A DNA stretch of 64,000 nt, from the NCBI RefSeq assembly GCF_028372415.1, contig NC_092875.1:57028919-57092918 (forward strand). Reading direction: 5' to 3'. Positions within the stretch are counted from its first letter, which is position 1; each line of letters opens with the position of its first letter. The stretch is from Notamacropus eugenii (lineage: Eukaryota > Chordata > Mammalia > Diprotodontia > Macropodidae). The notes below the pieces were generated by a model. That model saw only the letters and a list, made by a program, of their open reading frames with translations, was not told the DNA's origin and did not search any database. The translations under genes and the position numbers were made by a program. Shown in pieces: positions 1 to 64,000 of this stretch.

Positions 1-145
1 GCCTTGGTTTCCTTATCTGTAAAATGGGGTCAATGGTAGTGCCTACCTCCCAGTGCTGTTGTGAAGATCAGATGAAATGGTAATTGTAAAGCCCTTAGAG
101 CAGTGACTGGAATCTGGGAAATGCTATTTAAATGTTAGCTACTAC
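1..145 (+). repeat. SINE fragment cut by the window edge
   Basis: Starts in the TTTCCTTATCTGTAAAATGG block and runs through the typical SINE tail (gatgaaatggtaattgtaaagcccttagagcagtg). Confidence 0.6.
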
Positions 146-359
146 ATTGTAGGGAGAGACCCAGGAACAGCCCTCAGAACAGAAAATAAGTCAGGCTTTG
201 AAGCAAACCCTCAAACAGGAAGTATGTTAGAGAAGAGCCTGGGTTCTGGGACATACTCCATCTCTTAAAGGCTGGATATGCCTAAGTCTCTAACCCTATA
301 ATCCCTCTCAGGGATCCCTTCTCTAACCATCACTCATTCTGATTACAGCTAAAGGACAT

Positions 360-428
360 GTGTACACGTGTGTATGTATGTGAGTGTGTGTATGTATGTG
401 TGTCTGGGTGTGTGTGTGTGTGTGTGTG
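360..428. repeat. Imperfect (TG)n/(TATG)n microsatellite
   Basis: Runs of TG interrupted by TATG units. Confidence 0.9.
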
Positions 429-711
429 AATGCCACCTGCTCCCTTGAGGGAAGGTCTCTAAGGTCCTGGCCATGGATGACAAAGGGCTTTGACAAGGTC
501 CAGATCAGGCTGAGAACTTTCCCTGTTCAAAGGTCAGAGGCAGGAACAGTCTGGCCCTAACCCTGCCATGACCCTGTCCCTTTGTCCTCAAAGGTGTTTA
601 GCCCCTCAGCATCTGCCTGGGGGAAGAGTGGCTTTCTGAAAGGGAAGATGGGGGTTCCCCTAAACAGATCCCCCTCCCCACCTCCCTCTCACTCCAGTCC
701 CTAGTACTCAC

Positions 712-867
712 TGGGGTCACAGTCATCGATGTCCCTCTCACAAGCGGTTCCACTATAGCCTGGGTCACAGGTGCAACTGAAGCCCCCGTGAAAGTTGATG
801 CAAAAGCCGTGGGGGCCACAGGGCCTGGACCCCTCACACTCGTCGATATCCTGCTCACAGTGTGGGC
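712..867 (-). CDS. NOTCH3: NOTCH3 exon 16 (human numbering): EGF 21 and start of EGF 22
   Basis: 156 bases, same as human exon 16; phase 1 to 1. Reads [20 protein letters not shown], then [10 protein letters not shown] at the end. Acceptor GTCTCCAG, donor CCA/GTGAGT. In this gene its first four codons (GPHC) would supply the sixth cysteine of EGF 19 when joined directly to exon 14, since the EGF 20 exon is missing. Confidence 0.95.
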
Positions 868-3800
868 CTGGAGACAGAAAGGCACCCAGTAAGCTGCCTG
901 GATGGGGAGCAATGAGCTATCAGGGGCCAGTGGGGGAAGGGAAGCCAGAAAAGGCTTTGGGCGTGAATGGAGCCTGGGAAGTATCTGGGAGACAGAGGAA
1001 GATGAGAGGAACCTAGGAGATACAATGAGAGGAGCCCAGGGGCCAGCGGGCATGGGGGGATTGGCAAGGGCCTGGGGGAATGGGGGATGCCACAGGCCCA
1101 GTGAGGGTAGGAAGGACAAAGGGAGAAGGGGAGAGAGTCTCCATGAGGGCCCATGGGGCCCAGGAGAGTGAGGACAGTGGGGTTTAGAGACGGGGGTGTC
1201 AGGCACAGACCCTGCAGGCCCTCAGGGCAGGTGCAGCGGAAGCCATTGATGTAGTCGGTGCAGGTGCCTCCAGCCTGGCAGGGGTTAGACTCACACTGGT
1301 TGTGGTTCTGGTCACAAGTGGGCCCAGTCCAGCCCGGCTCACACTCACAGCGGTGCCTGGAAAGAGGGACAGGAGGGAGAGGCAGTGGTAGGAATGAAAA
1401 GGACCACCTAGAGGGGGAGCCTGGGAAATCCAGAAATGGAAGAGAAAAGGAGCTAGGGGATGGAGGTGGGGGAGGACTGGGGGGAGAGAAGAGAGGGAGG
1501 AACTGAGGTTGGGAGGGTAGGTAGAGCACAGTGTGGTGGAGGTGGGGGAAGAGAAGGGAGACTTACTGGGGGGAATAGCACAGGATCACAGAATTAGGGG
1601 CAGGAAGGACTTCAGAGAACATCAAATCCAATTTCCTTATTTTACAGATAAGGAAACTAAGAAAAGTAGGTGACTTATCCACAGTTACACAAGCTAGAAA
1701 GAATTAAGGGAGAAAAGAAGGGAAAGGGAAAACAACTAATGGAGGGGGCAGAGCTCACCCACTCAGGTCATCATGGCAGGTGCCATGGCTGCAGGGGTTA
1801 CTGGCACAGGGGTGGCGCTGAGCATGGCACAGAGGGGGCAAAAAGCCAGGTGGGCAGAGGCAGTGGAAGCCATTCTCCCCGTCCACACAGGAACCACCTT
1901 CCCCACAAGGGTTGGATGAGCACTCATTGATCTCCACGTTGCAGAGCGGCCCTAGAGGGAGAACAGGAACGGAACTTGTATCATCTCTGTGCCCCAAGCA
2001 GAGAAGTCTACATCCTAGACCTTCTCCTGCCCAAGTTCCAACCCTGTCAGCAGCACCCCCACCTGTGAAGCCTGGCTGGCAGATACAGTCATAACGGTTG
2101 ATCCCATCCTGGCAAACTCCATAGTCACAGGGGTTGCTGGCACAGTCATCATGGTTGACTTCACAATTCACCCCTGGACGCAGAGAAGAATTAACAGGCA
2201 GTTGAAACCTGCTGCCCCCTCCCCAGGCTCCCCTTTTAACATCCCTCCCCACCCCAAGCCCTCCTCCAAGGCATTCCCCACCCTTTCCCCAGCCTTCTGC
2301 AGAGTCCCACCTGAGGTGCCCGGGGGGCAATAACACAGGTACTTATTGACAAGGTCAAGACACTTGGCGCCATGTTGACAAGGCTGGCTGTGGCACTCGT
2401 CCAGCTGGCTTTCACAACGGCTGCCCGTGTACCCAGGGGCACAGGCACAGGAGAAGCTGGCGATGCCATCCACACAGCTCCCATGATGGCAGGGGTCCGG
2501 GGAGCAGTCATCCACATTATTCTCACACAGTGGACCCTCAAAGCCTGTCACAGGGCCAGGCAAGCAAGATCACCTCAGGAAAAAGAGAGGCCTTCACCTC
2601 CTCCCCGAGGGCCACTCTCCTTCTCAAACCCTATGACCAGACCCCATCAGAGGCCCGGGTCCGGCCCAACACTCACCCTCAAGCAAGATCACCTCAGGAA
2701 AAAGAGAGGTCTTCACCTCCTCCTCGAGGGCTGCTCTCCATCCCAAACCCTACAACCAGGCCCCCTCAGAGGCCTGGGTCTGGCCCAACACTCACCCTCA
2801 GCACAACGACACTCATATCCATCAGGCTGGTCCACACACTTGGCCCCGTTGTGGCACGGTGTGCTGGCACACTCATCTACATCCAGCTGGCACATCATAC
2901 CACTGAAGCCTGGACGAGGATCAGATGCATAGTCAGCAACCCAGGGTGATTCCCAACCTGCTCCTTCAAAGAGTCTCACCAGGGCATCCTCCAAACTATG
3001 TTCTTCTCCCACCATAGGCTCCTCACCTGAGGGGCAAGTGCAGCTGAAGCCATTCACTCGGTCATGACACTGTCCACCATTCACACAAGGGCTACTTTGG
3101 CACTCGTCGATATCCACCTCACAAAAGGTACCTGTGAATCCTGAGTCACACACCACCCCCCCCATGAGGTTTTGTGAGCCCACTGTCCTCCAGAATGGCC
3201 CCATCCTACCAATCCAACCTTGGCCTTTCCCTCCTTGAATCACTCATCCACCCATCCAGACCCCAAAAGGGAGGGCAGCACAGAGAAAACCCAGGTAAGG
3301 GATGGAAATACAGACACTGCTGCCCAGCTAGGCATGCACCAAGGAGCCCAGGGAGCTTCACCTGGTGAGGCGTATTGTTCATCTCTACCATAGTTCACAT
3401 TTCCAAAGTAGGTAAACTCTTACACTTGCCCCACCACTCCCTGGGCCCCCTGGGTCCAACCTTACAGTCCAAGTCTCAGTCTCATATCCTCTGAGCCCTC
3501 CTCCACCAACCCAGTCCTGGATCTGAACCCAGCTCCTACCTGCCATGCAGATGCAGGTAAACTGTCCGATTCTGTCAAGGCAGGTGGCCTGATTGTGACA
3601 GGGTCCAGAGAGGCACTCATTTATATCTGTCTCACATCGTGGGCCTGTGTACCCACGCCCACACTGGCACTGGAAGGAACCTTGTGTGTTGACACATTTC
3701 CCAAAGTGCTCACATGGGTTGGCACCTACAACGGTATAGACTGGTGAATACCAGCATGCATACAGCCACAGTCCCTCCTGATCTGTAGCCAGCCCAGCTC

Positions 3801-6800
3801 TGTTCTGTGGCCTTACCAATGGAGCATTCATCCACATCTTGGTCACAGGCCCCCCCTGTGAAACCTGGGGGACAAGTGCAGATGGCACGCCCATTCACAG
3901 GGTTAGTGTCACAGATGGCATCTTCATGACATGGATTACTGACACAGGCATCATCCAGGTGGCACAGGAGCCCTGTGAGTGGCAATCAGTGAGACTCAAG
4001 ATCCCTAGTGAGCTCACCCCAGAACCCTGTCAGAAGGGAAAGAGTGGGCACCTGACCAGGGCCACCACAGAGAGCCAGAAGAACTCAAGGAATAGGGACC
4101 CCAAGGAACAGCACCAGGAGAAAGGGAGCCTAGAGAGTCTCGAGGGTAGGACAAGGAGTGGGGAAAAGGAGCACCTATAGCTGAAGATGGAAGGAGCAGG
4201 ATGTGGCCTCACCAGTCTTGCCCATAGGACAGGCACAGTAGAAGGAAGCCACCCGATCATGACACGTGGCTCCGTGGAAGCAGACAGCTGTGGCACAGTC
4301 ATCGATGTTCTCACTACAGCTCTCGCCCGTCCAGCCATTGACACAGACACAGCTATGCCCTCCATGGGTATTGAAGCAGGTGCCCCCATTGTGACAGGCA
4401 TTTGGCTGCAGCTGGCATTCATCTACGTCTTCTGTGCAAAACTGACCTGAAGGGAGACAGGGAGGGCTGTAGGGCCAGATGAACACTGGGCTGCCCGGCA
4501 CCCTGCCCACCAGACCTATACCTAGCTAGAAGCTTTAGCATCTTGAGCAAGTAACATGAAGGATGCTTGGGCCAAATGGCATGAAATATTCTCTTGGAGA
4601 GGCCAGTGGGAGGATGAATGGTTTGGGAGAAAGTTCAACTACAATGGCGCCTGCCAGCTGCTACTTACTTCCATTTTCACTCATTATTCTTATGAGAGAG
4701 ATGCTGTTGTTTCAAATTGTTTCAGGGCTGCAAGTACTATCATCCCCCCTCTGCAATTCAGCACCCCAGGAACAAAGCCCAGGTTATTGCACCCTAGGTC
4801 CGGGTGTGTCACCCGCCCAGTTTTTATCTTTCCTCTTCCCTGCCCCTAAGCTGGGCCTAGTCCCAGGGCTCAAAGGAGAGCAGTGATGAAAGGACACAGG
4901 CCCCAAGCCCACCCCAGCTTTGGAGCATAGTTTAGGCCAATTCCCCACCTGTCCACTCTGGGGGGCACTGGCAGTTGTATGTGTTGACACCATCTACACA
5001 AGTAGCTCCATTCAGGCAGCGGTGCCTTGGACAGTCATCCACATTGACCTCACAGTCATGCCCTTCAAAGCCTGTCATAGCATAAGAAGGAGAAAGAAAA
5101 GAGAAATCTCATGGTCAACCTTGGCTGGGGGTAAGCGATTCTACCTCCTGGCCTGAAGAAATCACACATGGAAGTGTAATAGGAAGAGAGGTCTTGGCTC
5201 AGGCGACAATTGCTTCCTTCCTCACATAAGGCAGCTTCCTGCCCATTTCCTGATTCTAGCCCCACAGGAGGCCATGGCACGGAAGTCCAGGGGCCAGCAG
5301 CATTCATGTGAGCATGGTATCCTTCCCTCCCTTACCTCCCTTGGGAAGTTAGCAGCTCACCAGGCAGGCAGGCACAGTCATATGTGAACTCCCCAGTCTG
5401 GTGGCAGGTGCCCCCATTACGACACTGGGAGGGGGCACATGGGGCTGAAGGACTCTCACACAGAGGCCCAGCATAGCCTGCTGGGCATTGGCAGCGGAAA
5501 GAGCCAGGGACATTGATGCAAGTGCCCCCATGTTGGCACCCGGTGCCCACCCGGCACTCATCCACATCACTACGGCAGGTGCGGCCTTGGTAGCCAGGTG
5601 GACAGGTACAATTGTAACGATTGTGGTTGCTGGAGCAGCGGCCTCCATTGGCACAGGGGTTATTGGCACAAGGGTCATTTAGGGAACAGTCCTGTCCTGC
5701 AGGGAAAGGAAAGAGACAGAAATACAAGGTGGGCCCAGGCCCAGGGGATCCAGCCTGGATAGAATACAGTCTAAGACCAGGCTTCATCCCAGCTGCAGCC
5801 CCTTACCTCGGAATCCCCGGGGACAGATGCAGGAATACTGGACAGTGCCCTGAAGCAGGGAGCTCTTACACGTGCCCCCATTGGTACAAGGACCATGGTG
5901 GCATGGGTCTGCAAACTGGCACCGATCTCCCATCAGCCCTGGATGGCACCTGAAGGGCAGAGAAGCACCCAGGATGAGGGGGTACAAGGGCAGATGGCCT
6001 CCTCACCAGGCTCAGGCAGAGCCCCAAGCTCATCAGTATGGGAGTCTGGGAGGGAGGAAGCATGAAAGGGGAAGGGTGAGTGGAGAGGGGCTCTGTGATG
6101 CCAGTCCTGAAGTCTTTCTGTACTCCTACTGTCACTGGGAGGAAAGGCCCTCAGGGCCTTTGCTCTCACCACACACAAGCAACAAATGAACAATTCATCT
6201 AGAATTCTCTCCTGCTTTGACAAAGCACTTTCCTTCAAAGAGCCCCATGAGGCAGGCAACATGCATATCCAACCCTCCTCCCCATTTTACAGAAGAGGAA
6301 ACTGAGGCTTGGGGGTTGTTTCTTGCCTAAGATCACACTGATCAGATGATAGCTGGACGGCAAACCATCCAATCCAATCCAACACTTAGTAAGGATAACT
6401 AGGGGCCAAGGGAACAGAATTCACACCACCTCAGATCTCAAGGAATTTCAAGTTTATTGGGAAGATCCAAGTGAACGAGTTAAGTAAATACAAGATAACT
6501 GGAGGGGGAGGAAGCAGAGGGGGCCCTAAGTCTAGGGGAAAGGCTTGTCTTCTCACCCCCAAGGTCTCCTGGTGGGAAGTGAAGACAAGAGACACCCCGG
6601 GGCAGCAAGTCTCCCCATACAGAAAGGGAGCTGGGCTTTCTGCATACAGGAATCACGGAATATGTGTTTATTGAATCAGATTTGGGTGGAGGGCAGCAGA
6701 GGGGGCCCGAAGTCGGACAGTGATTACTGATGAGAAGCGGGCTAAGCCAAAGTCAGCCACTGGGAGAGGCACTCAGCCTGGACGGAAAGTAACTGAAAGC

Positions 6801-9800
6801 AGACCTCGGGAAGGGGCTGAGGCAGGGAGAGGCAAGGAGGTGGGGTGAGGAGGGGCCCCAGAAGGGCTCAGCTCCAGCGTCCCCAACTCGGCCCTAGGGG
6901 CAGGGTAGCAGCCTGGGCATGTGCAGTGAGCGAAGCTTCCTTCCCTGGGGAGGCGGGGAGAAGCATGGCAGGGATGCCTGGGTCCCTTCTCTCTCCCCCA
7001 ACCCCCTCCCTTGGAGTCAGGTCCCTCAGGGGCTGTGCCTGTGACTCTGAGCACAGCACTGTGGGAATGGGGAAGGGCTCCAGCCCTAGGCCCCGGCCTA
7101 CCCAGTGGGGTGGGGGTGGGGAGCAGAACTGACAGACTCACGGCCCCAGGTCCTTTCTCACGCTCCTTTCCCCTTCCCAGCCCAGCCGAGCCCAGCCCAG
7201 AGCCTTTCCAACCAACCGGTTTAGCTGGTTTCAACCCAAACTCCGACCCTGGCCCCGCCCAGCCTAGACATGCCCTCCTCTCCCCCCACCTCCACTCTTC
7301 TCCCACACGGAACTGAAAGGTTTATAGCTGGAGAAGCCTTTCATCCGACCACTACCCAACCCCTTCCCCATTTTACAGATGAGTACACTGAGACCCAGAG
7401 GGACGGAATAATTTCCCCAGAGTCACACTGCAAATTCAAATTCAAACCCATGTCCTCGGATTCCAATATATATGTCTTTTCTAGTCACCTTGCAGACCTA
7501 ATACCTCCTCAGGGCAGAGAGTAAGAAGGGGGCAGGGTTGGAGGAGGGGAGGAGCAGGGATGGAGTTTGCTGGACCCTCTGAAGTGTCTAGAGCAGGGGT
7601 GGGGAACCTGTGGCCTCGAGGCCCCATGTGGCCCTCTAGGTCCTCTAGTGCAGCCCTTTGACTGAATCCGACTTCTAGGCTACAGAAGTCAAGATTCAAA
7701 GGGTTGCACTTGAGGACCTAGAGGGCCACATGGCCTCCGAGCCACAGGTTCCCCACCCCTGGCAGGAAAAGCACGGCGCTGGTGGAAGATGGTTCCTGAT
7801 CCCAAGAAATCCAGGCCAGCTGCTGGGATTCCCAGTGATTCACCTGTTCTGGGGGCGGGGCTCATCCACCTGTCCCACACATTCCGAAACACACCTCAAG
7901 GTAGGGGGCAGAGCCAGGGGGGGTGGGTGGCTTCTAAAGCGCATGTGCAGTTTCCTACAACCGCTTCCCACCCTACTTCAAGCTACCTGGGGCCCAGGTG
8001 GGAGGCTTGCCTTTTCCCCCCCAGCCATCCCTCATAGCAGTGACCTCACTCAGCCTCCCTCCCAAGATATCCAGTGCATGCCTGTACATGGCAGGGGCGC
8101 AGCTGTTCCCCAACCTCTTCTCCTACTAGCCCATGGCCTTGCCCAGTCCTTTGTCGATGCCCATTGTAGATGTCCTTCCTATCCTGGGGATGGATGGGTG
8201 AGATGCTATGCAATGTCCTGCTCCAGCATCACCTCCTACAGAAGACTTCTCCTGATCCCTTCAGCTCCTACTGACTCCCCCCACCCCCAAATTATCTTGG
8301 ACTTATTTCTGTTTTGTATTCATGGTGGATAAAGCTTAGATGACCTACCTCAACTGGAAAAACCTGGGTCTGAGTCCCCCCTCTGACATATACCGGCTAC
8401 CAGCTGTCTTTATAAAAGAGTGTGTATGTCCACACACATGCAAACATATATGTGTGGGAGAAGGTAGGGGGCATATACATTTACAATTGTACTTACTGGT
8501 TGCCCCATTTGAACGTCAGTTCCTTGGGAATAGGAATTATTTTATTCATTGTATCTGCATCCTAGATACCTACCAGTTCTTGACAATGTACTAGGGACTT
8601 TCTACACACGTGGTGATTGATTCTGGACTAAAACTCTAGGCAGTCTCTAAGACAGCAGGTGTGTGGCCTGGATTGGTAGAAATTCCTTATTCAGGGGTCC
8701 CTATCTCTGTTTACTATACTTATAAGCCAACTTAGCCTTGGTCAGTGGTAGATTCAAAGTCAAAAAGACCTGAGTTCAAATCAAGCCTGTCAGGGTGACC
8801 CCACTAAGCAAAGTCATTTGATTTCCTCATCTGTAAAATGGACATAATAAAAGGATCAGATAAAAAAACACATATAAAGTAAATAAATGGCATATAAATG
8901 GTAATTACTGTTAGGCTGTTGTTTCCCCTGAGAGAATGTGAGCTCCTGTGAGAACAAGGAATTGTTTTCTGTCTTTGTATCCATAGTGCTTAGCAAACTG
9001 CCTGGCACATAGTAGGCACTTTAAAATGCTGATGGATCGATGAATTAAAAATCAGAGTCTCACTGTCAGTTGGTTTGGAGCAGGGATGTTCATTTATTAG
9101 GAAAATTGTAGGGGGTTGGACAAGATATCATCTGAGCTCCCTTGCAGCTGGGAATGTCTGTGACTCTGGGAACAGGCCTCTGAACCCAGGTCTGCTACCC
9201 TGTTCCCTTGGGCAAATCAACTTGCTTTTCCAAGTCTAGATGATCTCCAGGTTCCAAACCCTGCAATTCTCTAAGTACATTCCCTGGATGTCTCCCTGGA
9301 AAGGGCAGGCTGGCTCTCCCTGGCATCAGATCTTGGGATCCTCCCTTACCCCCCCAAAAAAAACCTCAGGGTCATTCCTGGGGAGAAGGTGCAAACACAG
9401 CAGGGAAGCCACAATGCTGTGACAAGGGTCAGAGGGAAAGAATTGCCCCCACCAAGGGAACACATGCAGGGGGTACAGGAGGGGATCAGAGAGAGAGGTA
9501 GCTCAAGGGCCAAATAGAACTTAATGAACATCAGAGTATCAGTCCTCTTCTCCTCATCACTAACCAAAAATTGCTGACCAAGGTTGTGGAGCCTAGGGGT
9601 AGCCTAGTATCACAAAGCACTAGATTTGGGTTCAAATGCTGGGTTTTTGCCACTTGTGATCTTGGGCCAAAAACTGAACCTCCCTGACCTTGTTTCTTCA
9701 TCGAATGAAGGAGCTGGACTAGAGATGGTCTCTAAAGTCCCTTCCAACATCAAACTGTAGGCTCCTGTGAATCCTTTCCTCTAATTCTGGATCATTCTGC

Positions 9801-12800
9801 CTGGCCTCCCCTCCCCGCTCCGCTCCTTTATTCCAAGAAGAGGTTGGGGAAGTCAGCCTGGGAAGGATTAATTTAGCTACTCCCTAGGGCTCTTCCCTGA
9901 CTTCCTCTCTATCTCCTTCAAGTCCCCAAGCCCACAAACCTCCCAAGGATGGTGAAGCATCTTCTGGCCCCCAAATCATCCCCCCACCCTCACTCACAAA
10001 CAGGCAGCTTCCCCATTGGACAGCAGGGCACATCGGCCTCCATTCTCACAGGGACTCTCTCCGTCCAGGCACTGGGAGGCTGTGGGGAGAAGGGAAAAGG
10101 ATAGTCCATCAGTCTATTCTAAGAAAGGCACCAGAGGGAAACTGAAGGCAGAAAGAGATACATTCCTCTCCATACACAGACACACAGACACACACACACA
10201 CACACACACACACCCCTCCCAACTCCCAAATAGGAATGGCCCTGGGGCCCAGACATCCTGCCTTTCTCATCCATGCTCTTGGAACCCAGACTTTCCTAGG
10301 CTTGACTCCTATCCCCTACCCCCTTGAGCCAACAGCTGCAGGCTGAGGCTACTGGGAAGAAGGAGATTTGGGGGCATGGCAGAGGAAGCATCCCCCTCCC
10401 AAACTTAGGGAAGTTCCCACGGCCACTACCCCCTACCAGCTGTTTGGGCAGCCTAGGCACCATTGTGCTCTGCAGCTGTTGCTACCACCTGGGGCTCTGT
10501 GCCCCCCACTCTGGCTAAGCCTGGGGGCAGGGAGTGAGGTTGATCAGAGGAAACCTCTGGCAGGGGGAAGGGTATATAAAACCAGTGCCAGCCAGATGTG
10601 GGAGGCTCCCTGGGGCCACCTAAGCTGCAGGGGAAGAAAATATGGGATGGAGCAGCTAACTGAAGGCCAGGAGTTAAGTTCTAAGGGAGGAAGATGTCCA
10701 GAGTCAGGACACCTGAGGAGGGGTGGGGAGAGGATGCAAGGCTTGGGGAAAAGGGTGCCTCTGTCCTCTGGAGGGGAAGGATGAGAAATGTTTGTAGAAG
10801 ACTGAAAAGAGAAGAGACATTTGGTTTCCACTTGTTTATAGCATGACCACAAGACCTTTCTCCCAGAATTCCTGGTTACACCTGCATCACTCATCTCAAG
10901 CCAGCCAATCAGTCCTTTAATGACACCTCCAGTGTCTGTTATTATCATCTTCACTCCCATTTGTACACCTCTATCAGGTACCTTTCCCTACTCCATACAG
11001 TCCCATGTGGTAGATGGTGCCAGATTAGCCTTTCTTCTTAAGAGAAGTTATTCAAAGAGCTTACGTCACTTTCCCCTAGCCACACAGCTAGAGTGGCTGG
11101 TATTTGATTGCCCAATCAAGCACCATGCTGTAGGTTTTCTCAGCCAAGTGTGGACAGAGTAAGTGGACAGTGCCTAGGGTGGGCAGTGTTCTTATGGGGC
11201 ACTCTATATCTCGTAGCCCAGGGAGACAGGGCAATGATTGCTGCGTAAAGTGGGGAAAGCAGGAAAGCCCAGACTCAGTTTTGGACCAAGTTTCAGGACG
11301 AATTCTGCCACTAATTTACTGTGTATGACCTTGGGCAAATCAAATGACTTCCGCTGGCTTCAGTTTCTTCATCTGGAAAACGGATAAAATCCCACTTTTC
11401 TTTCTCATGCCACTTTTAAGTAGGATAAGAGTTGAATTTTCTCAGCCTTCAGGGAGTGGGGTTTTTTGTTCACTTCCTATGTGCCCCCTGCTCCAAAAGT
11501 GGAGTGGAGGAAGTTAAACGGGGTGGGGGGGAGGCATCTCAGAGCTTGGCACAGCCTTTCCCAGGCTACTGTGCCAGGAAGATGGGGCAGGGCTGTGCCC
11601 TGGAGAAAGGCTACAAAAAGTGGGGAGGGCAGAACCGAAGCCCAGGGATCAGCTCCATAGTCTCTCAAGTCCTACAAGTTCCCACAGAAGTGCCAGCCAG
11701 GGGTCGAGGCCCAATGCCCTGCCCATTGGGGTGGGCTGGCCCCAGCCCCCTGTATTCTCCAGCCCTTTGGTAACCCCCCTCCCCGCCGAGCCGCTAGTAA
11801 GACCCAGGATGGGCCGCCGCCCCCGCATCTGGGCTGCGGCCCCGCAGCTGCTGCGGACTCCCCTCGGCCCCCTCCCCTCGGGCCGGCCAGCCAGCCCGGA
11901 GTTGGGGAGGGGGTGCGTACATTCCGGCATTGTCTGCGAGAAGAAAGGGCCAGGACCGAGGCGAGCGAGCCGAGGGGGAGGGAGTGTCTAGACGGCGAAG
12001 CCATTGTCCCCGAAGGGGGGAGGGGGAGGGGGCAGAAGACCCCCGAGCTCCGAGCAGGGAGTTCTAGGGATTCCCCCACTCCTGGCCCTGCTCTCCCGCA
12101 CTCCCTCACCTCTGGAAGAGCACATGGGCAGCCCCGGACCCTGCCGCTTCCCAAATCCTTCCCACACCATGCAGGGCACGGGGGCGCGGGGGGAGGGTTC
12201 CCCGGGAAAGTGGGAGGGCCAGAGCCGGAGTCCGAGCAGGGGAGCGAGGAAGCGGCCCGGAGGGGGAGACCCGGGGAGACCCGCTCCGGGCTCCGGGCTC
12301 CGGCTCTTGCCGCGCTCAGGCCCTGGGAAGAACTTTGCTCTGAGTAAATAGAAAGTGGAGAACTTCTTCTCCCGCAGCCCGGACGACCCCCTCCCCCCGC
12401 GGCCGCCCCTCCCCCCGCGCCCCCAGACCAGCGAGCCCGCCGCCGCCGCCGGCGACCTGGGCCGGCCCGCATGAAGGGGCCCTTTGTGCCGGGGCCGCGG
12501 GGCCCCGCGGCCTCCCCCCGAGGAGGGGGAGGAGGAGGGGGCGCGGGGGAGAAGGGCTGGCGGCAGAGCCCGTTCCCAGGCTCCGGGACTGACCGCAGGG
12601 CAGCACAGGGCAGGGCAGGGGGCGGCGAGAAGAGGGGGACGCCCCCGTCGGCCCCCCAGCCCCACTCCCCTCCCTCTCCCCCCAGTACAGGAGGAGGGAG
12701 GGGGTGCGCTGGTCTGTCCCACAGGGCTCGCGATTTCCCCCCTCCGCGCTCGGCCGCAGCGCCCCCGCCCCCCCTCACCTGCAGCCGCAGCTCCCGAAGA

Positions 12801-12872
12801 AGCCAGCAGAGTAGTGCCCAGCAGGCAGATGCCCAGCAAGCGGACCGCCTGGCCCCGGCGCCCGGACCCCAT
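712..12872 (-). CDS. NOTCH3: NOTCH3 5' part: exons 1-14 and 16 (partial gene)
   Basis: Single-pass receptor that binds Delta/Jagged ligands on neighbouring cells and is cleaved to release a transcriptional co-activator; in mammals it acts mainly in vascular smooth muscle and pericytes. Fifteen exons read on the minus strand: signal peptide, then EGF-like repeats with six-cysteine spacing, many with the calcium-binding D-x-D-E-C or D-D-C start. Spliced coding length here is 2,422 bases (807 codons), ending inside EGF 22. Phases are consistent at every junction (1, 2, then 1 until exon 13 ends in 2, then 1 again). Stretches such as [20 protein letters not shown] match human NOTCH3 rather than NOTCH1, 2 or 4. 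The repeat pair corresponding to ligand-binding EGF 10-11 is present. Human exon 15 (EGF 20) is not found. The remaining EGFs, LNR, transmembrane and ankyrin parts lie off the left edge. Identity is very secure; exon borders are inferred from splice sites and family knowledge. Confidence 0.97.
868..1210 (-). other. NOTCH3: NOTCH3 intron between exons 14 and 16; exon 15 absent
   Basis: 343 bases in which human NOTCH3 would hold intron 14, the 114-base exon 15 and intron 15. All three minus-strand frames were read: there is no six-cysteine EGF pattern, no CTPNPCEHGG-like string and no repeat insertion. The interval is G-rich on the plus strand and looks like ordinary intron. Confidence 0.8.
1211..1356 (-). 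CDS. NOTCH3: NOTCH3 exon 14: end of EGF 18 and EGF 19
   Basis: 146 bases against 152 in human (two codons fewer, where human has CSQSLARDAC and this has CDQNHNQC); phase 2 to 1. Ends [10 protein letters not shown]. The donor reads CAGG/GTCTGT, a weak site with C at +3 where purine is the rule; no better GT lies close by. The next recognisable exon upstream in window coordinates corresponds to human exon 16, not 15. Confidence 0.92.
1357..1758 (-). other. NOTCH3: NOTCH3 intron 13 with a SINE
   Basis: 402 bases. Holds an old SINE-like repeat at about 1582-1700 and a purine-rich stretch (plus strand) at about 1365-1560. Confidence 0.75.
1582..1700. repeat. Old SINE/MIR-like repeat
   Basis: Carries the common CORE-SINE wording (bases near 1630: TTTACAGATAAGGAAACTAA) and a cacagttacacaagctag block typical of this class. 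Confidence 0.6.
1759..1951 (-). CDS. NOTCH3: NOTCH3 exon 13: EGF 17 and start of EGF 18
   Basis: 193 bases, same as human; phase 1 to 2. Reads [20 protein letters not shown], then [12 protein letters not shown], ending GTCHDDLSG. Acceptor CCCTCTAG, donor TGG/GTGAGC. Confidence 0.96.
2063..2173 (-). CDS. NOTCH3: NOTCH3 exon 12: end of EGF 15 and EGF 16
   Basis: 111 bases, same as human; phase 1 to 1. Reads [16 protein letters not shown] and ends CICQPGFTG. Acceptor GCGTCCAG, donor CAG/GTGGGG. Confidence 0.96.
2311..2544 (-). CDS. NOTCH3: NOTCH3 exon 11: EGF 14 and most of EGF 15
   Basis: 234 bases, same as human; phase 1 to 1. Reads [19 protein letters not shown], then [16 protein letters not shown], ending YCPPGTSG. 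Acceptor GTGACAG, donor CAG/GTGGGA. Confidence 0.97.
2561..2798. repeat. 119-bp tandem duplication across the exon 10 donor
   Basis: Two head-to-tail copies, 2561-2679 and 2680-2798, each starting CAAGCAAGATCACCTCAGG and each ending ACTCACCCT. They differ at about a dozen positions by eye, so roughly 90% identical. The right copy runs three bases into exon 10 and includes its splice donor; the left copy repeats that donor inside intron 10. Confidence 0.95.
2796..2909 (-). CDS. NOTCH3: NOTCH3 exon 10: end of EGF 12 and EGF 13
   Basis: 114 bases, same as human; phase 1 to 1. Reads [19 protein letters not shown] and ends ECRCAEG. Its donor (AGG/GTGAGT) lies in a 119-bp tandem duplication, so a second identical donor sits 119 bases downstream at 2677/2676. 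Using the second would add 119 bases and shift the frame, so the first is taken as the real border. Confidence 0.96.
3027..3140 (-). CDS. NOTCH3: NOTCH3 exon 9: end of EGF 11 and EGF 12
   Basis: 114 bases, same as human; phase 1 to 1. Reads [19 protein letters not shown] and ends FSCTCPSG. Acceptor GACTCAG, donor CAG/GTGAGG. Confidence 0.97.
3141..3539 (-). other. NOTCH3: NOTCH3 intron 8
   Basis: 399 bases; no repeat, exon or other feature recognised. Confidence 0.7.
3540..3725 (-). CDS. NOTCH3: NOTCH3 exon 8: EGF 10 and most of EGF 11
   Basis: 186 bases, same as human; phase 1 to 1. Codes [16 protein letters not shown], then [12 protein letters not shown] and QFTCICMAG. By homology EGF 10-11 correspond to NOTCH1 EGF 11-12, the core ligand-binding and calcium-binding pair. 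Donor CAG/GTAGGA. Confidence 0.97.
3817..3972 (-). CDS. NOTCH3: NOTCH3 exon 7: EGF 9 and start of EGF 10
   Basis: 156 bases, same as human; phase 1 to 1. Starts [19 protein letters not shown] and ends QDVDECSIG; nearly identical to human. Acceptor ACTCACAG, donor TTG/GTAAGG. Confidence 0.97.
4213..4446 (-). CDS. NOTCH3: NOTCH3 exon 6: EGF 7 and most of EGF 8
   Basis: 234 bases, same as human; phase 1 to 1. Reads [18 protein letters not shown], then the EGF 8 start [16 protein letters not shown], ending ACPMGKTG. Only a few residues differ from human. Donor CTG/GTGAGG. Confidence 0.97.
4447..4948 (-). other. NOTCH3: NOTCH3 intron 5
   Basis: 502 bases of unremarkable intron; no exon or known repeat recognised. 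Confidence 0.7.
4949..5071 (-). CDS. NOTCH3: NOTCH3 exon 5: end of EGF 5 and EGF 6
   Basis: 123 bases, same as human; phase 1 to 1. Reads [14 protein letters not shown] and on to CPPEWTG. Acceptor TATGACAG, donor ACAG/GTGGGG. It runs open over a short span only, so it is easily missed. Confidence 0.95.
5361..5696 (-). CDS. NOTCH3: NOTCH3 exon 4: EGF 3, 4 and most of EGF 5
   Basis: 336 bases against 339 in human; phase 1 to 1. Contains the SDVDECRVG start of calcium-binding EGF 4 and ends in YDCACLPG. In human this exon is the main CADASIL hot spot; here every EGF keeps six cysteines (one codon fewer, RVGTGC, lies between cysteine positions). Donor CTG/GTGAGC. Confidence 0.97.
5807..5949 (-). 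CDS. NOTCH3: NOTCH3 exon 3: end of EGF 1 and EGF 2
   Basis: 143 bases, exactly the human length; phase 2 to 1. Reads [16 protein letters not shown] then the second EGF, ending CPRGFRG. Acceptor CCCTTCAG, donor GAG/GTAAGG. Separated from exon 2 by a 4-kb intron. Confidence 0.96.
6220..6360 (-). repeat. SINE fragment (CORE-SINE type)
   Basis: Antisense arrangement: gcactttcc block, then CCCATTTTACAGAAGAGGAA and a decayed right part. Confidence 0.55.
7330..7470 (-). repeat. SINE fragment (CORE-SINE type)
   Basis: Antisense CCCATTTTACAGATGAGTAC followed by a decayed cacactgcaaattcaaattcaaa tail. Confidence 0.55.
7594..7761. mobile_element. Palindromic hAT-like MITE
   Basis: 168 bp whose ends are perfect inverted repeats (CAGGGGTGGGGAACC and its complement) and whose arms pair along most of their length around GTGGCCCTCTAGGTCCT. 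No coding capacity. The long palindrome and terminal CAGGGGT fit non-autonomous hAT elements of mammals. No clear 8-bp target duplication is seen. A related half-copy lies at 20352-20472. Confidence 0.75.
8741..8910 (+). repeat. SINE fragment
   Basis: GACCTGAGTTCAAATC box, aagtcatttga and CTCATCTGTAAAATGG in sense order. Confidence 0.65.
8920..9045 (+). repeat. L2 LINE 3' end
   Basis: Typical order gaatgtgagctcctgtgag, then tagcaaactgcctggcacatagtaggcactt, as in L2 3' ends. Confidence 0.6.
9600..9770 (+). repeat. SINE, tRNA-headed marsupial type
   Basis: gggttcaaatgctgg B-box region, then cttgggcc, ttcttcatc and the tail gtctctaaagtcccttccaac. Confidence 0.65.
9998..10079 (-). CDS. NOTCH3: NOTCH3 exon 2: N-terminal half of EGF 1
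   Basis: 82 bases, phase 1 to 2, acceptor CCCCACAG, donor TTT/GTGAGT. Translates as [17 protein letters not shown] followed by [10 protein letters not shown], aligned with human [14 protein letters not shown]. It is one codon longer than human (79 bases). Too short and too oddly phased to be caught as an open reading frame. Confidence 0.93.
10170..10213. repeat. (CA)n microsatellite
   Basis: Almost pure CA run. Confidence 0.95.
11270..11420 (+). repeat. SINE fragment
   Basis: Contains gaccttgggcaaatcaaatgac and CAGTTTCTTCATCTGGAAAA, the right half of a tRNA-type SINE. Confidence 0.6.
12779..12872 (-). CDS. NOTCH3: NOTCH3 exon 1: start codon and signal peptide
   Basis: Codes 31 residues plus one base. 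The ATG has A at -3 and G at +4. The peptide has a basic start ([11 protein letters not shown]), a hydrophobic core ([13 protein letters not shown]) and an Ala-rich end, a typical cleavable secretion signal. The donor reads CAG/GTGAGG. It is eight codons shorter than the human exon 1, which has long Arg and Pro runs; this part is poorly conserved. No in-frame ATG lies upstream before the GC-box region. Confidence 0.9.
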
Positions 12873-13017
12873 GCTGGTGCCTCGCCTCCCCTGCCTCGGG
12901 CTCCGGGAGCGGGCGGCGCCTTATCCAGCCATGGGAGAGAAGGGGGGAGCCGCGGGCTAAGCCGGAGCAAGTCCCCGGTACCAGCTCCGCGCCTCCAACT
13001 TCGCCCAAGTGAGGCCC

Positions 13018-13047
13018 GGCCCCGCCCCCGCCCCCGCCCCCGCCCCC
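13018..13047 (-). promoter_or_regulatory. NOTCH3: Tandem GC boxes upstream of NOTCH3
   Basis: Four to five head-to-tail CCCCCG units (GGGGGCGGGG on the gene strand) about 150-175 bases upstream of the start codon, a classic Sp1/KLF cluster. Position fits a TATA-less core promoter. Function is inferred. Confidence 0.7.
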
Positions 13048-13049
13048 CA

Positions 13050-13445
13050 AGCCCCGGAGGATCCCTCCTCCCCTTCTCTCCCTCTCCCCTCCTCCTCTCC
13101 CTCCCCTCTTCCTCCCATCTTCCTCCCTCCTTCCCTCCTCCTCTCCCCTCCCCTCCTTCTCCCCTTCTCCTTCTCCAACTCCCCCTCCCCTCCTCCTCCC
13201 CTCTTCTCGGCAGTGCTCTCCTTCTCGGGGGCGGATCCCTCCGCAGACCAGCTTCTACACCCCTTCTGGCCCCGAAGCCACCATCTCCCCTCCTACCCCG
13301 TCTCCTCTTCCCATTCCCTGCCCCTCCGACCTTCTTCCTTCCCCTCTCCCCACCCTCTCATTCCACACACCCCCTCCCTTCCCCACCGCAGCTCACGGTC
13401 CTGTTTCCCCCATCCCCTAGAGCCCTCCCCTTCCAACCACCCTCG
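13050..13445. repeat. Polypyrimidine tract beside the promoter
   Basis: Long C/T-rich run on the plus strand (CCTCCCTT-type units), interrupted around 13205-13275 by mixed sequence. Polypurine on the NOTCH3 strand. Low complexity; not coding. Confidence 0.85.
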
Positions 13446-14190
13446 CCGAAGAACTAGTCTTCCATAGAGGTTCTGGAACCCGAGATCCCCTGATGAGGGG
13501 AGGGGTCATTTTGAAGAGATCTGACCACACTTGTTCCTACTTCCCGTGAAAAAGTCAAGGTCCCCCCAGCCTGGGGTCGTAGGTGCCGGGGACATCTACT
13601 GGATCATTTTCCTCCTCTACTACAAACGCTACTCGTGGCTCCCCGTCGCCGGCAACGCATCATTTTCCCAATATGTAAACTGAACTAGATATTTTCTGAG
13701 ACTCTTCCAATACTAACATTCAGGGTTCTCTATTCTAAGTCCCCCTCAGCTCTGAAATAAAAAGATGAGTTAATAATGATAACAAATGAATGATGGTGAT
13801 AATGGTAACAGATTCTGGCTGTGGAGCAGGCACTGTGCTAAGTGCCGGTGGTGGAGATACAAATACCAGCAAACATGACAGTCCCTATCCTGAGGGATCT
13901 TAAGTTTAATTGGGGAAAACAAATTTGGGGATCACAAAAAAGGGGAAGTGAAAAGAGGGGGGTAGAGGGTGCCAGGTATTAAATGTTCTAAAGATCTTTC
14001 CAGCTTTATCATTCTATGTTGTATATCCTAAGGGCATTTTCAATCCTACAATCATAAATTACTTTATTCCTCTAAGGACCAACCCAAACATCTCAGCCTA
14101 GCACCTGCCAGTTTCACCTGAAATCTACTTTTCCATCCCTTTCTCCTGTGACTCCCTAACAGGCTCTCTACTAGCTCTAGCCAGATGAGT
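13446..14190. other. Intergenic; old repeat fragments
   Basis: At about 13815-13925 an old dispersed-repeat block (aggcactgtgctaagtgccgg, gatacaaata, gtccctatcctgagggatctt) resembling mammalian L2-type repeats. The rest is not recognised; no gene seen. Confidence 0.5.
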
Positions 14191-14505
14191 ATTAACAATG
14201 ACAGTAATAAAGGTTGACATATCTCTCGCACTTTTTCTCCTCATTGTCACCACAGTCTGGGGAAGTAGGTATTTTTCCTAGTTTATGGGTATGGAAATTG
14301 AGACTCAAAGAGCCAAGTGACTTGTCCAAGGTCTCCTATCCAGGGCCCTGTTTTTGGGGAAGGGCAACCAACAAAGTGGAATGAGTGCTGATTCTGGAGT
14401 CAGAGGTCCTGAAATCAAAGCCTCTCTCTGATGTTTACTGGGCAAGTCATTTAAATGCCCTGGGCCTCAGTTACCTTATCTGTAGACTAAGGTCATGTCT
14501 GGTCC
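14190..14505. repeat. Two SINE fragments, opposite orientation
   Basis: About 14190-14345 antisense (ttgagactcaaagagccaagtgacttgtcc) and 14360-14505 sense (tggaatgagtgctgattctggagtcagaggtcc, ggcctcagttaccttatctgtaga). Confidence 0.6.
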
Positions 14506-14826
14506 TCTATTATTTGTTATTTCTTCTGGTCTATGTCCAGGACTCTTTTTTCCCCCATTTTATCAAGGCTAAACTCTTCTCTGTGATCCCCTGCATACAC
14601 ACACACTATACTTTTGCCTTCCTCCTCATCACTCGACTCTCCTTGGTGATGCCCTCCCAACACCCCCCCCCCCCCATACTTCCTAATCTTTTCTCTGTCA
14701 ATCCCAACCCTATTTATCTTTCAAAGCCCAGCTGAGAGAGATGGGAGGAGATGAGGAGAGGAGAAGAGATGAGAGGAGTGGAGAGAGAGAGAAGGGAGGA
14801 AAGAGAAGAGGAGAGAGAGAGACACA

Positions 14827-14886
<60 letters not shown>

Positions 14887-15145
14887 TCAGGAGATGCAGG
14901 AGGGAAGGTAGTAAAATCTCTGAAGGATTAGTTCTTCAGCTGAAGGCCCACTGTCTCTAGGAAGCCTTCCCTGACCATGGTAGCCCTACAAGAATCCTTC
15001 CCTCTTCTGAGCAATTCTAGAACTTGGGTTGGAAGGAAGAACTAGAGGCAGAGAAAAGGGTCACAAGAAGGATACAAACAAAGTTCTTTGGGGGTTCACA
15101 CTGTAAATCCCTTGAAGGCATAGACTGGTTTATATACTTCTCTGC
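14505..15145 (+). repeat. L2 fragments split by a (GA)n tract
   Basis: Text near 14700 (atctttcaaagcccagctgag) and 14935-15000 (ctaggaagccttccctgacca) follows the L2 3' region; the GA repeat at about 14745-14881 lies between them. A third piece at 15095-15140 (actgtaaatcccttgaaggcatagactgg) is the L2 end. Confidence 0.55.
14745..14881. repeat. (GA)n purine tract
   Basis: Degenerate GAGAGG units passing into pure GA at 14820-14881. Confidence 0.95.
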
Positions 15146-15217
15146 TTATGCCTTGGACTCCATCCCCTCCAATTAATCCTTCAGAGATTTTGTTACCTTC
15201 CCTCCTGCATCTATTGA

Positions 15218-15440
15218 TCCATCTCTTTCTCTGTCTCTATCTCTGTCTCTGTCTCTCTCTCTCCCTGCCTCCTGCCTCCCTCCTCTCCTTTCCCTTTCCT
15301 CCTCCCCTCCTCCTCCTCCTTCCCCTTCCCCTTCCCCTTCTTCTTCTTCTTCTTCTTCTTCTTCTTCTTCTTCTTCTTCTTCTTCTTCTTCTTCTTCTCT
15401 CTCTCTCTCCTCCCTTCTCTTCTCTCTCTCTCCCTCCCTC
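15218..15440. repeat. Polypyrimidine tract with (TTC)n core
   Basis: CT units, then CCTCCT, then about 20 TTC units near 15338-15396, then CT again. A long open frame across it is an artefact. Confidence 0.95.
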
Positions 15441-15544
15441 CCACCAAGATTTTTAAATGATTAACCTAAAACTATTGTCCTCACATTCATACTACTAATT
15501 CTCCCTCTTCAATGACTCCTCACTCTAATTTTGCATGTTAGCAA

Positions 15545-15765
15545 GAAGCAAAGTAGTGCAGTAGATAGAGTGCTGGACTTGGAGACAGGAAGACCTGTAT
15601 TCAAATCTTGCCTTAAGTATTAACTAGCTATGTGACTGTGAGCAACTCACTTAACCAGACTCAGTTTCCCCATCAGTAAAATGGGAATAATAATAACCAT
15701 CACCCCCCCCCAGGGATATTATAAAGATAAAATGAGATAATAGTTATTCACAAACCTACAGTGCA
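15545..15765 (+). repeat. SINE, nearly complete, tRNA-headed
   Basis: gtgcagtagatagagtgctgg head, gaagacctgtattcaaatc, tgtgactgtgagcaactcacttaa, TTTCCCCATCAGTAAAATGG and the ataaaatgagataat tail in order. Confidence 0.75.
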
Positions 15766-15904
15766 CCACCTAGCTAGCTAGCTGCCTGCCAATTTTCCCT
15801 ATTTCTTTTGATGGCACCACCATCCTCCCAGGCATACAGGCTGAAAAAGATCATCTTTGATTCTTTCTTTCCCCTCCCCAAGGGAGCTCCATCTCTAAGT
15901 CCTT

Positions 15905-16600
15905 TCACAGAATTGCAAAATTTGAGAGTTGAAAGGATCCTCAGCAGCCAGTCATTTAGCCCACCCCATGAGCAAAAGGAATTCCATTTGTACCCAACAG
16001 GTGGTCTCTCCAATCTCTGCCTGAATACCTCCATGAAGGAATGCCCACTCAGCAGCTCTGTAAGGTGTCCCATGATACTTTGGGGTAGCTCTGCTTGTTA
16101 CAATGGAAGTTCAACAACCATCCTAGCTCTATTTTCAAAACACACCCCTGCTCCCAACTCTGCCCCCGGGACCAAAAGCTACTTCTGCTGATCAGTCATG
16201 TCCAACTCTCTGTGAAACCATTTGAGGTTTTCTTGGCAGAGATGCTGGAATGGTTGGCCATTTCCTTCTCCAGTTCGTTTTACAGATGAGGAAACTGAGG
16301 CAAACAGGTAATTGATAGTAATTGTCTGAGGTCAGATTTGGACTCAGGAAGATAAGTATTCCTAACTCCAGGCTCAGTCCTCTGTGCATTAGGGCGCCCC
16401 CTAGGCTCTAGGGTAATCCCTCTCCCACACCACAGTGCTTTGGGTATTTATTTGAAGATAACTGTTAAGTCTGTTCTGAAGCTTCCCTTCCCCAGGCTAA
16501 CCCCATGGGCTGGACACAAGGCCCATTACCATCCCACCATCCTCCTTGTACCCTCTCCAGCTTCTCCATGATGCCCTTGGTCATTTCTTCTGCCTCTTGT
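15905..16600 (-). repeat. CR1/L3 LINE 3' fragment interrupted by a SINE
   Basis: agaattgcaaaatttgagagttgaaaggatcctc at the left and the caggctaaccccatgggctgg to ctccagcttctcc text at about 16490-16570 follow the antisense CR1/L3 order. A SINE (16190-16400) sits inside. Confidence 0.6.
16190..16400 (-). repeat. Marsupial tRNA-type SINE (WSINE-like)
   Basis: Antisense order: tcagtcatgtccaactctctgtgaaacc, ttttcttggcagagatgctggaatggttggcc, TTTTACAGATGAGGAAACTG, gattTGGACTCAGGAAGAT. This right part is found in many copies here. Confidence 0.75.
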
Positions 16601-16659
16601 CTCTGTTTCCTTCACTACTTATCCTGCTACCACTAAAGTTCAACTTCTTATCACTTTTC

Positions 16660-17100
16660 TACTGTACTATTCATTCAGCAAATATTGACCAAGCACCTGC
16701 AAAATGTCACTGGCATCATGTCAGTGTGGTTAAATGCTGGAGATACACAAACAAAACAGAAACAATCCCTTGCCTTCAGGGAGTGTACATTACACTTCAG
16801 TACAAGTAAGTAAACATATCATGGCTCACTCCTCTTCTCTCCCCATCCTTCCTCTGACACCAGACAGCAGAGTCACCTTCCCAAAGCCCAGTTCTAATCC
16901 TGCCCCTCCCCTGCTCAAGCACCTTCAAAGGCTGCTAATTGCCTATAGGGTGTCCAAGTTGCTTAGCCTGGCCTTAAGAAGCCATCCGATGTCTCCCTTG
17001 AATCTTCTCTCTCATAACTTCCCTCTCTGACTTCTCTGTTCCAGGTCACCCAGGCTACTAAGCATCTCCCAAACCAATCTGGTGCTTTCTTTCTTGCCAA
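16660..17100 (+). repeat. Old dispersed repeat and L2 segment
   Basis: 16660-16805 has the agcacctgcaaaatgtc, gatacacaaac, cttgccttcagggagtg block; 16825-17100 follows the L2 3' coding region (cccctgctcaagcaccttcaaaggctgctaattgcc). Confidence 0.55.
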
Positions 17101-17104
17101 ACTT

Positions 17105-17275
17105 TGTTTCTGTTGGGTCTTGGTTCAAATTCTGATTCGGCCAATTATTACCTACCACCAGGAAATGTACTACGAGTGCCTACAAGGCAAGTCTCAACTT
17201 GAGCCTTAGCTTTCTCAACTATAAATGAGGAGATTGACCTCAAAGGTTCTTTTCAGCTCTGAATCTATGACCCCA
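17105..17275 (+). repeat. SINE inserted in L2
   Basis: ggttcaaattctgattcggcc box and tail gacctcaaaggttcttttcagctctga. L2 sequence resumes at about 17475. Confidence 0.55.
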
Positions 17276-17474
17276 TATCCCCTGCTCCTTGAATGCTTTC
17301 TATTAATTGAAACCATCATCACAGGACATCTCCAGTGGTCTTGACTTTTTGTCCTGCTGCTGGACTTCAAGGACTCTGGAGGGGAGAGTGAGGCTGCTGA
17401 CTTTGTGCAGCTCTGCCAGTTCATGAGTAAGTTGAGAAATCTTCCTTGTGATGTTATTGGTCTTCTTCAACATT

Positions 17475-17935
17475 ATAGGAAAAGTCCAACTCAAATGCCA
17501 TTTCCTCTGGGAAGCCTTCCCGGATTCCCCTTCCCCACCCAGTGCTTCTCCCTTCTTTCTGATCTCTCCCTGGCGAATTCCTTTTTAATCTTTTTTTGAG
17601 GCAATTGAAGCTAAATGACTTGCCCAGGGTCACACAGTTAATAAGTGTCTGAGGTTACATTTGAACTCGTCTGCCTGACTCCAGGGCAGGTACTCTATCC
17701 ATGGCACCACCTAGCTGCCTCCCTCCTGAATTCTTAACTGAGAGTATTTCCTATCCATACCATTCATTCTGTTCCAAGTCCATCCTGTCTCGGGTCCAAA
17801 ATGCATGGGGCTATGCTTTGTCCTCTTTTTAGAGCATCAGCTCTTTGAAGGGAGAGTGCATCCCAGACAGTTGTTCCCTCCCCCCACCCCAATACAGATC
17901 TGGACACATTGGGATGCTTGGTAAATGAATGGGAT
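17475..17935 (+). repeat. L2 3' region with SINE insert
   Basis: 17480-17580 (caaatgccatttcctctgggaagcc) and 17820-17935 are L2; 17588-17722 is an antisense SINE ending ccatggcaccacctagctgcctcc. Confidence 0.6.
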
Positions 17936-18054
17936 CAAGTCCATGATCTCATGAGTGAGGGCACCCTGCCAGGACACAGTCCCTTCTCCATTCTACCTTC
18001 TTATCCTGTATGATGCCTGTCCTCTCTGGCATCTGGCACAGAAGAAGGGAACAA

Positions 18055-18260
18055 AAAGTTATTAAGCACCTACTATGTGCCAAGTGCTTTTCAAAAATAA
18101 TCTCATTTGATCTTTACAGCAATCCTGGGAGGCAGATGCTATTATGATCCCCATTTTACACTTGCAGAAACTGAGGTTAAGAGGCAGGGTCACCCAGCTG
18201 GTGTCAGAGGCTGGATATGGGTCCAGAGAGCAGTCCACTGTGCCGCCTAGGGTCTCCCCA
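18055..18260 (-). repeat. CORE-SINE, antisense
   Basis: attaagcacctactatgtgcc, atctcatttgatctttacagcaatcctgggagg, CCCATTTTACACTTGCAGAA in order. Confidence 0.65.
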
Positions 18261-18988
18261 ACATGCTGGAGTCCTTCCTCCAGTTCTTTCAATATTCTGT
18301 CTATAACAGAGGAGCAATAACACAATCCATCTGTTTTTCCTCCCTCTAGCTGTGTGCCTAGCACACCTCCTTTACCCATTTGGATGTATCATGGGCCATA
18401 TCTTCAACACCATTTCTTGCAAGCAAAGCTCATGCTACAGCCATCGTGCACCTGCTGCATGTCTCTCCATGGCCCTCCCTCGGTCAGTCTTTGGAAGTCT
18501 TGGTGTTCCATGATCTGGAACCACAGAGAATCACCCAGAGACTTTATCTATTTCTTTCTTTATTCAGCCTGGACTTAGGAGGGAACTCCTCCTTTGGCAA
18601 GTCCCTCCAGTGATACAGATTAGCTACTGTAGCTTCTCCTGTTAGATGGCAGCCTGAGGGCACCCAGAGGTTAAGAGTTTGCCTAGTTAGTTTGTGTCAG
18701 AGGCTAGGCTTGAACCCACTTCTCCGAGACTCCTCAGGCTAAAGTCTCCGAGATTTTAGTTGCTGCTTCTCACTCAGGGATGAGTGGTTTCAAAAAAGGG
18801 TTCTTTGGAAGCAGTGAGCAGGCAAGAGGCTGGAACACACTTTTTCTCTAACTCAAAAAACTGTAAGAATGGCTTACATTTATTCCAAAAAATTGGTTAC
18901 AAGAAGTGGGGAGTGAGGAAGGGGAGGAGAGAAAGAGAGAAATCCCAGTACAGGGGATAGAGAATGCGCTTCAAAGATCAGGGGTCAG
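18260..18988. other. Intergenic, mostly unassigned
   Basis: A small antisense SINE remnant at about 18640-18735. The remainder (18260-18620, 18740-18988) is not recognised; no gene seen. Confidence 0.5.
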
Positions 18989-19002
18989 GTAGAGTCTCCT
19001 GG

Positions 19003-19427
19003 AGAACTTTGTACACAGCAAAAACCACCTTGTTCAAGGAATTTTTCTGGTAGACTTAGTACTTCATTGCAATGCAAGGACTTAAAAAATTCCCAGTGGA
19101 CTCTTGAGGCAAAATGCCTTCCACATCCAGAGAAAGAACTATGGAATTCAGTTGCAGAATGCAGCAGATCATTTTCTTTTGTATTATGTTTTGTTTTGTT
19201 TTATGATTTCTCTCATTCATTTTAATTCTTCTATGCAGCATGACTAAGGTGAAAATGTATTTAATAGGAATGTATGTGTAGAACCTATATAAAATTGTAT
19301 GCCATCTCAGGGAAGGAGTGGGGAGGGAGGGGGGAAGGAGGAAGAGGAAGGGAAAAAAGTCTAAGATACATGGAAATGATTGTAGAACACTGAAAACAAA
19401 TAAAATAATTTAATTAAAAGAAAAAGA
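19003..19427 (+). mobile_element. 5'-truncated L1 insertion with target duplication
   Basis: Only the last ~425 bp of an L1: attgcaatgcaaggacttaaaa, gccttccacatccagagaaagaac, ggtgaaaatgtatttaat, gtgtagaacctatat and a short A/T-rich tail ending aattaaaagaaaaa. The 14-base GTAGAGTCTCCTGG occurs directly before (18989-19002) and after (19428-19441), the target-site duplication of a target-primed insertion. Perfect flanks argue for a fairly recent event. Confidence 0.9.
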
Positions 19428-20006
19428 GTAGAGTCTCCTGGGCTGGGTGACCCAGGTCAAGAATCTTGCCTTTCAATGCTCTCAAGTAGCAGAAGACTGA
19501 AGATCTGTTTTGATGGAGGGAGTTTTCTCTCTGGGACTTCCTTCTGAATGAAATCACAGGCCTAGGCCAAAGGAAGTAAACTTCCCATCCCTGGAAGTCT
19601 TTAAATGTAGGCTGGATGGGCATACCGGTGAATGTGTGCGTTCCTTTGACCAATTTAGAGAACAGCGAGGGTGAAGAGATGCCCACTCACCCCCAAACCC
19701 TTCTTTATTTGTGTAGACTTTTACTTGTGCCCTCCATCATATGAGATAAGTCCCCCTCACTCTTCCCCCTCCTCATTTTCTCCACATTATATCCTTCCCC
19801 CTGCCCACCTCCCTCCTTTTCCTTTCTTCCTTCAAGGTCATCAGAATATAACAAAATCATGCCTAGAACCTCCATCTTACTTTACTCTAGGACCCCTAAT
19901 GATAGGAGGGACCTGAAGGGACCCTTGTATCATCCCCTTTCCCCTTCCCTCATGAGAATGTAAACACTCCTCATAAAGTACTTCCCCTTGTTCATGTGTA
20001 TTGTTT

Positions 20007-20236
20007 TGTCAGTCAGTTTTGTCTGACTCTTCCTGACCCTGTTTGGAGTTTTCTTGACAAAGATACTAAAGTGCCTTGTCATTTTCTTCTCCAGCTCATT
20101 TTAAAAAAGAGAAAACTGAAGCAACAGGGTAAAGTGACTTGTCCAGGGTCACACAGTTAGGAAGTATCTGAAGTCACATTTGAACTCAGTTCCTCCTGAC
20201 TCCAGGCCCAGTGCACTATTGCACCACCTAGCTGCA
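20007..20236 (-). repeat. Marsupial tRNA-type SINE (WSINE-like)
   Basis: Full antisense order from tcagttttgtctgactcttcctgacc to gcactattgcaccacctagctgc. Confidence 0.8.
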
Positions 20237-20351
20237 TCTTAGCATTTTTTTAGGTTTCCCTTGTCAAAGGATGAACATTTGTAAGGACCTCTGGGATCTT
20301 CCTTGGGAGATCCTATGATGATTAATAACAATAATCTATAGCCTTTATATC

Positions 20352-20472
20352 CAGGGGTGAGGAACCTGCAGCCTCGAGGCCACATGTGGCCCTCTAGGTC
20401 CTCAAGTGTGGCCCTTTGACTGAATCCAACCTTCACAGAACAAATCCCCTTAATTAATTTGTTCCTGAAAAC
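20352..20472. mobile_element. hAT-like MITE, half copy
   Basis: Begins CAGGGGTGAGGAACCTG and continues through GTGGCCCTCTAGGTCCTC and ccctttgactgaatcc, the same arm as in the element at 7594-7761, then a small palindrome around CCCCTTAATTAATTTGTTC. The opposite arm is missing. Confidence 0.7.
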
Positions 20473-20479
20473 TTAACCC

Positions 20480-20700
20480 TTTAAGGTTTACCAAGAACTT
20501 AAAATATATGACCACAGTTGAACCTCACCATGACCCTGTGAGGAAGGGGCTACTGAATACTTTCTACAGATGTAGAAACAGACTGGGAGAGGGCAGAGGC
20601 TTTGGCCACCGCTCTCTAGTGTCTAAGGCAAAATTTGAATGTAGCTCTTCCTGATTCCAAGTATTTCACTCCATCCACTACACTACCTAGCTGCCTTTAG
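20480..20700 (-). repeat. CORE-SINE, antisense
   Basis: ccttgtgag-type core (accctgtgaggaagggg), aaatttgaatgtagctcttcctgattcc, ccactacactacctagctgcc. Confidence 0.65.
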
Positions 20701-20739
20701 CACATTGAGCTTCACAACATGTATACTCCAATTAATGTG

Positions 20740-20966
20740 CAGCTGGGTAACGCAGTGGATAGAGCACCTGGAGTCCAGAAGACCTGAATTCAAATCTAAC
20801 CTCAGACACTTAGGAGCTGTGTGAGCCTGGGCAAGTCACTTAGCCCTGTTTGTCTCAATTCCTCATATGCAAAATGAGTTGGAGAAGGAAATGGCAAACC
20901 AGTCCAGTATCTCTGCCAAGAAAACCTCACATAGGGTCTGTTTGAGTCAGACATGACTGAACAACA
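20740..20966 (+). repeat. Marsupial tRNA-type SINE (WSINE-like)
   Basis: Sense copy: cagctgggtaacgcagtggatagagcacc, gacctgaattcaaatctaacctcagacac, ggcaagtcacttagcc, gagaaggaaatggcaaaccagtcc, tgagtcagacatgactgaacaac. Confidence 0.8.
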
Positions 20967-21072
20967 ATTAGTGTGTGAGTTCCCTGAGATCAAGGAATAT
21001 CTTTCTTTTTCCATTTGGATCCCTAGAATCTAGCACAACACAATCTGTACATATTAATTTTTCCCCCTCACT

Positions 21073-21440
21073 GAGGGATATGTGGTAGATGACATGTCAG
21101 ACCTGGGCTCAGGAAGACAGCAGTTTAAATCTGACCTCAGATACTTACTAACTGTTTGAGTCTGGGTAAGTCACTTAACTTCTAATTCAGTTTCCTTATC
21201 TGTAAAGTGGGGATAATAACAGCACTTTCCTTCCAGAGTGGATGTTGACTTCAAATGAGATAATATTTGCAAAGTACTTTTGTAAATCTTAAAAGTGCTC
21301 CATAAGTGCTGGTAATTATTAGTATTATTCATTCATAGTAGGCTGATTGTCCCCACTTTACAGATGAAAAACTGTGGCTCAGATAGGGTAAGAGGCTTGC
21401 TTGAGGCCACATTGCTGGTAAAGGGCAGAGTTGTATGAAG
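21073..21440 (+). repeat. SINE copy plus fragment
   Basis: 21073-21325 sense (cctgggctcaggaagacagcagtttaaatctgacc to gtgctccataagtgc); 21340-21440 is a second, antisense remnant (TTTACAGATGAAAAACTG). Confidence 0.6.
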
Positions 21441-21464
21441 GTGGGATGGGGAAGAGATTCATAT

Positions 21465-21563
21465 ATTTTTTCCCACTTAACAGTATTTTATTTTTTCCTA
21501 TTACATGTAAAGATAGTTTTCAACATTCACTTTTAAAAGATTTTGAGTTTCAAATCTTTTTCT

Positions 21564-21628
<65 letters not shown>

Positions 21629-21870
21629 TCTCCTCTCTCCTCCCCAAGACAGCAAGAAATCTGATATAAGCTCCACATGTACAATCATATCAAACATTTC
21701 CACATTAGTCATGTTGTGAGAGAAGACTCAGAACAAAATGAAAAAGCCGTGAGAAAGAAAAGAAGAGAGAAGATCATATGCTTCCATCAGCTTTCAGACT
21801 CCATAGCAGGATGTGAATAGCATGTTCCATCATGAGTCTTTTAGAATTGTGGAAGAGATCCATATAATGA
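21465..21870 (-). repeat. L1 3' region, antisense, with (CT)n expansion
   Basis: aagacagcaagaaatctgatataagctccacatgtac and tccacattagtcatgttgtgag belong to a marsupial L1 3' region; a closely similar text is at 43200-43345. A pure CT run fills about 21566-21627. Confidence 0.6.
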
Positions 21871-22780
21871 AGCTCTAAACTTGGTGCTTGGCCCCAGGGA
21901 GCTCGCAGTTTATATGGCAAGTACATTGTGGACTTCATGGGACAGGGGCTGTATCTTATACTTACTTCTCCATATCTCTCACATAGCCTAGCATAAAACC
22001 TCTAACAATCAATATTGGATAATGGTTCTATTAATTGGTGGCCAACCAACCTAAACAGTTGCCACATTGGAGAATATGCTAAGGGTCATGGAAAGAAGAA
22101 TGGTAGGTGGTCTTTTGCCAGTGAGAGTTAGCCATGAGAAGAGGTATGAAGGACGTGCATTCCAGGAATAGGGACAGCTAGAGGAAAGGCACAAAGATTG
22201 ACATTGTTAAAGCTAGCAAGAAGGCCAGTTTGGGTGGACTATGGGATGCAGGGAGGAGAGTAATGTATATTAAGGCAAGTAAGGTAGATTGGAGTCAAAT
22301 TATGAAGGACTTTAAATGCCAGAAGGATTTAGATTTGATTCTAGAGTCAGTCAGGAACCACTGGAATTTACTGAGTAGGGAGGTGATAGAGTAAGAGTTA
22401 TGCTTTAGGAAATTCACTTTGGTATCCTGGGAGAAGGATGGAGCCTAGGTAAATGATGAGGAGAGACTTGAGGCAGGGAGCCCAAATTAGGAGGCAATTG
22501 TAATTGTTTAGGCAAGAAGTGACGGAGACCCAGACTGTGGTGGTAGCTATGTGAGTAGAGAGAAGGGAATGGAGGAGAGTGTGATAGAGAGAGAAAAATG
22601 ACAAGATTTGGCAACTGATATGATTTATGGGATGAGGGAGAATAGACTGGGAAACTAGGTAGTTGGGAGTATGGGTGTAGAGTCTTTAACAGGAAATGGA
22701 AATGTTTGCAAGAAGAATGTGTTTGGGGGGAGGGGAAGATAATGAGTTCAGCTTTGGACATGCTGAATTTAATATGGAGG
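21870..22780. repeat. Old mammalian dispersed repeat (L2-type, family uncertain)
   Basis: The order gaaggccagtttgggtgg, tatgaaggactttaaatgcc, aggaaccactgg, gggaggtgatagagtaag, aggaggcaattgtaatt, ttcagctttggacatgctgaattt is a known mammalian repeat text that recurs here at 24330-24760, 34930-35115, 37095-37240 and 39050-40150. I recall it as L2-associated but cannot confirm. Confidence 0.5.
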
Positions 22781-23010
22781 TACAGTGACTAAAGTATCAG
22801 TCCTGGAGTCTGGAAGACGAGTTCAAACCTGGCCTCAGACACTCACTACCTATGGGACCCTGGGAAATTAACCCTTTTTACCTCAGTTTCCTCATCATAA
22901 AATGAGCTGGAGAAAGAAATGGCAGACCACCCCAGTATCTTTGCCACGAAAACTTCCAAATGGGATCATGAAGAGACAGAAACGACTTAAAAATAACTGA
23001 GCAATAACAA
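22780..23010 (+). repeat. Marsupial tRNA-type SINE (WSINE-like)
   Basis: Sense copy from gtacagtgactaaagtatc to agagacagaaacgacttaaaaataactgagcaa, closely parallel to the one at 20740. Confidence 0.75.
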
Positions 23011-23860
23011 TGAGACATGCATGTCAGACCATGTGGTGGCCAATGGGAAATGTAGAACTGGTACTCAGGAGAGAGACGATAACCGGATATATGTATATGT
23101 GGCACCCTCTAGTGGCACTCCTCTTGAGGGGCATTCAAATCATGCATATAGATGTCCCCTCACCCAGGCTTGGCGTGCCAGCAGATTTTCTCTGCCTGTC
23201 TATAGAGGAGTGTGTAGAAACTTGAGCATGGCAGAGATTTCCTCTGCCTGCTCCTGGCTATGTATGATTCATCCCTGAGTTGGGTAGCCCCATTGGTTGC
23301 TGAGCTAAAAGAACTGATGACACAGGGTGCCACACCCAGCAAGCAGGAGATGAGGCAGCTTCTGGCTGGCCAGAAAACACATTGTGACTTCAATCAAGAG
23401 GTGAGAGAAGGAATGGTCCTTCTCTACCCCAACATAATGGCACCTGCTCCCTACAGAGAGTATGGACTCAACTAACCAAGCTTGTCCTGGAGACCTCTGA
23501 CAACATCCATTTGATCTACCATGCTTACAAAGCAGAAGCAAGACCAGGCTTGCTACAAGGAAAGTGTTGGCATCAGAGATGGAGATCTCCAGAAAAGATC
23601 TGGCTTAGATCCCACTTGGCTTCGGGACAGACAATGGCAACAAAGGTGAAATGGATAATAAGCAGTCAAGCAAACACTTTGTTCCAATGAGGTTGAAATA
23701 TTAGGCTCCTGAATGATTGTACTGTTAATTACTAGATTCTCTTCTAATCACTCAATTATTCTTTATTGCTTAGCATTCCCTTTTCTGTGTGGGAATAAAC
23801 CATCTGTTCTATATCTGATTCATATTTGTACCTTGGTTACCTTTTCCCTCCTTTTTTCTC
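23010..23860. other. Unassigned intergenic sequence
   Basis: About 850 bp of non-SINE sequence of higher GC than its surroundings on the left, ending in an AT-rich part with aataaaccatctgttct near 23800 that resembles a polyadenylation signal. Short open frames on both strands (up to 85 codons) show no recognisable protein. It could be a decayed mobile element; I cannot place it. Confidence 0.4.
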
Positions 23861-23865
23861 CTTTC

Positions 23866-24070
23866 CTGGTTCAGTGGAAAGGGAGATGATCTTGGAGTCA
23901 GGAAGATTCATCTCCCATCAAATCCCACCTCTGACATCAACTGACCATGTACCCCAGGGCAAGTTGCTCCATTCAACTCTCTAAGGCTTAAAACTGAAAA
24001 GCAGGTGCTAATCTGCTATAGTAAAAGGATTTCCTGACTAGGAGTTTCTTAGACTAATTAAATCAAAGAT
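23866..24070 (+). repeat. SINE, old, tRNA-headed
   Basis: ggttcagtggaaagggagatg head, cttggagtcaggaagattc, ccccagggcaagttgctcc. Confidence 0.55.
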
Positions 24071-24088
24071 GGAGGAATAAATCATTGG

Positions 24089-24336
24089 TCAGGCATCATG
24101 GCCCAAGCTGCTTGTAATTCCAGTTACTAAGGAGGCTGATAGATGTCTTTAGTGACTTCTGAGTTGTAGTTGGCTCAGCATCGATAATGGGAGCCCTGGG
24201 GAGCCTCAGGGAGGGACAATTTGGCCCCAGTGGGAAATAAAGCAGGTCAACACCCCCATACTGATCAGTCATGAGATCAGGCCCATGAGTATCCCCTGTA
24301 CTTCTAGTCTTGTTGAGATAGAGAAACCTGGTCCTC
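24089..24336 (+). pseudogene. 7SL (signal recognition particle) RNA pseudogene
   Basis: Runs colinear with 7SL RNA from end to end. The left Alu-like domain is seen in cttgtaattccagttactaaggaggctga (7SL: CCTGTAGTCCCAGCTACTCGGGAGGCTGA), the S domain in ctcagcatcgataatggg and gcctcagggaggg, then AAAGCAGGTCAACACCCCC, CTGATCAGTCATGAGATCA and tacttctagtcttgttgagataga at the 3' side. About 248 bases against about 300 for the RNA, so there is some internal loss, and many substitutions disrupt the stems. Probably a retrocopy; no promoter context supports transcription. Old by its divergence. Confidence 0.87.
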
Positions 24337-24780
24337 ACCCCACTCCCCAATTTGGTAACTTTGGAGAGACATTTCAAAGGACTCATGAGATCAGAAGCCA
24401 GGTTACAAGGCCTTAGGATGAGAGTAAGAAGAAAGAAAATGGAGGTAACAAATGTAAACAGCTATTTCTTGCAGTCTGGTTGGGAAAGGGAGTTTTGACT
24501 TAAAACAACTGGGAAAAATGGTAAAGTCTAATGAAGGCTTTGTTTTGATTTGGTTTTTTAAGGGAGAAATTTGGACATATCTGTAGGCAGCAGGGAAGGA
24601 GATAATAAAGACTAAAGATTAGAGGAAGGGTGGGTGACTGGGGTGATTGTGGAGGCAATGGAGTAAAATAAGAAAATAGAATCAAGAGCCCATGTCAAGG
24701 GAACAGTTGACCTTAGTGAGGAGAAGAGCTACTTTATGAGAGGTCAGAGACATGGGAACATTGGAAAGGTTATTGAGAGG
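24337..24780. repeat. Old mammalian dispersed repeat (same family as 21870-22780)
   Basis: gagatcagaagccaggttacaagg and tttaagggagaaatttggac are in the usual order for this family. Confidence 0.45.
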
Positions 24781-25180
24781 AACAGATCATAGAATCACCA
24801 GATCATAAAATCTGAGAGTTGGAAAGGACCTCGCTGGTCCCCCTGAGACACAAAAGGAGTCTTCACTATAATATACCTGACAAGTGACCATGCAGTCTCT
24901 GGGCAAAGACCTCCAAGGAGGGGGAGCCCCCCCACACACACCCCTCTTGAAGTAGCTCATGCCATTTTGGGACAGATCTCACTTCTATTCCATTTTTCTT
25001 GACATCAAGTTTCAACTGATTCCTTGGCACCTTCTACACAGCATAAACTTACCAGGTCTTCCATCTGATCCTTATAAGACATGGACTCCAGTCCTTTTTC
25101 CCTACTGGACACTTTCCACTTTATCAGCGTCCTTTAGGCATCCAGAATTGAACCAGAATTACTGTAGGTAAAGTCTGATG
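24780..25180 (-). repeat. CR1/L3 LINE fragment
   Basis: Antisense order: atagaatcaccagatcataaaatctgagagttggaaaggacctc, gacctccaaggagggggagcc, gtccttt.ggcatccagaattgaacc. Confidence 0.65.
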
Positions 25181-25254
25181 AGGACAGAGGACAATAATGG
25201 GCAGCCCAAGATGGTGCTAGATGTTGGTCTCTTCTCTTTGATGCGCTCTTCTCT

Positions 25255-26060
25255 CTAGGTTTTTCAGAACACCACCCTCGCTGGCTCTCCTCCTACCATT
25301 CCCTCTCTGTCTCTTTTGCTGGACCACCATCCAAGTCATGCCATTCCCACTGTAGGTATCCCACAGTGTTCTGTCCTAGACTCTCTTCACGCTCCATACT
25401 AGGTGATTTCATCTGCTTCCATGTATTTGACATATCTATGCTAGTGATTCTCAAATCTGCTTGTCCTGCTTTCAATTCTCTCCTCCAATTTCATATTTCT
25501 AACTGCCTTTCAGACGTCTTGTTCTGGAGGACCAGGAGACATCTTAAACCCCACATGTCTAAAACTGAACTCATTATCTTTCCCCCTAAACCCTCCCTAC
25601 CCTTATCTTCCCTGTTACTGTCAAAGGCAGCACCATCCTCCCAGTTTCTCAGGTTGACAACCTAGATCCCAGTCCTGACTCCTCTCTATCTCTCACCCCC
25701 AATCCCCCCATATCCAGTTTGTTGCCAGGGTCTGTTGATTTCACCTTTGTACCATCTTTCAAATAGGCCCCCTTTCCAGGACCTCATCACCTCATGCCTG
25801 GACTACTGAAACAGCATACTAGTGGATCTGCCTGCCTCAAGTCTCTCCCCATGCAGCCATACTCCAACAGGCATCAAAGTGATTTTTCCTAAAGCATAGG
25901 CTCGGAACACATCACCCCCTACTCAATAAACTCCACTGGGCTCCCTATTACCCTTAAGGATCAAATACACAATCTTGTGTGGCATTAGAAGCCCTTCACA
26001 GCCTACCCCTACACACACCTATTAGGCAACACTGATCTAGTGACACAGGTCTCTTTGCTA
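25255..26060 (+). repeat. L2 LINE, 3' part of ORF2
   Basis: Sense coding remnant: ctaaaactgaactcattatctttcccc, ccatatccagtttgttgcc, catgcctggactactg, cctaaagcataggctcggaacacatcacccc, ctccactgggctccctattacc. These follow the L2 reverse-transcriptase C-terminal region. Many stops; long dead. Confidence 0.75.
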
Positions 26061-26565
26061 TCCTTCCAACAATACTCAATAAATATTTATTAAGCCCCTC
26101 CTATGTTCCAGGCACTGGGCTAACCGCTAGGGATACAAATAAGAAAAAGAAAGAGAACCCCAGCCCTCAAGACTCTTGTTGTCTAATGAGGGAAGGCAAT
26201 ACATTAAAGAAAGCTGAAAAGGCACCAGAGGGTACCCAGGTGATGGTGAGGGTGAGAGGAGATGATATTACATGTCCAAATAAAGCAAAGCAGCTGCTAG
26301 AAAAGTTGGTTGGAGACTGTGAGCCCTTTATAAAGGGAGAGCTCAAAGTCTGGGAGGAGTTTTTTTTGCTCCACTCTCCAGCCCTCCAATCAGAAGGGAG
26401 AGGCAAGTGAGGGCATGAGCCAAAGTTGCAGTAATCTCTGGGATGATGAGATTTCTAGTGGCGAGCTTCTCCTGGAGGAAATATGATGTTCCAGAGATGG
26501 GAAACCACGTAGAGAGCAATGGGCTGGAAATGAAGGGACTGACACTTTGTCTCTCGGCTCCAGAC
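26060..26565. repeat. Insert within L2: old repeat block and unassigned sequence
   Basis: 26080-26180 is the agcccctcctatgttccaggcactgggctaaccgctagggatacaaat block; 26180-26565 (ending near the resumed L2) resembles the same old repeat family with ctccctgggatgatgag-like text, uncertain. Confidence 0.4.
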
Positions 26566-26880
26566 GGTTTCTCTGGCTGTCCCTCATACCTGGAATGCTC
26601 TATCTCATCTCCACCTACACTTCTTCTGTAGTTCCATCTTCTATAGAAAGCCCCTCCTAAGCCCTCTTCATTCTACTGCCTTCTCTCTTTTCATTATTTC
26701 CTATTTATCCTGTATGTAACTTGTTTGTATATATTCACTTGTCATCTCCCCCATTAGATTGTAAACTCCTTGGAGAAATGGGCTGTCTTTTGCTTTTTAA
26801 TTTTTTGTATCCCTGTTATTTAGTACAGTGCCTGACTCGTTGTTGGCATTTAATGAATGCTTTTTGACTGACTGCTATCG
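26565..26880 (+). repeat. L2 LINE 3' end
   Basis: ttctctggctgtccctcatacctggaatgctc, tagattgtaaactccttggag, tagtacagtgcctgactcg, aatgaatgctttttgactgactg. It continues the L2 at 25255-26060 after the insert. Confidence 0.75.
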
Positions 26881-27430
26881 CATTGCTGACTCAGCTAGCT
26901 CTAACAGCCCACTCAATCCCCAGGTCTTTTTTTCAGATAAACTGTGATCTAATCATGCCTCCTCATATCATACTTGTGAAGTTTGTGTTATTGTTTTGTT
27001 TAACCCAAGTGCAACTGCATCTCTTATATATCTTATTAGATTCAGCCTCAGGCTCTTGCCTGTCAAGATCCTTTTAGACCTGACTCTCTCATTCAGTGTG
27101 TTAGATATCTCTCCCAGTTTTGAATCATTAGCCAATTTGATGAGTATACTACCTGTGCCTTTTATGTAAGTCAATGATAAAATATTAAACAACATAGATC
27201 CCTGGGGTATTCCACTGGAGACCTCCTACCATGTTGACCCTGAAGAATTAACAACTTCTCTTTGAGAGTGGCCATCCTACCAGTTCTGGGCCTAATTATA
27301 TTTCTGACTGAGCTATATCTCTCCATCTTTTCTGCAAATACATTATGAGATACTTTATCAAAAGCTTTGATGAAAATCTAGGTAAACTGTGTCTATTATA
27401 GCATCCCCCTCATTTCCTGGCTTAGTCATC
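26880..27430 (-). repeat. CR1/L3 LINE, reverse-transcriptase region
   Basis: Antisense coding remnant: caggtctttttttcagataaactg, agattcagcctcaggctcttgcctgtcaagatcc, attcagtgtgttagatatctctcccag, agatccctggggtattccactggagacc, gctttgatgaaaatctaggtaaactg. These follow the CR1/L3 ORF2 text in order. Broken by stops in all frames. Confidence 0.75.
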
Positions 27431-28090
27431 CAAAGGGCAGGCAAAGCAACCTAGCTGAAGCAGCAAGGCAGCCTGAGAGATAAACATGTGCCAGGCAAGT
27501 TAAATCACCACCATCACCACCACCTTGACCGTCATTTTACCACTGGAGACAGCCCAGGATATGAACCCAAAGAGCTTTAGGACAGACAGATCCCAACCCA
27601 AACTATCAGATATGCCTGCAGCCCAGCCCCTAGCACCATCAGTGAGGGAAAAAATAATTCTAGCACTTAGCACAGTGCATGGCACATAGTACGCACTTAC
27701 TAAATATTGATTGACCGGCTAGGGAGAAGAGGCCCACCCTTATTTTAACCCTACACAATAACTGTGACCAACCATCACTAATAGCCAGAATGGCACAGAA
27801 GCCCTGAGAATGGTAGCGCCCTGTCCCCCTGAAAAACTGGACCTGCCTCTAGACCACTATTCAAAACTCTCATTGAGAGAAGCAGCTCCCGTGGAAAAGT
27901 GACCAACTATTGCCTTCACAGAGCAGGCAAGTCAATCATCCTGAAATAACAGGAGACCCTGAAGAAGACATAGGAGGCAGCAGGTGCCAGGGAAGTCAAA
28001 CCACCACTGCCACCTTAGCTACTCACCAGACAAAGAAAGTCCAGGACTCTGAGCCCAAGAGTCTTAGGAATCGTAATGCTTACACCTATG
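27430..28090. other. Intergenic with a diverged internal duplicate
   Basis: Two related stretches, about 27475-27580 and 27975-28075 (gtgccaggcaagttaaatcaccacc / gtgccagggaagtcaaaccaccac; acccaaagagctttagg / cccaagagtcttagg). An L2-like end piece lies at 27655-27715. No gene recognised. Confidence 0.45.
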
Positions 28091-28092
<2 letters not shown>

Positions 28093-28124
<32 letters not shown>

Positions 28125-28470
28125 TGTGTCTGTGTCTGTGTCTGTGTATGTGTGCGTATGTGTGTGTGTGCGTATGTGTGTCTGTATGAGAGAGAGAGAC
28201 TAAGAGACAGAAACAGAGGCAGAAACAGAGAGACAGAGTGGCAGAGATAGAAAGCATGAAAGATACTCAGAGAGAGCACGAGAGAGTTGGAGAGAGAAAG
28301 AGGAGCAAGAGAAGGAAAGGAGGGAGGGGGGAGAGAAGGAGACAGACAGAGAGACAAAGATAGAAAGTAGGAGAGACACTCAGAAAGAGCATGAGAGAGA
28401 TGGAGAGAGGGGAAGGGAGGAAAGAAAGAGGGAGAGAGATGGAGGGGATAAGAGAGGGTGGGAGAGAGAG
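28093..28470. repeat. (TG)n microsatellite passing into GA-rich tract
   Basis: TG with TGTC and TGTA variants at about 28093-28190, then degenerate GAGA/GGAG to about 28470. Open frames across it are low-complexity artefacts. Confidence 0.9.
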
Positions 28471-29500
28471 ACTTTCTACCCACTCCACCCCCCACCCCCA
28501 AATGGTTCTTCTGTCTTGGGACCTCAGACTTTTCTCCTTTTACCAAGTGATCTCACCTGGCAGCCTCTGTGGGTCTATTATATCATTCTTAGGAAGACAA
28601 GCAGCTTCTTCCTCTCCAAATCATCTAGCTTTCTCTTCTTCAGGAAGAGTCTCCAATCCATTTTTAAGTTCTATCAGCATAGCTGCCTTTTCCTTCCTTT
28701 TCTCCTCTGCATCACCCTCTTCCATTCTTGATAATCCTTTCACTATACCACCAAGATTTGAAGTTTCATGTCTTTTTCCTTTAGGAATATTGTATCCTCC
28801 CCAACAACCTGGGCATTCTTTGGGACTCTTCTCCTTCTCCTCCAGGAGGAAGATCAGCCTATAGTTAGAAAGTTATGGAAGAAATGACATCTACAATCAT
28901 TGCACAGTTTCCTCTAATCTCCGTAGCGGTTGAGATTTCTAGTCTTGTTTTTGAAAAGTATTTGTGAGTGTTTGTTTACAACTCAATCATAAGCACCAGG
29001 TAAAACTTTTACAGCCAATTATCCCTTCCTAATAACTTGACAGCACTGCTGAAATTCTTTTTCTTGGTCCCACCACCTCCATGGACATAGACACACCCAC
29101 CTCCCCTTCAGTCTCAAACTCCTCTCCGGTCTGTGGCATTGTCTGCCTACCAATCTCCTCCATCAATTTGCTTCATGCTCTCTTGTCCTACTTTTCTTAT
29201 TTCATTTGCCTTGTCTTGCCAACTACCTTCTCCTTCCCCTTCTTGTATCTACTTCTTCTGGTTCTCCTCTCACATCCTCCTTAATCTTTTTTATATCATC
29301 CTTAACTTGAACCTTCTTATTTTTAAACCCAAAATTAGAATCCAGGGTTACTTTGTACACAAACAAGTTGTCTGGTTTCTCAACAGCTTTGTATGGATTG
29401 GTTTTTCATTAGTCTGCTAGCAAAGTTTCTCAACAGAACTTTTGTCTCTGTACAGTAGAAGGGAGCATGTGCCGTCACTGTTTTCTCCTTCAGGTGGGAG
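28470..29500. other. Intergenic, unassigned
   Basis: About 1 kb without recognised repeats or genes. Minus-strand reading around 28530-28850 has short Lys/Glu-rich stretches split by stops that could be the trace of an old retrocopy; no identity can be given. Confidence 0.35.
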
Positions 29501-29725
29501 TTGTACTGGTCACATTTCTATCATTTCCATCCCTCTGAGATTATACCCAGTTTATCCTGTCTATATCTTATTTGTGTGTATTTGTTTGAATGTTGTCTCC
29601 CCTAAAAGACTAAGCTCCTGGAGGGCAGGGACTATCTTTTGCCTTTCTTTGTGCTCTCAGAGATTACCACAGTGACCCACAGTAAAGGCTTAATAAATGC
29701 TTGTTGTCTGACTAATTGACTGATT
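29500..29725 (+). repeat. L2 LINE 3' end
   Basis: actaagctcctggagggcagggactatcttttgcc, then taaaggcttaataaatgcttgttg. Confidence 0.7.
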
Positions 29726-29947
29726 CTGAGACTCCAAATCACAAATCACACTTTTTTTAAGTGTAATTCTTATTCAAGAATGAGCAAATATGAAAGAAAT
29801 GCCTGGGGCATTTCTGGTAGAATTGTACAGGCTAGTGCTAGAAAGGCCATATCTTGACACCATACCCCCTCCCCCAGCTTTTGGTTCTAGTCTCAGGGTT
29901 CCTACCACTAACAAAAAGGTATAATCCAAACACTCAGGCTAAGGAAG

Positions 29948-30205
29948 AGGGAGTAGCTAGGTGGTGCAGTGGACGGAGTACTGGGCCTGGAGTCAGAAAG
30001 CCCTGCGTTCAAATCCATTTCCATCTAGCTGTGTGAACCTAGGCAAGTCACTTAATTTCTGTTTGCTTCAGTTTCTTCAACTGTAAAATGGGGTGATAAC
30101 AGCACCTACCTCTCAGGATTATTATGAGTATTAAATGAGATAATATATGTAAAGTACCTAGCACAGTGCTTGGCACACAGTAGGGGCTATATAAATGTTT
30201 ATTCC
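29948..30205 (+). repeat. Complete marsupial tRNA-headed SINE
   Basis: gagtagctaggtggtgcagtggacgg head, ggcctggagtcagaaagccc, gcaagtcacttaatttc, AACTGTAAAATGGGGTGATAA, then ttattatgagtattaaatgagataatatatgtaaagtacctagcacagtgc to aatgtttatt. Confidence 0.85.
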
Positions 30206-30404
30206 TTCCCCCTTTTCCTGCAGATGAGATTAAGGGGCATCGTTCTAGACTTCTTGATATCTTTCAAACTAACATTTCCTTGGGTCACTTGCTCTTAAAG
30301 TCTCTTCCTGGTCAGAATCGATCCTAACAGCGAATCCATGCACTGAAAAATATTTCTACTATACTTTAGTAATTATGGATGCTTTTTGTTATGTCAGTCA
30401 TTGC

Positions 30405-30560
30405 ATCTTTAAGTGCTATGTTCCAGGCACTGTGTTAAACCCTGAGAATATAAACATAAGTAGAAAGAAAAACAATCCCTGTCCTCAAGGGATGACAATA
30501 CATAAAAGGAAGTGGAAAAGATGGGGGGAGCAGGAGAGGAGGGAAACAAAGGTATTTAGC
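30405..30560 (+). repeat. Old dispersed repeat block (L2-type)
   Basis: tgctatgttccaggcactgtgttaaacc and atccctgtcctcaaggg. Confidence 0.5.
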
Positions 30561-30599
30561 ATGAGGGTGTGGTAGAGAAAGTCTTGGATTCCTGGCTGA

Positions 30600-30990
30600 C
30601 CTAGGATCCCTCCTGTTGTCTAGTCTATGTAAATAATACTAAATAGTAACTGTTTCTCTTTTACCCGGGAACGCTGAGGGTCTTCCTCTCCCAGTTGGAC
30701 TTTTTTTTTTTTATTAAAGGGACCATTCCTTGAGTAACTACTTAAAGAAACCTATTTATTGAATGGGCATATCTCACTCTAAGTGAGAATGTGGTAAGAC
30801 CTTAGCCTAAAAGGGCCAGGGTCTCCCATTGCATCCTGGGCCATTTCCAGTCATCCTGATGAATATCTGGTCACTGGACCCAAATGGCTCAGGAGGAGAA
30901 AGTGAGGTTGGTGACACTGCACAGCCCTCCCTCACTCAAAGTCAAGAGAAAAGTCATGTCATCATCTTGACAAACACAATAACAATAACA
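30600..30990 (+). repeat. RTE-type LINE 3' end (copy 1)
   Basis: cattgaatgggc-type text (tttattgaatgggcatatctc), gcctaaaagggccagggtctccc, then tcatcctgatgaatatctggtcactgg and cagccctccctcactcaaa. The same ~390-bp text recurs at 38490-38905; its last half is also the tail of the SINE at 51257-51580. Confidence 0.65.
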
Positions 30991-31830
30991 ACAAACATCC
31001 CTCCTAAAAGGGAGGTTCTGGGAGGAGCCATCCAATTTAAAGAAGATGCTACAAAGGTAAAGGGCACTTCTAATATGTGAATTCCAGGGAGGGAGTGAAC
31101 TTCCAGGATGAAGATTTTTCTGGGTTATGGGGAGGACGCTTTTAGGATGGTAAAAGGAAGTTTGGAGCAATTCAGAGAGGAATGAGAGTCTGGCTTCTGG
31201 TTGGATATGCCTGCACATATTTGGTTAAACGAACAGTCACCGCTAACATGTAATGTTTAAAATTTAAATTAAATTTTCTCTTTTCGATAAACAGAAATCT
31301 ATTTTCTCTCTTTCCCACCTCACTGGAAAAAAAAGGAAAAAACAAATTCCTTGTAACAAATAAGCTAAATTCCTTCATTGACCCATGTTCCAAAAACGGG
31401 TCTCTGTCTCAGATTCACCCTGAATCCATTTCATTCTTTAATCTCTGCCAGAGATCAAAAGTCAATGTAAACAAGTTCCAAAGGCTTGCTAGTGCTTCTG
31501 TGCCCCAAATCTGCAGCATGAAGAGGCCCCAAATTTCTTTACACACACACACGCATGCACAAATGCCCATACACATGCACACACGCACACACACACACAT
31601 TTCACACTTCTTAGTGGTACCTACTGCAATCTCAGACCATTCACTTCCATTACATACTAGCACTGGGATCCTCTCTTGACCCATGTGTCAAAAGTCATCA
31701 TGTAGTGCTTTCAGGGCTAGAGAGGAATATGCTCTGGTGCTCCATTTATGGGACCAATCATAGTTCAGTGCTGCCCTCCATCAAATTTCCACCATTGTTT
31801 CAACAGTAAAGTGCCTTCAAGTCCTTTGTG
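30990..31830. other. Intergenic, unassigned
   Basis: Contains a CA-rich microsatellite at about 31541-31600. No gene or named repeat recognised. Confidence 0.5.
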
Positions 31831-31835
31831 GTTGT

Positions 31836-32077
31836 TGAGTTGTTTGAATTATGCCTGTCTCTTCAAGACCCCATTTTGGTGTCTTCTTGGCAAAGATACT
31901 GGATTGGTTTGCTATTTCCTTCTTCTGCTCATTTTGCAGATGAGGAAACTGAGGCAAGTGGGGTGAAGTGACTTGCCCAGAGTCACATAGCTAGTAAGGG
32001 TCTGAGACCAGATTTGTACTCATGAAGATGTGATTCCAAGTCCAGTGCTCTATCCACTGCACCCCCTAACTGCCCCT
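31836..32077 (-). repeat. Marsupial tRNA-type SINE (WSINE-like)
   Basis: Antisense: gcctgtctcttcaagaccccattttgg, cttcttggcaaagatactggattgg, TTTTGCAGATGAGGAAACTG, ccagtgctctatccactgcaccccc. Confidence 0.8.
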
Positions 32078-32199
32078 TGAGTTCTTTAGCATGGCAATTA
32101 TTCGCTTCTTGGCTTGTAATGCTGAGGGACCAGTCCCTAATCAACTATCACCTCTTATTCTCAGGCATCTACAGATTAGATGGCAAATAAAGTTTAGTT

Positions 32200-32540
32200 T
32201 CATGAAACAAGGTTCATGTCCCCTGCTGACATGCCACCTGATGGAAATCCCAAACACTCCATGGCGCTTCCACTTGGCAGTGACCTTCTGCTTAAGGATC
32301 ACATTTAGCTTTGACACTTTCTTTCAATATCACTGTAGCTTTGTTATGGGTTTTAGCATAGGGCGTCTTCTCCAACCTGTAGTTGTATATGGTGAATTCA
32401 TAACTGGCTAATTCTGGAATGCAACCTCCAACTTGGAAATGGCCAGAATATGTCAGTAGAATTATTGTCAGCCTTCCCTTGATATTGGGCACCATACAAG
32501 TAGATTTTGAACTTTTCTGTGTTGGCAATCCACTTCCAAG
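32200..32540 (-). pseudogene. Possible decayed retrocopy of an unidentified gene
   Basis: The minus strand is open for 78 codons at 32292-32528 and reads like protein rather than noise (FQVGGCIPELASYEFTIYNY, then RLEKTPYAKTHNKATVILKE, then a stop after CDP). Flanking sequence in the other minus frames also looks coding (EKFKIYLYGAQYQGKADNNS before it), suggesting frameshifts in an old copy. There is no ATG at the left edge of the frame. It lies between two antisense SINEs. I do not recognise the family. Confidence 0.4.
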
Positions 32541-32549
32541 CTAAGTACT

Positions 32550-32705
32550 CCTTTTACAGATGAGGAAATTGAGGCAAACAGAGTTAAGTGACTTGCCCAG
32601 AGTCACAGGGCTAGTAAGTGTTTGAGGTTGGATTTGAACTCATGAAGATGAGTGTTCTTGATTCCAAACCCCAGTGTTCTATCCACTGTGCCACCTAGCT
32701 GCCCA
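32550..32705 (-). repeat. SINE fragment, antisense
   Basis: TTTTACAGATGAGGAAATTG through gttctatccactgtgccacctagctgccc. Confidence 0.75.
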
Positions 32706-34770
32706 TTCCTAATATTAGGAGACTTCTATGGTTTTTAGTATTGACAATGTGAAAGTACATTGAATTCTCTTTAGCCTGCATCTTTTAAAGAGATTTTCCC
32801 ATGTTTAATGTATTCAAATCAACCAGTAATGCTAACTTAAGCAGTAAACATGCCAAATAATATCACCATTGCACAATAAGCCAGGTTATAGTTCATTAAT
32901 ATGTGGTGCATAAGCAAATGTACAAATTGATATCAATGTAACAGAAGTAAACTCAGGCTCACAAAAATAGCATCAACAAATTTCTTTCATGTGCCAACAT
33001 ATAGCTATTAAACGTGCAAACATCCTGAGGTCAATCAGAACCCTTACTCATCACGCTCAAAGTCATGTGAGCTGGATGCCTTATTAGCACACAATGTCAA
33101 TAAAACATTTGCTAATTAGCATTTTCATGATGGATAGATTACAGAAGACAGAATTGTCCCTAGAGGAGCTGAGAACAACACCCAACAAAATGGAAAATAA
33201 AGTAGAAGTAAAGGACTTTCTGAAAATCAGAAGTCTAAAAATTATAGTTCACAAAAAAAATCACACTTCTATAAAAGGAGATATATATATATATATATAC
33301 ATGCATCCAAAAATGAAAACAAAATGGAAAATGTATTCATAAAGAATTGGCGGGATAACTGGCTCAAAGCAGAGAAAAGACTAAGTGAAATAAAGTTTCC
33401 AGAGTGGGGAGGTAAAAATTCCATTGGAGGCCAAACAAAGCAAAACGAAACATAAAGCAAGACAAAGATTAAAATTGGATTTAATGGAAAAAAATCAATG
33501 AATAAGCACAAAGATATTTGAAAATTAAACAATGGACACATAAAAGTACAAAAAAAAAGTTAACAAGGCAAAATTTCCTTTAGCCAACATCAACAAAAGC
33601 TCAAAACTCAAAACCACCACTAAAATCCCAATCTCAAGAGAGGCTGAAAATAACTCTACAAAAAGGCTAAAATGTAAATTTCACTAGCAGAGGAGAAAGC
33701 AGTAGAAAAAAGGAGAAAATAACATTTCAGAAATTAATTCCCAAGGATGAAATCTCCACATGTAGCATGACTACAGATAGTAAAGCATGGGGTGCCCCAC
33801 CTCTTAGGGGTGTGAGGGGTGACCTCAGTGGAATACAATCACCCGGCAGGATTGGTTCTTTTTGGGTTCAACTTGGGTGTGCCTTAAGAGCTTACCTTGA
33901 TTAGGTCTGGGGTACAAACATATTCTATGGCTCTGTGCTTATCACTTCTGTTTATTGGAAACTTGCACTATGTCTAGGTGCATGATCTTAATTCATCTCT
34001 CTTGTTTTGGGGACTTCCCTAAGGGCTCTGTGTCCACTCTGCCCTCCTCAGCTCAGGCTGAAGCAGGGCTGTGTCTACTGTGTGGTCCTTGGACAACCTG
34101 TTTCTGTACTGCTCAGAAGCAAAGAATGATTGTGACAAACTTTATTTAAAAATGTAAAAATCATTCTTAGCTCTTGGATTGAACAAAAATAGGCAGTAGG
34201 TCATTTGCCCCTCCCCTAGCCCTACTCAGGAGGTAGTTTGCCAGGCTCTAGAAAAACCTCCTAGGTTTCTACCCGTGGTACCATTAATTGCACCCAATGA
34301 GGATTTTCATGGCCGCTGGATTTTCTTTGTTGATAAGGCACAGGACACACATGACCATTGTGGGGTGGGGGGAGGAAGGGCAAGGTGGGCACAGAACAAG
34401 ATGGGAGAGCAAACATCATGAGTGAAGCTGTAGATGGAGGGGCCATATTTCTGTCCTTTTCTAAGAAAATAGGGTGGGCTTGGTGATGTGTGTTTTGTGA
34501 TTCTAAGGGTAACTTTCTTCCTGTGACTTGCCACATCCTGATGGAACCCTGAAGTTGGGGGCTGGAGGTGGGGGTGGTAGAGCTGGTATCTAGAAATCAG
34601 TCTTGGCTCAATCCTACCAGTAGCTTTTCCTCCCACATTGGACAAGAGAGATAATCGAGCTCCCTTTCCCCAGAAGCCTTCCCAAAAGGTGTCACAAGAC
34701 ACCAGTAAATAATTCTGGGGACTTCCCATATCTATAGCAATGCTATTTGAGCCAGGGACCCAGGTTTGTC
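32705..34770. other. Intergenic, largely unassigned
   Basis: 33050-33780 is A-rich with AAGTCTAAAAATTATA-like text and a (TA)n run at 33282-33300; it may be the sense 5' part of an old LINE. 33780-34770 is of mixed composition with no gene or named repeat recognised. Confidence 0.4.
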
Positions 34771-35120
34771 TCATTTGAGCCTCAAAACATGATGTGAGGA
34801 AAATACTGCAGAGATGACTACTCATTTTGCAGATGAGAAACTGAGATTTAGTAGGTAGAACTGTGTCAGATGCAGGATTCAAATCCTCGTCTCTTTGGTT
34901 TTAAGTTCAACACTCTTCTGCTAAGTCAGGTTGCTGAGGATATTAAATGTCAGGTCAAGGAATTTGCATTTTATCCTAGAGGCAATGGGGAGCCAGTGTA
35001 GGTTTCAGAGAAGGGAAGGGAAGTCAGGCCTTTGCCTCAAAAAGATGATTTTGGGTAATGAACTGAAGGCATGGGAGACTGAAAGCAAGCAGACTAGGGA
35101 GCTCTTACAGCAGTCCTAAT
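34770..35120. repeat. SINE fragment then old dispersed repeat
   Basis: 34770-34925 antisense SINE (TTTTGCAGATGAGAAACTG, gattcaaatcctcgtctc); 34935-35115 carries cattttatcctagaggcaatggggagcc of the old family at 21870. Confidence 0.5.
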
Positions 35121-35404
35121 GAGAGAGGATGACAGCTTGAGTTAGGGAGGTAGCCATGAAGGAGCTGGGGGATTGTGCTAAGTGTTTTATAAATATTATC
35201 TCCTTGGATCATTTCATGAGAGTGAAAACTCAGAAGTGCTAACACAACTTTTAAAAAAAACTAGAGTTCTTACAAACCCAGTATCCATACTATACAATGT
35301 TCTCAGTACATACCTGGTTCTGCTTCTGAGGGTATGGTAGGAAAGGAGAAAGTCTACTATTTCTACTACTACTACTTTTATTTCTATTACTATTACTATC
35401 ACTA

Positions 35405-35870
35405 CTGTTCTGTTGTTTTTCTTTCATTTTAGAAGAGGACCAATGACATCACAGGGTAATGTCTTGACTTGCTCATGAATTAGATTCAAGTAAGACAGAG
35501 TTTCACAAAGTCATCAGCCTCACTCTCTGTTCCAGTCATCAAAGTCCAGTGGCAGGACAAAAGTCAAGATGACTGTCGATGGTCCAGTATGGAGATATCT
35601 TACCAAACTCTAACACTCCACAGTGCCTGCTTTAGCCGTCTTCATGGCTATTAGAACAAATTGTTCTCATCCACTCATTCCACAAGAAGAAATCCTCACA
35701 TGCTTGAGGTAGACATTCCCCTAACTCACCAATGGGCTTGAGGCCTGTTGATTATTCTCAACCTGGTTTAGCCTGTCTGCTAAGACAATTTAATGGGGTG
35801 TGCTGATGTGCAAACACCAAATGTAGATGGGCAGCTCTGAAAAGGGCTCAATGAGCCCTTATATCAGAAG
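35405..35870 (-). repeat. RTE-like LINE or related repeat, antisense
   Basis: ttttagaagaggaccaatgacatca, ttcacaaagtcatcagcctcactctc, tcatcaaagtccagtggcaggacaaaagtcaagatgac, attagaacaaattgttctcatcc. I recall this as a common marsupial repeat; the family name is uncertain. Confidence 0.5.
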
Positions 35871-35900
35871 TGCTAGTCCTTTTTAAATACTCTATACACC

Positions 35901-35902
<2 letters not shown>

Positions 35903-35949
<47 letters not shown>

Positions 35950-35962
35950 CACCACCACCACC
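35903..35962. repeat. (CTA)n then (CAC)n trinucleotide repeat
   Basis: About 13 CTA units followed by about 7 CAC units. Confidence 0.95.
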
Positions 35963-35984
35963 ATCCAAGAACTCAGGTCTTCTT

Positions 35985-36130
35985 GATTGGCACTCTATCC
36001 ATTGTGCCACCTAACTACTAAGGCAGATAGAAGTTAAGTGACCTGCCCAGGATCACAAAGCTGGTGTCTGAGGTCAAATTTGACCTCAGGTCTTCCTGAC
36101 TCCAGATTCAGCTGTCTATCCAATACTGTC
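35985..36130 (-). repeat. SINE fragment, antisense
   Basis: gttaagtgacctgcccaggatcacaaagctgg and gacctcaggtcttcctgactcc. Confidence 0.65.
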
Positions 36131-36292
36131 AGGTCTAATTTGTCTATCTTTTTTACTGAGGAGATGAGGAAACAAACTGGATTTGAATACTTGGGGTCTA
36201 ATCCTAGCCTTTTGGCATATGACTGCTACCTGGAAGGTAGTTATCTTTCTTGTGCTAAAGAGAAGAGGTAACATTTGAACTAATATAGTTAC

Positions 36293-36400
36293 TTTTCCTT
36301 CCTTCCTTCCTTCCTTCCTTCCTTCCTTCCTTCCTCCCTTCCTTCCTTCCTTTCTTCCTTCTTTTCTTCCTTCCTCCCTCCTTCTCTGACCCTCTGTCTG
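36293..36400. repeat. (TTCC)n microsatellite
   Basis: Tetranucleotide run with a few variants. Confidence 0.95.
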
Positions 36401-38050
36401 TCTCTTTCTTTCTTCATATTTCTCTTTAATTTTTTAATATCAAACATAACAAACATCAAATAAAATGTGCATTTCCATAGAAACCTTTATCATGTTCAGC
36501 TTGTTTTTCTTTTAAAATGTATGTTATCATATGATATAATATTATAGTATATTATTTCTATTATTATATTATTAATAGGATATATAATCAGTTAAATAAG
36601 TAATTTAACAATGAATTATTATATAATTTAACATGTAACATTCAAAGCTGCCCTGCTTGTTTAGAATTCTTTCTGGCCTTTCTACTGTTTTCTTCTGTGC
36701 ATTAAAAAAAAAAAACTCTTCAGTAATCCTTTTTTCTTTTTCTTTTGACAACCCTATCAGTAATTCCTTTCTTTCCTAATTTCTCTCTCCCTGCAAGATC
36801 AAAGAAACAAACAAATTGTAACAAATATGCAGAATTGAGAAAATCAAATTCTCACATTACCTTTTTCCCAAAATGTATGTCTTATTCTACATTAGTGGAT
36901 TCCCATAATTTTTACCTTTGTCTCTGCATAATAATTAAATTCAACAAGCATTTAAATGCTTACTAGGTGCCAGGCCCTGGGTTGCCCTCAGTTAGCTTCC
37001 ATTCTATTGAGGTGAAATAATAGGTATTCAGATAAAAGAAATACAAAATAAATAGATATGAAATATACAAATATGAATTTTTGAAATATGAAGTAAATAA
37101 AAACTCATTTGGGAAGGGCACTAAGAACTAGGGAATCAGGAAAGGTCTCTGGTAGGAAAAGAAGCTAGAGCTGAGCCATGAAGGAAGTGTGCAGTCCCAG
37201 AAGGCAGGGGCCAGGCTAGAGAGCATTTCTTAGTGTGTGTGTATATTAGATGTATGGATATATTTTATATGTAATATACATTGTAAAAGAAGGCTACAGT
37301 TATCCATTATGTATGCACTCTGCTCTAGACATGATTTGCTATTGGTGCCGGTTGGATAATGAAGTAGCACAAACTCCAGTGCCAACAGAATATCTGAACA
37401 TGTCTGTGGAAGTGAGTATTCAAATATGGAAGTGGGTATTCAAATCATTCTTGAGCTATTAACAGCTACCAGTGAATTCCTCTTGTTTTTCCCCTCGCCT
37501 TCTGCTTGGGAGTATTTGTAAAGATGACATCATAATTCAAGGTTATTTGCTTTCTGACCTCTAAAAATCCTTTTAAGAATAATCTGATTGCTCTTGAGGA
37601 TCTCATTGATGGAAAACATGAAAAGGGAAGAAATGGTCGAATTTTGCCCCCTGTATTCTATAGCTTACTCTATCGCTAGGAATGACTGAAACACACGATC
37701 TCACTGTGTTGTCTACAGTAAAACATTGTAAGGCAACCCCTAAACAGACTCTTTGAAATATTATAGGATTGCCTGACATAATGATGATACTAGTATCTCT
37801 TTTGCCCTCTTCCTGGGCTGTCCTGAGGATTACATATGGATATAAAATAGAATTGTGTGCTTGTACACAAAGGCTTAGAACCTATGTTGGTCCATTTAAA
37901 GCAGGGTTTCTTAAACTTTTTTCACTGGAGGCCCACAGCATTTTATCTCAAAGTGTGGTCTTTGAAGAGAGCAAGCCTAAGGTCAGGAGGCCAACTCAGA
38001 CCCAGGATGGGTCAGACCACAGGCACAAACATGCTGCTGGATTTGTATCT
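36400..38050. other. Intergenic AT-rich sequence
   Basis: 36930-37010 (gcatttaaatgcttactaggtgcc) and 37095-37240 (gaaaggtctctggtagg, aggcaggggccaggctagagagc) are old dispersed-repeat pieces. 36700-36900 resembles the L1-like text at 47560. The rest is unassigned; no gene seen. Confidence 0.4.
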
Positions 38051-38089
38051 TGTTCTTTAGAGTTCATTTTGTTTTTAGTTGAATTTACT

Positions 38090-38440
38090 TTTTTCTGGTC
38101 ACTTAAATAGACTATAGCTTTGATTTCTTCTTTTGAAGATTGCCTTTTCATATCTTTTGACCATTTATCAATTGGGGAATGGCTTATTATAAATTTTACT
38201 CAATTTCCTATATGTTTGAGAAATAAGGCCTTTATCATAGAAACTTGCTGTAAAAATTGCCTCCACTTTCCTGCTTTCCTTCTAGTTTGGGCTACATTAG
38301 TTTTGTATATGCAAAACCTTTTTAACATCATGCAATCAAAATTATCCATTACATATCTCATGATCCTCCCTATCCCTTGTTTGGTCATAAATTCTTCCCT
38401 TCTTCATAGATCTGATAGCTTTCCTTTCCTTTCCTTTCCT
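38090..38440 (-). repeat. L1 ORF2 C-terminal fragment, antisense
   Basis: gctttgatttcttcttttgaagattgcc, gaccatttatcaattggggaatggc, tttgagaaataaggcctttatc correspond to the reverse complement of the L1 at 45470-45620. Confidence 0.75.
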
Positions 38441-38489
38441 TTCCTCTCCCAAAATCTTCAACCTACTGAACTCTGAAGCTCATACATTG

Positions 38490-38905
38490 GAGGACGCTAG
38501 GCCCCTGCCTAAAGGCTGGCTTTTGAACCCTCCTGGCTGAAGAGTGATTATCAGTAGTAACTGTTGCTGTTTCCCTCCTATCCTGATGTCGGTTTTTTTT
38601 TCTATGCCTCACTAAAGGGGCCATCCCCTGGCTAGTTCTTAAAGAAGCCTATTCACTGAATGGGCATTACCTCTCCCTGTGAGTTCCTGAATAGATCTTG
38701 GCCTAGAGAGGCCAAGGTCTCCCAGTGCATCCTGGGTCATCTCCAGTCATCCTGATGAATATCTGGTCACTGGATTCAGATGGTTCTGGAGGAGAAGTGA
38801 GGCTGGTGACCTTGTACAGCCCTCCCTCACTCAAAACAAAGTGCAAGTCATGTCATCATTTCTGCGATGGCATAGTCTTCTTCAGCAATGAAGGACAAAC
38901 ACAAT
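38490..38905 (+). repeat. RTE-type LINE 3' end (copy 2)
   Basis: Parallel to 30600-30990: aaaggggccatcccctggc, cactgaatgggcattacc, ggccaaggtctcccagtgcatcctgggtcatc, then the shared tail. Confidence 0.7.
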
Positions 38906-39020
38906 GTATATCCATATGTAAATGTATATATACATATATACTTTGTTGTATATACAGATGTATATATGTATATATACATATAGTATCTTTGTGTACATTT
39001 TATATATAATTGGTATATAC
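38905..39020. repeat. (TATATG)-rich low-complexity tract
   Basis: Degenerate TA/TATG repeats that follow directly on the RTE-like tail, as expected for a microsatellite grown from a LINE tail. Confidence 0.8.
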
Positions 39021-39039
39021 ATGTATATAGTAAAAATAA

Positions 39040-40880
39040 AAAGTGACCTGAGAGAGAAGGCATTATTAGTGGCAGAAGTCTAGGAAAGGACTTCTACAGA
39101 AGGTGGATTTGCACTGTCTTGAAAGAAGACAGGGAATCCAGGAAGCAGAGCATTCCAGCCATGGAGGAAGGTCAATGCAAATGAACAAAGGTGAGGGAGA
39201 TGGAGTGTTCCATGTGAGGAGCAGCAATGAGGCCAGCATAGCTGGATCAGAGTAAGAAGTCATGAAAGGTAGGAAGAGGTCAGGTTATGAAAGGCTTTAG
39301 ATGCTAAACAGAGCATTTCACATTTGATATTGGAAGTATGAGAGAGCCGCTGGTATTTACTAAATAGTGGGGTGGCATGATCAGATCTGTACTTTAGTAA
39401 AAATCACTTTGGCAGCTGAGTGGAGGCTGAATTGGATTGGGCAGAAACTTGAAGTGGGGATGCCAACCAGATAACTATTGCAAAGTCCAGGTGTAAGGTG
39501 ATGAAGACCTGTACCAGGGTGATGGCTATTTGAGTAAAGAGAACAGGAAATATACAAGAGATACTGTGAAAATAGAAATAAGATTTGACAACATATTAAA
39601 TGTGTGTGGTCAATGTGTGAGTAATCAATAATGATGCTGACATTATAAACCTTTGATGATGCTCTCAACAATAAGAGAAAAGGGAAGGGTTTAGGGAAAA
39701 GATAATGAGTTCTATTTCATGTTGAATTTGAAATACCAATTGGACATCCAGTTTGGGATTTCCAAAAAGCAACTGGATATGTAAGACTGGAGCTCAGGAG
39801 AGAGATTAAGGCTGGACATATAACTGGACATGATAATCTGCATAGAACCTGAGGGGGATAATGAGATCACTAAGTGAGAGCATAGAAAGACAAGAGGACT
39901 TGGGATAGACCCTTGGGAGGACCCATGGGAAGTGGGCAAGACCAGAATGAAGATCCAGTCAAGGAGACTGAGAAAGAGCAGTCAGGCAGGTAGGAGGAGA
40001 ACCAGGAAAGAGCAACTTCTCAAAACCTAGAGAGGACAGAGATTCACAGCGTTCAGGACTTCCGAGAAGGTAAGAAGGAGGAGGACTGAGAAAAGATCAA
40101 TGGATTTGGCATTTAAGAGATCACTGGAGAATCTGAAAAAAAACCCCAACAACTAGTTTAAGTTGCATGATGCAGGTGGAAACCAGATTACAGAGGATTT
40201 CTAATACAGCAAGACAAGAGGAAGTAGAGACAACTGATATGGATGGTTTTCTCAAGTTTAGCCTCTAAGGGAGAGAGAGATATGTAGAATGATAGTTAAC
40301 AGGTATAATCAGAGCAAGGGAAGGTTTTGGGTTTGGTTTGGTTTTTTAGGGATAGAGGATAAACGCTCAGCAGAGTTTGTAGGTGGTTGATAAGGAGACA
40401 GTAAATTGGGAGAAACTGATGATTAGTGAAACTAGAGATGAAAGTGGGGAAAATCTGCTGGAGAAGATGGGAGATGATGCAGTTCATAGGGTTTGTTTGG
40501 ACAAGGAGAAAAGCTCTCTCTTCATGCGAGATATGGGCAAAGGAGGAGATACTGGGACATGGTGTCAGAGGAACGTGAGATGAGGAGGAGAGAAGAGGGA
40601 GTTCTTGGCAAATGGACTCAGTTTTTTTCTTTTTGGAAGTATGAGGCAAGGTCCTCCTCTGAGAGGGTGGTTGGAGGGGGTGCCATAGGAGGCTTGAAGA
40701 GACATAAGACTGTTTGGAACAGCTGTTGTGGTGATCAGGATAGCTAATTGATTAGGGTGGTGTAAAAGGATTTCCTCGCTGCAGTGAGGGCCCAGTGGAG
40801 ATTATATAATAAATTTGGGGTATGCCCAGTCAGAACAATTTTGTGATTTTCCCCAACTCTATTCATTCAGCATGTGAATT
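39040..40880. repeat. Long copy of the old dispersed repeat
   Basis: About 1.8 kb in family order: gcattccagccatgg, ggttatgaaaggctttagatgc, ggtggcatgatcagatctg, atcactttggcagctgagtgg, gcaaagtccaggtgtaagg, ggaggacccatgggaagtggg, gtcaggcaggtaggaggagaacc, aagatcaatggatttggca. It is the longest copy here. No intact frame. Confidence 0.55.
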
Positions 40881-41930
40881 GGAATGAATATGGTGAGATG
40901 GTGGGAGTAACCCCAGGGTGGGTTAGGCAAGGAATGATTTGTGGCAGGACAAGGGAACAGAGGATTAAAGTGCAGAAAATTGTGTAAAATTGATCTGATT
41001 CACCAAGGTGTGAAAGACAGGGAAGGGAAGAGAGTACAGCTGGTGCAGGGGTGATGATCTATAAATTAACAGAAAGTGGGTGGGACTGGAGATCATCATG
41101 TGGATGAGAAACAGGGTTAAGGGACCATAAGGCAGATGGAAAGATGCAGTGAGAAACGATTGTGATCATAGAGAGGAATTTCAGAGTTCATGACTACAGA
41201 GATGGAACACATGTGGGTAATAGTTGAGATCAAAGATGAGACCACCTCTCTGTGTATTGAGGTGGAGTGGAGGACTAGGTCATGGGAACTGGGGAAGCTG
41301 AAAAACAGGGAAGCTACCAGTAGCTGAGAGAGGATTAATGGATACTTTGAAGGCAGGTATTGAGATGGAGAGAAAGATTGTATGTTCTCTTTATAGAAAA
41401 GACTAAGGTCACTGTATTTTGGGTTTTTTAAAGTTCTACTAAATTCATTCTGCATCTGTTTATGGGATAAGGGACTAGACTAAGGTATTATAAGTAAGAG
41501 GAAGAGCCAGGATGTTAGCCCTGGTTTTCGGTTCTCTTAGCGCTGCTTCAGCTGAAGGATAGGGCTTTGTAAAGGGTTACTTAGAGGACAGTTGTTATTA
41601 TTTTTGTTAATAATGGCTATTTGAGGACCTTCTCCCCAATCCTGGTTTGCTAGAAATCGGAGTTGGGGCAGAGAGGAAAAGTGACTGGGAGAGAGGAGGC
41701 TGAGAAAGGAATGTGGTAGCAGTGGTGAGAATTGGGAGAGAATTAGACTGTCATTACCTAATCTTCCCTGGCTATTGGGTTTTCTGATCAGGCTGGCAGG
41801 GACCTGATCCATTGGATGCTCACTGCTTTCCTAGATCCAGTTTTCTCCTCTCAGTTCTCCTCCCTTTCTATCAGAAGTATGGAATTAGACCTTGGCATCC
41901 TGAGCCCCTGTGACTACTTGTCTTCATCAT
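40880..41930. other. Intergenic, probable continuation of the old repeat
   Basis: Purine-rich text (gagatggtgggagtaaccccaggg, gaagctgaaaaacagggaagctaccagtagctg) fits the same repeat family but is not certain. No gene seen. Confidence 0.35.
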
Positions 41931-42570
41931 TCTAGTCTTGAAATTCCCACACTCAGGGAGTCCCAACCTCTTAATTCCCATCAGGAGGTTGGTGGGGCTT
42001 TGGAGCCCCCTCCTCAAGCTTGGTCTGAGGCTGGGTAGGGCTTGCCAGGGCAGCCCCCTTCCCCCACCATGGCTGGTGCTGCATTTCTCCTTGGTGAGCT
42101 CAGCCTCTCTAGGGATCCTGGGCCTAGAGCCAGGACATGAAGCAGCTGCTGTAGTTGAGAACCCTGACCCAGGAACCTGAGAATGGTCTCACTTTACCCC
42201 CTTCCTTTGCCTCCCCACAACAAAACAAAAACATAAAATTTGGGAAGGAAGTGAGGCCTATCCAAGGAGAATAGCCCATAAGCCAAGGTTCAGAAGAAGA
42301 TAGGATTGTCTTGCCTCCTCTGTTCCCACCATGTAGCTAGCTAGTGGCTATAACAGCTGTGCTGAGAACCCTGGATTCTGGTCCTAGAGTGCTAGAGAAA
42401 CCCTGGGAATCATCCTGCCTGGATTTGGTTCCCTAGGCCAGGGGTGGGGTTGAGGTGGCAAAACTCAGATAGTCAGCTGTGGGTTGAAATGCAGCCAGGC
42501 CAGGGCTGAGACTTGGTGACCAGCCACCTCCTGTGATCCTGAGTCCAAGAAACCGCCTGAGTAAGGAGAG
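41930..42570. promoter_or_regulatory. Non-repetitive GC-richer island, candidate regulatory element
   Basis: About 640 bp without SINE or LINE text, clearly GC-richer than the AT-rich spacer around it. It contains several CAGCTG/CAGCTGTG E-box motifs and pyrimidine runs. No exon with a protein match was found. A distal enhancer is a guess from composition and position only. Confidence 0.3.
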
Positions 42571-42599
42571 AATAGGGAAGACATTTCTGCCTATGATCT

Positions 42600-42790
42600 T
42601 AAAGAGAAACAGGGATGTTTAGCTTGGAGGGCAGAAAACTTACGATATTTATTTTCAAGTCTTCAAAGGGTCATTATATGGAAAGCAGAATTAGTGTCCA
42701 GAGCGGCAGGGAGGGGAGGTGGCACAGATGCAACTTGTGGGGAAAATTGCCCCACAGCGAGAGCTGCTGTCTAAAAGTGGATCAAGTTTT
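42600..42790 (+). repeat. CR1/L3 LINE 3' fragment
   Basis: gatgtttagcttggagggcagaaaac, tcttcaaagggtcattatatggaaagc, gagagctgctgtctaaaagtgg: sense order of the family whose antisense copies are at 15905 and 24780. Confidence 0.6.
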
Positions 42791-43160
42791 CTTTTCTTTT
42801 CTATCTTTTTTTGGGGGGAGGGAAAGAAGGCAATTAGGATTATGTGACTTGCCCAAGATCACACAGCAAGTGTCTGAGACAAGTGAGTTTTCTTCAAAGA
42901 CTGATTAATAGAACCAGGGAAACAATTCATATTACAATTACATAAAGAAAAGCAATTTTGAAAGTGAAGAACTATTGTCCAATTGTGATTCCAGAAGACG
43001 GATGATCTACCACTTGGTAGAGGGGTGATGATGTACATTTTTAGGCACTTTCAATGTGTGAATTTGTTTTGCTTGACTAGGTTTGTTACAAGAGAGGGCT
43101 TCTATTCAGTAGTGGTGGTGGATAGTGATAGTGAAGTAAAAAGGGAAAGAAAGAAAATGT
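42790..43160. other. SINE remnant and unassigned sequence
   Basis: Antisense SINE piece at about 42830-42890 (tgtgacttgcccaagatcacacagcaag); the rest is unassigned. Confidence 0.45.
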
Positions 43161-43620
43161 CAGTAAGAAATTTAATTTTTTTTCTCGGTTACATGTAAAC
43201 AAAAAACTTTTCACATTCATCTTTTAAAATTTGGAGTTCCAAATTCTCTCCCTCGATCTCTTCTCTACATCTTCTTGAGAAGGTAAGCAATTTGATATAG
43301 ATCATACATATGCAGTCATGCAAAGCATTTTCATATTAGCCATCTTATCAAAGAAAACAAACAGAAAACAACCCCAAAAATAATAAAGAAAGCTGCTGCT
43401 GTGGTGGTCTGCATTGCAGTCCAGGTTCCACCACCAAACAGGTAAGGCAGGTAAGATTCCTGTCAACTTCCTAAGCTGTCTTGGGCTGGAAAATTGTTTC
43501 ACCCAAACTTTTGTTGGTTCTATCATTCCAAAATTTGATTTGAGGTGTTATTTTAGAGTTGTTTGAAAGGGAATTTGAGAGAGCTCAGCTAAGTGCTTCT
43601 CTGCCATCTTGGTTTCAGTG
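43160..43620 (-). repeat. L1 fragments, antisense, 3' region joined to 5' end
   Basis: 43190-43380 matches the L1 3' text also at 21480-21720; 43395-43615 matches L1 5' leader text (tttgagagagctcagctaagtgcttctctgccatcttgg), which also appears at 56590-56660 and 57960-58010. The body between is missing, so this is an internally deleted copy or two pieces. Confidence 0.55.
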
Positions 43621-43629
43621 AAACATTAA

Positions 43630-46300
43630 AAAAAAAAAATACAATGAGATGGATGAGTATTTTAAAAAATACAAATTGCCCAGATTAACAGAAGAGGAAG
43701 TTGAATACTTAAAACAACTCCATCTCAGAAAAAGAAATTGAACAAGCCATCAATGAACTCCTTAGGAAAAAATCTCCAGGGCCAGATGGATTTACAAGTG
43801 AATTCTATCAAACATTTAAAAAACAGTTAATTCCAATACTACATAGACTATTTTTGAAAATTGGAGAAGTCCTCTCAAATTCTTTTTATAATACAAATAT
43901 GGTTTTGATACCTAAACCAGGAAGAGACAAAACAGAGAAAGAAAATTATAGACAAATTTCTCTAATGAATACAGATGCAAAAATTTTAAATAAGATTTTG
44001 GCAAAACGAATATAGCAACTTATCACAAGAATACTACATTATGATCAGGTAGGAATGCAGGGCTGGTTCAATATTAGGAAAACTATTAGCATTATCAACC
44101 ACATCAACAACAAAACTAACAGAAATCACATGACTATCTCAATAGACACAGAAAAAGCTTTTGACAAAATACAACACCCATTCCTATTAAAAACATTGGA
44201 GAGCATGGGAATAAAGGGAACTTTCCACAAAATAATAAGCAGTATTTACCTAAAACCTTTTGCAAGCATTATATGCAATGGTGATAAGCTAGATGCATTT
44301 CCAATAAGATCAGGGGTGAAACAAGGATGTCCATTATCACCACTATTATTCAATATGGTACTAGAAATGTTAACTATAACAACTGGACAAGATAAATAAA
44401 TTGAAAGAATTAGAATAGGCAAAGAAGAAACTAAGTTATCATCTTTGCAGATGATACGATCATATACTTAGAAAATCCCAGAGATTCAAGTAAAAAACTA
44501 CTTGAAACAATAAACAACTTTGGTAAAGTTGCAGGTTACAAAATAAACCCACACAAATCTTCTGCATTTCTATATATTAGGAACAAGACCCAACAGCAAA
44601 AGATAGAAAAAGAAATCCCATTTAAAGCTAGGGTAGACACTATAAAATATTTGGGAGTTTACCTGCCAAAACAAACCCAGGGACTATGTGAACACAACTA
44701 CAAGACACTTTTCACACAAATAAAGTCACATCTAAGTAAGTGGAAAAATATCAGTTGCTCATGGGTAGGCTGAGCCAATATAATAAAAATGACAATTCTA
44801 TCTAAATTAATTTACTTATTTAGTGCCATACCAATTAAACTATCAGATAATTATTTTCTAGAGCTGGAAAAAATAGTATCAAAATTCACCTGGATGAACA
44901 AAAGGTCCAGAATATGAAGGGGACTAATGAAAAGAAATGCTAGAGAAAGTGGCCCAGCACTACCAGATCTCAAATTGTATTATAAAGCAGCAATTATCAA
45001 AACCACTTGGTACTGGCTAAGAAACAGAAGAGTAGACAAGTGGAATATGCTAGGTACTCAAGACACAGTAGACAATAAATATAGCAATCTACTGTTTGAT
45101 AAGCCCAAGGACCCCAGCTTCTGGGATAAGAACTCACTGTTCAACAAAAATTGCTGGGAAAACTGGATAAAAGTGTGGTGGAAACTAGGCATAGACCAAT
45201 GCCTGACACCGTACACAAGAATAAAATCCAAATGGGTACACGATCTAGGTATAAAGATGTATGCTATGGACAAATTGGCGAGGAATAGTGTATTTATCAG
45301 ATTTATGGAGAAGGGAAGAATTTTTGACTGAAGAAGAGATAGAAAGCATTATGAAGTGCAAGATGGATAATTTTAATTACGTTAAACTGAAAAGTTTTTG
45401 CTCAACCAAATCCAATGCAACCAAAATTTGGAGGGATGTAGAAAACTGGGAATTTTTACAGCTAATCTTGGGGATAAAGGCCTCATTTCTAGAATATATA
45501 GAGAACCGAGTCAAATGTGCAAAAATACAAGTCATTCCCCAATTGATAAGTGGTCAAAGGATATGAACAGGCAATTTTCAGAGGAAGAAATTAAAGATAT
45601 CTATAGTCATATGAAAAAATGCTCTAAATCACTTTTGATTAGAGAGATGTAAATCAAAACAACTCTGAGGTACCACATCACACCTATCAGACTGGCAAAC
45701 ATGACAGAACAGGAAGATGATAAGTGTTGGAGAGGATGTGGGAGAGTTGGAACACTAATACATTGTAGGTGGAACTGTGAGCTGATCTAACCATTCTAGA
45801 GAGCAATTTGGAACTATGCCCAAAGGGCTACAAAAATATGCATACCCTTTGACCCAGCAATATCGCTTCTTGGACTGTATCCCCAAGAGATCATAAAAAT
45901 GGGAAAGGGTCCCACATGTACACAAATATTTATAGCAGCACTCTTTGTGGTGGCCAAAAACTGGAAATCAAGGGGATGCCCATTAATTGGGGAATGGCTG
46001 AATAAATTATGGTATATGAATGTAATGGAATACTATTGTGCTATAAGAAATGATGAACAGGAAGACTTCAGAGAGGCCTGGAAAGACTTATGTGATCTGA
46101 TGCTGAGTGAACCAGGAGAACCAGGAGAACTTTGTGCATAGCAACGACCACAGTGTGCGAGAGTTTTTTTTGGTAGACTTGAAACTTCATTGCAATGCAA
46201 GTACTTAAAAAAAAAAAAATCCCAATGAACTTCTAAGGCAAAATGCCTTCCACATCCAGAGAAAGAACTACGTAATTCAATCACAGATTATAGCAGATCA

Positions 46301-46339
<39 letters not shown>

Positions 46340-46545
46340 TGCATTTTGGTTTGTTAGATGATTTCTCCCACTCATTTTAATTCTTCAACACTGCATGACT
46401 ATGGTGAAAATGTATTTAAGAGGAATGAATGTGTAGAACCTATACAAAATTGTATGCCGTCTCAAGGAGGAAGGGGAAAATAATAATCTAAGTTATATGG
46501 TAGCTATCGTAGAACACTGAAAATAAATAAAATTAATTAATAAAA
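43630..46545 (+). mobile_element. L1 LINE, ORF2 reverse transcriptase to 3' end
   Basis: Sense L1 truncated at its 5' side within ORF2. The frame at 44055-44399 reads [16 protein letters not shown] and [18 protein letters not shown], the L1 reverse-transcriptase motifs; cttgcagatgatacgatcatatac at about 44445 encodes the FADDTI catalytic site. C-terminal pieces follow at 44927-45331 (DLKLYYKAAIIKTTWYW) and 45899-46141. Then the 3' UTR, with a (TG)n run at 46302-46337 and an AATAAAAT-type tail. About three or more frame breaks and stops: inactive, moderately old. Confidence 0.92.
46302..46337. repeat. (TG)n microsatellite in the L1 3' UTR
   Basis: Pure TG run at the place where the L1 copy at 19003 has ttctTTTGTATTATG, so it grew after or within this insertion. 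Confidence 0.9.
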
Positions 46546-47260
46546 AAAATACACAAATAAAACACACAGAAAACACAAGGCAGTCTAGAAAGGGACAGAG
46601 ACAAGCAAAATAATTTTATTATTACTCTGATACATTTAGTATACACTTTAAAAAGCCCTAAACTAGGTACCAGAAGTTAATTGTTTCTCATACAATCATG
46701 TTTCTGTTCTTTGTATATTGAAATGCCCTTGTTTGATAAAATGTCAGCACTCTCTGGGTTGGTGATGAGTACCTTGCTAAATCTTACCTCCTAGTATCTT
46801 AATAGTGATACTCTAAATAAACATTTTGGTTTTGCCTTTGAGGAAGAGAGTTTATTATATTTTGTGAATCTACCCTGGAAATATGTATGCATATTTATAA
46901 CAGCTGATATGGGATTCACATTGGCGTGAAATTTGGTGATGAGGATGGAATCAAAAAATGTAAAACCTCTACTTGGAGACAGGAAGGCTCTAGAGAAGGA
47001 AATGAGTATTGCATTGGTATTATAGTAAGTGGTCACCCAGCCTCTGCTTGAAGACCTCCAGTGAAGGTGAGGTAGACCACTTGTTCTGAAGCAACACACT
47101 ATACTTTTGGATAGTTCTAACTGCTAGGAAGAAAGGCAGTGAGATGCAGTGGATAAAGTCTTGAGAGCCAGAATGCATGTAGGTCCAAGTCTTGCCTCTA
47201 ATACATACTAGCTGTGTGACCATGGACAAGTCACTTAACCTCTCAATGCCCAAGCAACTT
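46545..47260. other. Intergenic with CR1 and SINE pieces
   Basis: 46995-47125 antisense CR1/L3 (tcacccagcctctgcttgaagacctccag); 47130-47255 sense SINE (agtgagatgcagtggataaag, ctgtgtgaccatggacaagtcacttaacctctc). 46545-46995 is unassigned. Confidence 0.55.
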
Positions 47261-50200
47261 TTAAAAATTTTTTATTTTATTATTCTGAACTTAACAAACA
47301 TGAAATAAAATGAGCAGTTACATAATACAGAGTAGAACGTAAAAAGAGGGTTATACATAAAATTGAAAGTTTCTGTGACATACAACTTTAAAATATGCAA
47401 TAAATGAAACATTAACATTCAAAGTTGTCCTGCTTTTCTGTGTTTTCTTCTGTCCTTCCTTTTGTTCTCTTTTGTGCTTTATGAAAAATACAGTGTATTA
47501 CAAAAGTCTTGGTGCCATCTTAAGCTATTAAAGCTTTTAGGACATCCTTCAATATTCCTCTTTTTAATTTTTTTGACAACCTGTCCTATTTCCCCTCTCC
47601 CTTTCCCACCTCACATACTAGTGACCTAAAGAAAAGGAAGGAAGACAAAATCCTTATAACAGATATACACACATACATAATTAAGCAAAACAAATCCTTA
47701 CATTGGTTGTGTCCAAAAATGTATGTCTTATCCTGTACCTTGAGTCTCTCAGCTCTGTCAGGAACCGGGTGGCTTGTTTCATCAGCAGTCCTGTTGAATC
47801 GTGAGTCATTGCACTCATCAAGGTTCTGAAGTCTTCAAAATTGTTTTTATTCATAGCGTTATTGGCAGTTTATAATGGTTCTGCTCGCTTCCCTCTGCAT
47901 TAGTTTGAGTCTTCAGTTTTTTTGATTCCTCATATTTGTCATTTCTTTTTTGTAAGCATTTTATTCATTTTAAACAAATACAAAATGAAAAAAGAAAAAA
48001 GGATATTTCTATGTACACAGCAGAACATGAGAGGTTTCTATCCAAAGCAATACATTTTCATTAAAAAAACTTACACAATAAATGCTATAATTAAAAATAT
48101 ATACACACTTAGATATCTATAAACACACATATATATGTAAAATCACATGCATATTTCTACATGTCATCTCTTTCTCTAGAGGTGGATAGAATCTTCCTTC
48201 ATAGCTCCAAGTCTTTCCAGGTTTTTCTAAATCAACTAGCTCATCATTTCCTACACCACAGCAGTATTCCAACACAATCACATCCTATCTGAGAGATTGT
48301 CTATGAAAGTTTCCCCCATTTTCTGCATTCCTTCTGTTCTTGGCTACATCTGGGTTTTTTATATAAGAAAAATTTTAATTTTAAATAATTAAAATTATCC
48401 ATTTTATAATTCTACAGTGCTCTTGCTTTATAATATAGTTTATGGTCTGATACTGCTGAATCTTCTGCCTTAACATCTTTTCTCCCTAGTTTCTTTGAAA
48501 TTCCTGACTTTTTGTTTTTCCAAATGAACTTTTAAAATCACTTTTTCTAACTTCATAAAATATTTTTTAGTCGCTTAATTGGGATGGCATTGAATAAATT
48601 TGTTAGGTAAATTGTCATTTCCCCCCCATATTGGCTTTACCTGCCCACAAACAATGGATATTATTCCAATTATTTAAATGACTTTATTTGTATAAAAATG
48701 TTTCATGTTCATATAGTTCCTATATCTGTTTCTGGCAAGTATACTCCCAGGTACTTTATACTCTGTAATTATTTTAAATGGTCCAAAACAATATTGAATA
48801 ATATTGGTGACACATAGTGTAGTTTCCCTATTTTTCTCTTTTAATTAAGTCCATTTTAACTTTAACTTTGATATCATTACTACCACTCCTTTTTCTACAT
48901 AATAAATTATGCTCCAGGCCTCTATTTTATCTTTGTGTGTATCTATAATTTTTATTGTTTCTTGAAAGCAACATAATGAATTCAGATTTTTAATCTACTG
49001 TTTCCATTTTATGGATAAATTCGTCCCATTCACATTCTAAGCTATAATTACTTGTGTATTTCTGTTTCTAATTTTTCCTAGTCTTGTTTGCCTTATCCCT
49101 CCCTCATTTCTCTAATTTTACTCAATACTTTGCCGTCCTATTCCTTAACCTACCCACCCCTTGAAGAGTCCCTCCCATATCTTCTCCCTCTACCCTATAC
49201 CTATACCCTCTTATTTCTTTCTAAATCTAGAAAATTTTATATCCTTCTAGATATATATGTTGTTCCTTCTTTAACCCATTCCTTCTGAGAGCAAGGTTTC
49301 AGCACTATTCCCCTTCCCTCCCTCTATCTGTGCTTCTTTTGTATCAGTTGTTCCTTTCATGCCTCATTTGTATGAGATAATTACTCCTTTTTATCTCTCC
49401 CAGGTTTTTTTTACTCTCACTCCATCGTACAAAGCTCACCCAAGCCTTTTTTTCAAACTATCCAAATAATGATGACAATCATAATCATACTGATAATATT
49501 TTCACATGTAAGAAGTAAACAATTTGTCCTGAGTCCCTTATAACTGGCCTATGTTTACCTTATATTTCTCCTAGATCTTATGTCAAATTTTCCATTAAGT
49601 TCTGCTGTTTTTGTCACAAATACCTGCAAGTCTTTCAGTTCGTTAAATGTTCAATTCCCTGCCCGCCAACCCCATCCAGGATTATGCTTAATTTTGTTGG
49701 GTAAATTACCCTTCGTCATAACCACAGATTTTTTCTCTATGAAATGCAGTGTTCCAAGACCTATGATCCTTCAAAGTAGTAGCTACTAGGTCTTGTTTAA
49801 TCTTCATTGTAGCTCCATTTGTTTTTTTCTTGGTGTTTTCAATATTTTCTCTTTAACCTGAGAGCTTTGAAACTTGCCTATGATATTCCTGCAAGTTCCT
49901 CCTAGTATCTCTTATAGGTGGTGATTAGTGGATTTTTTTCTGTGTTTTCTATTTCTGCCTTGCCTTCTTGTTCTAGAACTGAAGGGTATTTTTCCTTGAT
50001 AATTTCCTTGGAATAATATATCAAAATTGTTTTTTTTGATTGTATCTATCAGGTAGTCCAACTATTCTTATAGTCTCTTCTTGGTCTACTCTCCAGATTA
50101 GTTGTTTTTCTGATGTTTCAAATTCTCTATTTTTTCATTCTTTTTATTTTCAGTGTCTTATGTCATTACCTTCCTCTTGCACAATTCTAGATTTAAAGAA

Positions 50201-51235
50201 TTATTTTCTCCCTTGTCTTTTATTCTTTATTTCTAGTTGGTTAACTTTATTATCATAATTTTCTTGATTTTCTTAGACTGCTCGTTTTTTTTCTAATTTT
50301 TCTTCAATTTTTCTTATTTTTTAGAATTCTTTTTCTTGGGACCATTTGACCTTTCTCACTGAAAAAGGAGTGGCTTTTTTACTCCACTATCTTCCTTTGA
50401 ATATGAACCCAGATCTTCCCTATGTCCATAATAGCTGTCTATGGTTGGGTTTTTTTCTCCTTTGCTTACTCTTTTTTATTTTGTTTTTAGCAGCTATTAT
50501 TATAATCAAGTTCTGATCATGAGATGTGGAGAATGATGCCACAAGCCTCAGGTCCTTCTTACTGTTATTTTCTGAGCTGTGTCCCAGGGTCCAACTTTAG
50601 GTGCTCCTCTCCACCTCTAAGCCATGGCTAGGACCCCCAGCCATGCTGCCCAGTAAAAGCTGTTACTCCATGTGGTCCTTCTAGTGGCTGCAAACTTTCA
50701 ATTGTCCTCTCTGACCTGGAACTGAAGCCAGGGACCTGCTCTCTTACAAGGGCCCAAGGTCAGCAGGGTCCCTACCTATTGCACTTGCCAGGTGTATGGT
50801 AGTTCCTTCCCCCCCACAACTGAAACCAGGACCGAATCAGGTCAGCACAGCTGTGCTTGCATCCCTCAACAATGCAAAGTCCTTCAATTTTCTCCTACTT
50901 AACTTTCTGACACTCACACTGGCCTTGAGGTGAAAGTTCCTGAAGCTGAGGCTGCCTCCCAATCAAGCTGCCCTCAGGGATTGTTCATTAATTCTGCAGT
51001 CAGCCAGGTGTTTACACTTCACTCAGGCCAAACCTTCATCCCTGAAGGTTGAGTCTTTCATAGGATCTTCTCAAGTTGTTTAGGAGGACAACTGTTAACC
51101 TTGACTCTTGTTTATTTTTGCTGTTCTAAGTTCACTCTGAGGTGTTTTTGTGGAGGAAAATTGGAGAGCCAAGTTTTTTACCTACTCCCCCATGTCCCAG
51201 AATCCTCTCTCCATACTTGTTGTTTCTTATGGCAC
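47260..51235 (-). repeat. L1-derived block, antisense, composite
   Basis: 3' text at the left (tctgtcaggaaccggg, gtgagtcattgcactcatcaaggttctgaag), the ORF2 antisense region (tctgtttctggcaagtatactcccaggtactttatac at 48725), ORF1-like AT-rich text around 49600-50500, and 5' leader text at 50570-51200 (cctggaactgaagccagggacctgctctc, ttggagagccaagttttttacc). Order and length fit one heavily decayed element, perhaps with rearrangement. Confidence 0.55.
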
Positions 51236-51256
51236 ATTAACATTCCATTACATTCA

Positions 51257-51580
51257 TGCGGGCAGCTAGGTGGTGCAGTGGATACACAGCACCAGTGCAG
51301 GAGTCAGGAGGACCTGAGTTCAAATCTCACCTCACACACTTGACACTCACTAGCTGTGGGACCTTGGGCAAGTCACTTAACCCCACTTGCCTCATCCTGG
51401 GTCATCTCCAGTCATCCTGATGAATATCTGGTCACTGGATTCAGATGGCTCTGGAGGAGAAGTGAGGCTGGTGACCCGCACAGCCCTCCCTCACTCAAAA
51501 CAAAGTCAAGTGCAAGTCATATCATTATTTCTCTGATGGTATGATCTTCTTCGGCAACAAAGGACTGACACACACATGTT
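51257..51580 (+). repeat. Complete SINE with tRNA head and RTE-type tail (WALLSI/Mar-1-like)
   Basis: Head gcgggcagctaggtggtgcagtggat, B-box GAGTTCAAATC, ctagctgtgggaccttgggcaagtcacttaacc, then tcctgatgaatatctggtcactgg to gatcttcttcggcaacaaaggac, the same 3' end as the RTE-type LINE pieces at 30600 and 38490. Sits beside an L1 5' end. Confidence 0.85.
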
Positions 51581-51589
51581 ACAATTCAT

Positions 51590-51970
51590 ATACCACAATT
51601 TGTCCAGTCATAATCAATAAGTATTCACTGTTTTGAGGATTTTTTTTTTATTGCTGCCAAAAAATGTTACCGTTATGTGATCTCCTTGGTTATATACTCA
51701 GTGGTGGGACTGCTGGGTCAAAGAGTATGACCTTTACTGTATCATTCCAAACTGTTTTCCAGAAAAGGACAATTCACAGCTCTATCAATATTGTGCATTA
51801 GTATGCTTCCCTTTCCACAACCTCTCCAACATTCACATTTTCACCTTTTAGAATATTTGCCAAGTTTTCAGGAATGAAGTGAAAGTTATTTTAATTCATT
51901 TAAGGCTAGTGACTGGGAGCATTTTTTCAGATTTTTTTTGATCCTTTGCATTTTTTCCTTTGAAAACTTG
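51590..51970 (-). repeat. L1 fragment, antisense
   Basis: tatataccacaatttgtccagtc, tggtgggactgctgggtcaaagagtatgacc, cacaacctctccaacattcac. Confidence 0.7.
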
Positions 51971-51974
51971 AGGC

Positions 51975-52375
51975 ATTCTGGTGGAATAGAAAGAATGCTG
52001 GCTTTGGGATCAGGCAACTGAAGTTCAAATCCTAGCTCCATTTATCTGTTTGACAAATCATTTAACCTGGGTAGGTTAAGTCATATAACAATAACAAGAA
52101 TAATAATAGCAAGCATTTTATATAGTTCTTTTAAGGTTTGCAAAGCACTTTCCACTTATTATCTGGTTTGATCCTCACAACAATACTAAGAGGTAGCACT
52201 ATTATTATTCCCACTTGACAGATGAGGAAACTGAGGCTTAGAGAAGTTGTGACTTGACTGGAAGTGCTCAACTATTTATCATTTAAGTATATTTAAGCAA
52301 CATTTAAACTGAGGTCTTCCTGATTCTAGGATTAGCTCTCTTTACACTGTGCCACCTAGCTGTCTACAGTTGACA
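51975..52375. repeat. SINE (sense) followed by CORE-SINE (antisense)
   Basis: 51985-52080 sense (gaatgctggctttgggatcaggcaactgaagttcaaatcc); 52095-52370 antisense (aaggtttgcaaagcactttcc, gatcctcacaacaatactaagagg, TTGACAGATGAGGAAACTG, actgtgccacctagctgtc). Confidence 0.7.
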
Positions 52376-54310
52376 CAATATTCAATATCTGTAGTCTACC
52401 ATCTCTCTATAATGAGGGAAGAGTGCTTAATTATCAGGTTTCTGAAATCAAAATTAGTCATTAGTCATCAATTAGTCTGAGTTCAGCTACCATTTAGTGC
52501 TGCTTTTACTTACATCCTCTATTTTTTGTGGGCCATCCGAAATCCTTTTATAGGGTGCAAGTGGTGCACAGTCCATACGTTGTGCAGGTCTGAATTATAT
52601 TACTGCGTGTACTGTTCTAGTTCTGTCCTTGCTCTGCATCATAAAAATCTTTGAATGTTTATATGGTCTTTGTTTCTTATGGCACAATAATATTCTATTA
52701 ATCTATGACATGTTCAGCTCTTTCCCAAAACGTAGGCACCCATTGTTTTCAGGTTTGTTTTCTTTTACATCACAAAAGTGCTGTTAGGAATATTCTGGTA
52801 CATATGGGACCTTTTTTTAAAAAAAAATCTCATTGGGGTATACATCCAATAGATTATTACTGGGCACTTTTCACTTATTTCCAAAGTGTCTTCCTGAACC
52901 ACTGGATCAGTTCACAGTACTGGTAAAAAGTGTATCTCCTACAATCTCTCCAACATTGACTATAAGTATCTTTTATTATCTTGGACAACGATATGGGTTT
53001 GAGGTGCTAAGTATTTTTTTCATTTATGATTATTTAATTTACTATTAGTAATTCTGAGCATTTTTCATAAGGTTGTTGATTGGTTTAATTAAAGAAAAAA
53101 TTCCCAGCTTTAATCATTTGTGTACTAGGGGCCAATATCAGTGAGTCAATAAGCTTTATTAAGCACCCACTATGTGTCAAGCACTGTGCTAAACTCTAGA
53201 TACAAAAAGACACAAGATAGTCCTTGCCTTCAAGGAGCTCATAATCTAATAGCTTACAAAGTCACATCATAAATTGACTCATTTTGAGCCTGTAATCCAG
53301 ATCCCTACCTACCCCATCTTTTTTTTTCCACATGAATTGTCATGTAACCATGCTACCATAATCTCATACTAAGAATTTGGCTATTTGAATCCAATTTTGT
53401 TTCTTATTTTATTCAGTTTATCATTTTAGCTTTTTTTTTTAAACTAGGATAGGTAGCTAACAAGAGTTATTCGTAAATTCATGAGACCTTTTTCTTTAAA
53501 ATTGTTTTAATCAACAAAATCACCTTTTTTTCTATTCTTTCCCTTTCCTGCCATTGAAAAAGAACAAAACCCATTAACAGTCAAGCAAAACAAATGTCAA
53601 TACCACTCATGTTCCTCCTCACCAAAAAATTATATCTCATTTTATATATATCACATTTTATGTCTTTCAACCTCTCTATTAGGAAGTTCATAGCATGTTT
53701 TCTTATTAGTTCTCTGGAATCATTGCCAGTCATTACACTCATCGGAGTTCCTAAGACTTTCCAAGTTGTTGGTGTTTACAATATTGTTGTCACTGTGAAA
53801 ACTGTTCTCCTGGTTCTATTCACTTTTTTTTTTTTTGCATTATACATTTTGCATTCAAACAGTCCTTTCCAGGTTTCTCTAAAACCATCCCTTTATCATT
53901 TCTTATAGCACAAAAGTTTTCTATCATACTTACATACCATAACTTCTTCAGTCATTCCCCAAATGGTAGGTATCCCATATAATCTCACTCTTTGTCACAT
54001 CAAAAAGAGCTATATTTTTGTATATTCTTCAACTTCGTTTTGTTTTGGTCTAGTCCCTCCCTTAATTTATTCTCCCTCTAATTCTTCCTCCCCACCTCAT
54101 ATCCCTAGTGAGTGAAACATATTTCTGTACCCCTCTTTGTATACACATGTGTATTTTTCCCTCCTTTGACCAATTCAAATGAGATTCAGCTGCTCTACTT
54201 ACACTTTCTTCTCATTTATGATTGTGTTTCCTTAATCTTTTTTTCCCTTTCTACCCTCGTGTATTCCTCCTCCCCTTCCTTTCCAAACAGAAGTAAATGA
54301 CTTTATTAGA
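52375..54310 (-). repeat. L1 fragments, antisense, with an old repeat between
   Basis: 52640-53080 (tatggcacaataatattctattaatc, caatctctccaacattgactataag); 53140-53260 is the plus-orientation aagcacccactatgtgtcaagcactgtgctaaac block; 53500-54310 is L1 3' text (cattgccagtcattacactcatcggagttcc, tcattccccaaatggtagg). 52375-52620 is unassigned. Confidence 0.6.
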
Positions 54311-54469
54311 CAGCAAGAAATATTAAAACAAAGTTGAAAGACTAAAAAGAAAAAAAAAACAGAAGAAAACTTAAGCTCAAGACATAATAGAACCACTCCC
54401 AGGTCTTCTAATTAGACAGTGATCCCTAGTGATGAGTTCAAAAGGGACACGTTATCACTCCCCACATTA

Positions 54470-55115
54470 AAATGTCAGATGCTGGAGATGTGGAAAAATC
54501 AACACACTAATACTGTTGGTGGAATTGGAAACTGATCCATCCATTTTGGAGTCAAGTTAGAATCATGCCCAGAATTATAAAACAGTGTCTACCCTTTGAC
54601 TCAGCAATACTGCAATTAGGTCTGTTTCCCAAAGTGATCAGGAAAAAAGGAAAAGAACCCATGTTCTAAAATGTTTATAGCAGTTCTTTGTGGTGGCAAA
54701 GAATTGGAAATTGAGAGGATGCTTATCATTTGAGGAATGGCTGAACAAGTTGTGGTATATGACTCTGATGAAATACTACCGTGCTGTAAGAAATGACAAG
54801 CAGCTTGGTTTTAGAAAAATATGGAAAGACTTGGATGAAATATTAAGTGTAACAAGCAGAACCAAGAGAACGTTGTATATAGTAACAGCAATATTGTTCA
54901 AAGAACCGTGAATGACTAAACTGTTTTGAGTAATATGATCATTCAAATCATCTATGAAGAACTTATAAATGCTATCCACCTCCAGAGAAAGAACTGATAT
55001 AGGAAGCATGTATTGTATGGTTCCACATATCTCTATCAAATGCTGGCCTTCTCTAATGAACTTTGGGAGGGAGACTTAGAACTCAAAATGTAACCAAAAT
55101 ATTAAAGAAATAAAG
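54470..55115 (+). repeat. L1 3' end, old sense copy
   Basis: gatgctggagatgtgg, cctttgactcagcaatactgc, gtggtggcaaagaattggaaattg, ggaatggctgaacaagttgtggtatatgactctgatgaaatactac, cacctccagagaaagaactg. Matches 45700-46280 with heavy divergence, so an older subfamily. Confidence 0.8.
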
Positions 55116-55129
55116 GAAAAAGAAATCAG

Positions 55130-58015
55130 TGGACTACCTAAAAGCATTTTAGTATTCTTGACTTTTTTATTCTTCCAAATCAATTTTATTATTTTTCTAG
55201 TCAATAAAATAATTTTTGGTAGTTTAACTGGGATAGTACTGAATAATTAGTTTAGATAGGACTGGTATTTCTATTATATTGGCATATATATATACACGCA
55301 TCCAATTATTCAAATCAGATTTTGTCATGGCAGATACTTATATTGCCTACAGTTGTTTTAAATATCATTTTATCTATCTCTTCTTGCAGAGCTTTGTTGG
55401 TATTACATAGAAATCCTTGTAATTTATGTGGGTTTATTTTATGCCCTGCTACACTTCTAGGTCAATTATTTGTTCAGTGAGATTTCATATTCTCTTCTAT
55501 TTTTTCATTTTCTTGATTTATTATTTCTTAATGTCTTATCTTCCCCTTGTCCAATTCTAATTTTTAAGGAATCATTTTCTTCAGTAAGTTTTTGGACCTC
55601 TTTTCCCAACAAATTGACTTTCTTTTCATGATTTACTTGCAAATACTCTCTTTTAAATTTTTCCTCTATATTTCTTATTTGATTTTTAAGTTCTTTTTAA
55701 GCTCTTTCAAGAATTCTTTTTGGGCTTGTGGCTGTTTTGACTTCATTGTCTTCTAAGTTAGAACTGTGATAGCTCATCATCATATTAACTATCTGTGGTC
55801 AGGTTATTTTTCTATTGTTTTCTCATCTTTTCAAACAGTCTATTTCTTGACTGTTAACTTTCTGATTGAATCAGGTTCTGCTCTTGTGGTGTGGGATATA
55901 TCTCAGGCTTAAGGTTTTTTGCATTGTTGTTTTCCGAAATCTATCTTGAATCTTTGACTTTTTTATTCTTCCATGGTGCTATGATTCAAATCCAGGGATG
56001 CTCACTGCTCTTTTGACTTCTGCCTTGGTCTATCAGTGACTTCAAGTACTCCTCTCTTCACTCCTAAGTCACAACTAGGGCTCCACATCACTGCCACCAC
56101 AACTGTTCTTGCTTCCTGTAGTTTGCAAATGCTGCACCACCAACCTTGTTTCTTCTAGCTGCAAGTTTCAGTTCACCTCTCTGCCTTGAAACCAAAACCA
56201 GGGGCTCTGCTCTCCTGCAGGTGTCCACAATCAGTCTTTTCCATTCTGGAACTGTGAACAAGGGGTCTTACCCTTCTGTGACCACACTTGCTTCTCCCTG
56301 TAACCACAGCCTGGGACCACATCCTGTTCAGGTCCAGCATCTAGTGCCAGTGGAATGCTCTACAATCTTCCCCTGGACAGCCCACCCCCAATTTGTGGGG
56401 TCAAAGTCCCTTAAGCAATAGCCAACACAGATGTCCCCAAGACTTGTTGTTGGTTGATGGGGTGGTATCTGCATTTCATTTCCATTCAGATCACCACCCC
56501 AATAACTCAGATCTTTCCTAACACCTTCCTAAGTTGTCTTAGGCTGGACACTGCTTTACCTCAACTTTTTATTATTTTTGCTGCTCAAAAACTCAATTCC
56601 AGGCATTTTAATTTGGAGGGATTTGAGAGAGCCAGGTAATTTCTTGCCTTATTCTGCCATCCTCTTAACTAGTCCAATGATTCTTAAATTGTCTCTTCTC
56701 CAGGTCAGTTCTTCTTGTTATACCCTTTTTCTTTCTTTTTAATTTTTGCTGTCTCAAAAAATCATTAGCTTATTTTTGGTCCATTTTTATTTTCAAGGAG
56801 TTTGGCCAATGTGTTTCGTGTTTGTTTTTTTTTAATCCCTTGTGTCAAACTGTTATTTCCCTTTACAATTCTTTCTTCCATAGCTGATTCCTTTAAAAAC
56901 AAATCCCCCCAAACTCTCATTTCATTTATAAAAAAACATTTTACACTCTTTAAAAAGAACTGTTGCTTCATCTCTTTCAGGAATTCTAGCTGAATTTGTG
57001 CCCAAGCTGTTTTCCTTTGAGGCTTTGCTTGTAAGATGTTTTAGAGTCATTTTCTTCAAGGGTTGTGTTATGTCCCATAATAGGGTGGTGGTGTTTGTTT
57101 TTTTTTTAAACAAAAAGATCAGTCTACTTTCTGACTTTCAGATTTGATGTTAGGGCCAGACTTTACACATTTCTGGAGGAAATTCAAGGCTGGTCATACT
57201 GTCAAGTCTGAAGGGGTATTGAGCATTGTGTTCCAAGATCTCAAGGAAAGCTCAGGCCAGGGATTTGGAAGCTTTCGATGTTCTCAAACTGGTCTGATCC
57301 AGGGGCAAAGTATGATTACTGTTGTCCTGGACTGAGATCTACAAGGTCCTCATTTCAGCTTAGGTCTGAACAATAGGTGAGTGAACTTGCTCCATTTAGA
57401 ATTTAGTAGACTATTGCTGAACTCAACCACTATCAGTTAGCTGGGAAACTTTTCTGGTTGAGTGATTGAATTGTAGGATTCCTTCCCTGGTTATTTCTCT
57501 GTATACTTCAGACTGGGTTGGAACTTGGAATAGAGACATGCCCTCCAATCCCAAGTTATATAACTGCTGCCTGTTTCTGAACTTGTTTCTTGCTCAGTAC
57601 AGAGACCTGGGTCCACAACTGCCCCATACCCTGGAATGCCACCCCTAGGTGCAACTCCCCTTCTCACACTACCCTAGATCTATGACCAAAAACCAGGTAG
57701 TGATCAAAAAAAGCTGCTAATTGGCACTGTTCCAGCATCCTACAGAAGTCCAGGCTTCCAGCTATATTGCTTCTGGGATTTTGACCTGGTGTTCAGCCTC
57801 TCCCTGCTCTGCAGTGTGCTCCTGGCTGTGCCCTATTTCCAGTGTCTGCAGAACCATCTCCTTATGCCAACCTAGGTGAGAAATGTTATTTAATTTCCTA
57901 ATCTGGATTCAAGCTTGTGTTTTCCAGCCCTGGAGTTTTTTTTTTTAAATGAGGTGAGGGTTGTAAGATTCTTGCTTTATACTTTCTGCTGCTCTGCCAT
58001 CTTGGATCCACTCTT
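55130..58015 (-). repeat. Two antisense L1 5' halves in tandem
   Basis: 55130-56690: ORF2 start text (aaatccttgtaatttatgtgggtttattttatgcc), ORF1-like coiled-coil region and 5' leader (ggggctctgctctcctgcagg, gagagccaggtaatttcttgcc). 56690-58015: a second copy ending at tctgctgctctgccatcttggatcc, the reverse of the start of a full L1. Both are broken and old. Confidence 0.5.
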
Positions 58016-60085
58016 TTCCTGGTATTTAACTGTGTACATGTTGCATTGTCAATTCATTCCCAACAGCAAGGTCCCAGCAAGTAGGGAAAGTTTCACATCA
58101 CGCATCATCACCACATTTGTACTGGAAAAAATAAGTGGATTTTGTTGTGCCCCAAATCAGTATGAATTATTTAAAATACTGAACAATTTTTCTGAAGTAA
58201 CAGTCTCTTCATTTAATTTTGAGGCCAACTAATTGTCTTTCTGTAGTGCTTATCTCAGAATCATTTCTAATGTGCTAATCAAAGGATTGACAATCCAAAA
58301 TGAATGCCCTTCTCTGAACAATAGGTATTTTGACATCAGTAAGAAGATCACTGTATCTTCAAGGCAGTCGGATTGTTTTTGTTAAATGGAAAATGCAAAT
58401 CCTTTATGCTTCATTTTTCAGGCAATTGTTTACTGTGCAAAGATGTGGTTTGTTGTAGAAAATCATTTACAAACATCTGTCTGCCTCCTCAAATTTATAT
58501 ATTTATAAATTATCATAAAATTGTTATTAGTACAAAAAAAGTCAGCATACAGGTTGGAGAGCTTCTGATCATTTTGCATCTCCATTTATTTATCTTATTT
58601 GGATATCAATATCATGAACAACTTTTCCCATACTTTCTTCCCCCTTCCTGGAGGTATCTTATGAAAATGTGTTTCAGTGCTTTCAAGACTGCTTATTTCA
58701 GCACAGATTTCTTTGGTGCATACTTAATGGAGTTCAGCTGCTGATTGTGATTTCATTGTCTTAAGTGCTACTTTAACAAACATTCAATTTCCAATGAACT
58801 TGAGGACTGACATCTTAGGGTCTAGGTGCAGTGGTTCAGTTGTCTGATGATGAAAACAGGTTATTATAGAAATGGTGACATACCTAAAATAGCTTAAAAA
58901 TTTTTTTTGGTTGTCTATCATTCATTACAAACCACAGTTCTTTCTAGGGGTTTTCAGCTACTTACAGGTCTGGGCCACTTTTTTTTTTTTTTAATTCAAC
59001 CTCAGTTACTTGTCCTTGCTTCGATTTTGTGTCTCCTAAAAAATCCAAGTTGGTCAATGAGCTCTGTGGAGTCACATATTCTTTTTACAATGCTTAGCAT
59101 AGTGCCTTGCACATTACAAGGACTTAATGCTTTTTTCATTCATTTATTCAAATAAAGTTTCTTTTACAGTCCCTCAGTTTCTTTTTCCTCATCAAGAATT
59201 CTTTGTCATCACAATTTCCTACCTCAAGCTAAATTCCTTTTTAGAATTTAAGGACATTGGCTCCTATCTTTCCTTTTTCTGAAAACTCACCCTCCATATC
59301 ATAAACTACAAGATGTTTACTTGCTTCCTCAAGGTCCATTTCCACTTCCAAAAACCTATTCCTTCTTGTTGGCCAGAATTAGCTCTGGAAAAGCAGTTTC
59401 TACTTCCTCCACCTTTTCAAGAATTAAATTATCACTATTAAAGCAAGTCAAGAATGTATAACATTCTGCTTTTGGCAGAGAGCTTCAGCAGATGTCCAGA
59501 CTTGAGGTCTCATATTACTTCATCAGGCTTTACTGCTAGGCTTATGTTTCAAAAACTTTTTCCTTTTGGCCAGGTGGTTTATAATATACTCCCACAATAT
59601 CAATTTTTCTTTCACTGATTTCCACCCAAATGCATTCCAGTATGATTTACCAACTTGGGTTCCTAGATTCCTTTAAACATATATTCTTAATATTTAATAC
59701 TATTACTGTTCTGTTGTGCTACATTTTATAAATATTAGTATACCTTTCTAGAGTCACATACTAGTCATGACTCATCAATTCTTAGAGATTGTTATGAAAT
59801 TAAACTTACCTCTCCCTTCACCCTATGATTTATCTATGCTTTTTACATTTATATAGTCATCAAGGGCCATGGGTCTCATGGCTGCCTTGACATATGCATG
59901 AAGTAAATTTTCTTCCTCTTATCTGTTTTTAGTTTAAAGCTATGTTGATGAGATTCACAATACCTTGGCCAAAAATATTTCCTATTAATGTTAGGTGTAC
60001 TCCCATTGCTGGTGAGTAGACTGGATATCCTTCCTATAGTTTAAGCCATGATCAAGGAATTAAAATTCCATTCTCAGATTTTATT
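58015..60085. other. Intergenic, largely unassigned
   Basis: 59010-59165 is an L2 3' end (agctctgtggagtcac, atgcttagcatagtgccttgcacattac). 59170-60080 may be the antisense 5' part of a CR1/L3 element (ggccaggtggtttataatatactcccacaatatc), low confidence. No gene seen. Confidence 0.4.
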
Positions 60086-60533
60086 TTTTTTAGTTAACCG
60101 TATGCCCCCCTTGGATAAGACTCTTCAGAAGCCCTACACCTTCACTTGGCAATTAAAAACTTTAAAATGCATAGCTGGTTCCTTTCTTCTTGATGGCATC
60201 CTTGAACTGACATAGATTAGTTTGCTTTTGAGGGGTGGACACTCAGGGGCCCAGAAGATGAACACCAGGGCCTCTTTTTTACCTTCCTTGGTCTCACAGA
60301 TGTTATAAAGTACATAATGATAGGTCTTGTTTGGCAGAATCTTGACAAAAGTGGGATTAGTGCAGTTTGACTCACATTAATTACCTACAAGGGTCTTTTG
60401 ACCCTTCTCCAGCAAAATATTGTTGTCTTCCTTGCATTTTTTTTTTTTTACTTTCTCTGGCATGAGACTCGTGTATCCTCATGTCACTGAACACCTTAAT
60501 CACTCCATCCGAGACAGTGACAGTGGAATCCAT
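60085..60533 (-). pseudogene. Cofilin (CFL1-like) processed pseudogene
   Basis: Cofilin is the small actin-severing protein. On the minus strand the copy opens with ATG at 60533 (MDSTVTVSDGVIKVFSDM, human CFL1 MASGVAVSDGVIKVFNDM) and continues in shifted frames through ILLEKGQKTLVG, TFVKILPNKTYHYVLYN, ETKEGKKEALVFIFWAPE and PPLKSKLIYVSS, ending in an A-rich AT stretch near 60087. No introns, several frameshifts and stops: a dead retrocopy. VSDGVIKVF and FIFWAPE favour CFL1 over destrin. It has no bearing on its neighbours. Confidence 0.92.
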
Positions 60534-60539
60534 TATTCT

Positions 60540-62130
60540 GAAAGCAAGCAAGGGATGGTGGAACTCACTTCCAGGTTGCAAGAGACAAGGGAATACCACT
60601 GCTACTTTAATACTGATCCCTTGGCAATTGTGATGAAGATACCTGTGCCCCTTCCTGTATGGAACTACATAATATTTAGAAATGCCTTTTAGGTTCACTG
60701 TTAAAGCATCATTTATTCCCACATGAACTGCCAGGAGTGGGTACTGGCCATCAGAGCTGCCACATCTCAGAACACTCCTAAATCCATAACCTACGAAGAC
60801 TATAGACTTCTCTGTTTATGTAAAGAGGACAAATAGTTGCCTTACCCCTCCAAGAAGATATTCATCAGGCACAAGTACTAGAAAATCTTTCTCCAGATGG
60901 TATCAATCACCTGGAGCACAAGAAATGGCTTCCTCCTGAGATGGTCCAGCTGTCCCCTCTATGGGAAGGGGTACCAATCAGCACTGTGACCCTTATTCTC
61001 TTCTATTGTTCCTCCACCTTGAAACTTCTTGAGGATCATTGGTATTCCTTTGTTTCTTGGAAGTATTTCTTTCATTCTTTCAAGGAAGAATTCATTCTTC
61101 GTGAAACTTGAAGAATGGAGATGCTTTCCTCTAGCCTTTTCATCTTCTCTAGGACACAGAAGAACAATTCATATTTTGTGGAAACATCTTCCATACTGGC
61201 TTGAAGCAAGGTCTTCAAGTCCTCTGTCACTTCTGCTGGCAGTCTTCAAAGTGCTAATGGCAAACATTCACCACACCTGTTTCCTGTACAACGGTGCCGA
61301 AGTGAGGCTAAATTGTGGTAGACTCATTATATGATTTTCACAATGAGAATCTCAGCTGCCCTTCACTGTAAAATAGCATTTTTCTGTCAAGACCTAATAG
61401 AAACAAGAGCTGCTCCAAACTCTTTTCTGGGTCAAGTTCTCAAGCAGGAATTTCAGACAACTTAGAAACCTCCCCACTTGATATTTCTTCCCATTGAAGC
61501 TCATTTCATTACCTTTTAATCCTGTTCTGTCACCTAATCATCGTTTCAGTGCTCCTCTTTCAGGTGTCTCAGATATCCCCTTTAACTTCTTCCCTCCAAT
61601 TGGCCCTTGTCATTTCCTAGCCAGAAGAGGGTTGATTTGGGGAAACTCAAATGAGCTCAGTTTTGAACTTTTAAATTGCATGGTATAGGAAATAATCAAG
61701 TTGACTAAGGGTCCCAAGGGTTTTCAATTCACTGCTATCTCTGATACTAATTCATCCTTTTCTCTACCCCACTCCATAGTCCCCTCTTCCACATATGGTT
61801 TCCTATTATCATTCCAGCTACTTCTGTGGGAAGGGGGAGTTCTTAAAGGCCCTTTCTTCCAATACTCCTGGCCCCTGGTCTGCTTTTCTTGCCCTGCTGA
61901 AAAGTAAAAATCCTAAGAAATAGTGACAGGGAAAGGTACTGGGCAGGCCCAGGCAGAATAAAACCTAAGCACCTAGGACAATGGGTACCCCAAAGAAGCT
62001 CCAGATATAAACAGGTTTCTGCCTCAAAGAGCAAGGTAGAGGCACTGAAGAGAGCCCCTGCCCCTGATCCCAAACTGTCCTTAAGCTGAGGCCCCAGACA
62101 GAAGGAAAAAGGCACAGCAGGGCAGGGAAT
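60540..62130. other. Intergenic between the cofilin pseudogene and EPHX3
   Basis: 60690-61500 may be decayed LINE sequence (catttattcccacatgaactgccaggagtggg recalls CR1/L3 5' text). 61500-62130 is of mixed composition with no recognised repeat or gene. Confidence 0.4.
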
Positions 62131-62136
62131 GGGAGA

Positions 62137-62491
62137 TTTATTTCTGTGCAAACATCACAGCCACAGTGGTCCCATTCTTTCCACAGGGTATCTTTTCTCT
62201 GTAGCAGTGAGAAAAGAGCTTCCAGAATTTAATTGGGGCTCAACTAGGGCCAGCCAGGAATTAAGGGACAGAGAGGAAAGGTCAATGTAAATATTGGGGA
62301 TGGGATGATTAGGTTAGGCATCTCTGGGGAAATGTGAAAAGGAGTATAAATCATAGGAATTAAGAGAAGGAGGATGCTTCCACATTCCAGTCAAAAACTG
62401 GCTTGTTTCAAGTATTGCTCCATTTCTTCCCTCGTCCTGAGTGGGCCTTGATGGGAGCAGAAAACCAGAATGTTCATATCTGAAGGATGAG
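62137..62491 (-). other. EPHX3: EPHX3 3' UTR with polyadenylation signal
   Basis: From the stop codon to AATAAA (minus strand, 62137-62142). About 350 bases with no repeat. The cleavage point would be 10-30 bases below the signal. Confidence 0.75.
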
Positions 62492-62723
62492 TCATGACTC
62501 CACCTTGAACCTCTTTAAAAAGGCCCACATGTACTGGTGCATCTGCTCTGGTTGTGCCTGGGGGATCCAGTGGCCAGCATCAGGCAGGATGCAGGACACC
62601 AGGCGGCCTGGCACAAAGTATCTGCTAATACTTTCCACAAGTCCACTCTCCAGGTATGGGTCTTTCTCCCCCCATAACAACAATGTTGGTGTTGTCAGCT
62701 CCTGATGCTCTAGCGGAAAGTGA
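62492..62723 (-). CDS. EPHX3: EPHX3 last exon: catalytic acid, His and stop
   Basis: 232 bases with the TGA stop at 62492-62494. Reads HFPLEHQELTTPTLLLWGEK, then VPGRLVSCILPDAGHWIPQA, ending FLKRFKVES. Acceptor GCCTTACAG. The C-terminus is a few residues longer and differs from the human DLLD end. Confidence 0.96.
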
Positions 62724-63617
62724 CTGTAAGGCAAAGGGATGTATGACATTCATTAGGGTCAATGGCTTCCTCAATCCCTTCTTGGTCCTAAATGTGGCTC
62801 TGTCCCTTCTTCTACTCTTTCAAATTTCCCCCTCACTCCATTCTCTTTAAAATCATTCCATCATTCTTCCTACAATCAATCTCTCCTTTTTCTAGTTGCC
62901 CCTACTCCTCAAAGACATCACCTGAAAAGATGGCGGTAGTAGTTGAGGGGACCAACGAGGCCATGGTTCTGGGTGAAGCTGAACAGGAAGGCTTCTAGCT
63001 CATCATTTGTAAGGCCATGGATTCCAGTCATAGGATGGGTGAAGGTGCTCTTCAGGATCTGCACACATGCATCCCTCTTCATTACAAATACCCTCCAGAC
63101 ACCTCTGAGAATCAGTCTTCCCATCTCAGTACATCCTCTCTCTCCCCACTTCCACAACATCATTACTCTCCCTCTCCCACAACTCCCCACTAGCTTTTGC
63201 CCCCTTCCACTAATCAGAAAGAGATGGGACCTGAAAGTCAGAGGCAGAAAGCAGCTTCTCAGGCAACCAGGATAGCTGAAACAGGAACACATAACTGGAG
63301 CGAAAAAGCTGGCTGGGATGGTGCAGGGCATACTCTGGGAAGGGGAAAAAGAAAAAGTAAGGGAACCACCCATATCAAAGCCCTTGTAGGGGGTAACATC
63401 CCAGTCTCAGAACTCAGTACCCCTTCCCTACCTGTTAAGACTGGCCAATCCACCATTCCTCTAAATGACCTCCCATCTTAGCACCTACCTTGGTAAACAA
63501 ACATAGGGGGGGCGCTCACCACCACCATCCGCTCTACCAAACTCGGGTAGTAGACAGAGAAATTCCAGGCCAAGATTCCACCCCAGTCGTGAGCCACCAG
63601 GACACATTTGGAGTAAC
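62492..63617 (-). CDS. EPHX3: EPHX3 3' part: last four coding exons
   Basis: Epoxide hydrolase 3 (ABHD9), an alpha/beta-hydrolase of the endoplasmic reticulum that opens fatty-acid epoxides, including those used in skin-barrier lipids. Exons at 63489-63617, 63231-63334, 62922-63058 and 62492-62723 join in consistent phase (1, 1, 0, 2). The nucleophile Asp is in CVLVAHDWGG (codon at about 63586-63588), the acid Asp in LLLWGEKDPYLE, the catalytic His in AGHWIPQ, and a lid tyrosine pair in PLNYYRHLF. Text matches human EPHX3 closely (FPLEHQELTTPTLLLWGEKD versus FPLEPQELTTPTLLLWGEKD). The membrane anchor and oxyanion-hole exons (HGFP) lie beyond the right edge. All catalytic residues visible are intact, so the gene looks functional. 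Confidence 0.96.
62922..63058 (-). CDS. EPHX3: EPHX3 lid-domain exon 2
   Basis: 137 bases, phase 0 to 2. Reads ILKSTFTHPMTGIHGLTNDE, then LEAFLFSFTQNHGLVGPLNY and YRHLF. The tyrosines in LNYYR include one that in this family helps activate the epoxide oxygen. Donor CAG/GTGATG. Confidence 0.95.
63231..63334 (-). CDS. EPHX3: EPHX3 lid-domain exon 1
   Basis: 104 bases, phase 1 to 0. Reads EYALHHPSQLFRSSYVFLF, then QLSWLPEKLLSASDFQ; human has DYSLHHISQFFRSHYMFLFQ. Acceptor CTTCCCAG. The donor is CAG/GTCCCA, a GT site with poor +3 to +6 bases. Confidence 0.92.
63489..63617 (-). CDS. EPHX3: EPHX3 exon with the nucleophile elbow
   Basis: 129 bases, phase 1 to 1. Reads GYSKCVLVAHDWGG, then LAWNFSVYYPSLVERMVVVS and PPMFVYQ. 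Acceptor ATTGACAG, donor CAAG/GTAGGT. Confidence 0.95.
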
Positions 63618-64000
63618 CTGTCAATGAGTGGTGTAGGGAATTGGGGTATGAGTAAGGTGGGGAAGGATAGATGTAAAATTAGGAGATGTAATAAAAATGG
63701 CACTAGAGTTGGGAAGGGTAAAGAAAAGCAATAACTTGGCACCTCCCTAACCATTAGTGAAAACTCTTACTTTAAGGACCCTGACAAGTAACAGACGCTC
63801 AGCCACTAATAATAAATCAACAACTCTATAACCCTCCATTACTACACCAAGCCAAGGTGGGAAAATCGACCATGTTGGAAGGATTAGAGAATAAACAAAG
63901 ACTCAGGCCTCCATACGAATCAAGTATCTAGACATCCTGGAGGAAAACTCTTAGATTAATTGTCAATAATTAATTGATTAACTTCTTAATTAATTAAAAA
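63618..64000 (-). other. EPHX3: EPHX3 intron (partial)
   Basis: No further exon is visible up to the right edge, which ends in ATTAATTAATTAA-rich sequence. Confidence 0.7.

Follow-up and report, generated by a model that had tools for sequence, protein, structure and literature searches.

The minus strand of the window, by which we mean the whole 64,000-nt stretch of Notamacropus eugenii DNA that was analysed (C14:57028919-57092918, on a contig of 478 Mb), carries the 5′ half of the stroke-related receptor gene NOTCH3; the part that falls here begins with the signal peptide and extends into the start of EGF 22. Its features are as follows:

12779..12872, minus strand: coding part of NOTCH3 exon 1; signal peptide, ATG at 12872; read by eye
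9998..10079, minus strand: NOTCH3 exon 2; 82 bases, first part of EGF 1; borders set by eye
5807..5949, minus strand: NOTCH3 exon 3; set by hand, checked by script
5361..5696, minus strand: NOTCH3 exon 4; set by hand, checked by script
4949..5071, minus strand: NOTCH3 exon 5; set by hand, checked by script
4213..4446, minus strand: NOTCH3 exon 6; set by hand, checked by script
3817..3972, minus strand: NOTCH3 exon 7; set by hand, checked by script
3540..3725, minus strand: NOTCH3 exon 8; set by hand, checked by script
3027..3140, minus strand: NOTCH3 exon 9; set by hand, checked by script
2796..2909, minus strand: NOTCH3 exon 10; set by hand, checked by script
2311..2544, minus strand: NOTCH3 exon 11; set by hand, checked by script
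2063..2173, minus strand: NOTCH3 exon 12; set by hand, checked by script
1759..1951, minus strand: NOTCH3 exon 13; end of EGF 16, EGF 17, most of EGF 18
1211..1356, minus strand: NOTCH3 exon 14; 146 bases, rest of EGF 18, most of EGF 19, ending CPEGLQG
1205..1213, minus strand: exon 14 splice donor; AGG/GTCTGT, 3.06 bits
868..1210, minus strand: intron-like interval at the place expected for exon 15; 343 bases, GT...AG, no exon 15 and no detectable relic
712..867, minus strand: NOTCH3 exon 16; 156 bases, end of EGF 19, EGF 21, start of EGF 22

The human and mouse NOTCH3 letters used for comparison, and the human exon borders, are background rather than database records. Spliced together, exons 3-14 and 16 encode 748 residues in one uninterrupted frame (verified by script), and 612 of these are identical to human NOTCH3 (82% over exons 3-16, in an alignment against the background letters). 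The only gaps in that alignment are of 1, 2 and 38 residues, and the 38-residue gap matches the size of human exon 15, that is, of EGF 20, one EGF repeat. When a single pattern is used to count EGF modules in the protein of exons 3-16, the human sequence has 20 and that of the window has 19. EGF 19 and EGF 20 have similar ends, along which the aligner can move the 38-residue gap; the missing repeat is assigned as EGF 20 because the EGF 19 of the window scores 123 with human EGF 19 and 87 with human EGF 20. Exon order, phases and EGF order are the same in wallaby NOTCH3 as in human and mouse NOTCH3, the difference being exon 15/EGF 20, which is found in human NOTCH3 and not in that of the wallaby.

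The initial annotation had placed 343 bases, at 868..1210, between exons 14 and 16, and these coordinates are exact. The interval is C/T-rich on the minus strand and ends in a normal-looking, unscored acceptor, CTTTCTGTCTCCAG. Both junctions flanking it are phase 1, as had been proposed from the letters. Aligned within the interval, the human exon 15 peptide scores 34, with a mean of 33.3 for 300 dinucleotide shuffles and 128 of the 300 as high or higher; the mouse peptide scores 30, with a shuffle mean of 31.5 and 178 of 300 as high or higher. As positive controls, the human exon 14 and exon 16 peptides score 182 and 223 at their own places, and the maxima in 100 shuffles each are 44 and 43. 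With the controls this strong and the exon 15 scores at shuffle level, exon 15 is thus not concealed in the interval in a moderately diverged form. A relic of exon 15 in the interval is rejected, nothing there rising above the shuffles; neutral decay could wipe out a relic, so its absence gives no date for the loss. Direct repeats of at least 8 bases, sought between 1260-1190 and 1189-850 as a deletion footprint, amount to only one 8-mer.

The rest of the gene lies in the downstream DNA (segments L012-L014). There, 13 matches to human NOTCH3 pass a 55% identity filter, with identities of 60-97%, and they follow the human order, beginning with exon 17 and ending with the ankyrin exons, the NRR and transmembrane exons included. 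From EGF 22 into EGF 33, 22 of 22 overlapping 40-residue fragments are matched, 21 of them collinearly; fragment f240 has its best score on a neighbouring repeat, and open frames to both sides span the place where it belongs. The last two repeats, EGF 33 and EGF 34, are read in an open frame at L012:6020-5442 and in a downstream match, and EGF 1 was traced by eye over exons 2 and 3. Wallaby NOTCH3 as a whole comprises EGF 1-19 and 21-34, or 33 repeats rather than the 34 of human NOTCH3 (as given in passages of PMC9421602); the earlier count of 33 is thereby upheld, counterparts of EGF 22-34 having been found downstream. The match to NOTCH3 is collinear and of high identity over the ectodomain, NRR and intracellular exons, as expected of an orthologue; a set of 34 repeats with EGF 20 is not present, and repeat count does not define orthology. 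Directly before exon 17 (L012 8531-8775) there is a long GT/AC simple repeat, which reads as a poly-CV frame.

Joining exon 14 to exon 16 yields a 32-residue EGF 19 with six cysteines in regular spacing, followed by EQDIDEC. The suggestion that EGF 19 is finished by the GPHC codons of exon 16 is borne out by this regular repeat, and the combination of an in-phase junction with restored six-cysteine spacing is that of an in-frame EGF exon skip. We consider it probable that exon 15 was deleted from the genome in this lineage and that exon 14 is now spliced to exon 16, giving a receptor of 33 EGF repeats.

The splice donor of exon 14 bears directly on this reading. Scored on a frequency matrix, it reaches 3.06 bits, the lowest of the 14 NOTCH3 donors scored (exons 2-14 and 16); the 13 others range from 5.39 to 11.23, with 5.39 for exon 2 and 6.87-11.23 for exons 3-13 and 16. 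Of all 3159 minus-strand GTs in the window, 19.7% equal or exceed this score. The donor has C at +3, and no other in-phase GT of the interval scores above zero. None of the 10 other GTs of the interval, from 1206 to 875, is a stronger donor, all scoring 1.22 bits or less (in a scan of GT donors that reached back into exon 14 as far as 1237). As to the earlier proposal that the flanking exons join in frame, the phases agree with it; because the donor is the weakest of the 14 and is equalled or exceeded by 19.7% of GTs, the splice itself, and with it a messenger carrying the in-frame 14-16 join, is something that we infer. This weak site may predate the deletion or may lie at its breakpoint, and it may tune the amount of full-length receptor. 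Elsewhere in the gene, a 119-base tandem duplication in intron 10 (2561-2800; 101 of 123 compared bases identical) takes in the exon 10 donor, so that the GTGAGT donor is repeated 119 bases further downstream, and splicing from this copy would change the reading frame.

One alternative is that the donor was damaged along with the loss of exon 15. Many transcripts would then keep the interval, ending in decay or in a truncated, secreted ectodomain made beside the 33-EGF receptor, or NOTCH3 would be weak. The score of 3.06 bits, with all 10 other GTs of the interval at or below 1.22 bits, speaks for this, as does the frame in line with exon 14, which is open across the full interval and meets a stop four codons into exon 16: failure of the donor would lead to read-through of this frame to that stop, with decay of the message or truncation of the ectodomain. 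However, the gene is conserved both upstream (612/748) and downstream (60-97% in the 13 filtered matches), which is not a picture of decay, and weak splice sites that have G at both −1 and +5 are used in other genes. On balance we regard damage to the donor as unlikely.

Exon 15 is absent from the assembly. Besides the 38-residue gap and the shuffle-level peptide scores, this is supported by searches of the animal's own genome (3.445 Gb, 254 contigs), which bear out the absence of EGF 20 reported in the initial annotation. With the human exon 15 peptide as query, 78 matches reach E≤10 (best 96 candidates scored), none of them in the interval 1210-868. Seven of the 78 fall in NOTCH3, where their coordinates place all of them on EGF exons other than exon 15 (exons 3, 4 and 7 within the window and four in downstream segment L012). 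The best match, at C1:489577125 (E 0.0014), is the EGF22 exon of NOTCH1, which reads GATCEEVLAPCAKDPCKNGGECKESEDYESFSCMCPTGWQG, and the second, at C2:299975350 (E 0.002), is the EGF22 exon (41 residues) of a gene that we take to be NOTCH2. Both are complete single EGFs ending GWQG; as matches they are weak in absolute E-value, and a third, at C1:414482164 (E 0.0024), a place without a Notch label, is close behind. The C1 locus is identified as NOTCH1 by its EGF20 and EGF21 exons, which match PDB 9b3n at 100% and 95%, and NOTCH3 is a distinct gene beside the separate NOTCH1 (C1) and putative NOTCH2 (C2) genes. The paralogue matches serve as a built-in positive control: the paralogous exons were found, though they are far more distant than an orthologous exon 15 would be. 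A move of exon 15 to another part of the gene or genome was considered and rejected, the exon being absent from the 78 matches (96 candidates scored). No relatives were found in viral contigs.

That the species normally has exon 15, and that the assembly dropped a few hundred bases or represents a polymorphic structural variant, seems to us quite improbable. In its favour, the low-scoring donor could be the trace of a breakpoint where exon 14 ends. Clean phase is no argument against such an error, since exon 15 is symmetric and any loss inside introns 14 and 15 keeps the frame. Against it, an assembly gap, named in the initial annotation as what could overturn the loss, was looked for, and neither the window nor L012-L014, on a contig of 478 Mb, contains an N; the interval has a single match in the genome, itself; and no stray NOTCH3 exon 15 occurs among the 78 matches (best 96 candidates scored, not every row translated). 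A 1,050-base query over exons 12-14 also has one full-length place in the genome; besides it, 39 matches are listed (40 of 138 candidates scored), one at the NOTCH1 locus and the remaining 38 all on a single stretch of intron 13. This stretch, 1571-1716, has 72-93% identity to the 38 other listed genome places and is a dispersed repeat, presumably a MAR1-like SINE (by eye); of two scans with MAR1-like pieces, one found no match and the other a single weak one.

The ancestry of EGF 20 was examined by comparing single repeats with Notch1, whose letters were taken from PDB 9b3n. Human EGF 20 scores 109 with Notch1 EGF22 and 49-85 with EGF20, EGF21, EGF23 and EGF24. Of the window repeats, EGF 19 is best with Notch1 EGF20 (135), and EGF 21, which scores 159 with human EGF 21, is best among the Notch1 repeats with EGF23 (99). 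Human EGF 19 and EGF 21 alone separate the Notch1 repeats poorly (93 vs 91 and 82 vs 81), so the register rests on human EGF 20, the two window repeats and their order. In line with these scores, we assume that the counterpart of Notch1 EGF21 is already missing from human NOTCH3. Wallaby NOTCH3 differs from NOTCH1 and NOTCH2 (36 EGF repeats), which in the same genome keep EGF21 and EGF22 as separate exons; it has neither, and its EGF 19 and EGF 21 score best with Notch1 EGF20 and EGF23.

A zebrafish notch3 reverse primer described as 'from exon 15' is printed in a passage of PMC3759344. In one of its three frames, chosen by us, this primer encodes ELLTPCS, which is identical in 5 of 7 residues to ELLSPCT of human exon 15. 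The homology to Notch1 EGF22, together with the zebrafish primer, indicates that exon 15 is ancestral and that its absence here is a loss; these comparisons show loss rather than gain, to the extent that the background sequences hold. A gain of exon 15 in the human lineage, the exon never having been present here, is highly improbable: no evidence for it was found, there are counterpart exons in NOTCH1 and NOTCH2 of the same genome, a counterpart repeat in solved Notch1 (PDB 9b3n) and a zebrafish notch3 exon 15 (the primer in PMC3759344), and it is refuted unless the 5/7 zebrafish match and the paralogue homology are both coincidence.

Deletion of exon 15 is the explanation that we favour: a single module was most likely lost in this lineage, in effect a natural exon skip. 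The deletion would have taken out exon 15, a symmetric (phase 1-1), single-repeat exon, and exon 14 would be spliced directly to exon 16 through the weak donor. EGF 19, completed by exon 16, would then adjoin the calcium-binding EGF 21, with the counterparts of Notch1 EGF21 and EGF22 both missing between them. Since exon 15 is one whole six-cysteine module, the ectodomain would still be disulphide-balanced; it would be one repeat shorter between the ligand-binding and regulatory regions, and the protein would presumably work and the allele be fixed. The further proposition, that EGF 20 is permanently lost in a marsupial lineage and that a working 33-repeat receptor has the calcium-binding EGF 19 docked directly onto EGF 21, could in our view equally well prove right or wrong.

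With the calcium consensus given in a passage of PMC12979247, EGF 19 of the window carries the calcium-binding motif and human EGF 19 does not. Human EGF 20 and Notch1 EGF22 also lack this motif, and neither has an O-fucose, O-glucose or O-GlcNAc motif. Passages of PMC12979247 describe human Notch1 as mainly a rigid rod, in which EGF22 has no calcium site, a rigid backbone and a near-linear joint with EGF21. Because the lost repeat is a non-calcium one, the rod would be one repeat shorter and a non-calcium joint would be replaced by a direct joint onto a calcium-binding repeat. This effect of losing EGF 20 is a prediction from sequence. The residue that follows CPEG is L in the window, where human EGF 20 has W ahead of EGF 21, so the EGF 19-21 joint would be expected to be softer. 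Wallaby NOTCH3 would be a clean test of repeat spacing and of calcium-stiffened joints between the ligand-binding and regulatory regions, because the two repeats that lie between EGF20 and EGF23 in Notch1 are both missing here.

To our knowledge, the number of EGF repeats is usually treated as fixed within each vertebrate Notch paralogue. In the initial annotation, the loss of a mid-region EGF had been set against the constraint seen in CADASIL. The loss itself is real, and the contrast is weaker than was thought, removal of a whole six-cysteine repeat keeping the cysteines paired. The mutations that cause CADASIL typically add or remove one cysteine, so that the affected repeat is left with an odd number of them (passages of PMC3759344 and PMC9421602). 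Skipping of whole exons with paired cysteines has been proposed as a therapy, in which EGF exons are removed in frame, the cysteines stay paired and the flanking exons form a fused EGF; for the exons tested, ligand co-localisation and reporter activity were kept in cells (passages of PMC8128844). In the same passages, natural skipping of exon 9 in one family is associated with a mild phenotype, and ligand-dependent signalling was impaired in transfected cells (PMC8128844). The wallaby case differs in that the exon is exon 15, it is gone from the genome itself and there is no mutation to bypass. Because it otherwise resembles exon skipping, this evolutionary case is less paradoxical than first thought and more useful. 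A shortened mammalian NOTCH3 would help to judge if EGF exons that lie outside the ligand-binding region are safe to remove, as the ideas on CADASIL exon skipping assume, and if the loss is as we propose it would be a natural long-term experiment in which a whole EGF exon of a disease gene is dispensable. Among the matches listed in the open-access literature, no marsupial NOTCH3 without an EGF repeat was recognised from a title or the start of an abstract, which is not proof that none has been printed.

Other parts of the window were also inspected. As a check of synteny, the BRD4 bromodomains were sought upstream, and no match was better than E 1.1. An open frame at 62918-63406, ending TGIHGLTNDELEAFLFSFTQNHGLVGPLNYYRHLFR, is a candidate exon of EPHX3, which we take to be a neighbour of NOTCH3 in human; searches of Pfam and PDB with 62918-63406 did not confirm the identity. 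The segments 44016-44399 and 44918-45331 are LINE-1-like, with an RVT_1 fragment (Pfam, E 9e-19) and a further L1-like open frame read by eye.
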